The notes beneath the pieces were generated by a model. That model was not told the origin of the DNA. It ran no database searches and was given only the letters and a program-made list of their open reading frames with translations. A stretch of 64,000 nucleotides of DNA, taken from NCBI GenBank assembly GCA_002400495.2, contig NVQL02000013.1, forward strand, positions 1 to 64,000. Direction: 5' to 3'. The DNA is from Alphaproteobacteria bacterium (GTDB lineage Bacteria > Pseudomonadota > Alphaproteobacteria > Rhizobiales > OSC116). Shown in pieces: positions 1-64,000 of the stretch. Made by a program: the position numbers and the translations under genes. How positions within the stretch are numbered: position 1 is the first letter of the stretch; the number at the start of each line of letters is the position of its first letter.

Positions 1-366
1 GTGAAACATTGAGTGAGACAACTGTGAGACATTTTAAATATTACTACGAGTTAACCTACTGATTTATTAGGTATTTTAGAAACGGTTGCAATCACTCCCC
101 ATCCGCCAAACCCAAGACCCTAACCCATTGTTTTATAATGTTTAATCTTTAGTTCGAATCCCTAATTATTTCATTAATTGATGTCCAAAAAATTCAGCAA
201 TAAGATCGAGCATAATTTCAATAAGTATTGTTATGAGACTTCGGCCAGTACGGTTCTAAGTGCCTCATAATATTTCCCCACAACGTCTTGGGAGATGAGG
301 TTAGAAACCGAACCTTGGCTAATGTGTAGTCGTAACTATTGATAGGTATTTTTTTATAACAATTCC
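1..366. other. non-coding left edge, possible gene remnant
   Basis: No intact gene was found before the insertion sequence. On the minus strand, about 231-332, a short open stretch of 34 codons ends in a TAA stop. It reads like the C-terminus of a DNA-binding protein (contains HISQGSVSNL, then a short helix ending EALRTVLAEVS). It is preceded by a stop codon in the same frame, so at best it is a remnant. The rest of the stretch shows nothing recognisable. Confidence 0.3.
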
Positions 367-410
367 CCGGTAATACTCCCATTTTTCGTTGGCTTCAAAA
401 GTAGAACCGT
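367..410 (+). repeat. left imperfect inverted repeat of the IS3 element
   Basis: The outer half GGTAAT(A)C(T)CCC and inner half AAAGTAGAA are shared with the right end at about 1537-1582 in inverted orientation. The middle is diverged. The end of orfB (stop at 411-413) directly abuts this repeat. Confidence 0.6.
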
Positions 411-1249
411 TTATGCAGCCTTGGCCTGAGCCAAAGCTAGTTTCTGTATTGGCGTTATTCCGCCTATGGCCATGTTAGGCCTCTCGTTATTATAAGTCCA
501 TAACCAGTTGGTTGCTGATGTTTGAACCTGCTCAATTGTTGTAAAGATATGCTGTGCTAGCCAATCATATCTGACTGTTCGGTTGTAACGTTCAACATAT
601 GCGTTTTGTTGTGGCTTACCTGGTTGAATGAACATCAGCTTAATGTTGTGGTTCTCAGCCCATATCGCCAATAGGCTGCTGACATATTCTGGGCCGTTAT
701 CACACCGAATGGCTTTAGGTTTACCACGCCATTCAATTATCTGCTCTAATGAACGAATAACCCGAACCGCAGGCAAAGAAAAATCAACATCAATGCACAG
801 CCCTTCGCGATTGAAATCGTCAATCACATTAAAGGTTCGAAAGCTTCGACCATCTGATAACTGATCGTGCATGAAGTCCATAGACCAAACCTGATTAATC
901 ACCAATGGCACAGCCAAGACATCAGGTTTATCACGACGCAGTCGCTTTTTAGGTCTGATGCGGAAATTAAGCTCTAGCTCACAATAATCCGATAAACTCG
1001 TTTATGGTTCCATGCAAAGCCCTTTACATTACGCAAATGTAGAAAACACATTTTAAAACTCCAGTTAGTTTGATTGTCCGTAAGCTTAATCAAACAATGA
1101 GCAATAAATGCATTCTTATCACTTAACTTTGGCCTATACCGATAACAGCTCTCACTAATCGTGAAGGCCTGACAAGCTGCCCGAATGCTCAATATCCCCT
1201 TGCATACAGCAGCTTTGGCTAAAGTGCGCCGAAGGGACGGCTTTACCAC
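411..1249 (-). pseudogene. IS3-family transposase OrfB, frameshifted
   Basis: The catalytic half of the transposase is split into two frames. The first part (1249 to 974) has the HTH_21-like region and runs to [10 protein letters not shown], then stops. The second (from about 985 down to 411) continues in another frame with the rve integrase core: WSMDFMHD (first Asp), CDNGPEY (second Asp) and a later Glu in [12 protein letters not shown]. The break is at about 985-988, where TATCGGATTATTG lacks one T compared with the expected TATCGGATTTATTG. Restoring it joins the frames through [18 protein letters not shown] single-base deletion therefore explains the split. A sequencing error is the alternative. 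Confidence 0.8.
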
Positions 1250-1509
1250 TTTTTTTCCAAGGCTTCCTTTATCACATCATTTTGAAGTTGAACATCAGCG
1301 TACATTTTTTTAAGCCGTGCATTCTCAGCTTCAAGCTCCTTCATGCGCGTCACCATGGATGCATCCATGCCACCATATTTGGATCGCCATTTATAAAAAC
1401 TGGCGCCACTCATACCGTGTTGACGGCAAAGTTCTGGAACTGGTGTGCCAGCCTCAGCTTGTTTTAAAATACCAATGATTTGGCTTTCTGAATATCTAGA
1501 CTTCTTCAC
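1243..1509 (-). CDS. IS3-family transposase OrfA
   Basis: This 88-residue protein is the DNA-binding half of an IS3 transposase. Residues 1-50 are the HTH_Tnp_1 (InsE-like) domain, with SESQIIGILKQAEAG and the helix-turn-helix around CRQHGMSGASFYKWRSKYGG. Residues 55-85 (KELEAENARLKKMYADVQL) form the leucine-zipper-like coiled coil that links OrfA to OrfAB. The length is normal for the family. Its end overlaps orfB by 7 bases, the usual arrangement for programmed frameshifting to make OrfAB. A TAGGAGATTTTACGTG context upstream gives a good ribosome site for the ATG at 1509. Confidence 0.9.
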   Translation of the reverse strand: MKKSRYSESQIIGILKQAEAGTPVPELCRQHGMSGASFYKWRSKYGGMDASMVTRMKELEAENARLKKMYADVQLQNDVIKEALEKKW

Positions 1510-1536
1510 GTAAAATCTCCTAAATTAACTTAATAG

Positions 1537-1582
1537 AAAATTCTACTTAAAAATACCCTGAATTTTAGGGGGCATTACCGCA
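1537..1582 (-). repeat. right imperfect inverted repeat of the IS3 element
   Basis: On the minus strand this reads TGCGGTAATGCCCCC and continues into TTTTTAAGTAGAATTTTC, matching the left end. It starts with TG, as IS3-family ends do. orfA starts about 30 bp inside it. Confidence 0.6.
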
Positions 1583-1888
1583 GGACCACTTCACACCTTA
1601 CCCACACTATAATTTTTAGGGCGGCGTGGTATCAATCAAAACGCCGCTACGGTATCACGCAAAACGCCGCGCTACAAGTTTGTTGTTTTAGGGGCGATTC
1701 AATCATGCATTGGATTGGGAAAGAACCTAATAACGTTTTGAATTAGAGTCGAGACGCGCCCTAATTCAGGAGATTTTGGGAGTGCCTCAGAATTGTTTAA
1801 AATGCGCCTTCAAATTCTAATATGTGACAATTATTACAAGGCTTTAAATCTATTGCCAAAAAATGTAAATAATGATTTATTATAGCTT
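1583..1888. other. intergenic stretch next to the IS
   Basis: No gene was recognised. The stretch holds the two tandem repeats at 1628-1675 and a perfect inverted repeat TGAATTAG/CTAATTCA (1739-1746 and 1761-1768, 14-base loop). Its position between an IS and a broken gene suggests leftovers of another mobile element. Confidence 0.4.
1628..1675. repeat. two tandem 23-25 bp repeats
   Basis: Two adjacent units both start GGTATCA, share CAAAACGCCG and end CTAC. The first is 1628-1650 and the second 1651-1675. A third partial GGCGGCGT lies just upstream. Repeated transposase-binding units of this kind occur at the ends of some insertion sequences (IS21-type, for example), but no transposase is present here, so that is only a possibility. 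Confidence 0.5.
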
Positions 1889-2389
1889 ATGACAAAAACT
1901 GTAATCCATTCACCACACGAAAAGTTCGGCTAACCTTGCGATATCGAAAAAATTTATGTTAAACAAGGTGATCTTGTTCAAGAAGGCGATAAGCTTGCCC
2001 GATTCCTCTCATCTGAAACCAATAAGAAAACCATTGTTGTTGCACCGTTTATGGGCGTTGTGGACAATATAAAGCTTGAAGAAGATGTGCAAGTATTAAG
2101 CCGTGAAATTTTACTTGAACTAAATAAGCAAGCCGAAACCGATACTAATGATGACGATGACGATAGTTATTTCTCAAAAGACACTTTTACTCACGGAACT
2201 AAAACCAAAAAGAAAAACTTTGAAATTTGGCTTTTCACTATCGCCTTCGCTATAGCCGCATTTGTGTTTTTTGGGGTGTATGATGGCGATATAGATAATA
2301 TCCTAGCACCAGAACCAGAAACCAAAGTCGAAAAATTATGGAGGCAACTTGATGATCGCATCAGAGGCTATGCACAACCGCGCGAATAA
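1889..2389 (+). pseudogene. broken lipoyl/biotinyl-like domain membrane protein
   Basis: Stitched across frames, the first 60 or so codons resemble a lipoyl/biotinyl hinge fold: CDIEKIYVKQGDLVQ, EGDKLARFLSSE and IVVAPFMGVVDNIKLEEDVQV. The start (ATG 1889) and the tail (from 1982) are in one frame, but the middle (about 1938-1980) is in another. The main frame has stops at 1961 and 1970. The intact remainder from ATG 2051 has an acidic stretch (DTNDDDDDSYF), one membrane segment (IWLFTIAFAIAAFVFFGVY) and a short C-terminal helix. It overlaps the next gene by about 20 bases, so the two were probably co-transcribed. The lysine target for lipoylation is not evident. Two compensating frameshifts make it a likely pseudogene. 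A shorter functional product from 2051 is possible. Confidence 0.5.
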
Positions 2390-3899
2390 AGGTTTAATTG
2401 CCTTTATAGCTGTATTTGTTTCGTTGTGGTTTCTTGTAGCCACACATGTATCTGTAAGAGCAGAAACCATCTGCAACGCTAATGTTACGGTTAGCAATAT
2501 TCGCAAAGGCCCAAGTTCAAAAACATATGAAGTGCAAGATGAAATTGCAAATGGCCAACAAATCGAAGTGTTGGATAGAATAACTAATGATGAAGACACT
2601 GTTTATTTGAAAATCAAATATAATGGTTCAAATATTGGTTATATCTACCATAAATTTGTCGCTAATGGCTGCGATTCATCAAATAGTAGCTCCCCCTATC
2701 AAGCGCCCAACGGTTATTGTTATTTTGTTTTGACGTCACGTAAAACATCATTAGAAGTTTCTAACTTCACCAATACTTACTCTTCTTTTAAGGAGCAATT
2801 CCAGATTTATATAGCAAAGAATGGCTGGAATATCATTACAATCGGCACCATTAGGAAAAGTCAATTCGAATCCCAACAAGCGAGTTATTTAGAAAGTAAA
2901 TTATTCCTCGGTGACACGCTTTGCTCGGCAGGCAAAGAATTTGAATCAAAGTGGGAAGCAAGTAACTCTACCGTCAATAATGATGACGACTACCCGCGCG
3001 GATCAGTTGAAGATCTCGAAATATATTTAACTGAATTAAATCTGGCTATAGATAATAAAGATCATAAAACTGCGGTTGTCATATTCATTATTCTTGATGA
3101 AATGGATATTGAAAAACCAGAAACCTTTGATTTTCATTTCGGATTATCACTCGCAGGAATAGGAGAGTATGACCAATCAATTAGCCTCATCGAGAATTTT
3201 GCAAGCACTATTGATGAAAGCTCTTGGTTTCATGCTGCGGCGGTGTCCATCATCCCGACAATCAGAGAAAGAGAGCTTGAAGAAGTGCGTCGAGCAGAAA
3301 TGTTCCAGAGCATTAAGGAGGAAGCAGCCCGCATAGAAAAGGAAAACGCCCTGCGTGAAGCGAACAGAAAAAAATACGGAAAATGGCAAATGCCAGTTAA
3401 AGAATCCCCTTCAAACCTCAAAAATGAAACGAGAAAAGAGCAAGGAGATATCTATCTTATATCGAATGAAACCCGCAATGAGTCGATTTCTGACAACAGA
3501 GCACATAATAGTGGTGTGCTGGTGTTATCGGTTAGTTGCTTTGCTCAATCTCAGCAAGCTCGCGGGAGTTATAATGAACGCATTGATTTATATATCATCG
3601 ACGGTGATGGATATGAGCAGAATCTTGTAGGTGACAATAAAATAGAAATGACAATAGATGGGCGAACCGTTAACTTGCCATGGTCAGTTACCAAAAAAGA
3701 CCGTGGTGAGCATGTTGAGACAGGTCTGTACAAACAAAATACAAACATCACTCGCCGCCTCATTCAGAACTTAATCACTGCTGAAACTTTGCAAATCCGT
3801 TATCCGATAGAAGGCAAATTATTTGGTGTTTTCAATTTTGATCTGACTGGCATGCATAATGCTTCAAAGCCGCGGGGTAAAAATTGCAATTGGTATTAG
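2370..3899 (+). CDS. secreted protein with bacterial SH3-like domain
   Basis: About 509 residues from the ATG at 2370; an upstream ATG at 2349 would add seven residues before the signal peptide. The N-terminus is a signal peptide (GLIAFIAVFVSLWFLVATHVSVRAE). A bacterial SH3-like domain follows (VTVSNIRKGPSSKTYEV to YIYHKFV), of the kind that often binds cell-wall peptides. The next region (YCYFVLTSRKTSLEV to FLGDTLCSAGKEF) is unrecognised. Then come a helical repeat-like part, a charged coiled coil (RERELEEVRRAEMFQSIKEE) and a beta-rich C-terminal domain ending GKNCNWY. Six or so cysteines fit a periplasmic protein. It overlaps the broken lipoyl-like gene. Function is unknown; a periplasmic or envelope role is inferred only from the signal and SH3 fold. 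Confidence 0.7.
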   Translation: MHNRANKGLIAFIAVFVSLWFLVATHVSVRAETICNANVTVSNIRKGPSSKTYEVQDEIANGQQIEVLDRITNDEDTVYLKIKYNGSNIGYIYHKFVANGCDSSNSSSPYQAPNGYCYFVLTSRKTSLEVSNFTNTYSSFKEQFQIYIAKNGWNIITIGTIRKSQFESQQASYLESKLFLGDTLCSAGKEFESKWEASNSTVNNDDDYPRGSVEDLEIYLTELNLAIDNKDHKTAVVIFIILDEMDIEKPETFDFHFGLSLAGIGEYDQSISLIENFASTIDESSWFHAAAVSIIPTIRERELEEVRRAEMFQSIKEEAARIEKENALREANRKKYGKWQMPVKESPSNLKNETRKEQGDIYLISNETRNESISDNRAHNSGVLVLSVSCFAQSQQARGSYNERIDLYIIDGDGYEQNLVGDNKIEMTIDGRTVNLPWSVTKKDRGEHVETGLYKQNTNITRRLIQNLITAETLQIRYPIEGKLFGVFNFDLTGMHNASKPRGKNCNWY

Positions 3900-4115
3900 T
3901 TTTATAGGCATCAATAAATACGAAAAATTGAATTTTGAATAAATGATAGTGCCACAGATTGTTGAGCGGTTAGCGATACGAAAAGCAATTATGAGCCATC
4001 AACATCTTGCGCAATTCGTGTTGCAGGCATCCTATTGAATTTTAATCAATTTAATCCAGTTCGTTTTTTCATCACTACTGGTGCACCGAGTTTTCACTAT
4101 GTAATTATGTTGGTC

Positions 4116-5087
4116 TTAATCCAAAATCTGGAGTTGTTTTGGGGTTTGTTTGCTTGCGTTTTCTACGTGCTGAAGTAGGCTCATGGCTGGCAAAACGGTT
4201 GTGCCTGATACTAGAGGAGCTTGATTGGTTTTTATGGCATTTAGAAAATCTTTGACCACTTGAGCGTTATTATCTTGTTCGGAGGCGATGGAATGTGTTC
4301 CTGCGCTGGTTGTGAAGGTGCTTGCTTTTATATCTAGGAAGTAGGTGTCTTGGTCTGTTACGACCAAAATGTCGTGCATGTTTTGTTTTGAATAGTAGGA
4401 GCCTGTGCAGAGAATTGATTGATCTCGTTGGGTTTCGATTAGGATTGAAATATCCATTGGGATGCCTGTGTGCGGATCTGGGGCGGAAACGTGTTGGCTG
4501 ATATTTTGAATTTCGGTGGTTGAATTTGTTCCTGTGAGCCATAAGCCGACATCGACCAAATGGGCGCCGTGATGCCATAATAAATTATCTGTCCAGCTGC
4601 GATGGTAGCCCGTGCCGCCTATGTTTTCTAGTCTGTGCATGAATATACGGGAATGGACATGGCGGACGCGCTCGGTGCCTGAATTTACTCGTTCGAGGAG
4701 GTCTATATGCTCTTTTCTATGACGCATTGGGTGAACGACGCCTAAGCATAGTTGGCGTTTTTTGGCCTCGCGCTCTAAATCTCTTGCATCTTGGCTGCTC
4801 ATGGCGATGGGGATTTCAACAAGTACGTGTTTTTGACATTCTATTGCTTTGCGTGCCATTGGTGCATGGGTTTCGCTTGGGCCTGCGATGATGACAATGT
4901 CTATTTCTGGATCGTTCATGGCTTGATCGAAATCAGTGGTCCAATGTTTGTAGCCATGGAGTTTGGCAAATTGAGACGTCGGTTCGGGGCGACGGCCGAC
5001 TAGAGTATGAAGCTGGCAGTCGGTTTCTTTCAAGCTAGTTGTGTGCCAATCTCCCATCATTCCGTGACCAACCATGCAAATGTTCAT
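4116..5087 (-). CDS. Gfo/Idh/MocA-family oxidoreductase, LigC paralogue
   Basis: A 323-residue NAD(P)-dependent dehydrogenase. The N-terminal Rossmann fold begins MNICMVGHGMMGDWH and carries the family's EKP-like motif as VEIPIAM (about residue 90), where LigC also has VEIP. The substrate domain contains SWTDNLLWHHGAHLVDVGLW, very close to SWTDHLLWHHACHTIDLF of the LigC protein at 35.5 kb. It is therefore probably a relative of 4-carboxy-2-hydroxymuconate semialdehyde dehydrogenase acting on a related hemiacetal or aldehyde, but the substrate is not known. CAGGAGAAAAAA precedes the ATG. It stands alone, divergent from the RNA methyltransferase gene, away from the lig cluster. Confidence 0.8.
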   Translation of the reverse strand: MNICMVGHGMMGDWHTTSLKETDCQLHTLVGRRPEPTSQFAKLHGYKHWTTDFDQAMNDPEIDIVIIAGPSETHAPMARKAIECQKHVLVEIPIAMSSQDARDLEREAKKRQLCLGVVHPMRHRKEHIDLLERVNSGTERVRHVHSRIFMHRLENIGGTGYHRSWTDNLLWHHGAHLVDVGLWLTGTNSTTEIQNISQHVSAPDPHTGIPMDISILIETQRDQSILCTGSYYSKQNMHDILVVTDQDTYFLDIKASTFTTSAGTHSIASEQDNNAQVVKDFLNAIKTNQAPLVSGTTVLPAMSLLQHVENASKQTPKQLQILD

Positions 5088-5352
5088 TTTTTTCTCCTGT
5101 TTAGCGGATGAGTGAAAAATAACTTTATACTACTCTTGAACCGTAGGTTTACTTACTCGTATTTAATATGCCAATTTACTTGTTTTTACAAGGTTTCGAC
5201 TCATCTTGGGGCGATTCAAATTGAATTGGTTGAGGCTATTATTATTGGCTTGAATATGCCAATTAATAGAGGCATTTAAATTGTCTTTATGATAAGTGTA
5301 AGGGCGGACATGTCAGAAGTTCAGATTATATTTTTACGAAAAGTTTAGCCAA

Positions 5353-6477
5353 ATGACCGATACATCAGAGTTTGAAATATTTCTTACCACGCCTCCAGGT
5401 TTGGAGTCTTTTCTTTTGGAAGAAGTGAATGAAGCTAAATTTAAGCGCGCCAATGCTATTGTTGGGGGCGTTACCATTGTTGGTGGATGGGACGAAGTTT
5501 GGCGAGCGAATTTGACTTTGCGTGGGGTGTCTAAAGTGTTGGCGCGGTTTGGTGGGTTTCGCGCTTTTCATGTGGCGCAGCTTGATAAACGGGCGCGGAA
5601 ATTTCCGTGGGGTGACATTTTGATGCCTGATAATCTGGTGAAAGTTGATGTTAGCACAAATAGGAAGAGCAAGATTTATCATGCGGGTGCTGCTGTGCAA
5701 CGTATTGAACGGGCTATTCTTGAAGAATTTGGGGCTAAAATAGCCCCCTCTATGGAAGAGGCTGAAATTGTGATTAAAGCCAGAATTGATGATAATAATA
5801 TATTGTTTTCTGTAGATACATCTGGTGCGGGTTTGCACAAACGTGGCCATAAACAAGCCATGGGTAAGGCGCCAATGCGCGAGACTATGGCGGCGTTATT
5901 GTTGCGGGCTTGCCAGTATAATGGTAATGAGCCAGTTGTTGACCCGATGTGTGGTTCGGGGACTTTTTTAATTGAAGCGGCTGAAATATCGCGCAATATG
6001 ATGGCGGGACGGGCGCGGGAATTTGCTTTTGAAAAGCTGGCTACTTATGACCAGAGCGCGGTGCAGCGCATTAAGGATGCTTGGGTTGAGCGTGAAAGTA
6101 AGCAACATTTTTATGGCTCGGATCGCAATGTGAATGTTATTGGCTTTTCGAACGACAATGCGGAACGGGCGGGGGTTCTTGATTTATGCAGCTTTAGCCC
6201 GACGCAAGTATCGAGCATTACGCGGCCTGAAGGCCCTGCTGGATTGGTGATTGTTAACCCGCCTTATGGCGCGCGCATTGGCAAAAAGCGGGATTTATTT
6301 GCGCTTTACAGTGCGTTTGGTGAGGTTATGCGCGAGCGGTTTAAAGGTTGGCGGGTTGGGATGGTGACGAGTGATACTGAGCTTGCCAATGCCACCAAAC
6401 TTCCGTGGTTGCCCACTGGCGCGCCGATTGCGCATGGTGGCTTGAGGATAAAATTATTTCGGACTGATATTTTATAA
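5353..6477 (+). CDS. class I SAM-dependent RNA methyltransferase (RlmL/THUMP type)
   Basis: 374 residues. The N-terminal part (to about residue 160) is a ferredoxin-like/THUMP RNA-binding region (FLTTPPGLESFLLEEVNE, ending DTSGAGLHKRGHKQ). The C-terminal half is a Rossmann-fold methyltransferase with the SAM motif VDPMCGSGTFLIEAA and the catalytic NPPYG motif typical of N2-guanine methyltransferases. The family (COG0116) includes the N-terminal part of RlmL, which makes m2G in 23S rRNA. This protein matches the shorter, single-domain alphaproteobacterial form. It acts in the cytoplasm. No obvious Shine-Dalgarno is seen and it is not in an operon. Confidence 0.85.
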   Translation: MTDTSEFEIFLTTPPGLESFLLEEVNEAKFKRANAIVGGVTIVGGWDEVWRANLTLRGVSKVLARFGGFRAFHVAQLDKRARKFPWGDILMPDNLVKVDVSTNRKSKIYHAGAAVQRIERAILEEFGAKIAPSMEEAEIVIKARIDDNNILFSVDTSGAGLHKRGHKQAMGKAPMRETMAALLLRACQYNGNEPVVDPMCGSGTFLIEAAEISRNMMAGRAREFAFEKLATYDQSAVQRIKDAWVERESKQHFYGSDRNVNVIGFSNDNAERAGVLDLCSFSPTQVSSITRPEGPAGLVIVNPPYGARIGKKRDLFALYSAFGEVMRERFKGWRVGMVTSDTELANATKLPWLPTGAPIAHGGLRIKLFRTDIL

Positions 6478-6487
6478 GAATATGTAT

Positions 6488-7377
6488 TTATTTAAACTTT
6501 TTAGTCAGGCCAAATGTAATGGCGTGATTTTGATAATTATATAATTGAATATTGCTATTGCGGTTTTGATATTGGTATTCAATATTGGGCGCGAAATCGA
6601 AGATACGTATTTTGCTATTTGCCACCCGAATGCTGGCACTTAAAGTGAGATCTTTGCGTGAAACCCCAAACAAATTGTCAGTTTGCAAATGGGTTTCATA
6701 TTGTGCTGCAATGCGATTATGAATTGTAAAATAACTTACCAAACTATGCCGAGTGCCAAAACTTAAACCGAATTTAGCCGTATCATCGCCATTAATGTAT
6801 GATTTTTTAAAGGCAATGGTTGGGGCGAGGTGAAAGCCTAGTTCCGCACTTTGCTCATAGCTGAATGTTTGCGCCAAGCTGCTATAATATTCGTGCTCAA
6901 TCGCGCCATCATAATCCATTTTTTGAAAACTGAAGCGGCCAGACCAATTTAATTTGTCGCTTAATGCTTTGTCCCAAATTGCCCAAATGCCATATTGACT
7001 ATAATAGGCATTATTATCGAAAAACTGGCGGTTATAAGACAGGCCTATGGCATATTTATCGGCATTTTGCTTAAGACTAAGCCCAAGCTCACCGCCCAGA
7101 TTGTAGTTAAATTGTTTTGAGCCAGTGAGGAGGTTTCCAGTTGCAGAAACCTTAAAATGGCCATAAATATCATCGGCCAATTGTGGCGAAATTAATAGGC
7201 CTCCATCGGCATTTATATTCACCCCAGTTTTAGCCGAAAAGACGAACGTGCGGCAGAAAGCAGCTGCTCAATCAGAATTTTCTCGGAGGTTTTTACTGAT
7301 TTCTTTTCAATTGCGAAAACGCCAGTTACGGGTTGTATTGACAATAGTAAAAACAATAAGACAATGAGTTTGGGCAT
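6488..7377 (-). pseudogene. Slam-type outer-membrane barrel, N-terminus frameshifted, no TPR domain
   Basis: The main reading frame (7222 to 6488, GTG first codon) encodes 244 residues of amphipathic strands ending YNYQNHAITFGLTKKFK. The segment FGVSRKDLTLSASI followed by PNIEYQYQNRNSNIQLYN matches the C-terminal barrel of surface lipoprotein assembly modifiers (Slam, DUF560), which carry lipoproteins across the outer membrane. Upstream in another frame, an ATG at 7377 starts a signal peptide (MPKLIVLLFLLLSIQPVTGVFA) and 52 codons that stop at 7219. Adding one G in the CTGGGGTGAAT run joins the two into about 296 residues. The usual periplasmic TPR domain of some 200 residues is absent. It sits directly downstream of two TbpB-like proteins, its likely cargo. 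It may be a pseudogene, a sequence error, or a two-state locus. Confidence 0.7.
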
Positions 7378-7446
7378 AAAATCAGCTCACAGATATCAAC
7401 GCCCGAAGCAATGGCAGAGAGATTAATCGCTTCGAGCAATGGTTAG

Positions 7447-8268
7447 TTAGTTACTATCGACACCAAAACCGACTGTGCCAATCATTAAATCATTAGATAA
7501 AATGCCTGTGCCTTTAATCTCTGAGCCATAATAGCCAAAGAAATTACCATCTAGTGTGCCCGTAACGCTTGTCGCTAGCCCCATATTACTATCAAATTCG
7601 GCGTCTGATTTTAAATCGGCGGTGATTTGATTGCCGGTAATTTTACCATTGCTCACCACAACCGCGCCATTAAATTCAACAGAATCTTCAATTCCGTTAG
7701 CGTAAAGCTCATGCTCACTTGTTTGACCGCTCAATGTGCCTGTGGCAAAGTCTACATCCAAATCTAAATCGGAATAAACATATTTAAAAACATCACTATC
7801 ACCTGCTTTATCGCGTAAAAGAAGTTCGAGCCCCCCCCGATAACTTGCCGTTCCTGTGGTTGGCGGCTTTTCGGTTTTTTCACCAATGGCTAAGAAATAT
7901 AAATCCGCAGTTTTTGCCTCATCATTACGCAATTGCACGCGCCATAATTCAGAATGTTCTGATGTACCTGCCCCTTGGCGTCGAACCGTCAAATGACTGC
8001 CATCGGTTAAATCTTTATCATATCTTGGCCTCGTACGCTCTGCATCTAAATCGGCTTTGCTAAATTCGTAGGTTTTGCCGTCAATAATTGCAGTTAGCCC
8101 GCCATCATCATTTTGTTTTATATCGACTTCTAGTGAGATGGCTTTGGTCTGGCTCGGCGTGGTTGCGACGCCCTGAGCAATGCTCATAGTTGAGGAACTT
8201 GTTGTCTGGCAAGCTGCTAAGCCTATTAATACTGTTGTTGCCAATAAATATTTGCCTATATTTTTCAT
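7447..8268 (-). CDS. TbpB-like surface lipoprotein, likely Slam cargo
   Basis: 273 residues with a lipoprotein signal peptide (MKNIGKYLLATTVLIGLAAC), Cys20 being the lipidated residue. The C-terminal 130 residues are beta-rich and end with GNFFGYYGSEIKGTGILSND, resembling the small eight-strand barrel of transferrin-binding-protein-B-like proteins (TbpB_B_D). Members of this fold bind host or environmental ligands such as haem carriers, and reach the cell surface through Slam. A Slam barrel lies 70 bp downstream and a related protein 45 bp upstream, so a three-gene operon is likely. GAAGGTAATATT precedes the ATG. A run of eight G (plus-strand C, 7831-7838) lies in codons 144-146, in frame in this copy. 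The ligand is unknown. Confidence 0.75.
   Translation of the reverse strand: MKNIGKYLLATTVLIGLAACQTTSSSTMSIAQGVATTPSQTKAISLEVDIKQNDDGGLTAIIDGKTYEFSKADLDAERTRPRYDKDLTDGSHLTVRRQGAGTSEHSELWRVQLRNDEAKTADLYFLAIGEKTEKPPTTGTASYRGGLELLLRDKAGDSDVFKYVYSDLDLDVDFATGTLSGQTSEHELYANGIEDSVEFNGAVVVSNGKITGNQITADLKSDAEFDSNMGLATSVTGTLDGNFFGYYGSEIKGTGILSNDLMIGTVGFGVDSN
7831..7838 (-). repeat. G8 homopolymer tract inside the lipoprotein gene
   Basis: Eight consecutive G on the coding strand read TAT CGG GGG GGG CTC. Slippage by one base would truncate the lipoprotein. Poly-G tracts in surface receptor genes are a known phase-variation device in Neisseria and Haemophilus. Here it is only suggestive. Confidence 0.7.
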
Positions 8269-8313
8269 AATATTACCTTCGTGGTTTTATCAACCACTTA
8301 CCTTATATCTGGA

Positions 8314-9159
8314 TTATTTTTTGAATTCTTTGTTGGCGTCGAAACCAGCCAAACCCGAATATTTGTCATTTTCAAGAACTGCTATGCCGGCCATTTCGGT
8401 GCCATAATATCCATAGAATCCACCGCTCATTTCGCCTGATAGGCTTTGCGTAAGACCCATGCTGGTGTTTAATGTCTCGTCGGTGGTGATTGTTGCGGTA
8501 AATTTATCTCCAGCAATGACACCAGAGGTGATATCGGCACCGCCATCAAGTATGATATCTTCTTGCTGGTCATTATCCCAAGTTTTAACGTCGTAAAAAC
8601 TGCCTGCAATGCTGTTATTATTGAAATCTACTTCCAATTCTATATCGCCGTAAAAACTTGATTGATCATTAAATGGGTTAGTTTTATTACGCATGCTGCC
8701 GCTAAGTCTACCTTCATAAGTGGCAACAATATCGGTTGGCATTTTCACAGGTTTATCGCCATTAATCACATAGCCTTGTTCATAATTATCATCATGCCCA
8801 ATGCCGACATACCATATTTGCACGCCCTTATGATGCCGATTTAGTAAATCAATATAAATGTCATCAACATCGCTATCATCATCTATTTTTTTACGAAATC
8901 GGTTTTTATTGTTGCCATCTGGGTTTTCTAAATCAGTTTTATCAAATTTATACTTTTTGTCACTAATGGTGACTTCAACTTCACTTTCAGCAATTTTAAC
9001 CACATTAGCTTTGGTTGAACTTATTGAGATTTTATCGGTGAGCAATAAGCCGGTATAACCAAGGTTTATTTTCTCTGGCGCAGTTGTGGTTGTTCCGCTT
9101 GCCACTAAAGTAATAGCTGCTAAACTTACCAGCCCCGATTTTAAAATGAAGTTTTTCAT
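8314..9159 (-). CDS. TbpB-like secreted protein with lost lipobox cysteine
   Basis: 281 residues, related to the lipoprotein just downstream. Both start MKN, carry a K-Y-F/E-F-like strand pair (ISDKKYKFDKTDLE here, IDGKTYEFSKADLD there) and end with a GxxGYYGxE motif (GGFYGYYGTEMAGIAVLEND). The signal peptide (MKNFILKSGLVSLAAITLVA) leads to Ser21 where the neighbour has its lipidated cysteine. The codon is AGC at 9099-9097, one base from TGC. It is therefore predicted to be non-lipidated, either a soluble Slam cargo (haemophilin-type haemophores are known soluble Slam substrates) or a mutated lipoprotein. GAGGGTT precedes the ATG. It is probably the first gene of the operon. Confidence 0.75.
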   Translation of the reverse strand: MKNFILKSGLVSLAAITLVASGTTTTAPEKINLGYTGLLLTDKISISSTKANVVKIAESEVEVTISDKKYKFDKTDLENPDGNNKNRFRKKIDDDSDVDDIYIDLLNRHHKGVQIWYVGIGHDDNYEQGYVINGDKPVKMPTDIVATYEGRLSGSMRNKTNPFNDQSSFYGDIELEVDFNNNSIAGSFYDVKTWDNDQQEDIILDGGADITSGVIAGDKFTATITTDETLNTSMGLTQSLSGEMSGGFYGYYGTEMAGIAVLENDKYSGLAGFDANKEFKK

Positions 9160-9324
9160 AAAAGAACCCTCGTTTTTGATAGATTATAACTAGGCCAAGT
9201 GCTTAAACTGGCGCTTGGCTTTACATTTATTTATGTAGTGCAACTGAGTATAAGCGGGCTTTACAGCGGGGCAACCTATCGAAAACGATACTTATTAGCA
9301 TTTAAATGTATAAATTATGATGTT

Positions 9325-10086
9325 TTATAACTGAATGTGACCATCGCAAATGGCAACGGCTAAAGCCTGCTCACGGGTATGAGCATTTAGCTTTTTACGT
9401 GCCGATATGATATGCTTGCGTACGGTAATTTCGGCAATGTTTAACTTGTCGGCAATGGCCTCATTTCTGAGCCCCGCAGCTAGCCAAGAAAAAACTTCGC
9501 CTTCTTTGGAGGTTATTGTTTTTTGGCCTACACTAAACACGCCTTCTTGGTTTTTATCTCCAGGAATGCCTATATTTACAGATATAATAGACGCTAAAAG
9601 TCTCATTTCATTAAATGGCAATGCTTTTTGAAATTCCTCGACCGACAAATCGCTGCAGATGGAAATAAGCTTATGCGTGTTGTGTGCATTGCCAGCAAAA
9701 TTCAATCCAAATACAGAATTGTAGCCAGTTCCAACCAAACCATGGTTCAAATCTAGTAACTTAGTATCATCAGTGTCTTTTTTAGTTAAACTGCCAGCAC
9801 GCAACGTTGTAAATGCGTTGGTCACATTTATCGATTGATACAATGGATCGCTGGTATAAAAACCTTCCGCTAAATAATCGTTTAACCAATCCTCATTCAT
9901 TGAGCTGCGGGCCCAAGTGATAGTTTTATTGGGTGTAGACGTCGTAATATTAAGCGCATTGCCGCCAACTTCAGTCACCAAACGATTGGCCAAGTGCCAC
10001 ATAGATTCTTGATCATCTAATAATGAAAATTGCTCAATGGCGTTATCTATAAAGTTTAAAAATTTTGAATCCACCCTTTTCGCCAA
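9325..10086 (-). CDS. LuxR-family regulator with autoinducer-binding-type domain
   Basis: 253 residues. Residues 20-160 resemble the autoinducer-binding domain (WARSSMNEDWLNDYLAEGFYTSDPLYQ, LNHGLVGTGYNSVFGLNFAG). Residues 185-253 are a LuxR-type HTH (TSKEGEVFSWLAAGLRNEAIADKLNIAEITVRKHIISARKKL). The position of the WxxxY-like and DPxxQ residues fits quorum-sensing regulators, but no LuxI synthase is in the window, so it may be an orphan ('solo') receptor. It is divergent from the broken hydrolase gene. The 20-bp palindrome at 10175-10194 lies in the shared upstream region and is a candidate binding site. Confidence 0.85.
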   Translation of the reverse strand: MAKRVDSKFLNFIDNAIEQFSLLDDQESMWHLANRLVTEVGGNALNITTSTPNKTITWARSSMNEDWLNDYLAEGFYTSDPLYQSINVTNAFTTLRAGSLTKKDTDDTKLLDLNHGLVGTGYNSVFGLNFAGNAHNTHKLISICSDLSVEEFQKALPFNEMRLLASIISVNIGIPGDKNQEGVFSVGQKTITSKEGEVFSWLAAGLRNEAIADKLNIAEITVRKHIISARKKLNAHTREQALAVAICDGHIQL

Positions 10087-10174
10087 TCTAGTTTTGAAAA
10101 TCTGTAATAATATATTTATGTATTCGCTTATTTTTTACTTACGATTAAGTTATAATCGACAACTAAAAGCTGCG

Positions 10175-10194
10175 CATGATACAAATGAATCATG
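10175..10194. promoter_or_regulatory. 20-bp palindrome, candidate lux-box-like operator
   Basis: CATGAT and ATCATG form perfect 6-bp arms around an 8-base centre. The total length is 20 bp, like lux boxes. It lies between the divergent LuxR-type gene (start 10086) and the hydrolase gene (start about 10235). Binding is inferred from position and symmetry only. Confidence 0.45.
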
Positions 10195-10234
10195 AGAAAA
10201 AAATAATATACTATAATTTAAGTTGAAATGAATT

Positions 10235-11801
10235 TTGGCTACAGCTTTACATTTTCTTGATGCTGACAAATTAGGGTTATACTTTATGCCTTCAAATCCA
10301 ATAGAATCCGCAGAAAAAGATATTTTGAATTTTCTTGGCGAAGAGGCCACGAAAGAATTTTACACAAACCAAAATGCAACTATAAATCACCAGAATTTAC
10401 AACGAATTATTATCGATAAAACTGGAAAGCTCATACTGGTTGAAGGCGATATTAAACTGTTTAATGAAGTGCTAACCACAGAAAATTTGCAACTCATATT
10501 TGAACAAAATATCGGTTTTATGCGTAGCGGAGATGCATTAATTATATGCCGATCACAATCATTGATAGATGATATGGAGCTATCTGAACTTGTCTATATA
10601 ACGCCTGACATGATCACAAAATCTATAGATGATTTAAAGCCATTAGGTATAATCACCAATGCTGAATATAGCTTATTGCTTGACCTACTGACAGGACTTT
10701 CGACCAAAGAAACGGCACTTAAAGATGGTGCATCATATCATACCAGACGAAACCAAGTTAAATCTTTAACTGAGAAATTGTCAGTAAGTGGTCAAACGGA
10801 GCTTATACGCAATGTAATCGCAAGCATGTTTTCAGTGGCGTTTAAAGTAAAGGAAGTTGGTGATGTTGAGGCTAAAGATGTTGCTGGTGAATATTTAGAT
10901 AAGGTGATATTGAGTGCTTATCGTTTTCACAAGATCCAGTTACCAGATAATGAAACGATAAGAGCGATTGATTTTGGACCCATTGGTGGTGACCCAGTCA
11001 TTATTTGCCACGGTTCTTTTTTATCATTCTTCCCAAGTAGCTCTGACGATTGATTGTATGAAAATAATATGCGCATACTCATGCCCTTGCGCCCTGGTTG
11101 CCTTGAAATCCTAGACAGCCTATATGATGGTGATGAATATCTATCAAAATCCGTTACTGCCATTGACCAGATAATAAGTATATTTGCTCTGCAAAAGCCC
11201 ACTCTAATGGCAATCACATCTGGCGTGTTTGTGGGCTTGGAATATGCACGAATGCATGGTGAGAAAATCAGAAAACTAGTTATGACCTCTTCGTCTCATT
11301 TTGGAGCCATAAAAAACAACTCACGTAAAAAAATGCTCAGAGGATTTATGACACTCAAACCATTAAACCAGATGATCATAAAAAAGCTTGCTGATTTTTA
11401 CGCGTATAAAATGCGTGATCCAGAAACAACATTGCGAATGCTCCTTTCAATCCACGAGGGAAGTGAATATGACCAATATATATAAAACGACTTTTTCGAG
11501 ATATAACGCTCATGCTGCTTTCTTGGACTGTATAAAAACTGGGTGGCGATCATTTTATATGAACGGCCTTATCGATCGGGATCGAATTTGGAATGAGCTT
11601 GAATATATTACTTGCCCCGTTTTAATGGTTCGCGGAAAAGAAAACCCCGTTGATAAAATTGAAGATATACGCTTGACCCAGCAAAAATTACCAAACAGCC
11701 AACTGATTGAAGTTGAAAATAGAGGGCAATATTTGGTATTTAAAGAATTTGGTGATTTTTTTAAATATGCGCTGGTTGATTTTGAACCCGAAGATGCTTG
11801 A
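10235..11801 (+). pseudogene. HTH-alpha/beta hydrolase fusion protein, broken by a stop and a frameshift
   Basis: Read through, this would be about 520 residues. The N-terminal 200 residues contain a LuxR-like HTH region (LTNAEYSLLLDLLTGLSTKETALKDGASYHTRRNQVKSL). After that comes an alpha/beta hydrolase: DPVIICHGS (oxyanion strand), then FALQKPTLMAITSGVFVGLEYA (nucleophile-elbow region, lacking the usual GxSxG) and a C-terminal part with CPVLMVRGKENPVDKIED. An in-frame TGA at 11051-11053 interrupts it (probably a former TGG Trp), and a frameshift lies near the AATATATATA run at 11473-11484, after which the frame used ends at 11801. The apparent start is TTG 10235; ATG 10286 is an alternative. 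With two lesions, it is probably decaying. Confidence 0.7.
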
Positions 11802-11814
11802 ATGTTTGGTTCGG

Positions 11815-12600
11815 TTAGCAGTGTAACTTTAGCCAATTGAGGCCTGCAATGGTTTCGCCTGCGGGGGTATATTCGCATCCTATGAAACCTTCATAATTGA
11901 TTTCGGCTAGAGCTTGGCGGACTGCAGTGAAATCTATGGTGCCGCTGCCTGGTTCGTGGCGGTTTGGGACATCGGCTATGTGAATGTGTGATATTATGTC
12001 GGCATATTGGTGAATGGTTGCAATTGGGTCATCGCCTACTGATACGGTGTGGAAAATATCTAGTAGAAGGCCGATGTTTTTATGGCCTACTTGTTTTATT
12101 ACGGCGGCGGATTCTGCGGCGGTTGATAGGTAGTAATTTGGTACGGAGACGGGGTTCATGGCCTCGACTATTATTTGAATGCCGCGTTGTTCGGCTTGGG
12201 TGGCGGCGTAGTTTAGGTTTTCTAAGTAACAATCTTGATGTTCGTTGGTGCGCTGTTGTTGTGGCATGACACCTGCCATGGCGTGCAGCATTTTAACGCC
12301 GATGGTTTCGGCATAGTCTAAGCCTTCGGCGACTGAGGCTTTGAATTCAGCGCGCCTGTTGGGCAGGATGGCGATGCCTTTTTCGCCTGCTGCGGCGTTG
12401 CCTGATTTTAAGCCGAATTGTACATATGGTAATTCGATGCGTTTGAGCCATTCGGCCATTTCAGTGGCTGGTACGGCATAGGGGGATGGGGCTTCGACGG
12501 CAGAAAAACCGCTAGAGGCGGCAAGGACGAAGCGTTTTTCGAATTCAACCTCGGTGAATAAATAGCCTAAATGGGCGCTGTATTTGGGCTTGAAATTCAT
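11815..12600 (-). CDS. otnI: 2-oxo-tetronate isomerase (hydroxypyruvate isomerase family)
   Basis: 261-residue xylose-isomerase-like TIM barrel of the Hyi/OtnI family. Visible motifs are FTEVEFEKRFVLAASSGFSAVE at the N-terminus, IIVEAMNP (metal Glu), GLLLDIFHT (Asp, His), HIHIADVPNRHEPGSG (the His and Arg of the family) and IGCEYTP (last metal Glu). In acid-sugar catabolism OtnI converts 2-oxo-tetronate to 3-oxo-tetronate. It is the last gene of the minus-strand tetronate operon, 9 bp after otnC. GGAGAAAACC precedes the ATG. Hydroxypyruvate isomerase is the alternative reading, but the otnK/otnC neighbours favour OtnI. Confidence 0.85.
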   Translation of the reverse strand: MNFKPKYSAHLGYLFTEVEFEKRFVLAASSGFSAVEAPSPYAVPATEMAEWLKRIELPYVQFGLKSGNAAAGEKGIAILPNRRAEFKASVAEGLDYAETIGVKMLHAMAGVMPQQQRTNEHQDCYLENLNYAATQAEQRGIQIIVEAMNPVSVPNYYLSTAAESAAVIKQVGHKNIGLLLDIFHTVSVGDDPIATIHQYADIISHIHIADVPNRHEPGSGTIDFTAVRQALAEINYEGFIGCEYTPAGETIAGLNWLKLHC

Positions 12601-12609
12601 GGTTTTCTC

Positions 12610-13251
12610 CTAACTTGGAAAGGCTTTATTTAGTTCTGCGATTTGTTCGGGGGTGAGTGGGCTGGTTTTATGTTGTGCCAATAGTAGGAATATTTTGGCG
12701 GTTTCTTCTAATTCTTCGTATGCCCAAGTTGCATCGTTAAGTGATTTACCTGCTACAATTGGGCCGTGGTTGGCGAGTAGCATGGCGTGGCTATGTTTGC
12801 TGGTTATGCGCACTGCATCGGCCAAAGCTTTATCGCCCGGGCGGTAATAAGGCACTAGTGGGAGTTTGCCGATTTTCATTTGTTGATAGGCGGTTAGGGT
12901 GGGCAAAATATTATCGGGGTTTTTGTGACACATGCAGCTGATTGCCACGCAATGGGTGGAATGTAAGTGCACAATGGCGCGGGCGGTTGGGCGTTCTTCG
13001 TAGACAGCTAGGTGGAAAAAGGCTTCTTTTGAGGGTTTATCGCCAGCTAGTAATGTCGCGCCATCTGGTGCGACATGGCTTATGCGGGCTGGGTCTAGAT
13101 GGCCTAGTGAGCTGTTGGTGGGGGTGATGAGGAATGAGCCATCGTCTAGGCGTTGGGATAGATTGCCTGCGCTGCCATGGGCTAGTTGGCGATTGTATAG
13201 GATTTCGCCCACGCGGGTGATTTCATCGCGGGCTTTGGTGTTTTCACTCAT
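12610..13251 (-). CDS. otnC: 3-oxo-tetronate 4-phosphate decarboxylase (class II aldolase family)
   Basis: 213 residues, the class II aldolase/adducin fold. The start is GEILYNRQLAHGSAGNLSQRL. Metal ligands are HLHSTHCVAIS (two His) and LLANHGPIV (His), and the usual Glu is seen in KPSKEAFFHL. In the OtnK pathway this enzyme decarboxylates 3-oxo-tetronate 4-phosphate to dihydroxyacetone phosphate. The gene overlaps the otnK stop by 8 bases, so translation is probably coupled. L-fuculose-phosphate aldolase is the generic alternative. Confidence 0.85.
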   Translation of the reverse strand: MSENTKARDEITRVGEILYNRQLAHGSAGNLSQRLDDGSFLITPTNSSLGHLDPARISHVAPDGATLLAGDKPSKEAFFHLAVYEERPTARAIVHLHSTHCVAISCMCHKNPDNILPTLTAYQQMKIGKLPLVPYYRPGDKALADAVRITSKHSHAMLLANHGPIVAGKSLNDATWAYEELEETAKIFLLLAQHKTSPLTPEQIAELNKAFPS

Positions 13252-14521
13252 TTGGACTGCCTTTTAACATTGTGACTGCGCGGGCGAAAAAATCATCGCC
13301 GCCGAAATTTCCTGATTTTAATGCTAGCGCGATTCCGCGTTGTTCGGCAATTAATATCGGCACGCCTGGGTCTATTTCTATGCCGATTTTTAGTGCGCCA
13401 AGATTTAGCGCTTGGCTGACTGCGCCTGAAGTTTCGCCGCCTGCTACGACCAGCCGCGTGACGCCATTGGCGACCAATTGTTTGGCGGTGTCGGCGAATA
13501 GGTTATCTAATTTTTCGGAGACTTGTTGTTTGCCGAATTTGGCTTGGATGGCGGTGACTTGTTGTGGGGTGCCTGATGAGTATATGAGAGGTTTATTGCC
13601 GAAATTGCTTTGGATGAAATCGCAAAAGGTGGTGACATTCATACTGCCATCCATGACTTTATTTATGTCTATTGCCAATGTTGGGTGGTTTTTTGCGTGT
13701 ATTTCGACTTGTTTGAGCGTTGCGCCTGAGCATGAGCCAGCTAGAATGGCTTCGGGGCCGCTCATGGCGTATGGGGTTGGGGCGCTGCCTTTGGCTTTGC
13801 CTTGGGCGATGAAATTGGCGGGTAGGCCGATGGCGATGCCTGAGCCGCCTGTGAGTAGTTTTGCTGTCGCGGCGGCTTTGCCGAGAATGATTAGATCTTC
13901 ATCGGTTGCGGCATCGCAAATGACTAATGTTTCGCCTTGTTCGGCGGCTGTGGCCAATGCGGCTTGCACGGCCTTTGTGCCTTGGCGGACGATGTTGCAC
14001 GCCACTAGGCCGACAGTGTCTTGGCATTGTTGTTGTGTCCAGCGGCATAAATTGGCGTCTGTCATTGGGGTTTGCGGGTGGTTTTGCATGCCGCTTTCGT
14101 TGAGCAAGGTGTCATTTACAAATAGGTGGCCTTGGTGGACTGTGCGGCCAACTGTGGGGAATGCGGGGCAAACAATGACGCCTTTTACGCCTAATTTATG
14201 CGCTAGGGCTTCGCCGACTTGGCCGATATTGCCTGCGGGTGATGAATCGAATGTTGAGCAATATTTAAAGATGATTTGCTCGCAACCTTGTGCCAATAGC
14301 CACTCTAGGGCAGCTAGTGATTGTTCGATGGCTTCGGCTGAGGGGATGGAGCGGCTTTTTAGGGATACGACTCCGACTTCTACATCAGACGGGGCGTCAT
14401 TATTGGGTATGTCGAAAAACTGTGAAACGACAAGCCCTGAATTTTCGCCCATGCCTTTGGCTAGGGTGTTGGCTATGTCACTTGCGCCTGTATAATCGTC
14501 GGCAATCACTCCAATTAACAT
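13244..14521 (-). CDS. otnK: 3-oxo-tetronate kinase (four-carbon acid sugar kinase, DUF1537)
   Basis: 425 residues, the normal length for the family. The N-terminal sugar-binding domain starts MLIGVIADDYTGASDIAN (the conserved ADDxTGA) and continues with IIFKYCSTFDSSPAGNIGQVGEAL. The C-terminal nucleotide-binding domain has LAGSCSGATLKQVE and RLVVAGGETSGAVSQAL (the GGxT/SG motif). OtnK phosphorylates 3-oxo-tetronate at C4. It lies between the racemase gene (13 bp gap) and otnC (overlap). GGAGGTCAAAAAA gives a strong ribosome site for the ATG at 14521. Confidence 0.9.
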   Translation of the reverse strand: MLIGVIADDYTGASDIANTLAKGMGENSGLVVSQFFDIPNNDAPSDVEVGVVSLKSRSIPSAEAIEQSLAALEWLLAQGCEQIIFKYCSTFDSSPAGNIGQVGEALAHKLGVKGVIVCPAFPTVGRTVHQGHLFVNDTLLNESGMQNHPQTPMTDANLCRWTQQQCQDTVGLVACNIVRQGTKAVQAALATAAEQGETLVICDAATDEDLIILGKAAATAKLLTGGSGIAIGLPANFIAQGKAKGSAPTPYAMSGPEAILAGSCSGATLKQVEIHAKNHPTLAIDINKVMDGSMNVTTFCDFIQSNFGNKPLIYSSGTPQQVTAIQAKFGKQQVSEKLDNLFADTAKQLVANGVTRLVVAGGETSGAVSQALNLGALKIGIEIDPGVPILIAEQRGIALALKSGNFGGDDFFARAVTMLKGSPNE

Positions 14522-14534
14522 TTTTTTGACCTCC

Positions 14535-15191
14535 TCAAAATAGATTTTTCATGGCTAGAACAGCTGCGTCTGGGGCTGATAGAACGGGGACTGAAACTGC
14601 GGCTTTGACCGCTTGCATGGCGCGCGATGTTGAAAAATGTGCGAGCATTATGGCGTCATACGCGGCGAATTTGGGTGCGGCTTCGCCGATGAGGCGATTG
14701 TGGGTTTCGGCATCGCCGCCTTTGAGGGCATCGATGGCATCTGGCACGACATAGACGTCTAATGTTGCGGTGCTGCCTTGCTCCGTTGCGAGTTGTTTAA
14801 ATTCTTGTTGCATGGTTGGCACTGCGGGCGCAAAAGTTGCTAGCATGGCGATTTTATTGCCTGCTTTTAGTGCGGCTTTGAACATGGCTTCATTGGGTTT
14901 TAGCACTGGGATTGGTAAAATATCGGCCATGGTTTCGATAGCGGGGCCGAAGGCTGAACAGGTGACTAGAATGCCATCTGCGCCCATTGCGTGGCCATAT
15001 TTGCCAAAGTTTACGAAACGCTGGCTTAGTTCTGGGCTTAATTCTGCGCCTTCTTTGGCGCGGTCGGCTGAGAGGCCGTCATCGAGCAGGTTGATGGCTT
15101 CGGCTTCTGGCCAGAGGCATGCCATTGAGCTTAAGATGGGATCCATTGCTACTGGGGTGGCGTGGAATAGGACGATACGTGGTTTGGTCAT
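14535..15191 (-). CDS. aspartate/glutamate-racemase-family protein
   Basis: 218 residues of the Asp/Glu/hydantoin racemase superfamily. The two catalytic cysteines should be in GADGILVTCSAFGPAIE (first Cys clear) and the second near DAIMLAHFSTSRAMQA, where no Cys is seen (Phe-Ser instead). That is an oddity: it may not be a two-cysteine racemase. The ATG is directly abutted to the stop of the upstream SBP gene (TAA ATG), so it is translated with it. In the tetronate operon it could interconvert stereoisomers or act on a related diacid; the substrate is not known. Confidence 0.7.
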   Translation of the reverse strand: MTKPRIVLFHATPVAMDPILSSMACLWPEAEAINLLDDGLSADRAKEGAELSPELSQRFVNFGKYGHAMGADGILVTCSAFGPAIETMADILPIPVLKPNEAMFKAALKAGNKIAMLATFAPAVPTMQQEFKQLATEQGSTATLDVYVVPDAIDALKGGDAETHNRLIGEAAPKFAAYDAIMLAHFSTSRAMQAVKAAVSVPVLSAPDAAVLAMKNLF

Positions 15192-15887
15192 TTAAAAATC
15201 CAATCTCGAGGTTAGGCCGCCTGCTAAATAGGCGTTATGGGCGTATTCTGAGGTTAGGTGGTCGATGAATTTTTGGGCATTTTCTGGTTGTTTGGCGTCT
15301 GCAAATATGCCTGCTGAAAAATCTGTCCATAATTGTATGGCTTCGGGTAATGGGCCAACAATTGTGACGCCATCTACGGTCATTAGTTCGCTGATTTGTT
15401 GGATGGCTATGTCGGCATTGCCGTTCATAATTTGCTCAGCGGTAAAGCCTTCGGGGATTATTGTGGCTTTGGCGTTTACCTCATCGGCAATGCCTAGTTT
15501 TTTGATGGCTTCGGCAAAATATATACCGCTGGCGCCGCCGCGTGAATAGGCGACTGAGCGTGCTGCTAGCATGGCGGCTTTGAAAGCATCTGGGGTTGAG
15601 ATGTCGGGTGATTGTGCGCCGTTTTTAACGGCTATGCCGATGCCTGCGCGGGCTACTTTTTGTACGCTGCTGGCTATGACATTGCCCTGCTCGACTAATT
15701 TTGCCATGGGTTTATCGATTAGAATTACGGCATCGGCTTTTTCTTGGTTTTCAATGCGGGTCATTAATACTGTGGTTGGGTTCCAGCTCACATCTGGCGT
15801 GATACCGTATTTTTTGGCGAATTCGGGTAGGATTTGGGCTTCTAGCGCCACTTTTACCGCTAAGGTGCTCATCACGGTCAGTTTCAT
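15192..15887 (-). CDS. ModA-like substrate-binding protein without a signal peptide
   Basis: 232 residues resembling a type-2 periplasmic binding protein (ModA/SBP_bac_11: MKLTVMSTLAVKVALEAQILPEF; later SRGGASGIYFAEAIKKLGI and GNADIAIQQISELMTVDGV). There is no hydrophobic N-terminus, so it should stay in the cytoplasm. The ATG at 15887 has AAGGAA six bases upstream; the start at 15902 would lie within the lldD gene end. Its place between lldD and a racemase suggests it is not a classic transporter part. It could bind a pathway intermediate or act as an enzyme or sensor. No permease of the molybdate type is near. Confidence 0.6.
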   Translation of the reverse strand: MKLTVMSTLAVKVALEAQILPEFAKKYGITPDVSWNPTTVLMTRIENQEKADAVILIDKPMAKLVEQGNVIASSVQKVARAGIGIAVKNGAQSPDISTPDAFKAAMLAARSVAYSRGGASGIYFAEAIKKLGIADEVNAKATIIPEGFTAEQIMNGNADIAIQQISELMTVDGVTIVGPLPEAIQLWTDFSAGIFADAKQPENAQKFIDHLTSEYAHNAYLAGGLTSRLDF

Positions 15888-15888
15888 G

Positions 15889-17067
15889 CTAATTTCCTTC
15901 ATTTTTCAGTAAATAATCGGGATTTAAATCGGCTAGTGATTTCACGCCGATTAGAGCCATGTCGCGGTCAATTTCTTCGGTTAGAATATTGGCTGCGTGG
16001 GTGATGGCATCGGCACCGCCAATGGTGGCGGCGTATAGAAATGAGCGGCCTAGGAATGTGAAATCTGCACCTAAAGCCATGGCTTTTAGCACGTCTGTGC
16101 CGCGCCTGATGCCGCTGTCAATCATCACTTTCATATCGCCTTTATTGGCGACCGCTTCGGCCAATGTTTCCATCGGGCCAATGGTGCAATCGAGCTGGCG
16201 GCCACCATGGTTGGACATGATGACGCCATCGGCACCGCATTCTTTGGCGATGTGGGCATCTTCGGCTGACATTAAGCCTTTGACGACCAAATTGCCTTTC
16301 CAATTTTTGCGGATGGCTTCGACATGTTTCCACGATAATTCATCGCGGTGCGAAGTATTGCGCACCAGTTTTGACATCATTGGTGGGCCGCGGTCGGCAT
16401 CTGTATTTTCGAAATGTGGAACACCATTTTGTATGAATGTGCGGGCGATGACGCCAAAAACCCAGCGGGGTGACAAGGCGCATTGCATGATCACTTTGGG
16501 GGTCATTTTAAGCGGCATTGAGAAGCCAGAACGGGTATTATGCTCGCGATTGCCAAGAATTGGGGTGTCGCCAGTGACGACTAAAGTTTGGCAGCCAGCT
16601 GCGGCTATGCGGTCGGTTAGGGCATCAATGCGTGGTTGATCTCCTGCTAAATAGGCTTGAAACCATGCGTCAGGGTTTTGGGTAAAAATATCTTCGTAAC
16701 TAATTAAGGCTGATGCGCTGACAATCATTGGGATGTTGGTATGGGCAGCCGCGCGGGCTAATTCTATATCAGCACGGTAAGCCACGAAGGCAGCGCCGCC
16801 TAGGGGTGCGATGCCGAACGGGGCTGCGTATTTTTTGCCGAATAAATCTACGCTTTGATCACGACCTGAAACGTCTTTAAACATGCGCGGGATAAAACGG
16901 TATTTGGAGTAGGCATCGACTGAAGCTTGGATGCTGCGGCCTGTTTCGGCGCCGCCTTTTACGTAGAGGTGAATCATATTTGGCACGCGGCGTTTGGCGA
17001 GGCGCTCAAAATCATCCAATGCCAATAGGTCTGGGAATTTTTGTTTTAATTCAGACGGGTTTAGCAT
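15889..17067 (-). CDS. FMN-dependent alpha-hydroxyacid dehydrogenase (LldD family)
   Basis: About 392 residues of the lactate dehydrogenase/glycolate oxidase family. FMN and catalytic signatures: PFGIAPLGGAAF, MIVSASALISYEDI, TLVVTGDTPILGNRE, LVVKGLMSAEDA (Lys), and VIMSNHGGRQLDC, carrying the catalytic His-Arg pair. Start ATG 17067 has AAGGATGAGA upstream. The family oxidises L-2-hydroxyacids with FMN and passes electrons to quinone or oxygen. It is the first gene of the otn operon. I infer it supplies 2-oxo-tetronate in place of the NAD dehydrogenase LtnD, which is not present. Plain L-lactate dehydrogenase is the other reading. Confidence 0.85.
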   Translation of the reverse strand: MLNPSELKQKFPDLLALDDFERLAKRRVPNMIHLYVKGGAETGRSIQASVDAYSKYRFIPRMFKDVSGRDQSVDLFGKKYAAPFGIAPLGGAAFVAYRADIELARAAAHTNIPMIVSASALISYEDIFTQNPDAWFQAYLAGDQPRIDALTDRIAAAGCQTLVVTGDTPILGNREHNTRSGFSMPLKMTPKVIMQCALSPRWVFGVIARTFIQNGVPHFENTDADRGPPMMSKLVRNTSHRDELSWKHVEAIRKNWKGNLVVKGLMSAEDAHIAKECGADGVIMSNHGGRQLDCTIGPMETLAEAVANKGDMKVMIDSGIRRGTDVLKAMALGADFTFLGRSFLYAATIGGADAITHAANILTEEIDRDMALIGVKSLADLNPDYLLKNEGN

Positions 17068-17198
17068 TCTCATCCTTAACTATACATTTTTGTAGCTGGT
17101 TTCATCAGCTAAACTAATCACATTTCTATTGATTATATCTTTGTCGCCTAAATTGCAATAATTATTATTGATATCTTTGTTAAATCTTATGTTGAAAT

Positions 17199-17212
17199 AA
17201 TTGTTGACAATT
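17199..17212. promoter_or_regulatory. candidate GntR/FCD operator overlapping a -35 box
   Basis: AATTGTTGACAATT is an inverted repeat (AATTGT / ACAATT, two-base centre) that fits the TGT-nn-ACA style of FadR-subfamily sites. It overlaps a TTGACA (17204-17209) which could be the -35 box of the plus-strand tct promoter, with TTAACA 17 bases on as a weak -10. It lies between the lldD and tctC divergent starts. Regulation by the GntR protein at 20.4 kb is inferred. Confidence 0.5.
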
Positions 17213-17306
17213 TTGTTCACTTGTCGTTAACATGTCGGCAATCTGTGAATTCTATGATCAGGAGGGTTTTAGAATTGCGCAGTCAAAATTTTTGGGAGAA
17301 ATAATT

Positions 17307-18308
17307 ATGAAAACCCTTTTAAAAGGTTTGGTCGCTGCTACCATTTTAAGCACGACTTTAGCCATTAGCAGTTTGGCCGCCGCGGTCGATTTACCTGCTA
17401 CCATTCGTGTCATCGTGGCTTATAATGCTGGTGGTTCATCAGATACATTGGCGCGTGTGACCATTCCGCGTTGGGAAGCTGCACTTGAAGAAATCACTGG
17501 TCAATCGACCAATACGGTGATTGTTAACGCACCTGGTGCGGGCGGTGAAATTGGTTGGACACGCCTTTCACAAGCTGCTGGCGATGGCGGCACAATTGGT
17601 GTGATTAACTTACCTGCTGTGCCACTTGTTGAGCGCACACGTAATTCTGCTTATAAGCCTTGGCTTGAATCTTTTGCGCCAATTGCGGTGAATGTGATTG
17701 ACCCGAACGTGGCTCGTTTGGCAAAAACATCTAAATATAAAACCATGCAAGAAGCCATTGATGCTGCAATCGCTAACCCCGGTTCTGTAACCGTGGGTGC
17801 TGATGGACCGTTATCTGATGACCATGCAGCTATGTATGCGATTGAAGAAGCCACTGGTGCAAAATTCACTTTCATTCCTTATTCAGGTTCATCTGCTGCT
17901 AACCGTGCGTTTATGGCTGGCGAAGTGGATATTGTGATTGGTAATGTATTTGATCATACGAAATCTGCCGAAGCGGCTGCTGAAGCTATGGTGTTATTGC
18001 CATCACGTTATGATTTTATTCCTGATGTACCGACTGCTGAAGAGCTGGTTGGCATTAAAGGCTTAGATCTTGGTTCAGTTCGTGGTTTTGCCGCTCCTGC
18101 TTCTATTGATCCAGAATTGCTAAAACTTTATCAAGATGCGTTTGCTATGGCTTATGCTGATGAAGCGTTTATTGCTGAAATGCGCGCTAAGAACCTAACG
18201 GTTGTTGATGCTCTGGTTGGCGACGCGTTTGGCCAAAAAATGGCCGATCAAGAAAAATTAGCTGATACATTATTCCCGCTATTCAAAGCTGGTGGATATG
18301 CTGAATAA
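17307..18308 (+). CDS. tctC: tripartite tricarboxylate transporter substrate-binding protein
   Basis: About 333 residues of the TctC/Bug family. The ATG at 17307 has GGGAGAAATAATT upstream and begins a clean signal peptide (MKTLLKGLVAATILSTTLA to SSLAAAVD). The mature protein has the family opening IRVIVAYNAGGSSDTLARV and the ligand-loop NAPGAGGEIGWT. It is the periplasmic receptor of the TctABC transporter encoded next. It faces the otn/lldD operon across a 240-bp gap, so the solute is probably a hydroxyacid such as a tetronate. Tricarboxylates or other carboxylates are possible. A hairpin after the stop may raise its expression relative to tctB and tctA. Confidence 0.9.
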   Translation: MKTLLKGLVAATILSTTLAISSLAAAVDLPATIRVIVAYNAGGSSDTLARVTIPRWEAALEEITGQSTNTVIVNAPGAGGEIGWTRLSQAAGDGGTIGVINLPAVPLVERTRNSAYKPWLESFAPIAVNVIDPNVARLAKTSKYKTMQEAIDAAIANPGSVTVGADGPLSDDHAAMYAIEEATGAKFTFIPYSGSSAANRAFMAGEVDIVIGNVFDHTKSAEAAAEAMVLLPSRYDFIPDVPTAEELVGIKGLDLGSVRGFAAPASIDPELLKLYQDAFAMAYADEAFIAEMRAKNLTVVDALVGDAFGQKMADQEKLADTLFPLFKAGGYAE

Positions 18309-18327
18309 TCAGTTGTAAGTATATTTT

Positions 18328-18357
18328 AAAATGGGGATTGGCAGCAGTCCCCATTTT
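18328..18357 (+). terminator. hairpin between tctC and tctB
   Basis: AAAATGGGGA and TCCCCATTTT form a perfect 10-bp stem with a 10-base loop, 20 bases after the tctC stop. A weak T-run follows. Such partial terminators commonly raise binding-protein levels over the membrane parts, and the tctB/tctA genes continue in the same direction. Confidence 0.7.
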
Positions 18358-18383
18358 GCTTTGGGTTTAATGAAGGGCAATAT

Positions 18384-18845
18384 ATGGAACGCTTAAAAGG
18401 TAAAATTCCAGACTTAGTGGTCAGCATTCTGCTGCTTAGTATTGGTGTGATTGGTTTGGTTATGGCATTTGATTTTCCGACCAAATCGGGCAAATGGCCG
18501 ATTATTGTGATGTCTATGTTGGTGTTTTTAATGGTGCTTTATTTGGCATCATTTTTGTATGGTTTGCGCCCTGAAGCTTCGTCTAGCGATAAACCAAGTG
18601 AACATGGTGAAGCCAATAAAATGCGCATTGTGTTTAATATTGGCATCATTACATTCTTTATCATTCTGGCGCCTTATTTGGGCTTATTTGTCACCACCGC
18701 GCTTTATTTATTCGCTCATATGTTATTTTTAGGGGTGCGGCCTGTGTGGCTGGTGGCGGTTTGTTCGTTGGGTAGCACAGCGGTTATTTACGGCTTTTTT
18801 GGCCATTTGCTGGGTGTATATTTGCCCGGCGCGTTATTATTTTAA
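18384..18845 (+). CDS. tctB: tripartite tricarboxylate transporter small membrane subunit
   Basis: 153 residues with four membrane segments (LVVSILLLSIGVIGLVMAF, IVMSMLVFLMVLYLASFLYG, IVFNIGIITFFIILAPYLGLF and VCSLGSTAVIYGFFGHLLGVY), the TctB topology. A hydrophilic loop (LRPEASSSDKPSEHGEANK) separates the pairs. It is the small inner-membrane subunit working with TctA. It lies 9 bp before tctA. Confidence 0.9.
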   Translation: MERLKGKIPDLVVSILLLSIGVIGLVMAFDFPTKSGKWPIIVMSMLVFLMVLYLASFLYGLRPEASSSDKPSEHGEANKMRIVFNIGIITFFIILAPYLGLFVTTALYLFAHMLFLGVRPVWLVAVCSLGSTAVIYGFFGHLLGVYLPGALLF

Positions 18846-18854
18846 GGTATCATC

Positions 18855-20357
18855 ATGCTCGCAGACATTCTTAATGGCGCTTATATTGCCTTTCAACCCG
18901 CTAACTTATCTTATGCATTTATTGGTGCGGTGCTGGGCATATTGTTTGGCGCATTGCCCGGTGTATCGGCCACTTTGGGCATTGCATTGCTTATCCCCCT
19001 CACCTTTGGCATGGACCCTGTGCCTGCGCTTATCTTTTTAGGTTCGGTATATTGCGGGGCTATTTATGGCGGTTCGATTTCGGCCATTTTGTTGAATGTA
19101 CCCGGCACGCCTGCGGCTGTGGCGACGATGATTGACGGCTATGCGATGACCAAACAAGGCAAAAGCGGTTTGGCACTTGGCTTGGCAACCGTGGCTTCGC
19201 TGGTTGGTGGGGTGGCATCGACTGTGGTTTTATTGGTGGCCGCGCCGACTGTGGCGCGTTATGCGCTGGAGATAAGGTCGGCAGAATTTTTCTGGATTGT
19301 GTTATTTGCTATGTCGACGGTTGGGGCGATTGGTGAAGGCTCGCCTGCTAAAGGCTTAATTGCGGGTGTTTTGGGCTTGGCTTTGGGTGCGGTTGGTGCG
19401 CATCAGCTTACGGGTAGCGTGCGTTATACATTTGGTGAATTGGCATTATATGAAGGACTCCCAGTCATTTCAGCCTTGGTTGGATTGTTTTCCATCAGCC
19501 AAGTGCTGACTTTGGCGGAGGGAAAAGGCATGGATGTGCATGTTGATATTCCTGATGTGGGTAAATTATGGCCTGGGAAGAAATTATTGTGGCGGTTGAA
19601 AGGCCATATGGCGCGTTCATCGCTGATTGGGGTTGTTGTGGGGCTGATACCCGGAGCGGGGGCAGACATTGCGGCGTTTATTGGGCGTACTGAGGCCAAA
19701 AGATTTGCCAAATATCCTGAAAAATTTGGCAAAGGTTCAGAGGAGGCCATTGTTGGGGCGGAGGCTGCCAATAACGCGGTGGTTGGTGGTAGTCTCATTC
19801 CCATGCTTACGTTGGGCATTCCCGGCAATTCGGTAACTGCGGCTTTGTTGGGTGGATTGCTGATTCATGGGCTTATCCCCGGGCCGACATTATTTACTGA
19901 AGCGCCTGATGTGCTTTATCCGTTTATTTTCTCGTTATTCATCGCCAATTTATTGTTTGCTGTGGTGGCCTTTGGGGGGCTGAAGTGGATTGCGAAAATT
20001 GTGCTGGTTCCGCAGGGTGTGATCGCGCCTGTTGTTGCCTCTTTGGCAGTTATTGGTGCATTTTCCTTCCGCCTTATTCCGTTTGATATGTGGATTATGT
20101 TTTCTATGGGGTTGTTGGGGTATTTGTTGCGTAAAGCTGATTATCCGCTGGCGCCGATTATTTTGGGACTTATTTTGGGGCCGTTGGCCGAAACCAATTT
20201 GGACCGTGTGCAAACTCTGGCTGGTGCGATCGATCTTAGTGTCATGGAATATTTCTTTCAACGGTGGATTACCATCATTTTGATGGTGTTGACAATCGCA
20301 ACACTTGCTATATCTTTTCTACGGAATATCAAATTCCGCAAATCAATAAAGGACTAA
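18855..20357 (+). CDS. tctA: tripartite tricarboxylate transporter large permease
   Basis: 500 residues, 10-12 membrane segments, the normal TctA size. The family signatures are visible: ALPGVSATLGIALLIPLTFGMDP near the N-terminus, GSVYCGAIYGGSISAILLNVPGTPA, VVVGLIPGAGADIAAF and MLTLGIPGNSVTAALLGGLLIHGL. It is the permease of the sodium- or proton-driven TctABC system. AAGGTATCATC precedes the ATG, and the stop is 3 bases before the GntR gene start. Confidence 0.95.
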   Translation: MLADILNGAYIAFQPANLSYAFIGAVLGILFGALPGVSATLGIALLIPLTFGMDPVPALIFLGSVYCGAIYGGSISAILLNVPGTPAAVATMIDGYAMTKQGKSGLALGLATVASLVGGVASTVVLLVAAPTVARYALEIRSAEFFWIVLFAMSTVGAIGEGSPAKGLIAGVLGLALGAVGAHQLTGSVRYTFGELALYEGLPVISALVGLFSISQVLTLAEGKGMDVHVDIPDVGKLWPGKKLLWRLKGHMARSSLIGVVVGLIPGAGADIAAFIGRTEAKRFAKYPEKFGKGSEEAIVGAEAANNAVVGGSLIPMLTLGIPGNSVTAALLGGLLIHGLIPGPTLFTEAPDVLYPFIFSLFIANLLFAVVAFGGLKWIAKIVLVPQGVIAPVVASLAVIGAFSFRLIPFDMWIMFSMGLLGYLLRKADYPLAPIILGLILGPLAETNLDRVQTLAGAIDLSVMEYFFQRWITIILMVLTIATLAISFLRNIKFRKSIKD

Positions 20358-20360
20358 TTC

Positions 20361-21026
20361 ATGGGTGCAATTTCGGCATCAATCGGCCGCGTGCAAGAAG
20401 TGGTGAAAGAGTTAGAAGAAGACATTGTGCTTGGCCGCATTTACCCGCGTGAGCGGTTGGTCGAAGAGCAGCTTGCTGAGCGGTTTAACATCAAACGCCA
20501 TGTGGTGAGGCAGGCTCTGTTGGAGCTTGAAACATCTGGCCTTGTGGTGCGTAGCGCTGGCAAGGGTGTGGTGGTGGTTGAATATTCGGCCGAAGAAGTT
20601 GATGAACTTTATACTTTGCGCGGCATGCTTGAAACAGAAGCTGCTCGGATGATCCCCTACCCTGTTGATGACAATGAGATGGCCAAAATTGAAGCTTTGT
20701 CGCTTAAATATGCTGAAGCTGTTGAGCGGCTGGATATGCAGATGGTGATTCGCGCCAATAAACAATTTCACGAGACCATTTATGCATTGTGTAACAATCG
20801 GTTTTTGACGATGACCATTAATAGAATGGCGCAGCGCTCGAATTTAGTGCGGTTTTCTAGCTCGACCGATGCGGCGCATTTGGTGCGGGCGCGTGATGAG
20901 CATTTTGCCATTGTGACTGCCTTGAAAAGCAGCAATCGCGATGAATTGGCGGCGCTTTGTGTGGCGCATTTGCAACCATCTCGCAAACATTATGTCGAGC
21001 GGATTCGCCGCATTAAAGGTATATAA
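20361..21026 (+). CDS. GntR-family regulator, FadR/FCD type
   Basis: 221 residues. Winged HTH at 10-75 (VVKELEEDIVLGRIYPRERLVEEQLAERFNIKRHVVRQALLELE). FCD ligand domain at 90-215, with metal-binding residues expected in the region YAEAVERLDMQMVIRANKQFHETIYALC and the final H in EHFAIVTAL. It is at the end of the tct operon (AAAGGACTAATTC before the ATG). It probably controls the divergent otn/tct promoters through the palindrome at 17199-17212, with the effector being a carboxylate of the pathway. Confidence 0.85.
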   Translation: MGAISASIGRVQEVVKELEEDIVLGRIYPRERLVEEQLAERFNIKRHVVRQALLELETSGLVVRSAGKGVVVVEYSAEEVDELYTLRGMLETEAARMIPYPVDDNEMAKIEALSLKYAEAVERLDMQMVIRANKQFHETIYALCNNRFLTMTINRMAQRSNLVRFSSSTDAAHLVRARDEHFAIVTALKSSNRDELAALCVAHLQPSRKHYVERIRRIKGI

Positions 21027-21145
21027 GCCGAAATCAATGAATGTTGTAAATGTAAATGGCATAGGGTTTTGCTTGATATCGGGAATTTAACTGGTAAATT
21101 GCAATGGCAATATATTGAACAAGAATCACTGTTTAGCAAGATGTC

Positions 21146-21961
21146 ATGACCCAACCATATAACCGACTATTAAAAGCAAGAGCCATGGCGGGGTATCGCT
21201 CTGGCCGCGCTGCTGCTGCGGCCATTGGGGTTAAACCTGCAACTTATGCCTCGCATGAAAATGGCACACGAACGTTTAGCGTGCCTGATGCACAAAGTTA
21301 TGCAGATTTTTTTAAAGTCTCGGCAGGTTGGTTGCTAACGGGTGAAGCGTTAGGTGGGAATGATTTTTTTGACAGCCGATTTGACACTCATCCCGAACCA
21401 TCTGCAAGAACTGGCGGCCGTGAAAGGCTTATAGCGGATGTGACCGAAGCCCATATTTTAGATTTTGGTAAAAAAATGCTAGAGGTGGCTGCGCAGATTT
21501 TACCCGCAGCCGAAACTGACCAAGATGCTGGTTTACAGACAATTGGCGAAGTGGTTATTCATCGAATGTTAAATGATGATTACCCGCACGAGGCGGAGCA
21601 GTGGAGCATTGTTGCACAATGGAAATTACCCAAAGAATATATAGCTAAAAATTTAAAAATAACTTCGGATCAAGACGCCGCCATCATTGTGATGATTGAC
21701 GACAATATGATGCCCACTTGTAAAATTGGGGATAAATTAATAGTTAATTTTTCACAAAAGAAATTCACGTCAGATGGTATGTATGTTTTTTTAGATGAAA
21801 ATCTAGGGTTGCATATTCAGCGTGTTAAGCGTGTGAACCAATCTCAACTTGAAATATCCAACGACAATTCAACAGAAAATAGAAAACATCCGATAGGCAT
21901 TGTGGATGAACAGAGAATAGAATTTGTGGGTTTGGTGCGCGGCAATATATCTACATTCTAA
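21146..21961 (+). CDS. XRE-HTH/LexA-type S24 regulator without catalytic residues
   Basis: 271 residues. Residues 5-65 are an XRE-type HTH (AGYRSGRAAAAAIGVKPATYASHENGTRTF). Residues 150-268 have the S24/LexA fold. The expected GDSMEPT is DDNMMPT (185-191), with Asn187 in place of the Ser nucleophile. The following Lys position (KRL-type motif) appears as HIQRVKRV, so self-cleavage is unlikely. Such repressors exist in phages and stress regulators that respond by other means. No adjacent early phage genes are visible. It lies alone, convergent with the lipase gene. Confidence 0.75.
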   Translation: MTQPYNRLLKARAMAGYRSGRAAAAAIGVKPATYASHENGTRTFSVPDAQSYADFFKVSAGWLLTGEALGGNDFFDSRFDTHPEPSARTGGRERLIADVTEAHILDFGKKMLEVAAQILPAAETDQDAGLQTIGEVVIHRMLNDDYPHEAEQWSIVAQWKLPKEYIAKNLKITSDQDAAIIVMIDDNMMPTCKIGDKLIVNFSQKKFTSDGMYVFLDENLGLHIQRVKRVNQSQLEISNDNSTENRKHPIGIVDEQRIEFVGLVRGNISTF

Positions 21962-21967
21962 AAGCGA

Positions 21968-22732
21968 TTACTGGCTTTCATTGTCAGGTGGAAAGGCGCG
22001 CTGGGCTAAATCTTTTGTGGTGAGGCTATGCTCGAATTTGCCATTTTGTAAAAAGCCGACGACTTGAGCAATTACCAATGGGTCTAACATCATGAGTGTA
22101 TGGGTGACTGGCAGGATAATATGATCATTCATGCCCTCAATTTTTGTCGAGTTGACCGAAACTTTGCCATCATCTACACCGTCTAGAATATCTGAGAATA
22201 TAGGGTTGAATGATTTATTGCCCGCTATGATTCCTAGCTCAAAATTTGCTGCGCCTAAATTATTGGGTATGCTGTCTTTGCCCGTACCCAATTGTTGGCC
22301 TGCGGGGCCGTTCATTTTTTGAAACATGTCCCAACCCTTAAATTCATCGATGATTTTGGAACCTTTATTGGGTGGCCCCATCATCACCACCCGCCCCATA
22401 TTTGGAATTTGGTTATAGGCCAGCCACGCACGGGTTAGAATGCCGCCCATTGAATGAGTGACAAAGTTCACTTTATCGTCGCCACATTCCTTCACAGCCA
22501 CGCCCACCTCTTTGGTAAGCTCTTCAATTGGGGCTCTGGTGGATGGATAATAATGATTGATTACATTATAGCCAATCGAGCTTAAGGTTTGCTCCAAAAC
22601 AATTAATGATTTTTCAGTTCTGGCAAGGCCGTGCAGCAACACAACTGATTCATTTTTAACCGAATGAGGCGTGATGGATAGGATGTTGAAAATAAGTGAT
22701 TGGATATATTTTTGCAAATCATTCATTGGCAA
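21968..22732 (-). CDS. alpha/beta hydrolase, lipase/PGAP1-like
   Basis: 254 residues. [14 protein letters not shown] carries the oxyanion strand. [16 protein letters not shown] is the nucleophile elbow (GHSMG-type, here THSMG). A catalytic Asp in MMLDPLVI or FSDILDG, and the His in LPVTHTLMM, complete a likely triad. There is no signal peptide, so it is cytoplasmic or non-classical. The first of three adjacent minus-strand hydrolase genes. The natural ester is unknown. Confidence 0.8.
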
Positions 22733-22813
22733 CGTCTTTATAGCGGGTGTTAAAATGGGTTGGCAGCATCACACTACCAACCCATGGCTATAATTATAAG
22801 GCGGAGAAACCAA

Positions 22814-23853
22814 TTATTTCAATTGTTTTCTCAAAAATTCGCCTAATTCGGTGTAAACAATCTTATTTTCTGGCATATGGGTGTAAACTAAAAACTCACC
22901 ATGTGAGATACCTTCGTAAACATTCAAATCGGCAGTGCCGCCTGCGGCTCTGATCGCCCTATGTGCACGAATGGTTGTGCTTAACAATAAATCGCGCGTG
23001 CCTGATACCAATTGGGCGGGGGGGAAGGTCGAAAATCACCATAAACTGGGGAGATTAGTGGGTTTTTCATATCTTCTCCGCCAGCATACATAACGGCTTG
23101 CTGGCTTAACTCGCCTTCATAAACTGGTAAAATTCTATCAATGCCTTCATTGGTGAAATAGCTATCGCCAAGTTTTGCAACATCTGTCCAAGGTGTGCCA
23201 CCAAAATATGCGGCGGGTGTGGCTATGCCATCCATTTTTAGTTTATGAATGGTGGCCATGGATAGGTTGCCGCCTGCTGAACTGCCGCCGATTGCCAGTG
23301 ATGCCGGGTCGTAATCTTTGAGTAACTCCTTATAAACCGCCACAACTTCGTTGAGCGCAGTGGGATAAGGGTGCAAAGGAATGGTGCTGTAATCGATTGA
23401 TATAGAACGTATCTTGCCATAATGCGAAACGCTCAAGGCTTCGAACGGAGCGGCATCTCCAAAGCCCATTGAAAAACCACCACCATGTGTATGCACAAAC
23501 AGGCGGTTTTCATTTTCGGGCAAGATTTCGGATGGTGTGACCCAATAAACGGGAACGCCTGCAATTTCGGCTTTTTCGACTTTTACATTCCATTGTGCAG
23601 CAACGCCGTTGCCCATGGCCGCAAAACCAAGCGAACTTTCGACCGACATATCTACCCAGCCTTGCGTGGTTGCAGGTAAATGTTTGACGGTTGGGGGTTT
23701 TGGAGTTGCATTGACAGCATCATATAATTCTTGGCTGCCTTCGGTGGGTGGTGGCACAAGGCGGCTCACTGTCCATGCTTCTGCTGAAACAGTAATCGGC
23801 ATGTCTATACTTAACAATATTGAAGTTGTTATTATGGTTTGTTTAAAAAACAT
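22814..23853 (-). pseudogene. hormone-sensitive-lipase-family esterase, out of frame at a C7 tract
   Basis: The first frame (23853 to 22981) has a signal peptide (MFFKQTIITTSILLSIDMP to VSAEAW), the HTHGGGFSMG oxyanion motif, GGSSAGGNLS (nucleophile Ser) and a C-terminal Asp region. It then ends prematurely in NWYQARAIYC. The continuation, VSGTRDLLLSTTIRAH, ending KIVYTELGEFLRKQLK with a His in GISHGE, is in the next frame (from 23011 down to 22814) and supplies the catalytic Asp and His of the fold. The break lies at a run of seven C on the coding strand (23018-23024). One extra C would join the frames, giving about 345 residues. It may be a two-state (slippage) gene, a pseudogene, or a sequencing error. 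It was probably a secreted esterase. Confidence 0.75.
23018..23024 (-). repeat. C7 (coding strand) homopolymer where the esterase frame breaks
   Basis: Seven C in the coding strand, flanked by CCTT and GCCCAATTGG. With C8 the reading frame continues to 22814. With C7 it stops after 22981. Confidence 0.8.
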
Positions 23854-23976
23854 CGACTTCTCCTCTATACTTTAGTTTGTTTTGCTGACACTAAAGAATT
23901 TGGAAATCTTGTCTACATTTATCTACAATTTGATTCTTAATGACTCCAAATTGTATTATTTATCCACAATTGACTA

Positions 23977-25638
23977 CTATTCGCGTTTTATTTCATTGGC
24001 AAAAATGGCCTTCAGGCTGTCCGAATCTGCTTCGTCCCAGCCTTCTGGTGCGGTGACTTCTGCCCATGCGTCTATATAGCCATTGGGGCCATAAGTGTGG
24101 CCGTAGCCTAGTGGCGGGATGATGGCGGTTGCCATGTCTAGCAATAGTTGCACGAAGGTGACGATTGGGTACCAGCGCAATTCTGGCGATACATCGGGGC
24201 CGCGTTCGCCGATCATCCAATCGGGTTGTTTAAAGGCGGCTTCCATATCAAAGAATACGATGCCATCGCTGGCATGTTGGACATAAACAATGCGCATTTC
24301 GCCCCATTTTGCGCCTGCTATTTGCAATGCATTGGTTTCGCTGGTAAAGCGAACGATGGAGCTGTCGCCGATTTTTGGCAGCCAAGCTGGCGAGCCTGCA
24401 TCGCGGGTATCGGTGAGTGAGCGCCAAATGCTATTGGCAAATGGAGGCCCTGCCCATAAGGCGCCATTTATTGGGTCTGAAAGCATGGTGATGAGATTGG
24501 CGGATAGCTCTGAGCCATGTGAGCCTAAGCTGAGGCCATTTAGGTATAATTTAGGGCGGGCGTTTTTGGGCAAATTTGTCCAGTGTTTATAAACCACGTT
24601 AAACAGGGCTTTGGCGGATTGGGCTGAGACTTCTGGCTCGGCTAACAGTGACAGCCAACTTGCTAAATAGGAATATTGCATCGAAACAATGGCGGTATCG
24701 CCCGCGTGCATATATTCTAACGTGTTGACTGACATGGGATCGACCCAACCTGTGCCTGTTGGGTTGGCGATGACCAATATTTTGCGTGAGAATGCATCCA
24801 CTCTGAGCATTTCTTGCAGTGCCAATTCGGCGCGTTGTTGGGCGGTTGCGGCTGAATTTAGGCCAACATAAATTCTTAATGGCTGTTGGGCGGGTTGGGT
24901 GGTGAAAGCAGAAATTTGGGCTTGGGTTGGGCCTGAGATGACGAATTTTCGACCGAGGCGGCCTAAATCCGCCCATTTGACTATCGATTGAGCGCTGCCA
25001 CTGGCTAGGTTTTCTGTCGGTGCTGTTTGGCCATCGGCGAATAATTTATCGGTTTTTTGAAAAGATGCATCTAAAATGTGTAAAACTGACTTGGCAATTA
25101 CGCCGTTGAAAATATTGATGAGGAAAATTGCGATGAATAGTGGGCCGACAATTAGCACGACGCGGCGGGGTAGATATTTTTGTAGTTTTTTGTTGGCGTA
25201 GCTGGTTAATTCGTAAATATATTGCGATATGAGGATGAGTATAAACGCCAATGACAGGCCGATTAGCCCAACAATAATGGCATTGCTGGAGACCAGTGGT
25301 GGCATATCCATAAGCTCACGAATGCTGTTTTGCCACGCAACACTATGCCACAGGCAATAGATGAGGATGATGGCGACTAAGACGACGGTTAGCCTGCGCA
25401 AAAAACCTAACAATTTGGGTTTTGGTGGGGGTAATTCTAAAAACTGCCAAACCCAACGAATAAAAACGCCTGAACCATAGCCCAGAGCAAAACATAGGCC
25501 AGCTAAAATGCCTTGAAATAGAAAATCTCGCGGAATGAGCGAGGGAGTGAGTGATAAGGCGAAGAATAGGCTGCCGATTAAAACGCCCATAAAACTAAAA
25601 TGGGTCACGCGATTTTTTAACCAATTAATGAGCTGCAT
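23977..25638 (-). CDS. membrane alpha/beta-hydrolase-family protein (PF10081 type)
   Basis: About 553 residues. The ATG at 25638 has GGAGAGATAAA upstream; the longer start at 25686 lacks one. The N-terminal 180 residues hold four or five membrane segments (FSFMGVLIGSLFFALSLTPSLIPRDF, LAGLCFALGYGSGVFI, VVLVAIILIYCLW, AIIVGLIGLSLAFILILIS and VLIVGPLFIAIFLINIF). The C-terminal half is a catalytic domain with LYLNGLSLGSHGSELSANL (GxSxG-like) and a late His in GYGHTYGP. Family function is unclear; lipid or ester hydrolysis at the membrane is inferred. It lies 19 bp downstream of mscS. Confidence 0.8.
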   Translation of the reverse strand: MQLINWLKNRVTHFSFMGVLIGSLFFALSLTPSLIPRDFLFQGILAGLCFALGYGSGVFIRWVWQFLELPPPKPKLLGFLRRLTVVLVAIILIYCLWHSVAWQNSIRELMDMPPLVSSNAIIVGLIGLSLAFILILISQYIYELTSYANKKLQKYLPRRVVLIVGPLFIAIFLINIFNGVIAKSVLHILDASFQKTDKLFADGQTAPTENLASGSAQSIVKWADLGRLGRKFVISGPTQAQISAFTTQPAQQPLRIYVGLNSAATAQQRAELALQEMLRVDAFSRKILVIANPTGTGWVDPMSVNTLEYMHAGDTAIVSMQYSYLASWLSLLAEPEVSAQSAKALFNVVYKHWTNLPKNARPKLYLNGLSLGSHGSELSANLITMLSDPINGALWAGPPFANSIWRSLTDTRDAGSPAWLPKIGDSSIVRFTSETNALQIAGAKWGEMRIVYVQHASDGIVFFDMEAAFKQPDWMIGERGPDVSPELRWYPIVTFVQLLLDMATAIIPPLGYGHTYGPNGYIDAWAEVTAPEGWDEADSDSLKAIFANEIKRE

Positions 25639-25657
25639 TTTATCTCTCCATATATGG

Positions 25658-26476
25658 TTATTGGCGATTTTCTTGCATTGAGTCAAATTCTAGATGAGCG
25701 AATTCAACGCCTGCATTGTTAAATTCTAGCTTTATTTGTTCGGTAATTTCGGCTTTAACCGTGAAATGATCGCTGGTATTTACCCAGCAGCGCAGCAGCA
25801 TGACCACTGAATATGGGCTCAATTGATTGACAATGACAAGAGGTTGTGGATCGGGTAGAACGCGGTCATTATTGTTAATAATGCTCATTAGTGTTTTGCG
25901 CGCAAGCTCGATGCTGGCTTGATAGGTGATGTTGATTTCAATGTCGATGCGCCGTTGTGGCTCGTGGCTATAATTAGTGATGGCTTTGCCCCAAATTTGT
26001 GAGTTTGGCACAAAAACATAGAGGCCATCTGGGGTTTTGAGCAATAGGTTAAACAGGCCTAATTCGGTTATTGTGCCTGCCGCGCCTGTGGCTACGATAT
26101 AATCGCCAATTGACATGGGGCGCAAAATTATCATCATCACACCTGCTGCGACATTGGCAAGCATGCCACGCAGCCCCACCGCAATAGCCAATGCGGCGGC
26201 TCCCAAAACGGTTATTAGGGCAGTGGATTCAACACCCAGAACAATCAGCGCCAACATAGAGGTGACCACATAAATGCCATAGCGGGTGATTTGGGCAATG
26301 AATGGAGCCATGGTTTGATCGGCATCTTCACCTTGGGTCATGCGGTTTATGACCCGACGCGACATGAAACGCGCCGTCGCCCAACCCATTACCAGAATGA
26401 TGATTACAATGATTATGGACAAGATGTGCACGACTGCCCATTCAGTCAGGATTGTTATTAATTCGCCAATTTGCAT
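25658..26476 (-). CDS. mscS: small-conductance mechanosensitive channel MscS
   Basis: 272 residues, a typical MscS. Three membrane segments (ILSIIIVIIILVMGWATARF, YGIYVVTSMLALIVLGV, ALITVLGAAALAIAVGLRGMLANVAAGVMMI), the last being the pore helix with its AxxGxxG pattern. Then comes the beta domain (PMSIGDYIVATGAAGTITELGLFN, FVPNSQIWGKAITN). It opens under membrane tension to release solutes. The strong ribosome site GGGGTGGGAT precedes the ATG. The hydrolase follows in the same operon. Confidence 0.9.
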   Translation of the reverse strand: MQIGELITILTEWAVVHILSIIIVIIILVMGWATARFMSRRVINRMTQGEDADQTMAPFIAQITRYGIYVVTSMLALIVLGVESTALITVLGAAALAIAVGLRGMLANVAAGVMMIILRPMSIGDYIVATGAAGTITELGLFNLLLKTPDGLYVFVPNSQIWGKAITNYSHEPQRRIDIEINITYQASIELARKTLMSIINNNDRVLPDPQPLVIVNQLSPYSVVMLLRCWVNTSDHFTVKAEITEQIKLEFNNAGVEFAHLEFDSMQENRQ

Positions 26477-26531
26477 ATCCCACCCCTAATTGCAATTCGC
26501 TATCGGCTTTTTGCGCCGTTTTGGTTGTTTT

Positions 26532-26549
26532 TCCTATGTAGACATAGGA
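26532..26549. promoter_or_regulatory. 18-bp palindrome upstream of mscS
   Basis: TCCTATGT and ACATAGGA are perfect 8-bp arms around AG. The site is 56 bp upstream of the mscS start, in a 156-bp gap otherwise without genes. A regulator-binding site is possible; no matching regulator is known. Confidence 0.4.
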
Positions 26550-26632
26550 GGATACTTACAATTGTGTCAAGGGGGTTGAGTATATTACAGGTAATTACTG
26601 ATATAATTTGCTTTTATGAAGTATATTTTTGG

Positions 26633-27031
26633 TCAATCGCGCAGGTGTTTTAGTTCGTTTATACGTGTATTGGTGATGCGTTCTAAGCATTGATCGGCCA
26701 TAGAAAATTCTAAAGATGTGCCCCAATATAAAAGGCCTTCGGCTTTGCAGGCTTGATCGCGATAAATGAGCCAGGCTTGTTGAGAGGCGATAAATTCGGC
26801 GCTATTGTCACCACTTTCGCCAAACGGGGTTGTCGAATGTTCGGTAAGCAGAGTGCGTATAAACTGGTAATGCTCAGCCATTTGGTTTTCTGCGGCGGCA
26901 AGCCTTAGCTCTGCGCAATCTCTGCTTTGGCTAAAGGTTGCGGGGCTTGCGCAATCGAGCGGCAGGTCTTCTGCATATGAAATGCTGGTTAGGCAGGTGA
27001 AGGCTATAAATAGAATAAATGTAAATTTCAT
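26633..27031 (-). CDS. LprI-like/DUF1311 secreted protein
   Basis: 132 residues with a signal peptide (MKFTFILFIAFTCLTSISYA). The mature part has the DUF1311 pattern of cysteines and helices: LDCASPATFSQSRDCAELRLAAAENQMAEHYQFI, then QQAWLIYRDQACKAEGLLY and ADQCLERITNTRINELK. The four cysteines are spaced for two disulfides. The family includes LprI, a lysozyme inhibitor, and many uncharacterised periplasmic proteins. It stands alone on the minus strand. Confidence 0.75.
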   Translation of the reverse strand: MKFTFILFIAFTCLTSISYAEDLPLDCASPATFSQSRDCAELRLAAAENQMAEHYQFIRTLLTEHSTTPFGESGDNSAEFIASQQAWLIYRDQACKAEGLLYWGTSLEFSMADQCLERITNTRINELKHLRD

Positions 27032-27092
27032 GAGCTTATTCTACTTGTTTGGGTGAAATCATCAAGATAGGAAGTGCAATATATTGATGATT

Positions 27093-27872
27093 TTATAAAT
27101 TGACCTCATCGCCATTGGGATGCACATAATGATAATAATCTAGGTTTTTAAGTTTGCTGGCGGCGGCTTTGTCTAAAATCACTGTGGTATATTCGTGCAT
27201 TTGCAAGGCAGATGCGGGGCAATTGGCTGACATGGGGCCTTCTATCATATCGACCACCGCTTGGGCTTTGCTTTCGCCAGTGGCAATGAGAATGCAGTTT
27301 TTGGCTTCTAATATGGTTTTAATGCCCATGGTGATGGCATATTTGGGCACATCATCGATATGCTTAAAATATTTCATATTGGCCTCGCGGGTGCTTTTGG
27401 CTAGGGTTTTAAGGCGCGTGCGCGAGGCCAAGCTGGAGGCAGGCTCGTTAAAGCCGATGTGGCCATTTTTGCCAAGGCCAAGCAATATCGCATCTAAACC
27501 ATTGGCTTGGTGGATGGCGTTTTCATAACGGTTGGCTTCGGCGGGCAAATCATCGCTCTGGCCATTGGGCAAATGGGTATTGTTGATGTTAATGTCTATG
27601 TGCTGAAACAGGTTTTCATTCATATAATAACGGTAAGAAGCAGGGTGTGTGCCTGCCAGACCGACATATTCATCTAAGTTAAAAGACTGCACATTGGCGT
27701 AGGAAAAATCGCCTGCTTTGAAAAACTCTATCATGTGATGATAGACTTTGAGCATGGTGCCGCCTGTGGCCAAACCCAAAACTGCATTTGGCTTATCAAT
27801 GACAAATTGTTGCATGAAGAAGGCGGCTTTTTGCGCCGCTGAATTGGCGCTGTCGGTGATGAGTATTTTCAT
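27093..27872 (-). CDS. nagB: glucosamine-6-phosphate deaminase
   Basis: 259 residues, the expected size. Motifs: VLGLATGGTMLKVYHHM (phosphate loop), FNLDEYVGLAGTHPASY (catalytic Asp), ILLGLGKNGHIGFNEPASSL and MGIKTILEAKNCILIATGESKA. The enzyme converts GlcN-6-P to fructose-6-P and ammonia in amino-sugar use. nagA is not in the window. Its ATG overlaps the TGA of the small ORF upstream (ATGA), so the two may be translated together. Confidence 0.9.
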   Translation of the reverse strand: MKILITDSANSAAQKAAFFMQQFVIDKPNAVLGLATGGTMLKVYHHMIEFFKAGDFSYANVQSFNLDEYVGLAGTHPASYRYYMNENLFQHIDININNTHLPNGQSDDLPAEANRYENAIHQANGLDAILLGLGKNGHIGFNEPASSLASRTRLKTLAKSTREANMKYFKHIDDVPKYAITMGIKTILEAKNCILIATGESKAQAVVDMIEGPMSANCPASALQMHEYTTVILDKAAASKLKNLDYYHYVHPNGDEVNL

Positions 27873-28084
27873 GTTCTACCTGATTTTTGCTGCGCTAACA
27901 TGTAAAGCACATGTGTGGCTTTAACGTCAAGAGCATCAGGTGTGGAAAATAGAGATTTAAGCGCTGCATTGATGGTTTGTTTGGCATTGGTATCACTTGC
28001 TCTTGGGCTGCAAGAGGCTGAGCTAGAATGTAGGAGTGAGGCTGTGCGGGCTTGACTTAGTGTAAAGCCGGCAAATGTTGCCAT
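27869..28084 (-). CDS. small ORF upstream of nagB
   Basis: 71 codons ending in an ATGA overlap with nagB. The product (MATFAGFTLSQARTASLLHSSSASCSP...) is serine-rich and matches nothing I recognise. It may be spurious, a leader peptide, or a remnant. The overlap is the only support. Confidence 0.25.
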   Translation of the reverse strand: MATFAGFTLSQARTASLLHSSSASCSPRASDTNAKQTINAALKSLFSTPDALDVKATHVLYMLAQQKSGRT

Positions 28085-28116
28085 ATATTATGGCTTTAGG
28101 GGCTATATGTGACCAG

Positions 28117-28153
28117 ACCATCAGCGCTCAGAAATTTGCTGAGCGCTGATGGT
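28117..28153 (-). terminator. strong hairpin after ligB
   Basis: CCATCAGCGCTCAG and CTGAGCGCTGATGG form a perfect 14-bp stem (15 with the flanking A-T) and a 7-base loop. It begins six bases after the ligB stop, at the end of the lig operon. The T-rich side (TTTATTTTATT) lies in the plus direction, not on the operon's strand, so it may act as an RNA-stabilising or weak terminator for ligB. Confidence 0.6.
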
Positions 28154-28158
28154 TTATT

Positions 28159-29001
28159 TTATTCGTGCGACAGCAACATTGTGCCTGCTGCGGTGTTTGA
28201 AATTGGGATGGTGTAATTGAAATGCAATTGCTCAACCTTGCCTGGCAAAGCGCCGCGCATGCCCATCCACATATTGAATTCTATGCCTTGTGCGCCCCCA
28301 TTTTCAATGATGTCACGCACTGAGAATTTGAACAGATATTCTGGATCATTGACCAGTTTATCTAAGCACATAAGGTCGAATTCTTTATTGATATAACCAG
28401 CATTTTGGCCATCTAATTGATGCGAAAGGCCGCCTGTGCCGAAAATAACCACATCTAGGTCTTGATCGTAAGACTGGATGGCGCGGGCGATGGATTGGCC
28501 TAAATTATAACAACGTTTTGGCGATGGCATGGGGTGTAATTCGCAATTTATAATCACCGGAATGACTTTAATGCCGCCATAAGTTGGATCGTTAGGGAAC
28601 ATAAGCTGCATGGGCACTGTGAGGCCATGATCAACGCCTAATTCTTGGCAAATGGTGATGTCAAATTCATCTTCAACCAATGTGTTGCAAATGTGCCATG
28701 AAAGCTCTGGATCGCCTTTAATGGGCGGGATGGTGGCTAAGCCCCAACCTTCATCATAACTGATATATTCTTCGGCTGCACCGATGGAGAATGTGGGTTT
28801 TTTATCGAGGAAAAACTCTAGGCCATGATCGTTATAAAACACCACTGCGACATCAGGTTTTTTTTCTTTTAACCAGTTCCAAATAGGGATATGGCCATCG
28901 AAAAAGCCTTTCCAATACGGTTCTTGTTGTTGTTTTTTTGCGATTGCCAAACCAATGGCGGGAATGTGTGATGAGCCAACGGCTCCAATGATTTTAGCCA
29001 T
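28159..29001 (-). CDS. ligB: protocatechuate 4,5-dioxygenase beta subunit
   Basis: 280 residues of the class III extradiol (LigB) family. Iron ligands visible: His12 (GAVGSSHIPAIG), the His of FYNDHGLEFF (residue 59), and the Glu in the C-terminal part. The acid/base His is in GGLSHQLDG. With LigA it opens protocatechuate between C4 and C5 to 4-carboxy-2-hydroxymuconate semialdehyde using Fe(II) and O2. It starts 2 bp after ligA. The last gene of the minus-strand lig group. Confidence 0.95.
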   Translation of the reverse strand: MAKIIGAVGSSHIPAIGLAIAKKQQQEPYWKGFFDGHIPIWNWLKEKKPDVAVVFYNDHGLEFFLDKKPTFSIGAAEEYISYDEGWGLATIPPIKGDPELSWHICNTLVEDEFDITICQELGVDHGLTVPMQLMFPNDPTYGGIKVIPVIINCELHPMPSPKRCYNLGQSIARAIQSYDQDLDVVIFGTGGLSHQLDGQNAGYINKEFDLMCLDKLVNDPEYLFKFSVRDIIENGGAQGIEFNMWMGMRGALPGKVEQLHFNYTIPISNTAAGTMLLSHE

Positions 29002-29003
29002 GA

Positions 29004-29357
29004 TTATTTTCCTGCATCTACGAGTTTTTGCTTGAATTCTTCGAGGGTTAAGCCAGTTTGAAGTGCGCCAATGCCCTGCATATTTAATTTTAATATGCCT
29101 GCAAATTTGGCTAGATAATAAATACTACCACCCAGCTCTAACAAAGCGATTATATCACGGTCTTTAACTGCTTTTTTCTGCTCATCGGACAGTTTATATT
29201 TGGTGCAATATGCATTTTCATCAGCCGTGAATTCATTACGTGCGGATTCGTCATTAAATGAGTAGCACATTTTGTTTAAGCCATAACCCATACGAGATTT
29301 TTGACCATCAAACATAATTGTCCCTGGTATGGGGGTCTTATCGTCAAGATATGACAT
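29004..29357 (-). CDS. ligA: protocatechuate 4,5-dioxygenase alpha subunit
   Basis: 117 residues, helical. Contains the family line GTIMFDGQKSRMGYGLNKMCYSFND, with LAKFAGILKLNMQGIGALQTGLTLEEF near the end. It is the small subunit that caps LigB's active site. 116 bp of intergenic DNA upstream (29358-29473), AT-rich, separate it from ligI and may hold a promoter for ligAB. Confidence 0.95.
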   Translation of the reverse strand: MSYLDDKTPIPGTIMFDGQKSRMGYGLNKMCYSFNDESARNEFTADENAYCTKYKLSDEQKKAVKDRDIIALLELGGSIYYLAKFAGILKLNMQGIGALQTGLTLEEFKQKLVDAGK

Positions 29358-29473
29358 AATATTTATTCCCTTTGTTTATATTTATTCTAAATTGTATACA
29401 TTATTATTCTAATAAAACATTTTATTTACGTTTTGGCAATGATATATGTCAAAAATGTATTCATTGTAACGTT

Positions 29474-30361
29474 TCAACCCCAATATAGTTTTAGAGGGTT
29501 ATCTATCAATAATTTCTGCTGCAACTCGGTTGTTGGTGCAATATTCGGTATCATATCAACCAGTTGACCATCATCTGGCATGTGTGATTTCATATTGGGG
29601 TGTGGCCAATCTGTGCCCCATAATACACGATTGGGGAATTTTTCGACCAATAATTTTCCGAACGGCACGACATCACTATAGCTAGGTAATTTGCTATCTT
29701 GCGGCAGTTGCGCGGTTAAGCGCTCGGGGCATGTGACTTTTGTCCAGATTTTATCATTATTTTGCATCAAGCTGATGAATTGTTGGAAGTCTTCATGATC
29801 AACGCCTTTGGTGACATCTGGCCGCCCCATATGGTCAACCACAATTGTGGTATTCAACTCGGTTAAAAACGGGATGAGATCGGCCAAATCTGCCGCTTCG
29901 AAATAGACCACAATGTGCCAGCCAAGTTTTTTGACTTTCGCGGCAATGTTTAAAAAGGTGCTGCGCGGGGTGCTATCTACCAAGCGTTTGACAAAATTAA
30001 ACCGCACTGCCCGTACGCCGACAGCGTGCATAGTTTTGAGCTCGGCATCGCTGATGTCGGGTTTGACGACAGCTACACCACGTGCCAAATCGCCCGCGGC
30101 TTCAAGTGCATCGAGCAAGGCTGAATTATCTGTGCCATGGCAGGAGGCCTGCACAATGACATTGCGACTGAAACCTAAATGATCGCGCAGCGCGAATAAT
30201 TTGGCTTTTGACGCGTCACACGGCGTATATTTACGGTTGGGGTGAAATGGGAATTCGTTTGCAGGGCCAAAGACATGGCAATGCGCATCTACCGTACCAG
30301 CGGGTACACTAAATTTTGGTTTACATGGGCTGGCATGAAATGGCAGATAGTCTTTGTCCAT
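29474..30361 (-). CDS. ligI: 2-pyrone-4,6-dicarboxylate hydrolase
   Basis: About 295 residues of the amidohydrolase LigI family. The ATG at 30361 has AAAGGACAATTT upstream; the longer open frame to 30472 has no site. Metal or active-site residues are seen in VDAHCHVFGP, FYEAADLAD-type strand VVYFEAADL, VVDHMGRPD and LWGTDWPHPN. LigI opens the lactone 2-pyrone-4,6-dicarboxylate, made by LigC, to 4-oxalomesaconate. The gene lies 55 bp after ligU. Confidence 0.9.
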   Translation of the reverse strand: MDKDYLPFHASPCKPKFSVPAGTVDAHCHVFGPANEFPFHPNRKYTPCDASKAKLFALRDHLGFSRNVIVQASCHGTDNSALLDALEAAGDLARGVAVVKPDISDAELKTMHAVGVRAVRFNFVKRLVDSTPRSTFLNIAAKVKKLGWHIVVYFEAADLADLIPFLTELNTTIVVDHMGRPDVTKGVDHEDFQQFISLMQNNDKIWTKVTCPERLTAQLPQDSKLPSYSDVVPFGKLLVEKFPNRVLWGTDWPHPNMKSHMPDDGQLVDMIPNIAPTTELQQKLLIDNPLKLYWG

Positions 30362-30416
30362 AAATTGTCCTTTAATATTTCTAATTGAAGTGATATTTTT
30401 AGCTGAAGTATGTTTT

Positions 30417-31478
30417 TTAAGCGAAAATTTCGCCATCGAATAATTTGCGTGCGGTTCTGATGATGGCGGCATTTTCTACCTGACCTTGTGGATCTACATC
30501 TAGCACCACGCCCATAGCGCCTATCGGGTGTTCGATCGACATGGTCTTGCTATTGCCTTTAGGTATTGTGGCTAATTGATAAGCGGGGCTATTGGGCAAT
30601 AGGCAGGCTGTCGCCACGCTCACTGCGCCTAACACGCCAATTGATGAATGGCAGCGGTGCGGAATGAATGTACGGGTTGAGATGCTGCCGCCATTGCGGG
30701 CTTTGCTGACCATGGTCATTTTTGGCACGGTTTTATCGGTCACATCGCCTAAATTCATCAGACGACCTGCTTGCAGGCGGATGCTTTCTAACTTGGTGCG
30801 TAGCTCATTATTATGCTCTAAAGTTTCGCGATTTTCATTGCCTGTTATGCCCATATCTTGGGCGCGCATGACCACAACTGGCATGCCGTTGTCGATGAGG
30901 GTGACTTGCACGCCATCAATTGTATCGACCTCATTGCCTGTTGGCAGTAATGCCCCGCAGCTAGAACCTGCTGTGTCTTTAAATGTAACGGGAATTGGGC
31001 TTGCAAGCCCAGGCACACCGTCTATTTGTGCCTGCCCTTGATATTGGACTTTGCCATTATTAACCGACACTTTTTCGATGGCGGTTTGACCTGTGTTTTG
31101 CATATAAATGGTTACATTTACATGACCATTTTTCACCTTTACCAAGCCGCGCTCGATGGCGAATGGCCCAACACCTGCGAGGATGTTGCCGCAATTTTGG
31201 GCATCGGTGACGATGGCTTTATCGACCATGACTTGCAGAAATAGATAATCAACATCAACGCCATCGCGGCCAGATTTTTGCACCACAGCGACTTTTGAGG
31301 TTAATGGGTCAGCGCCGCCCATGCCATTAATTTGCCGTTGGTCGGGCGAGCCCATAATGGCCAATAAAAATGCATCGCGCTCGGCTATATCGCTGGGTAA
31401 ATCTTCGGCTAGAAAATAGCCGCCTTTGGATGTGCCACCGCGCATCCACATGCATCTGGTTGACAGCATTTTAGACAT
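30417..31478 (-). CDS. ligU: 4-oxalomesaconate tautomerase
   Basis: 353 residues of the PrpF family. The opening [20 protein letters not shown] and [14 protein letters not shown] are typical, as is [21 protein letters not shown] (the active Cys region) and [11 protein letters not shown]. LigU moves the double bond of 4-oxalomesaconate between keto and enol forms, feeding LigJ. It overlaps ligK by 8 bases at its start, so translation is coupled. The alternative name GalD applies to the gallate pathway. Confidence 0.9.
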
Positions 31479-32148
31479 ATTTGAGGCCTTTTTCTTTCAA
31501 TCTAGGGCGCATGTTGTAAATGTCTAAGCCCAGTTCGCCATTGGCCATGCGTAGGCGTTTTTCTTCTTCGAATGCTACGCGCTCTAGTGATTTTTCTAGC
31601 ACATCGGCGGCTTCTTCGCGGCGCACCACGCAGACGCCATCATCATCAGCGACAATGATGTCGCCAGCATTGATGATCTCATTGGCACAAGCCAGAGGTA
31701 TATTGACCGAACCTAGGGTTTCTTTAATGGTGCCTTGGGCAAAAATGTTTTTTGACCAGACGGGGAAATTCATTTGTTGCAGATCGCGCGTGTCGCGTAC
31801 GCCGCCTTCGATGATGAGGCCGATCACGCCGCGTGATTGGGCTGAGGTGGCTAATAAATCGCCGAAAAAGCCGAAATTAGAAGGTGAAGTGGGGGCGAAA
31901 ACCATGACGTCGCCTTTTTGGCATTGCTCAACCGCGACATGCATCATCCAATTGTCGCCTGCCGCGCCAGATATGGTGATGGCGCTGCCTGCTATTGAGC
32001 AACCGCTATATATAGGGCGCATATAATCGGCAAGCAGGCCTCGTCTACCTTGGCTTTCATGCACAGTGGCGACGCCGCATTTAGCGAGGCCATCAATGAT
32101 TTTTTGGTCGGCGCGTTCAATTTTTTGTACAACTATATTGTGGCTCAT
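31471..32148 (-). CDS. ligK: 4-carboxy-4-hydroxy-2-oxoadipate aldolase
   Basis: 225 residues of the RraA-like/HMG aldolase fold. Motifs: [55 protein letters not shown] (the GxxRD metal and pyruvate site) and [10 protein letters not shown]. This divalent-metal aldolase splits CHA into pyruvate and oxaloacetate, the last step of the pathway. It lies 11 bp after ligJ and overlaps ligU. Confidence 0.9.
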
Positions 32149-32159
32149 ATTTTCTCACC

Positions 32160-33167
32160 TTAAACTTTTAAGCGGCTGAATACCTTACGGGCATTGCCTT
32201 CAAATATTTTAAATTTATCCTCATCGCTCAAATTACTATTGTCGATATAGCGTTTGGTGTCATCATAATAATGGCCAGATTCTGGGTCTATACCGCGTAC
32301 CGCACCGATCATTTCTGAGGCAAACAAAATATTATCGGCAGGAACGATGTCGAGTAAGAGGTCAATGCCGCGCTGATGATAGACACAGGTGTCGAAATAG
32401 ATGTTTTTGAGTGCTGATTTATCCAAGGTTTCAAAGCCTTTGTCTTGCATCAAGCCGCGGAAACGACCCCAGTGATAAGGCACAGCACCGCCGCCATGTG
32501 GGATGATGATTTTAAGCTCGGGGAAATCTTTGAACACATCGGACATAATTAATTGTTGGAATGCTGTGGTATCGGCGCCTAGATAATGTGAGCCTGTGGT
32601 GTGGAAACTGTCGTTGCAGCAAAAGCTGACATGCACCATGGCGGGAATGTCTAATTCGACCATTTTTTCGTAAATTGGGTAGTAAGCCTTATCGCCTAAT
32701 GGTTTGTCTTTCCAATGGCCGCCTGTGGTGTCGGGGTTTAGATTGATGCCGATAAAGTCCATTTGTTCGACACAGCGGATGATTTCTGGCACTGACTTTG
32801 CGGGGTCGGTATTGGGTGATTGCGGCAATTGCGCAACGGGGGCAAAATTATTGGGGTAGAGATCGCACACTCGTTTGATCAGCTCATTTTGATGCTCTGT
32901 CCAAAAACGGCTGGTATGTTCGTTGCCGATGTGATGACCCATCCAAGATGCACGTGGCGAGAAAATGGTTAAATCTGTGCCACGTTCGCGTTGTAATTTT
33001 AATTGGTTGTTTTCTATCGAATCGCGGATCTCGTCATCACTTATAATGACGCTGCCTTTTTCGCCGACAAAATTGGGGTCTTTGGCGACATCGGCTTTTT
33101 GTTGATCGCGATAGGCGCCAACGGCAGGTGGGGTGGTGGTATAATGGCCGTGACAGTCAATAATCAT
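32160..33167 (-). CDS. ligJ: 4-oxalomesaconate hydratase
   Basis: About 335 residues of the amidohydrolase-2 family. The ATG at 33167 begins MIIDCHGHYTTTPPAV, with the first metal His pair. Further ligands fit in VHVSFCCNDSFHTTG, IIPHGGGAVPYHWGRF and LFASEMIGAVRGIDP. LigJ adds water to 4-oxalomesaconate to give 4-carboxy-4-hydroxy-2-oxoadipate. It is the first gene of the minus-strand lig group, divergent from the LysR regulator across 147 bp, which should hold both promoters. Confidence 0.9.
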   Translation of the reverse strand: MIIDCHGHYTTTPPAVGAYRDQQKADVAKDPNFVGEKGSVIISDDEIRDSIENNQLKLQRERGTDLTIFSPRASWMGHHIGNEHTSRFWTEHQNELIKRVCDLYPNNFAPVAQLPQSPNTDPAKSVPEIIRCVEQMDFIGINLNPDTTGGHWKDKPLGDKAYYPIYEKMVELDIPAMVHVSFCCNDSFHTTGSHYLGADTTAFQQLIMSDVFKDFPELKIIIPHGGGAVPYHWGRFRGLMQDKGFETLDKSALKNIYFDTCVYHQRGIDLLLDIVPADNILFASEMIGAVRGIDPESGHYYDDTKRYIDNSNLSDEDKFKIFEGNARKVFSRLKV

Positions 33168-33314
33168 AAAGTAATGCCTTTGAAATCTAATGAATTGCGA
33201 GGAGTATCTGCTAAAAGGCAATTTGAAGCCATTTCATTTTCAGTTTTAGGTATTGAATTTTGAGAACGCGGTTATATTATTTACTTTATGTGAATTATCA
33301 TTTAAAAACTAAAA

Positions 33315-34550
33315 ATGAATTTTGAAACACCAAATATTAGACATTTACGGGTTTTCCTGCAAGTAATTGCCACTAAATCCATTAGCAAAGCTTCAAAAAT
33401 AGTTTTTTTGTCGCAACCTGCCATCACGCAGGCTATATCTAAATTAGAAGGCATGCTAAAAACCACTTTGTTTGAACGGCGTAATAATGGCATGTATGTC
33501 ACCCCATCGGGCGCGGCTTACGCGCACCGTGTCGAGCGGGCGCTGAATATTATTTCAGATGGTACAAAGGCCGCCATTCGGGCGGGTGTTCACAAAGACG
33601 AAACACAAAGAGATGGCAATGGCTCGACAGGTCATTCGTTACAAATGCTGACCACGACGCAATTGCGCGCGTTAATTGCGGTGAGTGAAACCCAGAATTT
33701 TAGTTTGGCGGGGCGCAATATTGGCATCTCGCAATCTAGTTTGCATCGCTCGGCACGCGAGCTTGAGAGCCAAATTGGTGTGGTGTTTTTTGAAAAAACT
33801 CTGACTGGTATTAACATCAGCAAAGCCGCGCAGATTTTGGCCAGAGCGTCTAAACTGGCATTTGCCGAAATTTCGCAAGGCCAAGATGAGGTCAACTCAT
33901 TGCACAATCGCGAGGTTGGCATTATTAATATTGGCTGCATGCCGTTGGCGCGGACATCGATTGTGCCGTGTGCCATCAACCAATTTTCGCAAAAATATCC
34001 TGATTTTAGCTTTCGGGTTGGTGATGGCTCTTATGATGATTTGCTGTCACATTTACGCCATGGCGATTTTGATATGTTAATTGGTGCGCTGCGTTTTCCA
34101 ATACCCAGTGATGATGTGGTGCAGGAAAAATTATTCAGCTCATCTATTTGCATTGTGGCGCGGGCTGACCATCCACTTTGCCGAAAAGTGGAAGTGACGA
34201 CAGAAGAATTGGCGCAATATTCTTGGGTGGTGCCACCCAAAGCCACGCCATCGCATGATATTTTTAAAAGCATATTTTCTGGCGTTGCTGAGATCCCTAA
34301 AAACCTAGTTGAAACCAGTTCGCAAATATTAATGCGGACATTATTGTTGGATAGTGACCGCATTGGCATTATTTCGGTTGAGCAAATTCAGCATGAATTG
34401 GACAATGGGTTATTGAAAAAAATACCTTTTGAGATTGAACAAGGCTCTCGGCCGATTGGCATGACATTGCGAAAATCTTGGGAGCCGACCAAAACCCAGA
34501 GATTTTTTATTGAAAATTTAAGACAAAGTGGCCTTGCGCTGAACGGATAA
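33315..34550 (+). CDS. LysR-type regulator with two HTH domains (lig cluster)
   Basis: 411 residues, about 100 more than usual. Residues 8-67 are a LysR HTH (IRHLRVFLQVIATKSISKASKIVFLSQPAITQAISKLE). Residues 112-171 are a second one (TTQLRALIAVSETQNFSLAGRNIGISQSSLHRSARELE). After them comes the effector domain (REVGIINIGCMPLARTSIVP and onward). It is divergent from ligJ and 34 bp upstream of the DUF1932 gene, so it probably controls both lig transcripts, plausibly in response to a pathway compound. In Sphingobium the LigR regulator of this pathway is a single-HTH LysR protein. Some other LysR-type proteins have this tandem arrangement, but its function is not known to me. Confidence 0.85.
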   Translation: MNFETPNIRHLRVFLQVIATKSISKASKIVFLSQPAITQAISKLEGMLKTTLFERRNNGMYVTPSGAAYAHRVERALNIISDGTKAAIRAGVHKDETQRDGNGSTGHSLQMLTTTQLRALIAVSETQNFSLAGRNIGISQSSLHRSARELESQIGVVFFEKTLTGINISKAAQILARASKLAFAEISQGQDEVNSLHNREVGIINIGCMPLARTSIVPCAINQFSQKYPDFSFRVGDGSYDDLLSHLRHGDFDMLIGALRFPIPSDDVVQEKLFSSSICIVARADHPLCRKVEVTTEELAQYSWVVPPKATPSHDIFKSIFSGVAEIPKNLVETSSQILMRTLLLDSDRIGIISVEQIQHELDNGLLKKIPFEIEQGSRPIGMTLRKSWEPTKTQRFFIENLRQSGLALNG

Positions 34551-34584
34551 TCCCAAACCGCATTGCCTAATGGAGACTGATATT

Positions 34585-35475
34585 ATGCCTGCTCTGCCCG
34601 ACATTATATTTATAGGTTTTGGCGAAGCCGCCAGTGCTTTTGCCAAAGGTTGGCGCGGCGCGGGCTTGAGGCCAGCGATTAAAGCCTTTGATGTGAAAAC
34701 TGATGACGCGGCGCTTAAAGGTGCCAAGCTTGCTGATTATAAAACTCAGAATGTTGAAGGTTGTCTTGAGATCAAGGATGGCATTACTGGCGCGACGGTT
34801 ATATTTAGCATGGTGACGGCTGACCAAGCGGCGAAGGCTGCCGCAGACTCCGCATTATATATAGAGCAAGGCCAATATTATTTTGATTGCAATAGCTGTG
34901 CGCCAGAAACCAAGAAGATAAATGCGCGGCTGATTAATGCGGCGGGTGGGCGATATGTTGATGTGGCGGTGATGGCGCCTGTTTACCCCAATATGCACCA
35001 TGCACCCTTGCTGATATGCGGCGAATATGCTGATGAAGCGTTGGAGATTTTTGATCGGTTGGACATGAAAGCTCAGATTGTAGAGGGCGACATTGGACAA
35101 GCTTCATCGATTAAAATGGTGCGCTCAATTATGATAAAAGGGCTTGAGGCGTTGAATGCTGAATGCTTGCTTGCGGCGCGTAAATTGGGCATTGATGAGA
35201 CGATTCTAACCTCGTTGGAAAAGAGTTTTCCTGAATTTGGGTGGCATGAGCGTTCGGGCTATATGTTGGAGCGGATGATGCAACATGGCATAAGACGTGC
35301 AGCTGAAATGCGTGAAGTGGCGCTGACTGTTGAGCATTTGGGGTTGAATAACAGCATGGCTAAGGCCACGGTTGAATGGCAGCAACTTATTGGCGATATG
35401 AAATTACAAGCGACAAATGAAGAATTTGAACCGCTTGCCGACGAGATTTTAGAAAAATTAGGAGATAGAAAATGA
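34585..35475 (+). CDS. 6-phosphogluconate-dehydrogenase-like NAD(P) oxidoreductase with DUF1932
   Basis: About 296 residues. The ATG at 34585 has GGAG upstream. N-terminal NAD(P)-binding fold (DIIFIGFGEAASAFAKGW) and a C-terminal DUF1932 helical domain (SIKMVRSIMIKGLEALNAECLLAARKLGID, WHERSGYMLERMMQHGIRRAAEM). Members of this group are often encoded beside aromatic ring-cleavage genes. The role in the lig pathway is not established; it may act on an aldehyde or 2-hydroxyacid side product. It overlaps ligC by four bases (ATGA). Confidence 0.8.
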   Translation: MPALPDIIFIGFGEAASAFAKGWRGAGLRPAIKAFDVKTDDAALKGAKLADYKTQNVEGCLEIKDGITGATVIFSMVTADQAAKAAADSALYIEQGQYYFDCNSCAPETKKINARLINAAGGRYVDVAVMAPVYPNMHHAPLLICGEYADEALEIFDRLDMKAQIVEGDIGQASSIKMVRSIMIKGLEALNAECLLAARKLGIDETILTSLEKSFPEFGWHERSGYMLERMMQHGIRRAAEMREVALTVEHLGLNNSMAKATVEWQQLIGDMKLQATNEEFEPLADEILEKLGDRK

Positions 35476-36425
35476 GAGTATGTGTAGCGGGCGCTTATGG
35501 TGCATTTGGCATTAAACATTTGGATGCGATTGCGGCGATTGATGGCGTGACGGTGACCTCTGTGGTTGGGCGTAATGCCGAACGGGTTGCGGCTTTGGCG
35601 GCTGAACGTGGCATTGGGCACGCGACAACTGAGCTGAGTGAAGCTTTGGCGCGTGATGATGTTGATGGGGTGATATTGGCCACGCCGACCCAAATGCACA
35701 CGGCGCAGGCTATAGAATGCATGCAAGCGGGCAAACATGTGATGGTTGAAATTCCGATGGCGGATAACCTTGCTGACAGCAAGCGTTTGGTTGCGGTGCA
35801 AGCTGAAACGGGGCTGGTGGCAATGGCGGGGCATACCAGACGGTTTAACCCGAGCCATCAATATATTCGCAATAAAATCGAAGCGGGTGAGCTAAAAATC
35901 CAGCAGATGGATGTGCAGACTTATTTCTTCCGCCGCACGAATACCAATGCCAAGGGCGAAGCGCGGTCTTGGACTGACCATTTGTTATGGCATCATGCTT
36001 GCCATACGATTGATTTGTTTCAATATCAAACGGGGCAAGAAGCCACTCAGGTGCAAGCTATGCAGGGGCCGATTCATCCAACATTGGGCATTGCCTTGGA
36101 TATGAGCATTGGGTTAAAAGTGGCTGATGGGGCGCTTTGTACTTTGTCGCTCTCGTTTAATAATAATGGGCCATTTGGTACGTTTTTTAGGTATATTTGT
36201 GATAATGGCACTTATTTGGCGCGTTATGATGATTTATATGATGGCAATGATGAGAAGATTGATGTGTCTAATGTTGCGGTGTCGATGAATGGCATTGAGC
36301 TGCAAGATAGAGAATTTTTTGACGCGATACGCGAAGGCCGTGAGCCAAACTCGAGCGTGGCGCAGGTTTTGGGCGCGATGAACACATTGGACAGGTTGGA
36401 GCGATGCCTGAATGAGGGGGAATAA
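35472..36425 (+). CDS. ligC: 4-carboxy-2-hydroxymuconate-6-semialdehyde dehydrogenase
   Basis: 317 residues of the Gfo/Idh/MocA family. Rossmann opening MRVCVAGAYGAFGIKHLDA, the VVGRNAERV loop, VEIPMADNL and HTRRFNPSHQ. The substrate domain has MDVQTYFFRRTN, RSWTDHLLWHHACHTIDLF and SMNGIELQDREFFDAIREGREPN, which I recognise from LigC of Sphingobium. It oxidises the hemiacetal form of CHMS with NADP to 2-pyrone-4,6-dicarboxylate. With ligA, B, I, U, J and K in the window, the whole 4,5-cleavage pathway is present. Confidence 0.95.
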   Translation: MRVCVAGAYGAFGIKHLDAIAAIDGVTVTSVVGRNAERVAALAAERGIGHATTELSEALARDDVDGVILATPTQMHTAQAIECMQAGKHVMVEIPMADNLADSKRLVAVQAETGLVAMAGHTRRFNPSHQYIRNKIEAGELKIQQMDVQTYFFRRTNTNAKGEARSWTDHLLWHHACHTIDLFQYQTGQEATQVQAMQGPIHPTLGIALDMSIGLKVADGALCTLSLSFNNNGPFGTFFRYICDNGTYLARYDDLYDGNDEKIDVSNVAVSMNGIELQDREFFDAIREGREPNSSVAQVLGAMNTLDRLERCLNEGE

Positions 36426-36426
36426 A

Positions 36427-37416
36427 ATGACCAGACGTAAAATTGGTGAATTTGAGGTTGCGGCCATTGGGGTTGGTTGTATGAATTTATCGCACGCTTA
36501 TGGCACGCCGCCAGATGCGGCGACAGGTGAGCGGTTTTTGAATGAAGCGCTCGATATGGGTTATGATTTTTTTGACACTGCGACCATTTATGGCAGTGGT
36601 AAAAATGAAACTCTGGTTGGCAATGCGTTAAAATCGCGGCGTGATGAATATATGTTGTGCAGCAAAGGCGGCATGTATATTGACGATGATGGCAAACGCA
36701 TTATTAGCAGCCGCCCTGAGAGTTTGCGCAAGAATGTTGAAGACAGCTTGCGCCGCCTGCAAGTTGAGGTGATTGACCTTTATTACTTGCATCGGCTGGA
36801 TAGAAATACACCGATTGAAGAGAGTATTGGCGCGATGGCTGATATGATGAAAGAAGGCAAAATTCGGGGCATTGGTTTGTCGGAAGTTTCGGCCATCACA
36901 TTGCGCAAAGCGCATGCTGAACACCCGATTGCGGCGATACAAAGTGAATATTCTTTATGGACGCGTAATCCTGAAATTGCAGTGCTTGAGGCCTGCAAAG
37001 ATTTGGGCACGGCGTTTGTGGCATTTAGCCCCAATGCGCGGGCGTTTTTGACGGGTAAATTGGCTGGATTGCACGAGCTTGAAGATGGTGATTTACGCCA
37101 TGGTATGCCACGGTTTAATACTGAAAATTACCCGAAAAATTTAGCTTTATTGGATAAGGTGAAACAGGTAGCTGACAGCGAAGGTTGCACATTGGCGCAG
37201 TTGGCCAATGCGTGGGTGGTTCAGCAGAGTGAGTGTATTGTGTCTATCCCCGGCACCCAAAATCTTGAGCATTTGGCTGAAAATTTTAGTGCATTGAAGG
37301 TGACTTTAAGCGCGGATGGTTTGGCCAAGTTAGACGAGATTATGACACCATCGGCCATTGCAGGGCCGCGCTATAACGCGACCGTGCAATTGGATATTGA
37401 TACCGAAGAGTTTTAG
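36427..37416 (+). CDS. aldo/keto reductase
   Basis: About 329 residues. The ATG at 36427 lies one base after the ligC stop, with GAGGGGG upstream. The catalytic tetrad is visible: Asp and Tyr in DFFDTATIYGSGKNE, Lys in MLCSKGG and His in DLYYLHRLD. C-terminal NADP contacts are in SIPGTQNLEHLAEN. It probably reduces an aldehyde with NADPH; which one is not known. Co-transcribed with ligC, so aromatic aldehyde handling is a reasonable guess. Confidence 0.9.
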   Translation: MTRRKIGEFEVAAIGVGCMNLSHAYGTPPDAATGERFLNEALDMGYDFFDTATIYGSGKNETLVGNALKSRRDEYMLCSKGGMYIDDDGKRIISSRPESLRKNVEDSLRRLQVEVIDLYYLHRLDRNTPIEESIGAMADMMKEGKIRGIGLSEVSAITLRKAHAEHPIAAIQSEYSLWTRNPEIAVLEACKDLGTAFVAFSPNARAFLTGKLAGLHELEDGDLRHGMPRFNTENYPKNLALLDKVKQVADSEGCTLAQLANAWVVQQSECIVSIPGTQNLEHLAENFSALKVTLSADGLAKLDEIMTPSAIAGPRYNATVQLDIDTEEF

Positions 37417-37425
37417 GGCCAAACG

Positions 37426-37965
37426 ATGAAAATATTAGCCATTTCGGGCAGCATGCGTAAAGCCTCTACCAATACAGCATTGTTGCGCGAAATGGCTAAG
37501 CGCGCGGGCGCCACAATAGAAATAGATCTATTAGAAGACATAGATAAATTGCCGATATTTTCTCAAGATTTAGAAGGTGATGAAACTCCTGAATTGGTAT
37601 CAAAATTTGCTCAAAAAATAGCTGATGCTGATGGGTTGATTTTCGCTAGCCCTGAATATGTGCATGCACTGCCGGGCGGCCTTAAAAATGCAATAGATTG
37701 GCTTGTGTCTCGCCATGAAGTGATCGACAAACCCATCGTTTTGATGCATGCCTCATTTGGTGGCGAAGACTTACTTTATACGTTACGAAAAGTGCTGGGT
37801 ACAATATCAGTTAATTTTGCTCCGCAAATATTTGCTCAATTTAACTTAAGATCTATGAGCATTGATGATATAGGCACGTTTTTTTCTGACACAAAAAACG
37901 CCAACGAATTGCAGAATTTTATAGAAGAATTCCAGGCTCACATATTTAACACCCAAGCAAATTAG
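37426..37965 (+). CDS. NAD(P)H-dependent FMN reductase
   Basis: 179 residues of the flavodoxin-like NADPH-dependent FMN reductase family. It opens MKILAISGSMRKASTNTALL (FMN phosphate loop) and has FASPEYVHALPGGLKNAIDWL. Ends the plus-strand lig operon, 9 bp after the aldo/keto reductase. It could supply reduced flavin to an unseen monooxygenase or demethylase or reduce quinones. The CDS is followed by, and overlaps, a terminator hairpin. Confidence 0.85.
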   Translation: MKILAISGSMRKASTNTALLREMAKRAGATIEIDLLEDIDKLPIFSQDLEGDETPELVSKFAQKIADADGLIFASPEYVHALPGGLKNAIDWLVSRHEVIDKPIVLMHASFGGEDLLYTLRKVLGTISVNFAPQIFAQFNLRSMSIDDIGTFFSDTKNANELQNFIEEFQAHIFNTQAN

Positions 37966-37979
37966 TTTGAGTGTTAAAT
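37944..37979. terminator. bidirectional terminator between convergent genes
   Basis: ATTTAACAC and GTGTTAAAT are a 9-bp stem, partly extended, around an 18-base loop. It overlaps the 3' end of the FMN reductase gene and lies 18 bp from the aminotransferase stop, which points the other way. Confidence 0.6.
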
Positions 37980-37996
37980 TTAAACTATATCCAATA

Positions 37997-39163
37997 TTAG
38001 CCGCTTAACAAATCGCCAATGCGGTCGACGGCTTTGTTGATATTTTCGATGCTGTTGGCATAGGAAAGTCTGATATAGCCTTCGCCGTATGAGCCGAAAC
38101 TAGTGCCCGGAATGGTGGCAACGCCTGCCTCTTCTAGGATGCGGCTTTGTAGGGTGGCGCTGTCCATGCCTGTGCCTGTGATGTTGGGGAATACATAGAA
38201 TGCGCCGCTTGGGTCGTGGCATTTAAAGCCTGGTAGCTCGTTAAGGCGCGGGACGATGACTTTGCGTCTTTCATCGAAGGTTTTGAACATGGCTTCGACT
38301 TCGTCTTGTGAGCCTGTTAGGGCTTCTAGGCCTGCATATTGGGTGGGGGCGTTGACGCAAGAATGCACGTTAACTGCAAGGCGGGTGGCGTGGTCGATCA
38401 GCGTATCTGGCCATAGGCCATAGCCTAAACGCAGGCCTGCCATGGCGTAGGTTTTGCTCCAACCATCAAGCAAAATAACTCGATCTCGGACTGATTCATA
38501 TTCTAATGGCGAGGCGTGTTCGTTGCCGTCATATAACATGCGGCCATAAATTTCATCGCTTAAAATATACAGGTCTGGGTAATCATCTAAGCCTTTGATG
38601 AGTTTTTCGAGCTCTGAGCGCGGGGTAAAACCACCTGTTGGGTTGGCGGGTGAGTTTAGAATTAGCAAGCGTGAATTTGGAGTTAGGCGTTCTAGAATGT
38701 CATCGGCGCTGAAGGCGAAATTGTTTTTTTCTAAAATCGGGATGGCAACGGCTTTGGCGCCGCCGTAATTGATTAAGGATTCATAGATGGGAAAGCCCGG
38801 GTTGGGGTAGAGGATCTCGGCACCTGGCTCGGCAAATAATTGAATGGCGAAAAACATGGTGACTTTACCACCCGGCACAACCAGTACATTTTCAGCTGAG
38901 ACTTTGACGCCGCGGCGTTTTTCGATATCTGCTGCTACGGCTTCGCGCAATGGCAAAATGCCTTTGGCGGGTGTGTAGCTGTGCATGCCATCGCGAAAGG
39001 CTTTTACGGCGGCTTCGACAATGCTGTCTGGCGCTCTGAAATCTGATTGACCGATGGATAGGTCAATAATGTCCTTACCTTCGGCGCGCAATTGTTGGGC
39101 GCGAGCCATTACATCAAATGCAGTTTCGGTGCCTAGGCGTGATATTGCTTGTGCTAATTTCAT
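37997..39163 (-). CDS. aspartate/tyrosine-type class I aminotransferase
   Basis: 388 residues, fold-type I PLP enzyme. IDLSIGQSDFRAPDSIV near the start, NSPANPTGGFTPRSELE (cofactor ring), ILSDEIYGRMLYDG, and the PLP lysine in DGWSKTYAMAGLRLGYGLWP. The C-terminus has RLSYANSIENI. Close to the AspC/AatA subgroup of Rhizobiales, whose amino donors are not distinguishable by sequence alone. A single gene, converging on the lig operon. Confidence 0.9.
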   Translation of the reverse strand: MKLAQAISRLGTETAFDVMARAQQLRAEGKDIIDLSIGQSDFRAPDSIVEAAVKAFRDGMHSYTPAKGILPLREAVAADIEKRRGVKVSAENVLVVPGGKVTMFFAIQLFAEPGAEILYPNPGFPIYESLINYGGAKAVAIPILEKNNFAFSADDILERLTPNSRLLILNSPANPTGGFTPRSELEKLIKGLDDYPDLYILSDEIYGRMLYDGNEHASPLEYESVRDRVILLDGWSKTYAMAGLRLGYGLWPDTLIDHATRLAVNVHSCVNAPTQYAGLEALTGSQDEVEAMFKTFDERRKVIVPRLNELPGFKCHDPSGAFYVFPNITGTGMDSATLQSRILEEAGVATIPGTSFGSYGEGYIRLSYANSIENINKAVDRIGDLLSG

Positions 39164-39211
39164 ATAATTCCCCTTTTAATTGAGTGGATTATATGGGTAG
39201 TGGTTGCGCAA

Positions 39212-39610
39212 TCAAGCCTTATTTTGGGTTTTTTTGACCTGATTTGTATATTGTATGACGTCCAGAATATCTAGCAACAGGCTGATTGATGAAATGATAA
39301 GCGAGGCCAAAAGCCAATAACCGAATGCGCCGATTACGGCTGTGGTGAGTAAGGTATGGGCTTGTAGGTAAATCATCAGAATCCACGGGGCGTGCATCAT
39401 GCCTAGAAACTTGTTAAAGCCGACAGCTTTGACGATGAAATAGGCAATCGGCCCAGCGATGAGGATGCCTAAAAAAGTGATTTGCGCCACGACATGCTCG
39501 AAAAACCAAAGAGGCATGATGCCATTGACCACGATCATCAGCGCCATCCATAATTTAACCCAAAGCGGCATGGCCATAAAGCCCTGCCATAATTCACGTA
39601 ATGTTTGCAT
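39212..39610 (-). CDS. conserved membrane protein
   Basis: 132 residues with four hydrophobic segments (WVKLWMALMIVVNGIMPLWFF, ITFLGILIAGPIAYFIVKAV, APWILMIYLQAHTLLTTAVIG and YWLLASLIISSISLLLDIL), then a short basic tail. The family is not recognised. GGGAACGCGATATGC precedes the ATG. It lies about 60 bp from the next small gene in the same direction. Confidence 0.65.
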   Translation of the reverse strand: MQTLRELWQGFMAMPLWVKLWMALMIVVNGIMPLWFFEHVVAQITFLGILIAGPIAYFIVKAVGFNKFLGMMHAPWILMIYLQAHTLLTTAVIGAFGYWLLASLIISSISLLLDILDVIQYTNQVKKTQNKA

Positions 39611-39670
39611 ATCGCGTTCCCTTTAAAGCTTACATTTAAAGATAGAACATATGAACTTAATTACAAGCGG

Positions 39671-39940
39671 CTAGAGTGTGCAGCTTGTTTGTTGCATGCC
39701 TGTTGCTTCGAGTGATGAGATGATTTTTGATAGAGCCAATTTTAAATCGGCCGAAGCGATTTGATCGCTGCTTAACGTTTCTTCTAGCGTGGAAAGATCG
39801 TGCGAGGCCGCAGACATGGATGCCATGACCATTTCCTTGCCATCATTAAATGCAAGTTGATAGACAGTGAAAGCGACCGAAAACACGGCAATAATTTCGA
39901 CAAATAAGCGCCAGAATTTGGCAATGGTGGTGTATAGCAT
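39671..39940 (-). CDS. small membrane-anchored hypothetical protein
   Basis: 89 residues; the ATG at 39940 has GGAGAGAGAT upstream. One N-terminal membrane helix (FWRLFVEIIAVFSVAFTVYQLAF) and a soluble helical tail (HDLSTLEETLSSDQIASADLKLALSKII). A role is not known. A long spurious extension upstream is possible in this frame but unsupported. Confidence 0.55.
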   Translation of the reverse strand: MLYTTIAKFWRLFVEIIAVFSVAFTVYQLAFNDGKEMVMASMSAASHDLSTLEETLSSDQIASADLKLALSKIISSLEATGMQQTSCTL

Positions 39941-40038
39941 ATCTCTCTCCCGTATTAACATTATCATTGGGCAGGCGGGAGTAAATAGCAAAACAAAATC
40001 TGTTGACTTGGGCGTGATTAGGATCCATACACTTATGT

Positions 40039-40458
40039 ATGTTATTTTTAATTATCGGCGCGGCTTTAAGCGCAATTGCCAGCTTGGCACATATTGGGTG
40101 CATTATATTTGGTGCGCAATGGTATCTGTTTTTTGGCGCGGGCGAGCGCATGGCAAAATGGGCGGATGAAGGCAATGTGAAGCATGTCATCATCACCCTG
40201 CCAATTGTTGTGATTTTGGCAATATGGAGTGCTTATGCCTTGTCGGGCGCTGGGGTTGTTTTGACGTTGCCATTGTTAAAATGGGTGTTGGTTGGCATTG
40301 CTGGCGTTTATATAATTCGTGGCGTTTACGGGTTTTATTTTGTGCTCAGGCCGCACGGTGAAAATAGTGCAAAATTCTGGTTTTATAGTTCAGTTATTTG
40401 TTTAGGCTTTGGCATTGTGCATTTAATTGGGCTGTTGCAGGTATGGCAAAACATATGA
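40039..40458 (+). CDS. conserved membrane protein
   Basis: 139 residues, four membrane segments (MLFLIIGAALSAIASLAHIGCIIFG, HVIITLPIVVILAIWSAYALSG, KWVLVGIAGVYIIRGVYGFYF and SSVICLGFGIVHLIGLLQVW). The pattern of His/Gly in the first and last segments resembles small heme- or quinone-related membrane proteins, but no assignment can be made. Its end overlaps the convergent hydrolase by 36 bases. Confidence 0.6.
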   Translation: MLFLIIGAALSAIASLAHIGCIIFGAQWYLFFGAGERMAKWADEGNVKHVIITLPIVVILAIWSAYALSGAGVVLTLPLLKWVLVGIAGVYIIRGVYGFYFVLRPHGENSAKFWFYSSVICLGFGIVHLIGLLQVWQNI

Positions 40459-41358
40459 CGCTATGTCCTCTGGCAGAGTGTGATCGAAGCCTTTTAAAAA
40501 TATTTCTTTTGTTGGGGTAAGTGGTTCCAACGCGGCTAAAGGAACTTCAATTCCAGTATCAAATTCAGCTCTAAATATTGTTGTCGGAATATCTTTGCAA
40601 GTGACATTGCCAACAAAATCACCCTCATGCGGCATAAATGCTAAAACCTGTTTTGGCTGCACAATGCCATGGGTGATGGCACTGATCGAAACCATCGCGC
40701 CACCAGAAAATCCTGCCAATGTGACGTTGTTTTCATCAATATTTATATGCTGTTTTATGAGCTCAAAAGCCTGTTTTATGACTTGACGATTTTGGGGATA
40801 ATGACCTGTCCAAAAATAGCCATCAGTGCAAAACAGTTGCGGCGATTGCAAATAAGCAACGGCAAAACCTGAGGCTAAATATGGGCTTGCAGGCCAAAGC
40901 TCGGCGATTGATTCATTTAACTGACCGTCGCCATGCAAGATAAGTAAAATTTCGCCATTAAAACGGGCAGTTGGCATGTATAGTTTAAGTTCTGATTCAG
41001 TGTTTTTTCGCAACTTATTCAGTGCTTGTTCGGCTTGTTGGCGCAAAGCTGCGAATGCTGGAAGCTGTTTTATGCCCTGATAATAACCCTCATTATGCAT
41101 GGGGAAAAATATATTTTTACCTGCTGCTTCAAGTAGTTCCGCCATTTCCTTATCAGGTTGATTCAGTTTGTTATAAACCCAAGCGCAATAACCGTAATTT
41201 TCAGCATTACGATCTGGCATGGTCTGCTTCATCTGGTTGAGCAAATCTAGCGCTTCGTCATAGCGCCCCTCTCCCACTAAATCATCGACCTGTTTATCCA
41301 ATATTCGGTAGGACGAAATTTCTAAATTATGGGGCGGTTGATTTAATATGAATTTCAT
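40423..41358 (-). CDS. alpha/beta hydrolase
   Basis: About 311 residues from ATG 41358 (MKFILNQPPHNLE); a longer open frame upstream lacks support. The N-terminal 90 residues are a TPR-like helical region (DDLVGEGRYDEALDLLNQMKQ). The rest is an alpha/beta hydrolase: ILLILHGDGQLNES, then TLAGFSGGAMVSISA (nucleophile Ser), a late Asp in FRAEFDTGIEV and a His in LKGFDHTLPED. Similar to dienelactone-hydrolase-like or phospholipase-like proteins. Cytoplasmic, substrate unknown. Confidence 0.75.
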   Translation of the reverse strand: MKFILNQPPHNLEISSYRILDKQVDDLVGEGRYDEALDLLNQMKQTMPDRNAENYGYCAWVYNKLNQPDKEMAELLEAAGKNIFFPMHNEGYYQGIKQLPAFAALRQQAEQALNKLRKNTESELKLYMPTARFNGEILLILHGDGQLNESIAELWPASPYLASGFAVAYLQSPQLFCTDGYFWTGHYPQNRQVIKQAFELIKQHINIDENNVTLAGFSGGAMVSISAITHGIVQPKQVLAFMPHEGDFVGNVTCKDIPTTIFRAEFDTGIEVPLAALEPLTPTKEIFLKGFDHTLPEDIASYVLPYLQQPN

Positions 41359-41402
41359 TTTAAGCTCGTAGAAAAATAAATTATAAAACATGAGATTTTT
41401 AA

Positions 41403-42494
41403 ATGATACAATCATTAATGGATAAATGCCACACACATTTTTACCAACATAAAAACGTTTCGGCAGCGGAATTATTTACAAAGATAAGTGAATTTTGTGA
41501 AGCCAATGGAGTTGATATTGATAGGTATGGCGAAGGCGAATTTATTCAAAAGTTCGAGCAGAAAATTGCTGACCTTTTGGGATTTGAGAAGGCGGTTTTT
41601 TTTGCTACGGGCACTATGGCGCAATCGACCGCATTGCAAATTGCTTGCGACAAACGCCGCAACCATATTGTCGCCATGCACCCAAGTTGTCACATATTCA
41701 AACATGAGCGGCAAGGCTATCAAATTTACAATCGGTTTAAAATATTGCCATTGGGTACAGCTTATGCGACTTGGAATAAAGCTGATTTAGAAGCTTGGCC
41801 TGATGAGATTTCGGCCTGTGTTTATGAATTGCCGATGCGGGTTTTGGGTGGACAATTGCCAAGTTGGGACGAGCTGCAAGAGTTGAAAGAGCATTGTGCT
41901 GAGCAGGATATTCATTTTCATATGGATGGCGCGCGGCTGTGGGAAGCTGCTGCTTATTATGGCAAAAGCTATGCGCAGATTGCTGCGGGTTTTGACAGCG
42001 TCTATGTGTCTTTATATAAAGGCGTTGGCGGCTTGGGTGGCTCGATGTTGCTGGGTGATGAAAAGATGATTGATATGGCAACTGTGGCGCTACAACGCCA
42101 GGGCGCTAACCTCTACACCCGCCTGCCCTATATTGCCTCGGCAGCGATGAATTTTGATGACAAAATTGCGCTGATGCCGCGATATTTTGAACGCACAAAG
42201 CAAATATATAAAATGCTGGCAGGCTATGAAAAGATAAAACTCAACCCGCCCGCACCGCAGGCCAACATGTTCCACATGCATTTGCCAGTGAGCAGCGAAA
42301 GAGCCACCGAAATACGTGATAAAATTGCTGAACAATATGGCGTTTGGATGTTTGGCGGGGTTGAAGATACCGAACTTGAAAATAACTGTAAACGCGAATG
42401 GTATGTTGGCGATGCGCTGTTAAACCTGCCAGATGATGAGTTTTTGAAAGTAATGGATTATTTCTATCAAGAATTAACCATATTATCGGCTTGA
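41403..42494 (+). CDS. threonine aldolase-family PLP enzyme
   Basis: 363 residues. Beta-eliminating lyase fold with DIDRYGEGEFIQKFEQKIADLLG at the start, a cofactor-contacting Asp in HFHMDGARLWEA, and the PLP lysine in SLYKGVGGLGGSML. A low-specificity threonine aldolase (threonine to glycine and acetaldehyde) is the most likely reading; L-allo-threonine or phenylserine aldolases are the near relatives. Upstream it faces the hydrolase across only 44 bp. Confidence 0.85.
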   Translation: MIQSLMDKCHTHFYQHKNVSAAELFTKISEFCEANGVDIDRYGEGEFIQKFEQKIADLLGFEKAVFFATGTMAQSTALQIACDKRRNHIVAMHPSCHIFKHERQGYQIYNRFKILPLGTAYATWNKADLEAWPDEISACVYELPMRVLGGQLPSWDELQELKEHCAEQDIHFHMDGARLWEAAAYYGKSYAQIAAGFDSVYVSLYKGVGGLGGSMLLGDEKMIDMATVALQRQGANLYTRLPYIASAAMNFDDKIALMPRYFERTKQIYKMLAGYEKIKLNPPAPQANMFHMHLPVSSERATEIRDKIAEQYGVWMFGGVEDTELENNCKREWYVGDALLNLPDDEFLKVMDYFYQELTILSA

Positions 42495-42939
42495 TTTACA
42501 TAAAGTTTTCAACAGAGATGAGACTGAATCAGTATTTCCCCTAGGTAAGGTGTGTACAAATCAAGAATCTTGCGTGAATTGCTTTGTTTAGAAAGGAATA
42601 ACCTTAATATGCTGTTTTTACGATTATTTATTGTAGAATAACTCCAATACAGGTCTTTAAATTTAAAAGTTAACCATAAAACCCATAGATATTCACCCTA
42701 TTATCACTTTTTGGCGATGCCTGAAAAAAGCCTTTGACAAGTTTATCCAATACATTCCAATGGCTTATGGATACATAAATGTTTTTGATATTTTATCTCA
42801 ATAGCCATTGATCGCGGTGCAGTTATCCTTTACCGTCTAGCCATCTGTTGAGTGTGCCCCAAGGAGGGCGGCATTTTGGCCGAGAATTGATTTTCAATGA
42901 AAACAATCAAATTAAATAATGTTCTTAGGGAGAAAGATT
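42495..42939. promoter_or_regulatory. 445-bp leader/promoter region upstream of oppA
   Basis: No gene. A TTGACA lies at about 42735 with no clear -10 at 17 bases. CAATGGCT and AGCCATTG form an 8-bp inverted repeat with a long loop (about 42758-42813). A GC-rich patch (CCCCAAGGAGGGCGGCA, about 42857-42873) could fold. The untranslated leader, at least 100 bases if transcription starts near the TTGACA, may be regulatory, but no riboswitch class was recognised. Confidence 0.35.
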
Positions 42940-44577
42940 ATGACAATATTAAAAACTAAATTTAGCAAGGGTGCAGCGATTGCATTGCTTGCAGGTGCCA
43001 CGGCACTGACATCATTTAGCGCATATGCTGCTTCACCAATGGCTGGCGAAACTTTAGCTGCTGACCAAACATATACATATCGTATGCTTGATGGTTTTCC
43101 ATCACTTGACCCACAATTGGTTGAAGATGTATCTGGTTCAGATGCCGCTCGTGATTTGTTTGAAGGCCTGATGAACCAAGATGCCGATGGCAATCTTATC
43201 CCAGGTGTTGCGCTTAGCTATGAAGCGACTGAAGGCAATACAGTTTACACATTTAAACTTCGCCAGTCTAACTGGTCTAACGGTGACGCTGTAACTGCCA
43301 ATGATTTTGTTTATGCTTGGCGTCGTGCTGCTGATCCTAAGACAGCTTCTCCATACCAATGGTATATGGATCTTATGTCCATCAAAAACGTTGCTGCGGT
43401 GATCAAAGGCGATATGGACCCATCTGAGCTAGGTATTGAAGCGCTTGATGATTATACATTACAAGTGACGCTTTCTGCAGCTCTGCCATATTTTGCTGAT
43501 ATGACCGCTCATACAACCACTTTCCCAACACATCAAGCGACTGTTGAAGAATTTGGTAATGAATGGACAAGACCTGAAAACATGGTTGGCAATGGTGCTT
43601 ATAAATTGACCGAATGGGTATTGAAAGAGCGTACAACACGCGTACGTAATACTGAATATTGGGACAATGAGAATACAATTCTTGATACCGTTATTTCTAT
43701 GGTGATTAGCGACGAAAATGTTGCGCTCACTCGTTATCTTGCTGGTGAATTAGATAAAACTGAAGTGCCTGCTGGTCAATATCCTGCACTTAAAGAATCT
43801 AACCCTGCTGAAACTTTCTCATTCCCACGCCTATGTAGCTATTATTATACATTTAACTTGTCTGATACTGGCCCTGAAGCGTTTAAAGATCAAAGAGTTC
43901 GTCATGCGCTTTCATATGCGATTGATCGTAACGTGATCTCTGAGCAAGTGCTTAAAGGTGGTCAATATCCAGCTTATACATTCACTCCGGGCGCAACTGC
44001 TGGCTTTGAAGTGCCTACCGTGCCATATGGTACATGGACACAAGCTGAACGTGATGCCAAAGCTGTGGAATTACTAGCTGAAGCTGGTTACACTAAAGAC
44101 AACCCACTTAAGTTCAACATGCTTTACAACACATCAGAAGCGCATAAGAAAATTGCGGTTGTGATGAGCCAAATGTGGAAGCAAAAATTGGGTGTTGAAG
44201 CGACACTTGCCAACCAAGAATGGAAAACATTCCTTGAAGTGCGCGGCAAGCAAGACTTTGAAATGGCACGTGGTGCTTGGTGTGGTGATTATAACGAAGC
44301 CTCTACATTCCTTGACCTATTGACAACCGAGTCTGGTTACAATGATGGTAAATGGAGCAATGCACGGGTTGACGAGCTTATGGCATCTGCCAAAACGAGC
44401 TCTAATGCTGGTGTAAACTATACTGAAGTTGAGCAAATTATGGCGGCTGAAATGCCGGTTATTCCTGTGTATCATTATACAGGTGTACTCATGATTAATG
44501 AGCAACTAAAAGGCTGGCCTTTAAGTAATGTTCAACAAAAATTCTATAGCCGTAACTTCTATAAAGTTGCTAAATAG
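42940..44577 (+). CDS. oppA: oligopeptide ABC transporter substrate-binding protein
   Basis: About 545 residues. The ATG at 42940 has AGGGAGAAAGATT upstream. Signal peptide to FSAYAAS, then the SBP_bac_5 fold with YRMLDGFPSLDPQLVEDVSGSDAARDLFEGL. The closing part (VIPVYHYTGVLMINEQLKGW) is characteristic of OppA/MppA. Binds short peptides in the periplasm. Codons here look more frequent-type than in neighbouring genes, fitting high expression. A terminator hairpin follows the stop. Confidence 0.9.
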   Translation: MTILKTKFSKGAAIALLAGATALTSFSAYAASPMAGETLAADQTYTYRMLDGFPSLDPQLVEDVSGSDAARDLFEGLMNQDADGNLIPGVALSYEATEGNTVYTFKLRQSNWSNGDAVTANDFVYAWRRAADPKTASPYQWYMDLMSIKNVAAVIKGDMDPSELGIEALDDYTLQVTLSAALPYFADMTAHTTTFPTHQATVEEFGNEWTRPENMVGNGAYKLTEWVLKERTTRVRNTEYWDNENTILDTVISMVISDENVALTRYLAGELDKTEVPAGQYPALKESNPAETFSFPRLCSYYYTFNLSDTGPEAFKDQRVRHALSYAIDRNVISEQVLKGGQYPAYTFTPGATAGFEVPTVPYGTWTQAERDAKAVELLAEAGYTKDNPLKFNMLYNTSEAHKKIAVVMSQMWKQKLGVEATLANQEWKTFLEVRGKQDFEMARGAWCGDYNEASTFLDLLTTESGYNDGKWSNARVDELMASAKTSSNAGVNYTEVEQIMAAEMPVIPVYHYTGVLMINEQLKGWPLSNVQQKFYSRNFYKVAK

Positions 44578-44591
44578 TCTTATGAATGAGG

Positions 44592-44627
44592 AGCATCGTG
44601 CCATTGTGCACGGTGCTTCACTTTTTT
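44592..44627 (+). terminator. terminator between oppA and oppB
   Basis: AGCATCGTGC and GCACGGTGCT pair (one G-T) around a 6-base loop, followed by TCACTTTTTTCTT. It would stop most transcripts after oppA, keeping oppB and oppC lower. Confidence 0.8.
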
Positions 44628-44708
44628 CTTACGAAATTTCATGCTAAATTTGATTGTCCTTAACGAGCGCATTTGCCAATGTGAAGGATATGTCTAAAGG
44701 CAAGTTTA

Positions 44709-45632
44709 ATGTTAAAATTTATAGTGAAACGTGTTGCTTCGTCAATACCCACTCTTCTCTTACTCATCCTTTTTTCCTTTGTTATGATGCGCCTTGCGCC
44801 TGGTGGCCCGTTTACATCGGAGCGCGCTTTGCCTGTTGAAGTTTTGGCAAATATCAATGCTAAATATGGCCTTGATCAGCCTTGGCACATTCAATTGTGG
44901 CGTTATATTGAAGGTTTGATTTTCCATTTAGACCTTGGCCCTTCGTTTAAATATAAAGACCGATCGGTTAATGACATCATTGCACAAGGTTTTCCTGTGA
45001 CCATGACATATGGCTTGTGGTCGTTTGCAGTTGCGGTTGTTGTTGGTATGTCACTTGGCATTATGGCGGCTGTTAAACATAATACATGGCTTGATTATAT
45101 TGCGGTTGGCATATCGATTGGCGCACAAGTGTTGCCTAACTTTATTATGGCACCGATATTGGTGATTGTCTTCACTTTGTGGTTAGAATTGCTACCCGGT
45201 GGCGGGTGGAATGGCGGCCAATGGAACCATGTCATCATGCCAGTTATTGCTTTATCGACCAGTTATATGGCATCCATCGCACGGCTCACCCGTGGTTCGA
45301 TGCTCGAAGTGCTGAACTCGAATTATATCCGCACCGCCAAAGCCAAAGGCTTGCCGATGCGCACCATTATATTCCGCCATGCGATCAAACCTTCTTTGTT
45401 GCCCGTTATGTCTTATCTTGGCCCCGCATTTGTGGGCATGGTAACAGGCAGTGTGGTGATTGACATTTATTTCAGCACTGGTGGTATGGGGCAGTTTTTT
45501 GTTGATGCTGCGCTTAGCCGTGATTATTCATTATTAATGGGCATCACCGTTTTATTTGGCGCGATGACTATTTTGTTCAGCACCATTGTTGATATTTTAT
45601 ACGCTTGGCTCGACCCCAAGATTAAATTGTAG
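44709..45632 (+). CDS. oppB: oligopeptide ABC transporter permease
   Basis: 307 residues of the BPD_transp_1 family with six membrane segments. Opens LKFIVKRVASSIPTLLLLILFSF and MRLAPGGPF (N-terminal signature of OppB). The EAA motif is TAKAKGLPMRTIIFRHAIKPSLLP. Ends WLDPKIKL. It forms a channel with OppC, 10 bp downstream. Confidence 0.9.
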   Translation: MLKFIVKRVASSIPTLLLLILFSFVMMRLAPGGPFTSERALPVEVLANINAKYGLDQPWHIQLWRYIEGLIFHLDLGPSFKYKDRSVNDIIAQGFPVTMTYGLWSFAVAVVVGMSLGIMAAVKHNTWLDYIAVGISIGAQVLPNFIMAPILVIVFTLWLELLPGGGWNGGQWNHVIMPVIALSTSYMASIARLTRGSMLEVLNSNYIRTAKAKGLPMRTIIFRHAIKPSLLPVMSYLGPAFVGMVTGSVVIDIYFSTGGMGQFFVDAALSRDYSLLMGITVLFGAMTILFSTIVDILYAWLDPKIKL

Positions 45633-45642
45633 GAGCGGCATT

Positions 45643-46575
45643 ATGATTTCAATAAACAGAAAAAAAATGGATGAAGTTGTCGAAAACTTATCAAATGTGG
45701 ATTTGGTCGAAGGCACATCACTTTGGCAAGATGCTTATTTGCGATTTCGGAAAAATAAAGCCGCGGTTACGGGCTTTGTTTTATTGGTGCTGATGACATT
45801 ATTGGCATTTATTGGCCCTTACTTCACACCGTGGGACTATGAATCAATCGACTGGAGCTTAATTGGCAATGCAAAAGATGGCGGCGCACCGCAAATTGCC
45901 AATGGGCATTATTTTGGCATTGATGATTTGGGACGCGATATTTTTGCGCGCACCATGCAGGGCACACAAATCTCGCTTATGGTGGGGTTTGTTGGCACGG
46001 CGGTGGCTGTGTTTGTCGGGCTGTTTTATGGCGCGATTGCGGGTTTTGTTGGTGGGCGTGTTGATAATATCATGATGCGTTTTGTTGATATTCTTATGTC
46101 TATCCCGATTATGTTTGTGATCATTATTTTCTTTGTGGTATTTGGGCGCTCGATCTTTTTGCTATTTATGGCGATTGGTATGTTTGCATGGATGGACATG
46201 GCGCGGATTGTGCGTGGTCAAACTTTGGCGATTAAAAATAAGGAATATATTGAGGCTGCGCGCGCTGCGGGGGTGAGTGGCTTACGCCTGATCACCCGCC
46301 ATGTGATACCCAACCTTTTGGGTATTGTGGTGATTTATACCAGCCTGCTCATTCCAAGTTTGATTTTGACCGAAAGTTTCATCTCATTTTTAGGTTTGGG
46401 CATTCAGGAGCCTCTTACTTCTTGGGGCGCACTGATTAACGAAGGCGCGCGCACTATGCAATATGGCACGCCGTGGCAGTTGGCGTTTCCCATTAGCTTT
46501 TTTATTGTTGGGTTATTTTGCTTTTTCTTTATTGGTGATGGTTTGCGGGATGCGCTTGATCCTAAGGATAAATAA
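45643..46575 (+). CDS. oppC: oligopeptide ABC transporter permease
   Basis: About 310 residues. The ATG at 45643 has AGGAG seven bases upstream; an earlier frame lacks a site. OppC_N domain (RFRKNKAAVTGFVLLVLMTLLAFIGPYF), then GIDDLGRDIFARTMQG and the EAA motif in EAARAAGVSGLRLITRHVIPN. Ends DGLRDALDPKDK. No oppD or oppF ATPase gene follows: the next gene, on the other strand, is a kinase. Confidence 0.9.
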   Translation: MISINRKKMDEVVENLSNVDLVEGTSLWQDAYLRFRKNKAAVTGFVLLVLMTLLAFIGPYFTPWDYESIDWSLIGNAKDGGAPQIANGHYFGIDDLGRDIFARTMQGTQISLMVGFVGTAVAVFVGLFYGAIAGFVGGRVDNIMMRFVDILMSIPIMFVIIIFFVVFGRSIFLLFMAIGMFAWMDMARIVRGQTLAIKNKEYIEAARAAGVSGLRLITRHVIPNLLGIVVIYTSLLIPSLILTESFISFLGLGIQEPLTSWGALINEGARTMQYGTPWQLAFPISFFIVGLFCFFFIGDGLRDALDPKDK

Positions 46576-46651
46576 TCGCCTTGTTATTTACATCGAAAAT
46601 TGAAACATCGCTTCATTTGAATTGTAGCGGTGTTTTTTTATGCGCCGTTTC

Positions 46652-48304
46652 TTATGCGCTGTGTGAAGCTCGGCGTTTTTGCTCGGCTCTTAATTTCATT
46701 TGCTGGAAGGCGGCGCGCTTTTTCTCGGCGTTTTTGCGTTCGGCGTTTTGTAAATCTTCGGTCGCGGCGGTGACTTCGTTGGCAGCTTGAGGCGTAACCA
46801 CACGGTCTTTGGGCATATGCACCGTCACCACTGTGCCTTGGCCTAGCTCACTTTGTAATGAGAATTTACCCTCATGCATTTCGACCAGACCACGGATGAT
46901 GGGCAGGCCGAGGCCAGCGCCTTCGGCGGCGGTTTCATGGGCTAAGCTGCCTTGGCCAAATTGGCTTAAAATATGCGGAATTTCTTCTTTTGGAATGCCG
47001 GGACCATTGTCACGCACGGCGACGGACAAGCCTTCTAATTTATCAATCCACGCATAGACGATGATTTTGCCATTTTGCGGGGTGAATTTACTGGCATTGG
47101 ACAATAGATTTAACAGGATTTGATGAAATGCCTTGGCATCGACCCAAAGGTTGGGAATGTCGACTTGGATTTTACGGGTGATTTCGATGCCTTTTTCATT
47201 GGCGCGCAATTCGACCAAACGAACGGATTTTTCAATGGCATCAGTTACATTGACCACTTCTTCTTGCAAGGTATAACGCCCCGCTTCGATGCGTGATAAA
47301 TCCAAAATATCATTAATCAGCTCTAACAAATGCTCACCTGATTTATGGATATCGCCCGAATATTCTTTATAAACTGGGTTGCCATGTGTGCCGAACATTT
47401 CGTCTTTCATCACCTCAGAAAAGCCGATTATGGCGTTAAGCGGGGTGCGCAGTTCGTGGCTCATAGTGGCTAAGAAGCGGGATTTGGCAATGTTGGATTC
47501 CTCGGCGCGTTTGCGGGCTTCATCTGAAATGATTTTTGATTGTTCAAGCTCGCCAAACAGAGCTTCTTTTTCGGCACGGAAGGACAGCATGGCCAAAGAG
47601 GTTTTGAATTGGCGACGGGTGTAAACGCTATAATAATATTGTGCCATGATGATCAGGCCAATGAAAACCAAATTTGATGTTTGCCATTCATAGCAATAAA
47701 CAGCAATGGAGATTATGCTAACAGGCAGGCTTGATGAATACATCATGGTCAATGAATTATTGGCCAATATCATACGCAAGCTCATGATTAATATAACAAA
47801 CCCAAAAACCATCGCCTCGACAAAATTATCTGAATATTGAGTGGGCACATCATCAATCAGCATGAAAAGGGCAGCGCCTGCTATGGTCAGGCCGCAGAAA
47901 AATTCGGCGATGGAAAAGCGATCCTCCCACCCTGATGGGCGGCTTTTGGCAGAGTTTATTGCCAAGAATTTTTTACACATCAGTAACAAAATGCCGTGAG
48001 AAATATAAACGCTGGCCAACCAAAGCCCGACAAAAACTATGGGAACCGATATGAGCGCGATTATGGCGAATATGGTGCAAATAAACGGCAATGCAGTGGG
48101 AATGGAGCGTTGATTTTGGGCATATAAAGCCATTAAATCATGACGAAAATGCACACTGGTGCCTTGAGCAATGGCCATATTCTCACGAGCGGCTTCTAAT
48201 TGATCGTGATTTTTGTTGCTTTTAGACTCGGCATATGAAGATTCTGCTGACTTTTGCGGTGTGATGTTTACTGGATTTTTATCGTTACTTTTACGCCAAA
48301 ACAT
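46652..48304 (-). CDS. membrane histidine kinase, PleC/PdhS-like
   Basis: About 550 residues. N-terminal part with five or six membrane segments (FICTIFAIIALISVPIVFVGLW to IGLIIMAQYYYSV). A coiled linker leads to the HisKA domain, with the phospho-acceptor His in ATMSHELRTPLNAIIGFSEVM. The HATPase has LLNLLSNASKFTPQNG (N box), VRDNGPGIP (G1) and GAGLGLPIIRGLVEMHEG (G2). The phospho-acceptor region resembles alphaproteobacterial PleC/DivJ-type kinases that sense cell-cycle or envelope cues; the partner regulator is not adjacent. The C-terminal tail is Lys/Arg-rich. Confidence 0.85.
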   Translation of the reverse strand: MFWRKSNDKNPVNITPQKSAESSYAESKSNKNHDQLEAARENMAIAQGTSVHFRHDLMALYAQNQRSIPTALPFICTIFAIIALISVPIVFVGLWLASVYISHGILLLMCKKFLAINSAKSRPSGWEDRFSIAEFFCGLTIAGAALFMLIDDVPTQYSDNFVEAMVFGFVILIMSLRMILANNSLTMMYSSSLPVSIISIAVYCYEWQTSNLVFIGLIIMAQYYYSVYTRRQFKTSLAMLSFRAEKEALFGELEQSKIISDEARKRAEESNIAKSRFLATMSHELRTPLNAIIGFSEVMKDEMFGTHGNPVYKEYSGDIHKSGEHLLELINDILDLSRIEAGRYTLQEEVVNVTDAIEKSVRLVELRANEKGIEITRKIQVDIPNLWVDAKAFHQILLNLLSNASKFTPQNGKIIVYAWIDKLEGLSVAVRDNGPGIPKEEIPHILSQFGQGSLAHETAAEGAGLGLPIIRGLVEMHEGKFSLQSELGQGTVVTVHMPKDRVVTPQAANEVTAATEDLQNAERKNAEKKRAAFQQMKLRAEQKRRASHSA

Positions 48305-48366
48305 CTGCAAACCCTGCCACACTAGATACACTTATCAATAAGTCTATAAGATATAGCGGATAGGTT

Positions 48367-48409
48367 AATTTCTGATTGAGAAATTGAATCAAATTCTCTA
48401 TCAGAAATT
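48367..48409. terminator. hairpin between rpe and the kinase gene
   Basis: AATTTCTGAT and ATCAGAAATT pair perfectly, with some inner pairing, around about 23 bases. No clear U-run on the minus strand. It lies just after the rpe stop. Confidence 0.4.
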
Positions 48410-48418
48410 AGTATTTGG

Positions 48419-49069
48419 TTAACCACGTAAAGCCGCAATGTTTTCGGCCAATTTTTCATTGCCATCCTTAAACACCGCGCTGCCTGCCACCAAAACATCA
48501 GCACCAGCTTCGATGCAAAGTTTGGCTGTCTCTGCGTTCACGCCGCCATCGACTTCTAGCCGAATGTCACGATCGCCGATCATTTTGCGAATTTGTTTGA
48601 TTTTTTTGAGTTGAGAATGGATGAATTTTTGCCCGCCAAAACCTGGATTGACGCTCATCACCAAAATGAGATCGATGTCATCAATTACATTGTCTAAAAC
48701 CGTGGCTGATGTGGCTGGGTTAAGCACGACGCCAGCTTTTTTGCCAAATGATTTAATCAACTGAATGGTGCGGTGTAAATGATTGCCCGCCTCAGCATGC
48801 ACAGCGATGATGTCAGCCCCAGCTTTGGCGAAATCTTCAATATATGGATCGGCGGGTGAAATCATTAAATGTACATCAAATGGTTTGTCAGTATAGCTTC
48901 TGACGCTGGCCATAACCGCCGCGCCAAATGATATATTGGGCACAAAATGGCCATCCATCACGTCAATATGCATCCAATCGGCACCTGCGGCATCTAAAGC
49001 CTTGATGTCACGGCCGAGATTGGCAAAATCGGCTGATAGGATGGAAGGAGCGATGAGGACTTTTGACAT
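48419..49069 (-). CDS. rpe: ribulose-phosphate 3-epimerase
   Basis: 216 residues, a TIM barrel with the standard landmarks: [35 protein letters not shown] (metal His and Asp), [24 protein letters not shown] and [12 protein letters not shown]. Interconverts ribulose-5-P and xylulose-5-P in the pentose phosphate and Calvin-type cycles. A single gene on the minus strand. Confidence 0.95.
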
Positions 49070-49137
49070 AAGATGACCCGTCTAAAATGATGGTTTGTTA
49101 GGCTGAGTTAAACCATTTATCAATGCTTTTCAATAAA

Positions 49138-49167
49138 AAAAGCCTAACTTGGTAAAGTTAGGCTTTT
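49138..49167 (-). terminator. terminator after the DUF1775 gene
   Basis: AAAAGCCTAACTT and AAGTTAGGCTTTT form a perfect 13-bp stem with a GGTA loop. On the minus strand a run of T follows, as in an intrinsic terminator for the copper-linked genes upstream. Confidence 0.85.
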
Positions 49168-49196
49168 CCATGAGCTGAGGATAAAGCTCAATTTTG

Positions 49197-49742
49197 TTAG
49201 TTCATTACATGTCCTGCATGCATGTCGGATTGGTGGGTATCCAAATAAGGTGACGGTTTGTCTAATGCGCTGCGCTCTTCAGGTGTGGTAAATTCGCCAT
49301 CCCATGCGCTTTTGCCTTCAGTGCAAATTTGCGTGGTTTTAAAGAATAAGCGGCCTGCATCGGCAGGTAATTTTAGGTTTAGGCCAAAATCTTTATACTG
49401 CTCATTTGGCAAATTGCCGCCTGACCAAGTGATGGTATCGATGATTTCGGTGAGCGGCTTACCATGATATTCAACTGGTTTGTCGAGCTGTTTTTTGACG
49501 ATGTCAATTTTCCAACCCGCTAAATTTTCTGGTTTTACTGACAATATACCGTCTGGAATGGTGACGATGACGGAAGTGGTAGCAAATTCACCGCAACCAT
49601 GTGGTATGCGGATTTTGCCATTAAAATAGCTGCCTGCAACGGCGGTATTGGGGTTAAGGGTGACATGGGCTGAGGCTTGAAAAGCTGACAGGCTGACCGC
49701 GACGATTGAAACAGTGGTGATGATTTTTAGAATATGACGCAT
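49197..49742 (-). CDS. YcnI-like DUF1775 copper-handling protein
   Basis: About 181 residues, ATG 49742 with AAGGAGCGCATT upstream. Signal peptide to AFQASA; then the mature N-terminal His (HVTLNPNTAVAGSYFNGKIRIPHGCGEFATTSV), which in YcnI-family proteins binds copper with the nearby Glu. The C-terminal tail (HQSDMHAGHVMN) is His/Met-rich, as in copper chaperones. Periplasmic. The upstream DUF2946 gene is a usual copper-linked partner. Confidence 0.85.
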   Translation of the reverse strand: MRHILKIITTVSIVAVSLSAFQASAHVTLNPNTAVAGSYFNGKIRIPHGCGEFATTSVIVTIPDGILSVKPENLAGWKIDIVKKQLDKPVEYHGKPLTEIIDTITWSGGNLPNEQYKDFGLNLKLPADAGRLFFKTTQICTEGKSAWDGEFTTPEERSALDKPSPYLDTHQSDMHAGHVMN

Positions 49743-49803
49743 AATGCGCTCCTTTGACAATCTGCTTAAGCAGATAATTACTATTTAAAATGATGAGATA
49801 ATT

Positions 49804-50217
49804 TTAAATATAAGGAGGCGCACGGACGGGAGGGAGGTTGGCTGAAAGCTCCAAAATTGAAGTTTGGTTGACGGCAATTTGAATGTGAGCGTGTAATTTA
49901 GCGGGCAGATATGCGGCGCCAAAATTTGGCAGGGCAGCGCTATCGCTCAGAATGCAATTGTCGCAATGCACAATATTGTTGGGCAGATTTTGCGGCAGGT
50001 CATCAAGATCAACAATGGTGACCGTGCCGTCTTCATCAATTCTGACATATTTAATCTCAAAGCCTGAGCAGATGGCAATGATGCCATCGGTGGCGGATAA
50101 TTGATTTAATTTTGAAATATTGGCGGCCGCAAAACTCGGCATAATGATTTGCAACAGCAGCATGATTATTGCCACCGTTGAGACCTTATGACTTAGTTTT
50201 TTTAAATATTTCATCAT
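49804..50217 (-). CDS. DUF2946-like copper-linked membrane-anchored protein
   Basis: About 137 residues; ATG 50217 with AAGGTAACAGCC upstream. N-terminal anchor (TVAIIMLLLQIIMPSFAAANI). Conserved CSGFEIKYV and the HCDNCILSD cysteine motif are typical of DUF2946. The family sits beside copper uptake or resistance genes. The mature part is periplasmic. Co-directional with the DUF1775 gene, 60 bp apart. Confidence 0.7.
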   Translation of the reverse strand: MMKYLKKLSHKVSTVAIIMLLLQIIMPSFAAANISKLNQLSATDGIIAICSGFEIKYVRIDEDGTVTIVDLDDLPQNLPNNIVHCDNCILSDSAALPNFGAAYLPAKLHAHIQIAVNQTSILELSANLPPVRAPPYI

Positions 50218-50370
50218 GGCTGTTACCTTAGCCAAGACTAGAATTTAAAACATGTGACAAACTGTCTCGTTATTTATTTTTACAGATTTATGAAAGGTTT
50301 CATTATATTGACCTTTAAATTTTGGGCTTAAGATCATATATTGGAGATAACATAATTTTAGGTAGGCAAT

Positions 50371-50664
50371 ATGAACGCGACAATCACCGTAATTTCCATT
50401 TATCTTTTCATGAGTCTGGTTTGTTTCATTCTGTTTTTTATTGATAAAAAACGCTCTACGGCCGGTGGTTGGCGGATAAAAGAATATCATTTGCATTTGG
50501 TCGAATTGCTGGGCGGTTGGCCCGGTGCGTTGCTGGGGCAAAAATTCATTCGGCATAAAACCAAAAAAACCCGTTATAAAATTGTGCTTTGGCTGATTAT
50601 TTTAGTCCATGGCTTATTGTGGGGTTATTTTATTTATGGATTGTCGACTAAATTTTGGTGGTAG
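50371..50664 (+). CDS. DUF1294 membrane protein
   Basis: 97 residues. Two or three membrane segments (ITVISIYLFMSLVCFILFFID, VLWLIILVHGLLWGYFIYG). The DUF1294 signature IDKKRSTAGGWRIKEYHLHLVELLGGWPGALLGQKFIRHKTKK is present. Function unknown. It converges on glnE with no space: its last base is 50664 and the glnE stop begins at 50665. Confidence 0.85.
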   Translation: MNATITVISIYLFMSLVCFILFFIDKKRSTAGGWRIKEYHLHLVELLGGWPGALLGQKFIRHKTKKTRYKIVLWLIILVHGLLWGYFIYGLSTKFWW

Positions 50665-53577
50665 TTAATATTCGCCTATCAGATGGCTGAATAAAGCCAG
50701 CATTTTGGTTTGGTTTTCGCGTAATGTCTGCTCAAGATATCTAATGTCAGGGCTGTTGGTGATGGCCAACAACAAACGCTCCAAACCATCGGGTATATTA
50801 TCAGCTTTAAAATCACCATCTATGGTGACGCGGATGATTTGCGAAACCTCTGAATATAATTTTAGCGCGATTGACAGGGTTTCATAGGCCTCGGCATCGA
50901 TCAATTTATGCTGATGCATCATATTTAACGAACGGCTCGAATTGATTTGTAATATATCGGGATGTTGATGCGCATGGATGAGGCTTAAATATTGAATGAT
51001 GAATTCAATGTCAATCAGCCCGCCTTTTATGGTTTTGGTGTTCCAAATATTATCGGTGTTTTTCTCAACATCAATGCGTTTGCGCATTTCGAGCACTTCG
51101 GCTTTGATTTTTTGGGCATCGCGTTGTTGTTGCAAAACATCATTTATGGTTGCCGTGACTTTTTTGGTTAAATTAGCATCACCAGCCACCACCCGTGCGC
51201 GGGTTAATGCCTGATGCTCCCACACCCAAGCTGAGTTTTGCTGATAGTTTTTAAAACCTTCAAAGCGGGTGGCAACAGGGCCTTTGCGGCCTGACGGGCG
51301 CAGGCGCATATCGACCTCGAACAGGGCCCCTTCAGCTGTTGGTACGGTGAGTGCCGAGATAAGGCTCTGGGTGAGTTTGGTGTACCACATGGCCGAATTG
51401 AGTGATTTTTTGCCATCAGAGACTATGTCATCTTTGCCGACATCATAAATCACAATTAGGTCTAAATCTGAAGTGCAAGTCAGCTCTTGTGAGCCTAATT
51501 TGCCCATGCCTAATATGACAATTTGGCCTTTTAGTTTGCCGAAGCGCCGTTCTATTTCCTGTGTCGCAACATCCAACATGGTTTCGATTAGGCTGTCGGC
51601 TAAATTGGCATAGGCCATGGCGATTTCACTACCGCTGGTGATTTGTGAAATTTGATGCACGCCGATTTGAAACTGTGCTTCTTGGCCAAAAATTCTGGCT
51701 CTGTCTAGTCTTTCTTCGTAAATTTCAGCGCCTTGCATGGCCTTAACAAGTCCTGCTTGATAGGCTGATTTTGATGGTAAATCTTGCATGAAATCGGGGT
51801 TAATGACCGCGTCAAATAACGGGCTTTTATTGGACAATTGAGTGGCCAATTTGGGGGCGGTGATGAGAATGTTGACGAATAAGTTGAACAAATAGGTGTT
51901 GTTGATGAATAAAGAAAATAACTGCACACCTGCTGGCAAGCCCATTAAGAAGCGATCAAAAGCCAGAATTGCGTTATCGGGGTGATAGGCTTTGGATAAT
52001 TCTTGCAAAATGGTGGGTACCATTTCGGTCACCAAGGAACGGGTGCGGGCGGTTCGCATGCAGCGGTAGCGGCCAAAATGCCATTGACGGACAATTTCTG
52101 AAGTGCGCTCTGGGTGTTCATAGCCCATGGCGGATAGTGTGGCTAAAGTCGCCTCATCATGCTCACTGCCAGTGAAAACTAAATTGCCCATTTCGGCATT
52201 TAGCTCGGCTGCGTGTTCGAACAATGCCGCATAATGTTCTTGTACTTTATTTAAATGCCATAGCATTTGTTGGCGGAAGGTTTTTAGGTTTTCACAGCCA
52301 CAAAAACGGGCAAAATTTTCGAGCTTTTCAATGTCGGATGGCAAGGTTTGGGTCTGCTCGTCATTCATCATTTGAATGCGGTGTTCGATGTTGCGCAAAT
52401 AAATATAGCATTTCTGCATATCTGCAGCCACTTCGGGCAATATCCATTGGGTTTTTGCAAGGCGATTGAGCATTTCTAAAGTGCCTGAATGGCGCAATTC
52501 GACTTGTCGTCCGCCTGCTATAAGCTGCTGAGTTTGTACAAAAAATTCTATTTCTCTGATGCCGCCGCGGCCTAATTTAATGTTATGACCATCGACCTTA
52601 ATTTCGCCATGGCCTTTGTGAACATGAATTTGGCGCTTCATGGCGTGGACATCACGTATGGTGGCAAAGTCTAGATATTTGCGCCAAATGAAAGGCAGCA
52701 ATTGCTTCATGAAATCTTGCCCGAGCGTTTGATCGCCTGCACAAATGCGCGCCTTAATCATTGCGGCACGCTCCCAATTTTGGCCGATTGATTCATAATA
52801 GCCTAAAGCAGCTTGATAGCTCATGGCAATTTGAGTGGCGCCGGGGTCTGGCCGCAGGCGTAAATCCACGCGAAATACATAACCAAATTCATTGCGCTCT
52901 TGGATTAAATGCACCAGTTTTTTGGTGAGGCGTATGGCGAATTTGTAGGGGTCTTTGCCATTGGCTACCTTAAAATTTTCGGGGTCAAAAAATACGATTA
53001 AATCAATGTCGGAAGAGTAATTTAACTCATAGGCGCCGTGCTTGCCCATGGCAATGACAAATAGGCCACAATTTTTACTGACGCTGTGAATGTCATCGCT
53101 TTCAAATTGACCTGATTTAACGGCTTGTTTGAGTAGATAACTCAGCGCAATTTCTATCGATAGATCGGCAAATTTGCTCAAGGCATCGGTCACTTGGGCT
53201 TGTGTCCATAAGCCTGCCAAATCCCAAATCGCCAAGCATAATGCGACTTTTAGCTTGGCAATGCGCAGGCATTTCATAATTTCATACTCATCGCTCGCCT
53301 CGTTGGCTTGGGCGATGAAATCGGCAATTAATTTGGTATATAGATCGCTGGGGTTGCGAGTAAAACTATCCAAGGCAAAGGCTGGATATTTACGAATGAT
53401 GCCCGTTAAATAGGGCGATGAAGCTAAGATGATATTGAGCAAAGGGCGTAATTTGCCCTGTTGCTTCAGAAACTCATATTCAAGCTGATGGGCATCGAAT
53501 ATTTGCGCTAAATCTTCATAAAGAATATCGACTTGCTGTTGATCAGCGGGGCTTAAATGATATGTCACCTGTTTCAT
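50665..53577 (-). CDS. glnE: glutamine synthetase adenylyltransferase/adenylyl-removing enzyme
   Basis: 970 residues from the ATG at 53577 (AGGTGAAT upstream; an ATG at 53607 overlaps ccmH and lacks a site). Two nucleotidyltransferase domains: the first has IAMGKHGAYELNYSSDIDLIVFF, the second GMGKLGSQELTCTSDLDLIVIYD. The N-terminal one removes AMP from glutamine synthetase and the C-terminal one adds it, in response to PII. The final line is the regulator-linked helical domain (KTIKGGLIDIEFIIQYLSL). Immediately downstream of ccmH on the minus strand. Confidence 0.95.
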   Translation of the reverse strand: MKQVTYHLSPADQQQVDILYEDLAQIFDAHQLEYEFLKQQGKLRPLLNIILASSPYLTGIIRKYPAFALDSFTRNPSDLYTKLIADFIAQANEASDEYEIMKCLRIAKLKVALCLAIWDLAGLWTQAQVTDALSKFADLSIEIALSYLLKQAVKSGQFESDDIHSVSKNCGLFVIAMGKHGAYELNYSSDIDLIVFFDPENFKVANGKDPYKFAIRLTKKLVHLIQERNEFGYVFRVDLRLRPDPGATQIAMSYQAALGYYESIGQNWERAAMIKARICAGDQTLGQDFMKQLLPFIWRKYLDFATIRDVHAMKRQIHVHKGHGEIKVDGHNIKLGRGGIREIEFFVQTQQLIAGGRQVELRHSGTLEMLNRLAKTQWILPEVAADMQKCYIYLRNIEHRIQMMNDEQTQTLPSDIEKLENFARFCGCENLKTFRQQMLWHLNKVQEHYAALFEHAAELNAEMGNLVFTGSEHDEATLATLSAMGYEHPERTSEIVRQWHFGRYRCMRTARTRSLVTEMVPTILQELSKAYHPDNAILAFDRFLMGLPAGVQLFSLFINNTYLFNLFVNILITAPKLATQLSNKSPLFDAVINPDFMQDLPSKSAYQAGLVKAMQGAEIYEERLDRARIFGQEAQFQIGVHQISQITSGSEIAMAYANLADSLIETMLDVATQEIERRFGKLKGQIVILGMGKLGSQELTCTSDLDLIVIYDVGKDDIVSDGKKSLNSAMWYTKLTQSLISALTVPTAEGALFEVDMRLRPSGRKGPVATRFEGFKNYQQNSAWVWEHQALTRARVVAGDANLTKKVTATINDVLQQQRDAQKIKAEVLEMRKRIDVEKNTDNIWNTKTIKGGLIDIEFIIQYLSLIHAHQHPDILQINSSRSLNMMHQHKLIDAEAYETLSIALKLYSEVSQIIRVTIDGDFKADNIPDGLERLLLAITNSPDIRYLEQTLRENQTKMLALFSHLIGEY

Positions 53578-53587
53578 ATTCACCTGT

Positions 53588-54010
53588 TCATTGATCGGCT
53601 GATTCATCCTTTTGGGTTTTATTCATATTCCTAAAATAGATGTAAGCCGACAGAAAAGCCAGCGCTAAAAATATAACCGGCGTGAGCCATAAAAATGAAT
53701 TTTGACCCGAGAATAAAGGCTTGAGCAATACAAATTCACCGTAGCGATCGACCAAGAATTGTTTAATCTCAAGGTCGGTTTTGCCTTGTAGAATTTGCTC
53801 ACGAACCAATATTTTAAGATCAATCGCTAGATCGGCATCGGATGATTCAATCGATTGATTTTGGCAGACCAGACAGCGTAATTCTAACGACAAATCTTTT
53901 GCCCGTTGTTCGAGCGTTACATCTTGCAAGGGCACAACTTTTAACGCGGCTTGCGCTTGGTGAAAGCTAAAAATGCTGATGATACAGAGGATGACGAGGC
54001 GTTTAAACAT
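53588..54010 (-). CDS. ccmH: cytochrome c maturation protein CcmH
   Basis: 140 residues, signal peptide to QAQAALK. The redox motif is RCLVCQNQSIESS (Cys46 and Cys49), followed by the helical bundle and a C-terminal membrane anchor (FLWLTPVIFLALAFLSAYIYF). In cytochrome c biogenesis it reduces apocytochrome thiols and works with CcmF. It overlaps ccmF by 8 bases. Confidence 0.95.
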   Translation of the reverse strand: MFKRLVILCIISIFSFHQAQAALKVVPLQDVTLEQRAKDLSLELRCLVCQNQSIESSDADLAIDLKILVREQILQGKTDLEIKQFLVDRYGEFVLLKPLFSGQNSFLWLTPVIFLALAFLSAYIYFRNMNKTQKDESADQ

Positions 54011-55994
54011 GCTGTGCCTGTTGCTTTAGTGCGGCGCGGTTAACTTTGCGCCCGCGCCTATCGGTTAGTGATAAAAACCCGCCGAGCATCATTAATAATG
54101 GCCCCAACCAGATGAATAAAACCAGCGGGTTATAATAGGCGCGCAATTGCACTTTGTTGTTTTCGCCCAAAACACCGAAAGCAATATAGATTTGGCCAAA
54201 ATAATGATTGTAGAGGCCAACCTCGGTGGTTGGTGAACTGCGCTTTAAATAGCGGCGTTTGGCGGTGGCGAGATTGCCTAAATTCACGCCATCTTTGCTT
54301 AAGGTGAAATTGCCGACAATCTCGTTATAATTGCTGGCGGTTTGGTTTTGCACATTGTCGAATTCTAGCTCAAAACCTGCAATTGACATTTTGTCGCCAA
54401 CCGTCATCTCCTGAATATTCTGCACGCGCCAAGCGCTCATGGCGGCTAGTCCAAGCACCAAAACACCAACGCCCATATGCGCCAACATGACGGCGAATTT
54501 GGCGCGTCTTAAATTAAACAAACGACGCAGAGCCAAATGCCACTCTATCTGGCCAAAACGGGCTGAATATAGGATTTCCCATACAGCGCCAAATACCAGC
54601 CACACGCCTAGTAAAACTGCTGCCCAAGCGAGAATATCGCGATGACCAGTTAAATATAAGAACATCAACATGGTGGCAAAAGCTAGTAAAAACACCCAAA
54701 TAAGCTTTTTCATCGCAACCAGAAAATCAGCCTTTTTCCATGGCAACATGTTACCAATTGGCAGCAGGATGAGCAAAGGTACTGCTAAAGGGATAAAAGT
54801 TTGATTGAAAAATGGCGCGCCGACCGATAATTTACTGGCGCCAATGGCATCGATGAATAATGGGTATAATGTGCCGACAAATACCGTGACCAGCATAACT
54901 GATAGAATGAGGTTATTGAGCAGTAAAGCGCCCTCGCGGCTGATCGGCGCGAATACGCCACGTTGTTTTATGTGGCCGCTTTTAAACGCGTAAAGGCTAA
55001 GCCCACCTGCCATGAAGTAGAATAATATGGCCAAAATGACAGTGCCACGTTCGGGATCAACCGCAAAAGCATGAACCGAAGTTAAAATGCCCGAACGGAC
55101 TAGAAATGTGCCCAAAAGGCTCAGGCCAAAAGCCACGATGGCCAGCAGGATAGTCCAACTGCCAAGTGCGCCGCGTTTTTCCATCACGATGGCGCTGTGC
55201 AGTAAAGCTGTGGTCGCAAGCCACGGCATTAATGATGCGTTTTCAACAGGATCCCAGAACCAAAAGCCGCCCCAGCCTAGCTCATAATATGCCCAATATG
55301 AACCGAGCGCGATGCCGCCTGTGAGGCAAGCCCATGCAAATAATGTCCATGGCCGCACCCATTTTGCCCATTCTTCATCGGCCTTTTCGGTCAACAAAGC
55401 GGCAATCGCGAAGGAAAAAGGAATGGAAAGGCCGACATAGCCCAAATATAGTAATGGAGGATGCACCGCCAACGCCCAATCTTGCAACAGTGGATTGAGA
55501 TTATTGCCTTCGATGGGCACAATATTCAAGCGCTCAAACGGGTTTGAAGTGAAGATGATGAAACCCAAAATAGCAACCGCCAGCATGGCTTGAATGGCCA
55601 GCGTGGTACTTAAAAACTTAATGTCTAGCTTGCCACCAAATAGCGACAAGCATGCGCCAAGCAAGCTGATGATGAGCGAGAATAGAAGGATTGAGCCTTC
55701 GTGATTGCCCCAAGTGGCTGCTAGTTTATAGAATAAAGGTTTTTGGCTGTGCGAATGCTCGACGATGATTTTTAAGGAAAAATCGGAACTGGCGAAAAGT
55801 AATAATAAAATGACAAAGCTCAGCGCCAACAAGATGGCTTGTAGCACGGCAGCACGGTTGGTGATGGCGCCGAGCATATTATGTTTATCGGCATGCTGCA
55901 TAAGCGGTAACAAGCCGATGACCATCTGAAATAACGCGATGGCAAAGCTTAAAATGAGCGCAAATTGTCCAAACTCAGCCAACATATTATTCAC
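54003..55994 (-). CDS. ccmF: heme lyase subunit CcmF
   Basis: 663 residues with about 15 membrane segments. The WWD heme-handling domain reads WGGFWFWDPVENASLMPWL, and His residues near LLHSAIVMEKR and in KLAATWGNHEGSILLF belong to its heme contacts. CcmF takes heme from CcmE and attaches it to apocytochrome c. It overlaps ccmE (8 bases) and ccmH. Confidence 0.95.
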   Translation of the reverse strand: MNNMLAEFGQFALILSFAIALFQMVIGLLPLMQHADKHNMLGAITNRAAVLQAILLALSFVILLLLFASSDFSLKIIVEHSHSQKPLFYKLAATWGNHEGSILLFSLIISLLGACLSLFGGKLDIKFLSTTLAIQAMLAVAILGFIIFTSNPFERLNIVPIEGNNLNPLLQDWALAVHPPLLYLGYVGLSIPFSFAIAALLTEKADEEWAKWVRPWTLFAWACLTGGIALGSYWAYYELGWGGFWFWDPVENASLMPWLATTALLHSAIVMEKRGALGSWTILLAIVAFGLSLLGTFLVRSGILTSVHAFAVDPERGTVILAILFYFMAGGLSLYAFKSGHIKQRGVFAPISREGALLLNNLILSVMLVTVFVGTLYPLFIDAIGASKLSVGAPFFNQTFIPLAVPLLILLPIGNMLPWKKADFLVAMKKLIWVFLLAFATMLMFLYLTGHRDILAWAAVLLGVWLVFGAVWEILYSARFGQIEWHLALRRLFNLRRAKFAVMLAHMGVGVLVLGLAAMSAWRVQNIQEMTVGDKMSIAGFELEFDNVQNQTASNYNEIVGNFTLSKDGVNLGNLATAKRRYLKRSSPTTEVGLYNHYFGQIYIAFGVLGENNKVQLRAYYNPLVLFIWLGPLLMMLGGFLSLTDRRGRKVNRAALKQQAQHV

Positions 55995-56451
55995 TTACTT
56001 TCTGAACTTCGGCCTTGGTGTCGCCCTCTTGCCAATGGCCTTGGGCTTTTAGGCTGTCAGCAACTTCTTTGGGCATATAATTTTCATCATGTTTGGCCAG
56101 CAAGCTATCGGCAAGAAAAATCTTATCTTGGCTTAAATAGCCTTCTAAAACCACACCCTGCCCCTCTTTAAACAGGTCTGGCACGACGCCTTCATATTCG
56201 ACCTTCAATTCAGACTGGTTGTCGGTGATGTCAAATTTCAGCAATGAGCCTTGATGCTTGACACTATTGTCCATTACCAAGCCGCCAATGCGTGATCTTT
56301 TTTGACTGTCGGTTTTTTCAGTTAAAATTTCAGTAGGGGTTTTGAAGAAAGATATGCCATCTTCCATAGCTGTGAGAATCAAACCTGTTGCCAAGCCAAG
56401 CAATGCCAAGCCAACAATGATAAAGGTGAATCTTTGCTGTTTTCGGGTCAT
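55987..56451 (-). CDS. ccmE: heme chaperone CcmE
   Basis: 154 residues. N-terminal membrane anchor (FTFIIVGLALLGLATGLILTA), a beta-barrel domain and the heme-binding His121 in LAKHDENYMPKEV. Carries heme in the periplasm to CcmF. Overlaps ccmI by 4 bases. Confidence 0.95.
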   Translation of the reverse strand: MTRKQQRFTFIIVGLALLGLATGLILTAMEDGISFFKTPTEILTEKTDSQKRSRIGGLVMDNSVKHQGSLLKFDITDNQSELKVEYEGVVPDLFKEGQGVVLEGYLSQDKIFLADSLLAKHDENYMPKEVADSLKAQGHWQEGDTKAEVQKVSE

Positions 56452-57116
56452 TGGTTCGCCTCAGCTTGGTTGAGTGTATCTAATATTTGGGTCAAAGGCT
56501 GCATCTGTTCGGCGCTAAATTCATGCGATGCAATGAAAGCATTTATTGCAGATTTGGCTTCGGCTAACTCGCCATTATTTTGCAGCATTGTGGCGTAGAA
56601 ATACATGGTTTCAATGTCATCGGGGGATTTTTCTTGCGCTTTGGTGAAAGCCACTTTGGTCATCGGCCCAAAAACACCCTTATTGATGATCAGGTTGGAT
56701 TTGCCTAAACCCAGCCAGTTTGGGCCATTGCTATTGCCGAATTTTATGGCATTTGCAAAGGCTTCGAAAGCTTTTTTGGGTTGGTTTAGGCTTAGATAGG
56801 TGGGGGCAACTACTTGCCAGCCTTCGGCATCTTCGGGGTTTTGGGCTAAATGAGCTTCAATCTGCTCGATGATGGCTACATATTTACTGTCAATGACGGC
56901 GTTTTGGGGTGAAGATAAAAATGCTGAGTTGCCAATATAGGCATATAGGCCAATGGAGCCAAGCCCAAGACACGCTGCCCCAAGCAATATAGGCAATCGG
57001 CTGGAGAAAAACCTATACTGTGCAGTGGCATTAAAACGCAAAAATATGGGAATGGATATATATGCAAAACTTGCAAAGCTGAGCAAAATAATCGAAAACC
57101 AAAAAAATAGCTGCAT
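56448..57116 (-). CDS. ccmI: cytochrome c maturation protein CcmI, short form
   Basis: 222 residues. Two membrane segments (FFWFSIILLSFASFAYISIPI, LPILLGAACLGLGSIGLYAYIG), then TPR-type helices (EGWQVVAPTYLSLNQPKKAFEAF; NWLGLGKSNLIINKG). Family members in rhizobia (CycH) are usually longer with more TPRs, so this copy is reduced. It holds apocytochrome c for the maturation complex. First gene of the ccm group. Confidence 0.85.
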   Translation of the reverse strand: MQLFFWFSIILLSFASFAYISIPIFLRFNATAQYRFFSSRLPILLGAACLGLGSIGLYAYIGNSAFLSSPQNAVIDSKYVAIIEQIEAHLAQNPEDAEGWQVVAPTYLSLNQPKKAFEAFANAIKFGNSNGPNWLGLGKSNLIINKGVFGPMTKVAFTKAQEKSPDDIETMYFYATMLQNNGELAEAKSAINAFIASHEFSAEQMQPLTQILDTLNQAEANQ

Positions 57117-57246
57117 GAATAGACGAGCCCAACAGAATTACAGGCCAATACATATTCGTTTTGACCTTTGCCATTTTATAAGCTGTTTTTAAGAAAATGC
57201 AACGCGACAATCTGTCTCTTTATAACAAATTATCGATTTACTCGCC

Positions 57247-58659
57247 TTATTCTTCACCTGCTTGCACGGCCAACTGGCCACCTTTATAGTAGACTTCAGC
57301 TTGTTCGGGATCCTTAATTATTCTTATCAAATCCGTTGAAATTTGCAAATAAGCCAATAATGTTTTTTTATTTTCAGTGTTTTCTCGGCGTATTAGATCA
57401 ACAATTGCCTCTGAGAATACATCGATGAATTCCTTACATTTTTTGTAGCTTTCGGTGAACGTAACATGACAGGATGCAGCTTGAATATGTAATTTAATAC
57501 CGTGCAACAAATATATGCTCGAGTTTAACTTATCAATTTCTAACTGATTAGGTGCTTTTATGGGTTTTCCGTCGTTGATTTTTTGATATCGCCCCAAGAC
57601 ACCGGTCAACAATTTTGGACAAACTGTAATATCTTCCTCCAAGGCCTCGGCTGCTTGGGTTTTCATATTAATAATGTCTCTGCCCCAACTGCTGATTGGA
57701 GACACATCAAATTCTCGTTCTAGACCTAAAATAATTTTAGCATAATTCAGATAATGTTCTAAATGTTGCTTGTGGTTTTCTTGATTATTCTCACTTGCTG
57801 TAAAATTAAATAAACTCACCTTGGCATTAAAAATGAGTATCTCTCCCAATAAAGATAAATCGCATTTAGCAGCGGCTGACGCATCATCAATTCGATAATA
57901 TTTTTGTATGATCCGCAATATTTGCGAGGGGTGTTTTAAAGTGTCGATTAACAATGTGATATAAAAAGGAAACATTTTCGGTTGTTGGTCTTTCATTTTC
58001 ATCACTTCATTGGTAATTTTTGCAAGAACTTTACCGCTTAAATCAGGAATTTCAAGGGTAAAAGCCTTATGGGCTTTTTCAACCTGATCAATATTTTGCA
58101 AATAATAGGCTAGCTCTTCGGCTTCGCGTGCCACTAATTTACTGCCAATGGCAGCTGAAAAACGGGACCATTCTTTTTCATCGTCTTTATATTTTTCAAT
58201 GATTTCTTCTAATTTCTGGCCAGCTAAACGGTTAAATTCGGTGACAATAATTTTGGCTTTTTTCATCTCTTTTTTACGCACCGCAACGTTAAAAGATAGC
58301 TCTAGTTCATCAATCTCTTCCGACATTAATTGGTTCTCAAGATAATCCCAAATATTCTCCATCGAATGTCGAGAAATACGACCAACTTGCCTTTGATCAA
58401 TATCACCATCAAATAAAATGCGGCCAAATGGCAAATAAAAGTAGCGTTTGAGATTAAATTTACGCTTTTCAGGCGCTTCCAGTTCACCCTGCTTAATTAG
58501 TGTTTTGGTTGCAATGTCTGCAATGCGTAACATTTTTTGTTTTTCAGGATGTTCCTCAGGCATGCTTTCAACCTGCTTCAGCAGATATTTCAATGCTTCT
58601 GGCGGCAAAAGTTCAATTTTCTTATACATTTTCGGATCGAGAAAATTAGTTACATCCAT
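57247..58659 (-). CDS. helical hypothetical protein between feuQ-like and ccmI genes
   Basis: About 470 residues, start at ATG 58659 (a TTG 9 bases upstream is the alternative). Almost wholly helical and charged, with coiled segments around ELELSFNVAVRKKEMKKAKI and TEFNRLAGQKLEEIIEKYKDDEKEW. No signal peptide or membrane segment. No family is recognised. Its place between a two-component kinase gene and the ccm operon, where rhizobia usually have a DegP gene, is notable. A soluble scaffold role is only a guess. Confidence 0.65.
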   Translation of the reverse strand: MDVTNFLDPKMYKKIELLPPEALKYLLKQVESMPEEHPEKQKMLRIADIATKTLIKQGELEAPEKRKFNLKRYFYLPFGRILFDGDIDQRQVGRISRHSMENIWDYLENQLMSEEIDELELSFNVAVRKKEMKKAKIIVTEFNRLAGQKLEEIIEKYKDDEKEWSRFSAAIGSKLVAREAEELAYYLQNIDQVEKAHKAFTLEIPDLSGKVLAKITNEVMKMKDQQPKMFPFYITLLIDTLKHPSQILRIIQKYYRIDDASAAAKCDLSLLGEILIFNAKVSLFNFTASENNQENHKQHLEHYLNYAKIILGLEREFDVSPISSWGRDIINMKTQAAEALEEDITVCPKLLTGVLGRYQKINDGKPIKAPNQLEIDKLNSSIYLLHGIKLHIQAASCHVTFTESYKKCKEFIDVFSEAIVDLIRRENTENKKTLLAYLQISTDLIRIIKDPEQAEVYYKGGQLAVQAGEE

Positions 58660-58821
58660 AATATACAAAACCCATTAGTCTACCTATCCAATAGATAGGA
58701 TTACATTAGCCCTTCATATTAGTTGGGTTTAATTAAAATTGTGATAAAGTTTTAACTAATTACACGCAATTGTTAAATGTCTAATTCGATATAGTTCGCA
58801 TATTGCTCATAAATTTTAAAA

Positions 58822-60192
58822 TTAGGCCAATGGAAGCCATAATTCAGCTTTTAACCCACCCCATATACTTTGGGATAAGGTAAATTCACCATTATATAAT
58901 GATGTTAATTCTTTGACGATTGAAAGCCCTAATCCCGTGCCAACCATATTTTCATCAATACGATGGCCGCGCTGCAAAACCTTTTCCAATTCTTTTGGCG
59001 GCATAAACGGGCCGTCATCCTCAACTATAATGTGCAGTTGTTTTTCATTTTGAGGTTTTTGTTCGGCCTGAATGTTAATAACAACGCGGGTATTGCACCA
59101 TTTAAAAGCGTTGTCGACTAAATTACCGATCAACTCCTCTAAATCTTGCTTTTCACCATAGAAACAAACCTGCTCATCGGCATTAAGCTCTAGCTTTACA
59201 TTTTTATCAAAATTAATTTTTTGTAATGCATTTACAATCGAGGCGACGACTGAGCTTACATTTATTTTGGTCGCCACGGTATCTGCACTGGCAATCATGC
59301 GGGCGCGGTTTAAATGATGAGTGATTTGTACATTCATTAATTTTACTTGCTCAAACACGAGTTTCGAATTGGCATCGGTTTTTTTATCACTGGCGTTTAA
59401 CAATACCGATATGGGGGTTTTCAATGCATGAGCAAGATTGCCGACATGGGTTCTGGCGCGCTCAATAACCTGCCTGTTGGCGGCAATTAAATTATTAATT
59501 TCATTGGCAACAGGCATGATTTCCTGCGGCAAATTGCCTTCGATGGATTTGCCTTCACCAATTCTAATTTTAGCCAAATAGTTTTTTAGATTTTCTAACG
59601 GTTTCAATACAAATTTCAATTGAAAATAAGCGCCCAATGTCAAACCAAAAACCAAGAGGGATAGACCGGCTGCAATCATCCAATAAAACGAACGGGCTTC
59701 GGCATTTAACAATTCAGAATTACCAGAAATGACATAGAGAATGGGCGCTTGGCGCTCAGGGAATGTTATATATTGGGCATAAACCCGAATGTTGTCTTGC
59801 ACGGGCCCGCTTAAATAGCCGCGAAAAATCTTTCCCAGATTATTTTTCAAATAAGCCTTATCATCATCGCTAAATTGTTTGAATAACGAAGTATCGTGCA
59901 AAGAAACGGATTTGAACAAAGATTCATCACTTGGGCCATCAATGATCTGCCAGTACCAACCCGAAAAGAGATTGGAAAAATTAGGCGCCGAACGTTGTAA
60001 ATCCAACGTCACTTTATTGTCGATAATCCGTGTTGAACCGACCAATTCAGTGAGGGTGGTTTGCAATCTATTGTCAAATTGTTTTTCGGTTGAAAGGCTG
60101 AACAAAACCGATAAAAATACACCAGTGGTGATGGTTAAAATCACGCTGCCAACCAAAGTCGATATTAACAATCTCTTTCGAAGAGAGGTCAC
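58822..60192 (-). CDS. sensor histidine kinase, FeuQ/PhoQ-like
   Basis: 456 residues. Membrane segments near residues 12-32 and 170-190 flank a periplasmic domain. HAMP-like linker, then the HisKA His in HVGNLAHALKTPISVLL (the PhoQ-type HALKTP). HATPase motifs: LIGNLVDNAFKWC (N), VEDDGPFMP (G1) and GTGLGLSIVKELTSLYNG (G2). Contiguous with the regulator gene upstream (starts 1 base after its stop). The neighbourhood supports a FeuQ-type function in envelope or metal adaptation. Confidence 0.85.
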   Translation of the reverse strand: MTSLRKRLLISTLVGSVILTITTGVFLSVLFSLSTEKQFDNRLQTTLTELVGSTRIIDNKVTLDLQRSAPNFSNLFSGWYWQIIDGPSDESLFKSVSLHDTSLFKQFSDDDKAYLKNNLGKIFRGYLSGPVQDNIRVYAQYITFPERQAPILYVISGNSELLNAEARSFYWMIAAGLSLLVFGLTLGAYFQLKFVLKPLENLKNYLAKIRIGEGKSIEGNLPQEIMPVANEINNLIAANRQVIERARTHVGNLAHALKTPISVLLNASDKKTDANSKLVFEQVKLMNVQITHHLNRARMIASADTVATKINVSSVVASIVNALQKINFDKNVKLELNADEQVCFYGEKQDLEELIGNLVDNAFKWCNTRVVINIQAEQKPQNEKQLHIIVEDDGPFMPPKELEKVLQRGHRIDENMVGTGLGLSIVKELTSLYNGEFTLSQSIWGGLKAELWLPLA

Positions 60193-60858
60193 TTACACAC
60201 CTTCTTCAATAAGTTGATAGCCCAAACCACGTACGGTTTTCAGCATATCTGCACCAAGTTTTTTGCGTATCCGCCCAACAAAAACTTCAATTGTATTTGA
60301 ATCACGATCAAAATCTTGGTCATATAAATGTTCAACCAATTCAGTGCGCGATATAACGCGCCCCTGTTGGTGCAACATGTAAGACAGCAGTCTAAATTCC
60401 AGCGAGGTCAATTTCACTTGCGCGTCATTCACAAAAATGCGTGAGGTTCTGGTATCAAGCAAAATTGGGCCGCATGTAATCTCACTTGAAGCATGACCGG
60501 CGGCGCGGCGTATCAGGGCGCGCAATCGGGCTAACAATTCTTCCATATGAAATGGCTTGGCGACATAATCATCAGCACCTGCGTCAAAACCAGCAACCTT
60601 GTCATTCCATCTATCACGCGCGGTTAAAATAAGCACAGGCATTTTATGCCCCTCGCGGCGCCAGTTTTCTAACACCGAAATGCCATCCATTAACGGCAAG
60701 CCTAAGTCCAAAACCACGGCATCATAAGCCTCGGTTGAACCCAAAAAATGGCCTTCTTCGCCGTCTTGTGCGCTGTCGACTACATAGCCATTGTCTATGA
60801 GCGCGGCCTTAATCTGGCGGTTTAAATCTTTATCATCTTCTACAAGTAATAACCGCAT
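60193..60858 (-). CDS. OmpR-family response regulator, FeuP/PhoP-like
   Basis: 221 residues. Receiver domain with the Asp cluster (VEDDKD), phospho-acceptor Asp51 (VVLDLGLPLMDG), Thr in LILTARD and Lys101 region (VAKPF). C-terminal winged helix (LTSLEFRLLSYMLHQQGRVISRTELVEHLYD, then SNTIEVFVGRIRKKLG and VRGLGYQL). Controls transcription with the kinase encoded directly after it. Upstream, 15 bp away, is the PepSY-like gene. Confidence 0.9.
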   Translation of the reverse strand: MRLLLVEDDKDLNRQIKAALIDNGYVVDSAQDGEEGHFLGSTEAYDAVVLDLGLPLMDGISVLENWRREGHKMPVLILTARDRWNDKVAGFDAGADDYVAKPFHMEELLARLRALIRRAAGHASSEITCGPILLDTRTSRIFVNDAQVKLTSLEFRLLSYMLHQQGRVISRTELVEHLYDQDFDRDSNTIEVFVGRIRKKLGADMLKTVRGLGYQLIEEGV

Positions 60859-60873
60859 AAAATGCCTTAAAAT

Positions 60874-61200
60874 TTAAAGAGTGACCCCAGTTTGCATATT
60901 GATATAGACATATCTTATGCGCCCTGTGCGTTGGTTAAAAATACGTAGTTTAAACGCCTGCTGGCCTTTATGATTTACCACTTCATAACCCTGAAATACA
61001 TCGCCTGCTCCCATAATGTATGGCAGAATTTCAGACAAATCAACCGCAGCTAATCTGACGAAATTTATAGCTTTCGTGGGTGATGCCAAATTAGCTTTAT
61101 TTTCAATTTTCGCAGCCTGAGCATGGTTCAAACTGCCGACAACAAGCCCAAATGTCAGCAAAAATATTTTAAAGGTTCGAATGTATTTATTCACTCGCAT
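60874..61200 (-). CDS. small secreted PepSY-like protein
   Basis: 108 residues with a signal peptide (IRTFKIFLLTFGLVVGSLNHAQA). The mature domain has a PepSY-type pattern (ILPYIMGAGDVFQGYEVVNHKGQQAFKLRIFN, then GRIRYVYINMQTG). Genes like it often precede PhoPQ/FeuPQ-type two-component genes and may modulate the sensor in the periplasm. First gene of this operon. Confidence 0.7.
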   Translation of the reverse strand: MRVNKYIRTFKIFLLTFGLVVGSLNHAQAAKIENKANLASPTKAINFVRLAAVDLSEILPYIMGAGDVFQGYEVVNHKGQQAFKLRIFNQRTGRIRYVYINMQTGVTL

Positions 61201-61465
61201 TTTTCACTCTACATATATTAAACATATTCCCTCATTTCATCATAATATACAGATCTAATATGAATATGACCTGAATGAAAATTATGGCAAAAGTTTAAAC
61301 CATCACCCATAAGTCAATAAACCTAAGTCGGCATGTTGTTTATATCCAATCAACTTTAGACAATAGACGCACAAATTCTTGGCTAATCAACATTCACTTA
61401 AGGCTTTGTTGATATCTTACACATATTTTAAATCATGACCAATAAATTCACGCAGGATTAGAATA

Positions 61466-62416
61466 ATGGCAGATAAAATATTTCCCAACTGGCAGGCTAA
61501 AAATTCTGAATTATTTAGTAAGCACATCATCACTGAACAGCATAGCTTACATGAAAATGAATTATTTTCAGATGAGGCCTTGGCAAGGTTGATTGAGAAA
61601 ACCCCGCGTTCCAACTATCATGTCAATACGCATGATTTGGTCAATATCAGCAAATCAACTTGGCGCGATGGAGAATTTGGCGACTTGTCAGGTGAGCAAG
61701 TGCTAAAAGCGGTGCGAGATGGCCATATCTGGATTAACATCCAACGCCCGTGGGAGGCAGATAAAGCTTATGGTGATGTTTTGGATCAAATGTTCCAGGA
61801 AATGCAAGCCAATGTCCCCAGTTTCACCACCATGCCTGACAAAAACAAAATGACCATTTTAATTTCATCACCCAAAATTAAAGTGTTCTACCATTGCGAC
61901 ATTCCGGGTCAAGCCCTGTGGCAAATTCGCGGCCGAAAACGGGTATATATCTACCCCAATAGCGAGCCATTCCTCAAAAATGAGGAAATGGAAAAAATCA
62001 TTCTTGGCCGCATTGATGAGCATGACATCACTTATCAAGAATGGTATGATGACTATGCCGAAATTTTAGATTTAGAGCCGGGCACCATGTCTCATTGGCC
62101 GATCAATGGCCCACATCGCATTGAAAATCTTGATGTGATGAATGTATCGCTGACCACTGAACATTGGAATACAGATTTACGCAATCACTATGCGGTGCGT
62201 TATGCCAATGGCTTGCTGCGTGATAGCTTTGGGTTTAAAAAGCTTGCCACTCCCACATCTGGTTTTGGCCTCTATGCGCGACTGGCTTTGGCGGGCATGC
62301 ATAAAATCAGCGGCTTAAGAAAACTTAAAAAGATGAAATATAATGTCGATTTCCAAGTCGATCCCTCACAAAAAATTGGTTTTAAGGACATACCCGCTTA
62401 CCAATTGTCAAAATAA
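61466..62416 (+). CDS. cupin/JmjC-like protein
   Basis: 316 residues. The cupin core has FYHCDIPGQALWQIRGRKRVYIYP (His-x-Asp metal pair) and a distal His in MSHWPINGPHRIEN, the 2-oxoglutarate dioxygenase arrangement of cupin_8/JmjC proteins. Enzymes of this type hydroxylate proteins or small molecules with Fe(II). The C-terminal 60 residues are basic. It is 15 bp upstream of a GNAT-type gene in the same direction. Confidence 0.75.
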   Translation: MADKIFPNWQAKNSELFSKHIITEQHSLHENELFSDEALARLIEKTPRSNYHVNTHDLVNISKSTWRDGEFGDLSGEQVLKAVRDGHIWINIQRPWEADKAYGDVLDQMFQEMQANVPSFTTMPDKNKMTILISSPKIKVFYHCDIPGQALWQIRGRKRVYIYPNSEPFLKNEEMEKIILGRIDEHDITYQEWYDDYAEILDLEPGTMSHWPINGPHRIENLDVMNVSLTTEHWNTDLRNHYAVRYANGLLRDSFGFKKLATPTSGFGLYARLALAGMHKISGLRKLKKMKYNVDFQVDPSQKIGFKDIPAYQLSK

Positions 62417-62431
62417 TTTCAGTCAGGCAAT

Positions 62432-63403
62432 ATGAAAAACAGCAATATATTCACCTCACCGCACTGGCATGGCACCCATGAGAATAAAAATAATCTGCTA
62501 GCCATAGCCAGGCTAAACTTGCATGTCAAAAACATGTTGGGGGGTAGAATTGCTGAAATGTCAGGCGAGCCCATCATTCAATATAATGATCTGGCTGAAA
62601 CCAATGATGAAAACGTCAACATTCTTCAAGCAGAAATACTACCACAGCTCGAACAAAATAAAATTGATTTATTATATTTTCGCAATGTCAGGTCAGATTC
62701 ATACCTTTATCGGCAAATTAAAAATATTGGCAAAATCACCGCCTATAAAAAAGCCCCGTTTATCAATCTGAGCCAATTTGCCAATTTAGATGAATATTTA
62801 AAATCACTATCATCCACCAGCCGCAAATCCAAACGTCGCACACTCAAAAAACTGAAAATAAAATTTCAAGTTGAATTTGAAACCTTGGTCGATGACCAAA
62901 TCAATGCAGCATTATTTGATCAGGTTATCCAACTCAAAAAAGACCAACTCAAGCGTATGGGCTTAACCAGCCGCTTGTTCGAAAACCCGACAAAAATCAC
63001 CAATCTCAAAAACATCATTCTAAAACCCAACAAAGATTTTCAATGTGTTTTTTCTTTGCTTAAGTGCGATGGTAAAATCGCGGCGGCCGAAATTGGCTAT
63101 TTGTTTAACGATACATATTATTCATTTTTAGGCGCCATGGATGAGGCGTTTCAGGCGCACGGCCCTGGCGTTTGTCAGCTGCTTAAAACCATCGAATGGG
63201 CAATAGAGCAAAAAGTCAAAATATTCGACTTTTTAGCGCCTGAAGATGCCTATAAATTCAGCTGGACTGATAATCTTTATGTCGAGGTCTACGATTTTAT
63301 TCTGCCTCTATCGTTCAAAGGCAAAATCATCGGCAATGTCTATCTAAGGATGTTGCGCCCCCTACTCAAAAAAATCTATTTGTTTGCCAAAACCCGAAAG
63401 TGA
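62432..63403 (+). CDS. GNAT/FemAB-like acyltransferase
   Basis: 323 residues of the BioF2/CelD-type GNAT_6 group. LDEYLKSLSSTSRKSKRRTLKKLKIKF and the C-terminal GPGVCQLLKTIEWAIEQKVKIFDFLAPEDAYKFSW are the family landmarks, the latter near the acyl-CoA site. The donor and acceptor are unknown; relatives modify polysaccharide or peptide precursors. The partner cupin protein may act on the same product. Confidence 0.75.
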   Translation: MKNSNIFTSPHWHGTHENKNNLLAIARLNLHVKNMLGGRIAEMSGEPIIQYNDLAETNDENVNILQAEILPQLEQNKIDLLYFRNVRSDSYLYRQIKNIGKITAYKKAPFINLSQFANLDEYLKSLSSTSRKSKRRTLKKLKIKFQVEFETLVDDQINAALFDQVIQLKKDQLKRMGLTSRLFENPTKITNLKNIILKPNKDFQCVFSLLKCDGKIAAAEIGYLFNDTYYSFLGAMDEAFQAHGPGVCQLLKTIEWAIEQKVKIFDFLAPEDAYKFSWTDNLYVEVYDFILPLSFKGKIIGNVYLRMLRPLLKKIYLFAKTRK

Positions 63404-63404
63404 T

Positions 63405-63587
63405 TTATTTCCTACGACTGCGCCATTCATTGATGGCAATTAAAATACGCATTACTGTCAATATCAGAGTGAAAACAACCAATAAAAGCCCGAGCCCCGT
63501 TTCAATATCACCAATGATCGAGGCATAACCCACAAACCCACCACCAGCGATTGTGCTTACGTCTATAAACGGCTTATCTGCCATCAT
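63405..63587 (-). CDS. small single-span membrane protein, holin-like
   Basis: 60 residues with one or two hydrophobic stretches (VSTIAGGGFVGYASIIG; TGLGLLLVVFTLILTVMRILIA) and a basic tail (NEWRSRRK). A dense positive C-terminus after a membrane span is a holin-like feature, and the upstream gene looks like a phage tail-fibre C-terminus. Assignment is by context. GAGGGGC before the ATG. Confidence 0.5.
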   Translation of the reverse strand: MMADKPFIDVSTIAGGGFVGYASIIGDIETGLGLLLVVFTLILTVMRILIAINEWRSRRK

Positions 63588-63600
63588 ATATGCCCCTCAC

Positions 63601-64000
63601 CTATAATTTCCACAATTCAATTTTACAATTTATCGATGGCCCTTCACCGCCATGCCCAAACCGCCAATTATCAACATCACCCAGCTCAACATGGTGCATC
63701 AGCGCATAGTTATGCTCATCATCTGTCACGGTCAATTCACCTTCACCAATGCTGCGGGTCAGTGCCGCAGTAGAAGATGCGCCAAATTCAGAATGCTCAC
63801 ATGAGCCTTCAATTAAATGCATGCCACTGTCTATATGTTTTAAATCAGTCTTATGCTTGCCAACCCGCATGGCAGCGCTCATAATCTTCACCCAATAAGT
63901 ACCAACAGGCAAGCTGAACTGGCTGGATGGCGCGTCTAACACCACCCCTGCACCCAGATTATTTATTTTTATCAAATTCAAATAACGCTGGTTCCACCCG
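63601..64000 (-). CDS. tail-fibre-like C-terminal domain protein, cut by the window end
   Basis: At least 132 residues. The frame remains open past the first possible start (TTG 63981) to the end, reading GWNQRYLN. The pattern WNxRYLN, LPVGTYWVKIMSAAMRVGKHKTDL, HLIEGSCEHSEFGASSTAALTRSI and EGPSINCKIELWKL is like the C-terminal head domain of phage tail fibres and of the C1q-like proteins linked to them. The N-terminus lies outside the window. A host surface protein of similar fold is the alternative. Confidence 0.6.
   Translation of the reverse strand, partial: GWNQRYLNLIKINNLGAGVVLDAPSSQFSLPVGTYWVKIMSAAMRVGKHKTDLKHIDSGMHLIEGSCEHSEFGASSTAALTRSIGEGELTVTDDEHNYALMHHVELGDVDNWRFGHGGEGPSINCKIELWKL

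Follow-up and report, generated by a model that had tools for sequence, protein, structure and literature searches.

Does the three-gene locus at positions 6488-9159 of the window (the whole 64,000-nucleotide stretch of contig NVQL02000013.1 that was analyzed) encode an unusually compact Slam exporter, or the remains of an exporter of the known kind? A preliminary description, made from the sequence alone, had recognized a barrel gene with Slam landmarks and two TbpB-like genes upstream of it, and had proposed that such a locus, without the periplasmic TPR part, would be a distinct minimal form. The proposal thus combined a claim about the identity of the locus with a claim about the form of its exporter gene, and these have fared very differently.

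The identity of the locus was examined by profile searches. The barrel frame at 6488-7222 on the minus strand matches the Pfam SlipAM (DUF560) profile PF04575 (E-value 6.7e-15; score 55.8 bits, cut-off 22) from about position 54/55 to position 288 of 288, and hence has the C-terminal barrel of the Slam proteins over a partial profile. Directly upstream on the same strand lie cargo 2 (7447-8268) and, before it, cargo 1 (8314-9159), each of which encodes a protein with a single C-terminal TbpB-type barrel. Both score above the cut-off of TbpB_B_D (PF01298), with E-values of 1.1e-10 for cargo 1 and 1.7e-7 for cargo 2, both match the NCBIfam profile slam_lipo ("Slam-dependent surface lipoprotein") below its strict cut-off, and the matching GYYGxE ends that had been noticed are present as GFYGYYGTE and GNFFGYYGSE. 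Since these matches are well beyond chance, the first interpretation of the landmarks, for the barrel and for its two neighbors alike, was right: judged by its protein families, the locus is one of type XI secretion (T11SS, Slam), and its host is a marine alphaproteobacterium that belongs to the OCS116 group. The host assignment agrees with the nearest relative that has the locus, the MAG NORP83 (G003, contig NVUS02000283.1), which is placed in the OCS116 cluster; it carries the same three genes in the same order, and a cargo gene followed by a Slam gene is found in G004 and G005 as well. A Slam outside Neisseria-type hosts is no oddity: published surveys report Slams in all clades of the Proteobacteria (PMC5449769).

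The two cargoes differ in their N-terminal ends. Cargo 2 is a lipoprotein with the lipobox LAAC (Cys20). The Sec-type signal peptide of cargo 1 has no lipobox, and the protein is entirely free of cysteine, in the window and in NORP83 alike; the relatives of cargo 1 in G004 and G005 do have a lipobox cysteine (LVAC and LAAC). TbpBBD cargo is known to come in lipidated and soluble varieties (PMC8406197), and by this published distinction the cysteine-free cargo 1 is probably, as predicted from its sequence, a soluble cargo. Compared with the PDB, the cargo profile finds the lactoferrin- and transferrin-binding proteins B (LbpB and TbpB) and, weakly, hemophilin; in the N-terminal parts of the cargoes no Pfam handle domain was matched. 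The cargo 1 orthologue is 66% identical, that of cargo 2 is intact in NORP83, and both cargo genes of the window are still open with dN/dS values of 0.13 and 0.16, which indicate constraint; they may still be in use. AlphaFold models of the NORP83 Slam and cargo 1, computed from two sequences each, the window and L025 proteins, had mean pLDDT values of 32 and 40 and were discarded.

The state of the exporter gene is best appreciated by comparison with NORP83, in which the locus stands beside the same convergent methylase gene as in the window. The NORP83 orthologue is a single frame of 406 codons with a signal peptide, TPRs (a TPR_19 match, and a TPR_Slam match below its own cut-off) and a SlipAM match over positions 1-288, and TPR-bearing orthologues of this gene, here called Slam-A, exist in two further species of the genus. 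In the window the barrel remnant (6488-7237, minus strand) shares 79% identity with residues 160-406 of the complete Slam in NORP83, but it is out of frame with its own signal peptide. The latter survives in a stub of 52 codons (7219-7377, minus strand), which was seen in a three-frame translation and has its homologous counterpart in residues 3-54 when the NORP83 Slam is used as query; it comprises a signal peptide and a short mature part (MPKLIVLLFLLLSIQPVTGVFA...AARSSFRLKLG) in a frame other than that of the barrel. When the barrel frame itself is read upstream in the three-frame translation, stops are encountered and no signal peptide is found. A pairwise DNA alignment accounts for this arrangement: the window gene aligns with that of NORP83 on either side of one gap of 334 nucleotides at about 7235/7236, a length that is not a multiple of three and so breaks the frame, and the segment lost contains all of the TPRs and the first barrel strand. 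The lost segment occurs nowhere else in the genome: a genome-wide search for it matched only a distinct second Slam, at 31%. The dN/dS of the barrel relative to NORP83 is 0.05 (NG86, with dS saturated), lower than the values for the cargoes, which implies that the gene was long constrained and that the break is recent.

The damage is not confined to the exporter gene. The locus is part of an accessory island (6478-11814) that is absent as a block from G001, the closest species, whose methylase is 97% identical to that of the window as against 89% for NORP83. In G001 the flanks of the island are contiguous (91.6% and 92.4% identical) and the 5.3 kb between them is missing whole; in G002, too, Slam-A was not found. 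Because NORP83 has it in the corresponding position, the simpler reading, drawn as it is from few genomes, is that G001 has lost the locus. The GC content of the island is 0.385, compared with 0.441 +/- 0.025 for stretches of the same size within the window. Besides the secretion genes, the island holds a LuxR-type regulator with a GerE domain (9325-10086, minus strand; PF00196, 1.5e-14) upstream of cargo 1 on the same strand, and a broken regulator-like gene (10235-11801, plus strand). The latter was delimited by tblastn with a 506-aa protein from L014, a homologue 39% identical that is intact in G004 and is encoded there directly before the cargo and the Slam; the window copy is interrupted by a stop codon in frame at 11051-11053 and, near 11480, by a frameshift. 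As a control, all 42 of the window genes that could be compared with G001 can be aligned in one uninterrupted frame. The lesions are thus restricted to the island, and the contig is not an error-prone one.

Some additional observations concern these surroundings. In three genomes of the genus, regulator-like genes adjoin a pair of cargo and Slam genes (L014, 4076-6635; L015, 1279-3222; window, 9325-11801), the neighboring regulator in the window being of the LuxR/GerE type. Elsewhere in the window, a segment of about 2.95 kb (21028-23976) is absent from the syntenic place in the closest species, and by inspection its ORFs are XRE/cI-like regulator, lipase-like and alpha/beta-hydrolase-like; positions 40050-42350 are 81% identical to the closest species, against about 92% in the flanks.

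In all likelihood, then, the supposed minimal exporter is no new compact form but a gene in decay, derived from a TPR-bearing Slam by deletion and frameshift. The opposite view, that the barrel alone is functional and constitutes a genuine minimal Slam, could appeal to a SlipAM match that covers most of the barrel and to experiments on NilB cited in PMC8406197, in which deletion of the whole periplasmic domain was better tolerated than small TPR deletions and relieved their defects, so some Slams may be able to do without TPRs and a TPR-less Slam is possible in principle. The window copy is nonetheless a poor candidate for one, because it has also lost its first barrel strand and has no signal peptide in the barrel frame; moreover, every comparable relative has the TPRs, and among 832 surveyed Slams there was none with DUF560 only (PMC5449769). 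Our own census points the same way. SlipAM is matched in 35 of 289 alphaproteobacterial genomes, and with three exceptions the matches fall within open frames at least 420 aa long; the short ones are the window copy (259 aa), a frame of 151 aa in G158, which on inspection is a C-terminal remnant, and one of 127 aa in G302:C48. A distinct TPR-less exporter at this locus is accordingly most improbable. Nor does the sequence bear out a barrel gene that lacks the TPRs and is otherwise whole: the barrel frame begins at a GTG overlapping the TGA stop of a separate stub (7219-7222).

That same overlap is what might be invoked for a split gene, in which the stub and the barrel would both be translated, either with coupling at the overlapping GTGA or with ribosomal frameshifting to join them. 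A barrel that starts at that GTG would have no signal peptide, no canonical slippery heptamer was seen by eye at the junction, the product would still miss the TPRs and strand 1, and the layout occurs in no relative; we consider this reading highly implausible. Scarcely any credence attaches, likewise, to the more general idea that through recoding or coupled translation the remaining pieces make up a working TPR-less Slam, a true minimal translocon that exports both lipidated and soluble cargo. Somewhat less far-fetched, although still unlikely, is an assembly artefact, with a full-length Slam-A in the living strain and a spurious gap of 334 nucleotides in the sequence. The window comes from a single draft genome of 122 contigs with an estimated contamination of 4.88%, and the low dN/dS of the barrel would suit an intact gene; but the control genes are unbroken, another gene of the island has lesions of its own, and the missing segment is on no other contig. 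Taken as a whole, we regard the region as very probably an accessory T11SS locus in decay.

The history that we propose is as follows. In the intact relatives the locus encodes a single Slam, with its signal peptide, periplasmic TPRs and DUF560 barrel, together with one TbpB-barrel cargo or two; following export cargo 2 would remain anchored through its lipid, whereas the cysteine-free cargo 1 would leave the cell surface. The deletion of the TPRs and first barrel strand in the window genome has left the remainder out of frame, the adjacent regulator being broken too, and with both segment and frame lost Slam-A could presumably no longer reach the outer membrane as a protein. The cargo products would then be stranded, or might be exported in trans by a second, intact Slam. 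Such a gene exists in the same genome: on contig C67 a Slam of 467 aa has a lipoprotein cargo gene upstream. It has full-length relatives in G001, G002 and G004; G005 has a weakly matching frame of 463 aa, and NORP83 only a frame of 74 aa.

Cargo genes at a distance from any exporter gene were also encountered. The orphan TbpB_B_D genes L056 (G003:C115) and L059 (G001:C35) lie away from any Slam, and their signal peptides have cysteine-free ends (LVASGTTGG and LMANGTTGG) that resemble that of cargo 1. Several TbpB_B_D genes in G003 and G004 (L055-L070) are scattered on contigs other than the Slam contigs. Their positions suggest that many cargoes may be served in trans.

How does this locus compare with the systems that have been described? 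With the Slam/T11SS outer-membrane proteins (Slam1/2, NilB and HrpB) it shares the Pfam barrel family and the adjoining TbpB_B_D cargo, and the intact orthologues of the genus share the full layout of signal peptide, TPRs and barrel; the window copy differs through its deletion, which has taken away the TPR domain and first strand and put the signal peptide out of frame with the barrel. The cargoes have the single C-terminal barrel of TbpBBD proteins of the TbpB and hemophilin/HrpC types and, like these (PMC8406197), include a lipidated and a predicted non-lipidated member, but their N-terminal parts gave no match to a Pfam handle domain. Paired lipidated and non-lipidated cargo genes also occur in the Cluster 3 T11SS loci of marine alphaproteobacteria (PMC12282271); those loci mostly have DUF1194 genes, with TbpBBD only rarely, in 8 of 145, whereas the window locus has two TbpBBD genes.

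In short, an alphaproteobacterium here carries a locus of a known kind whose exporter gene is broken. A false lead toward a TPR-less Slam is thereby removed, and in its place there is a natural series within one genus in which the locus is intact, broken or lost as a block. Strains of this sort, in which another Slam is intact, could serve to examine whether a cargo that is left behind when its own Slam is lost goes out in trans.
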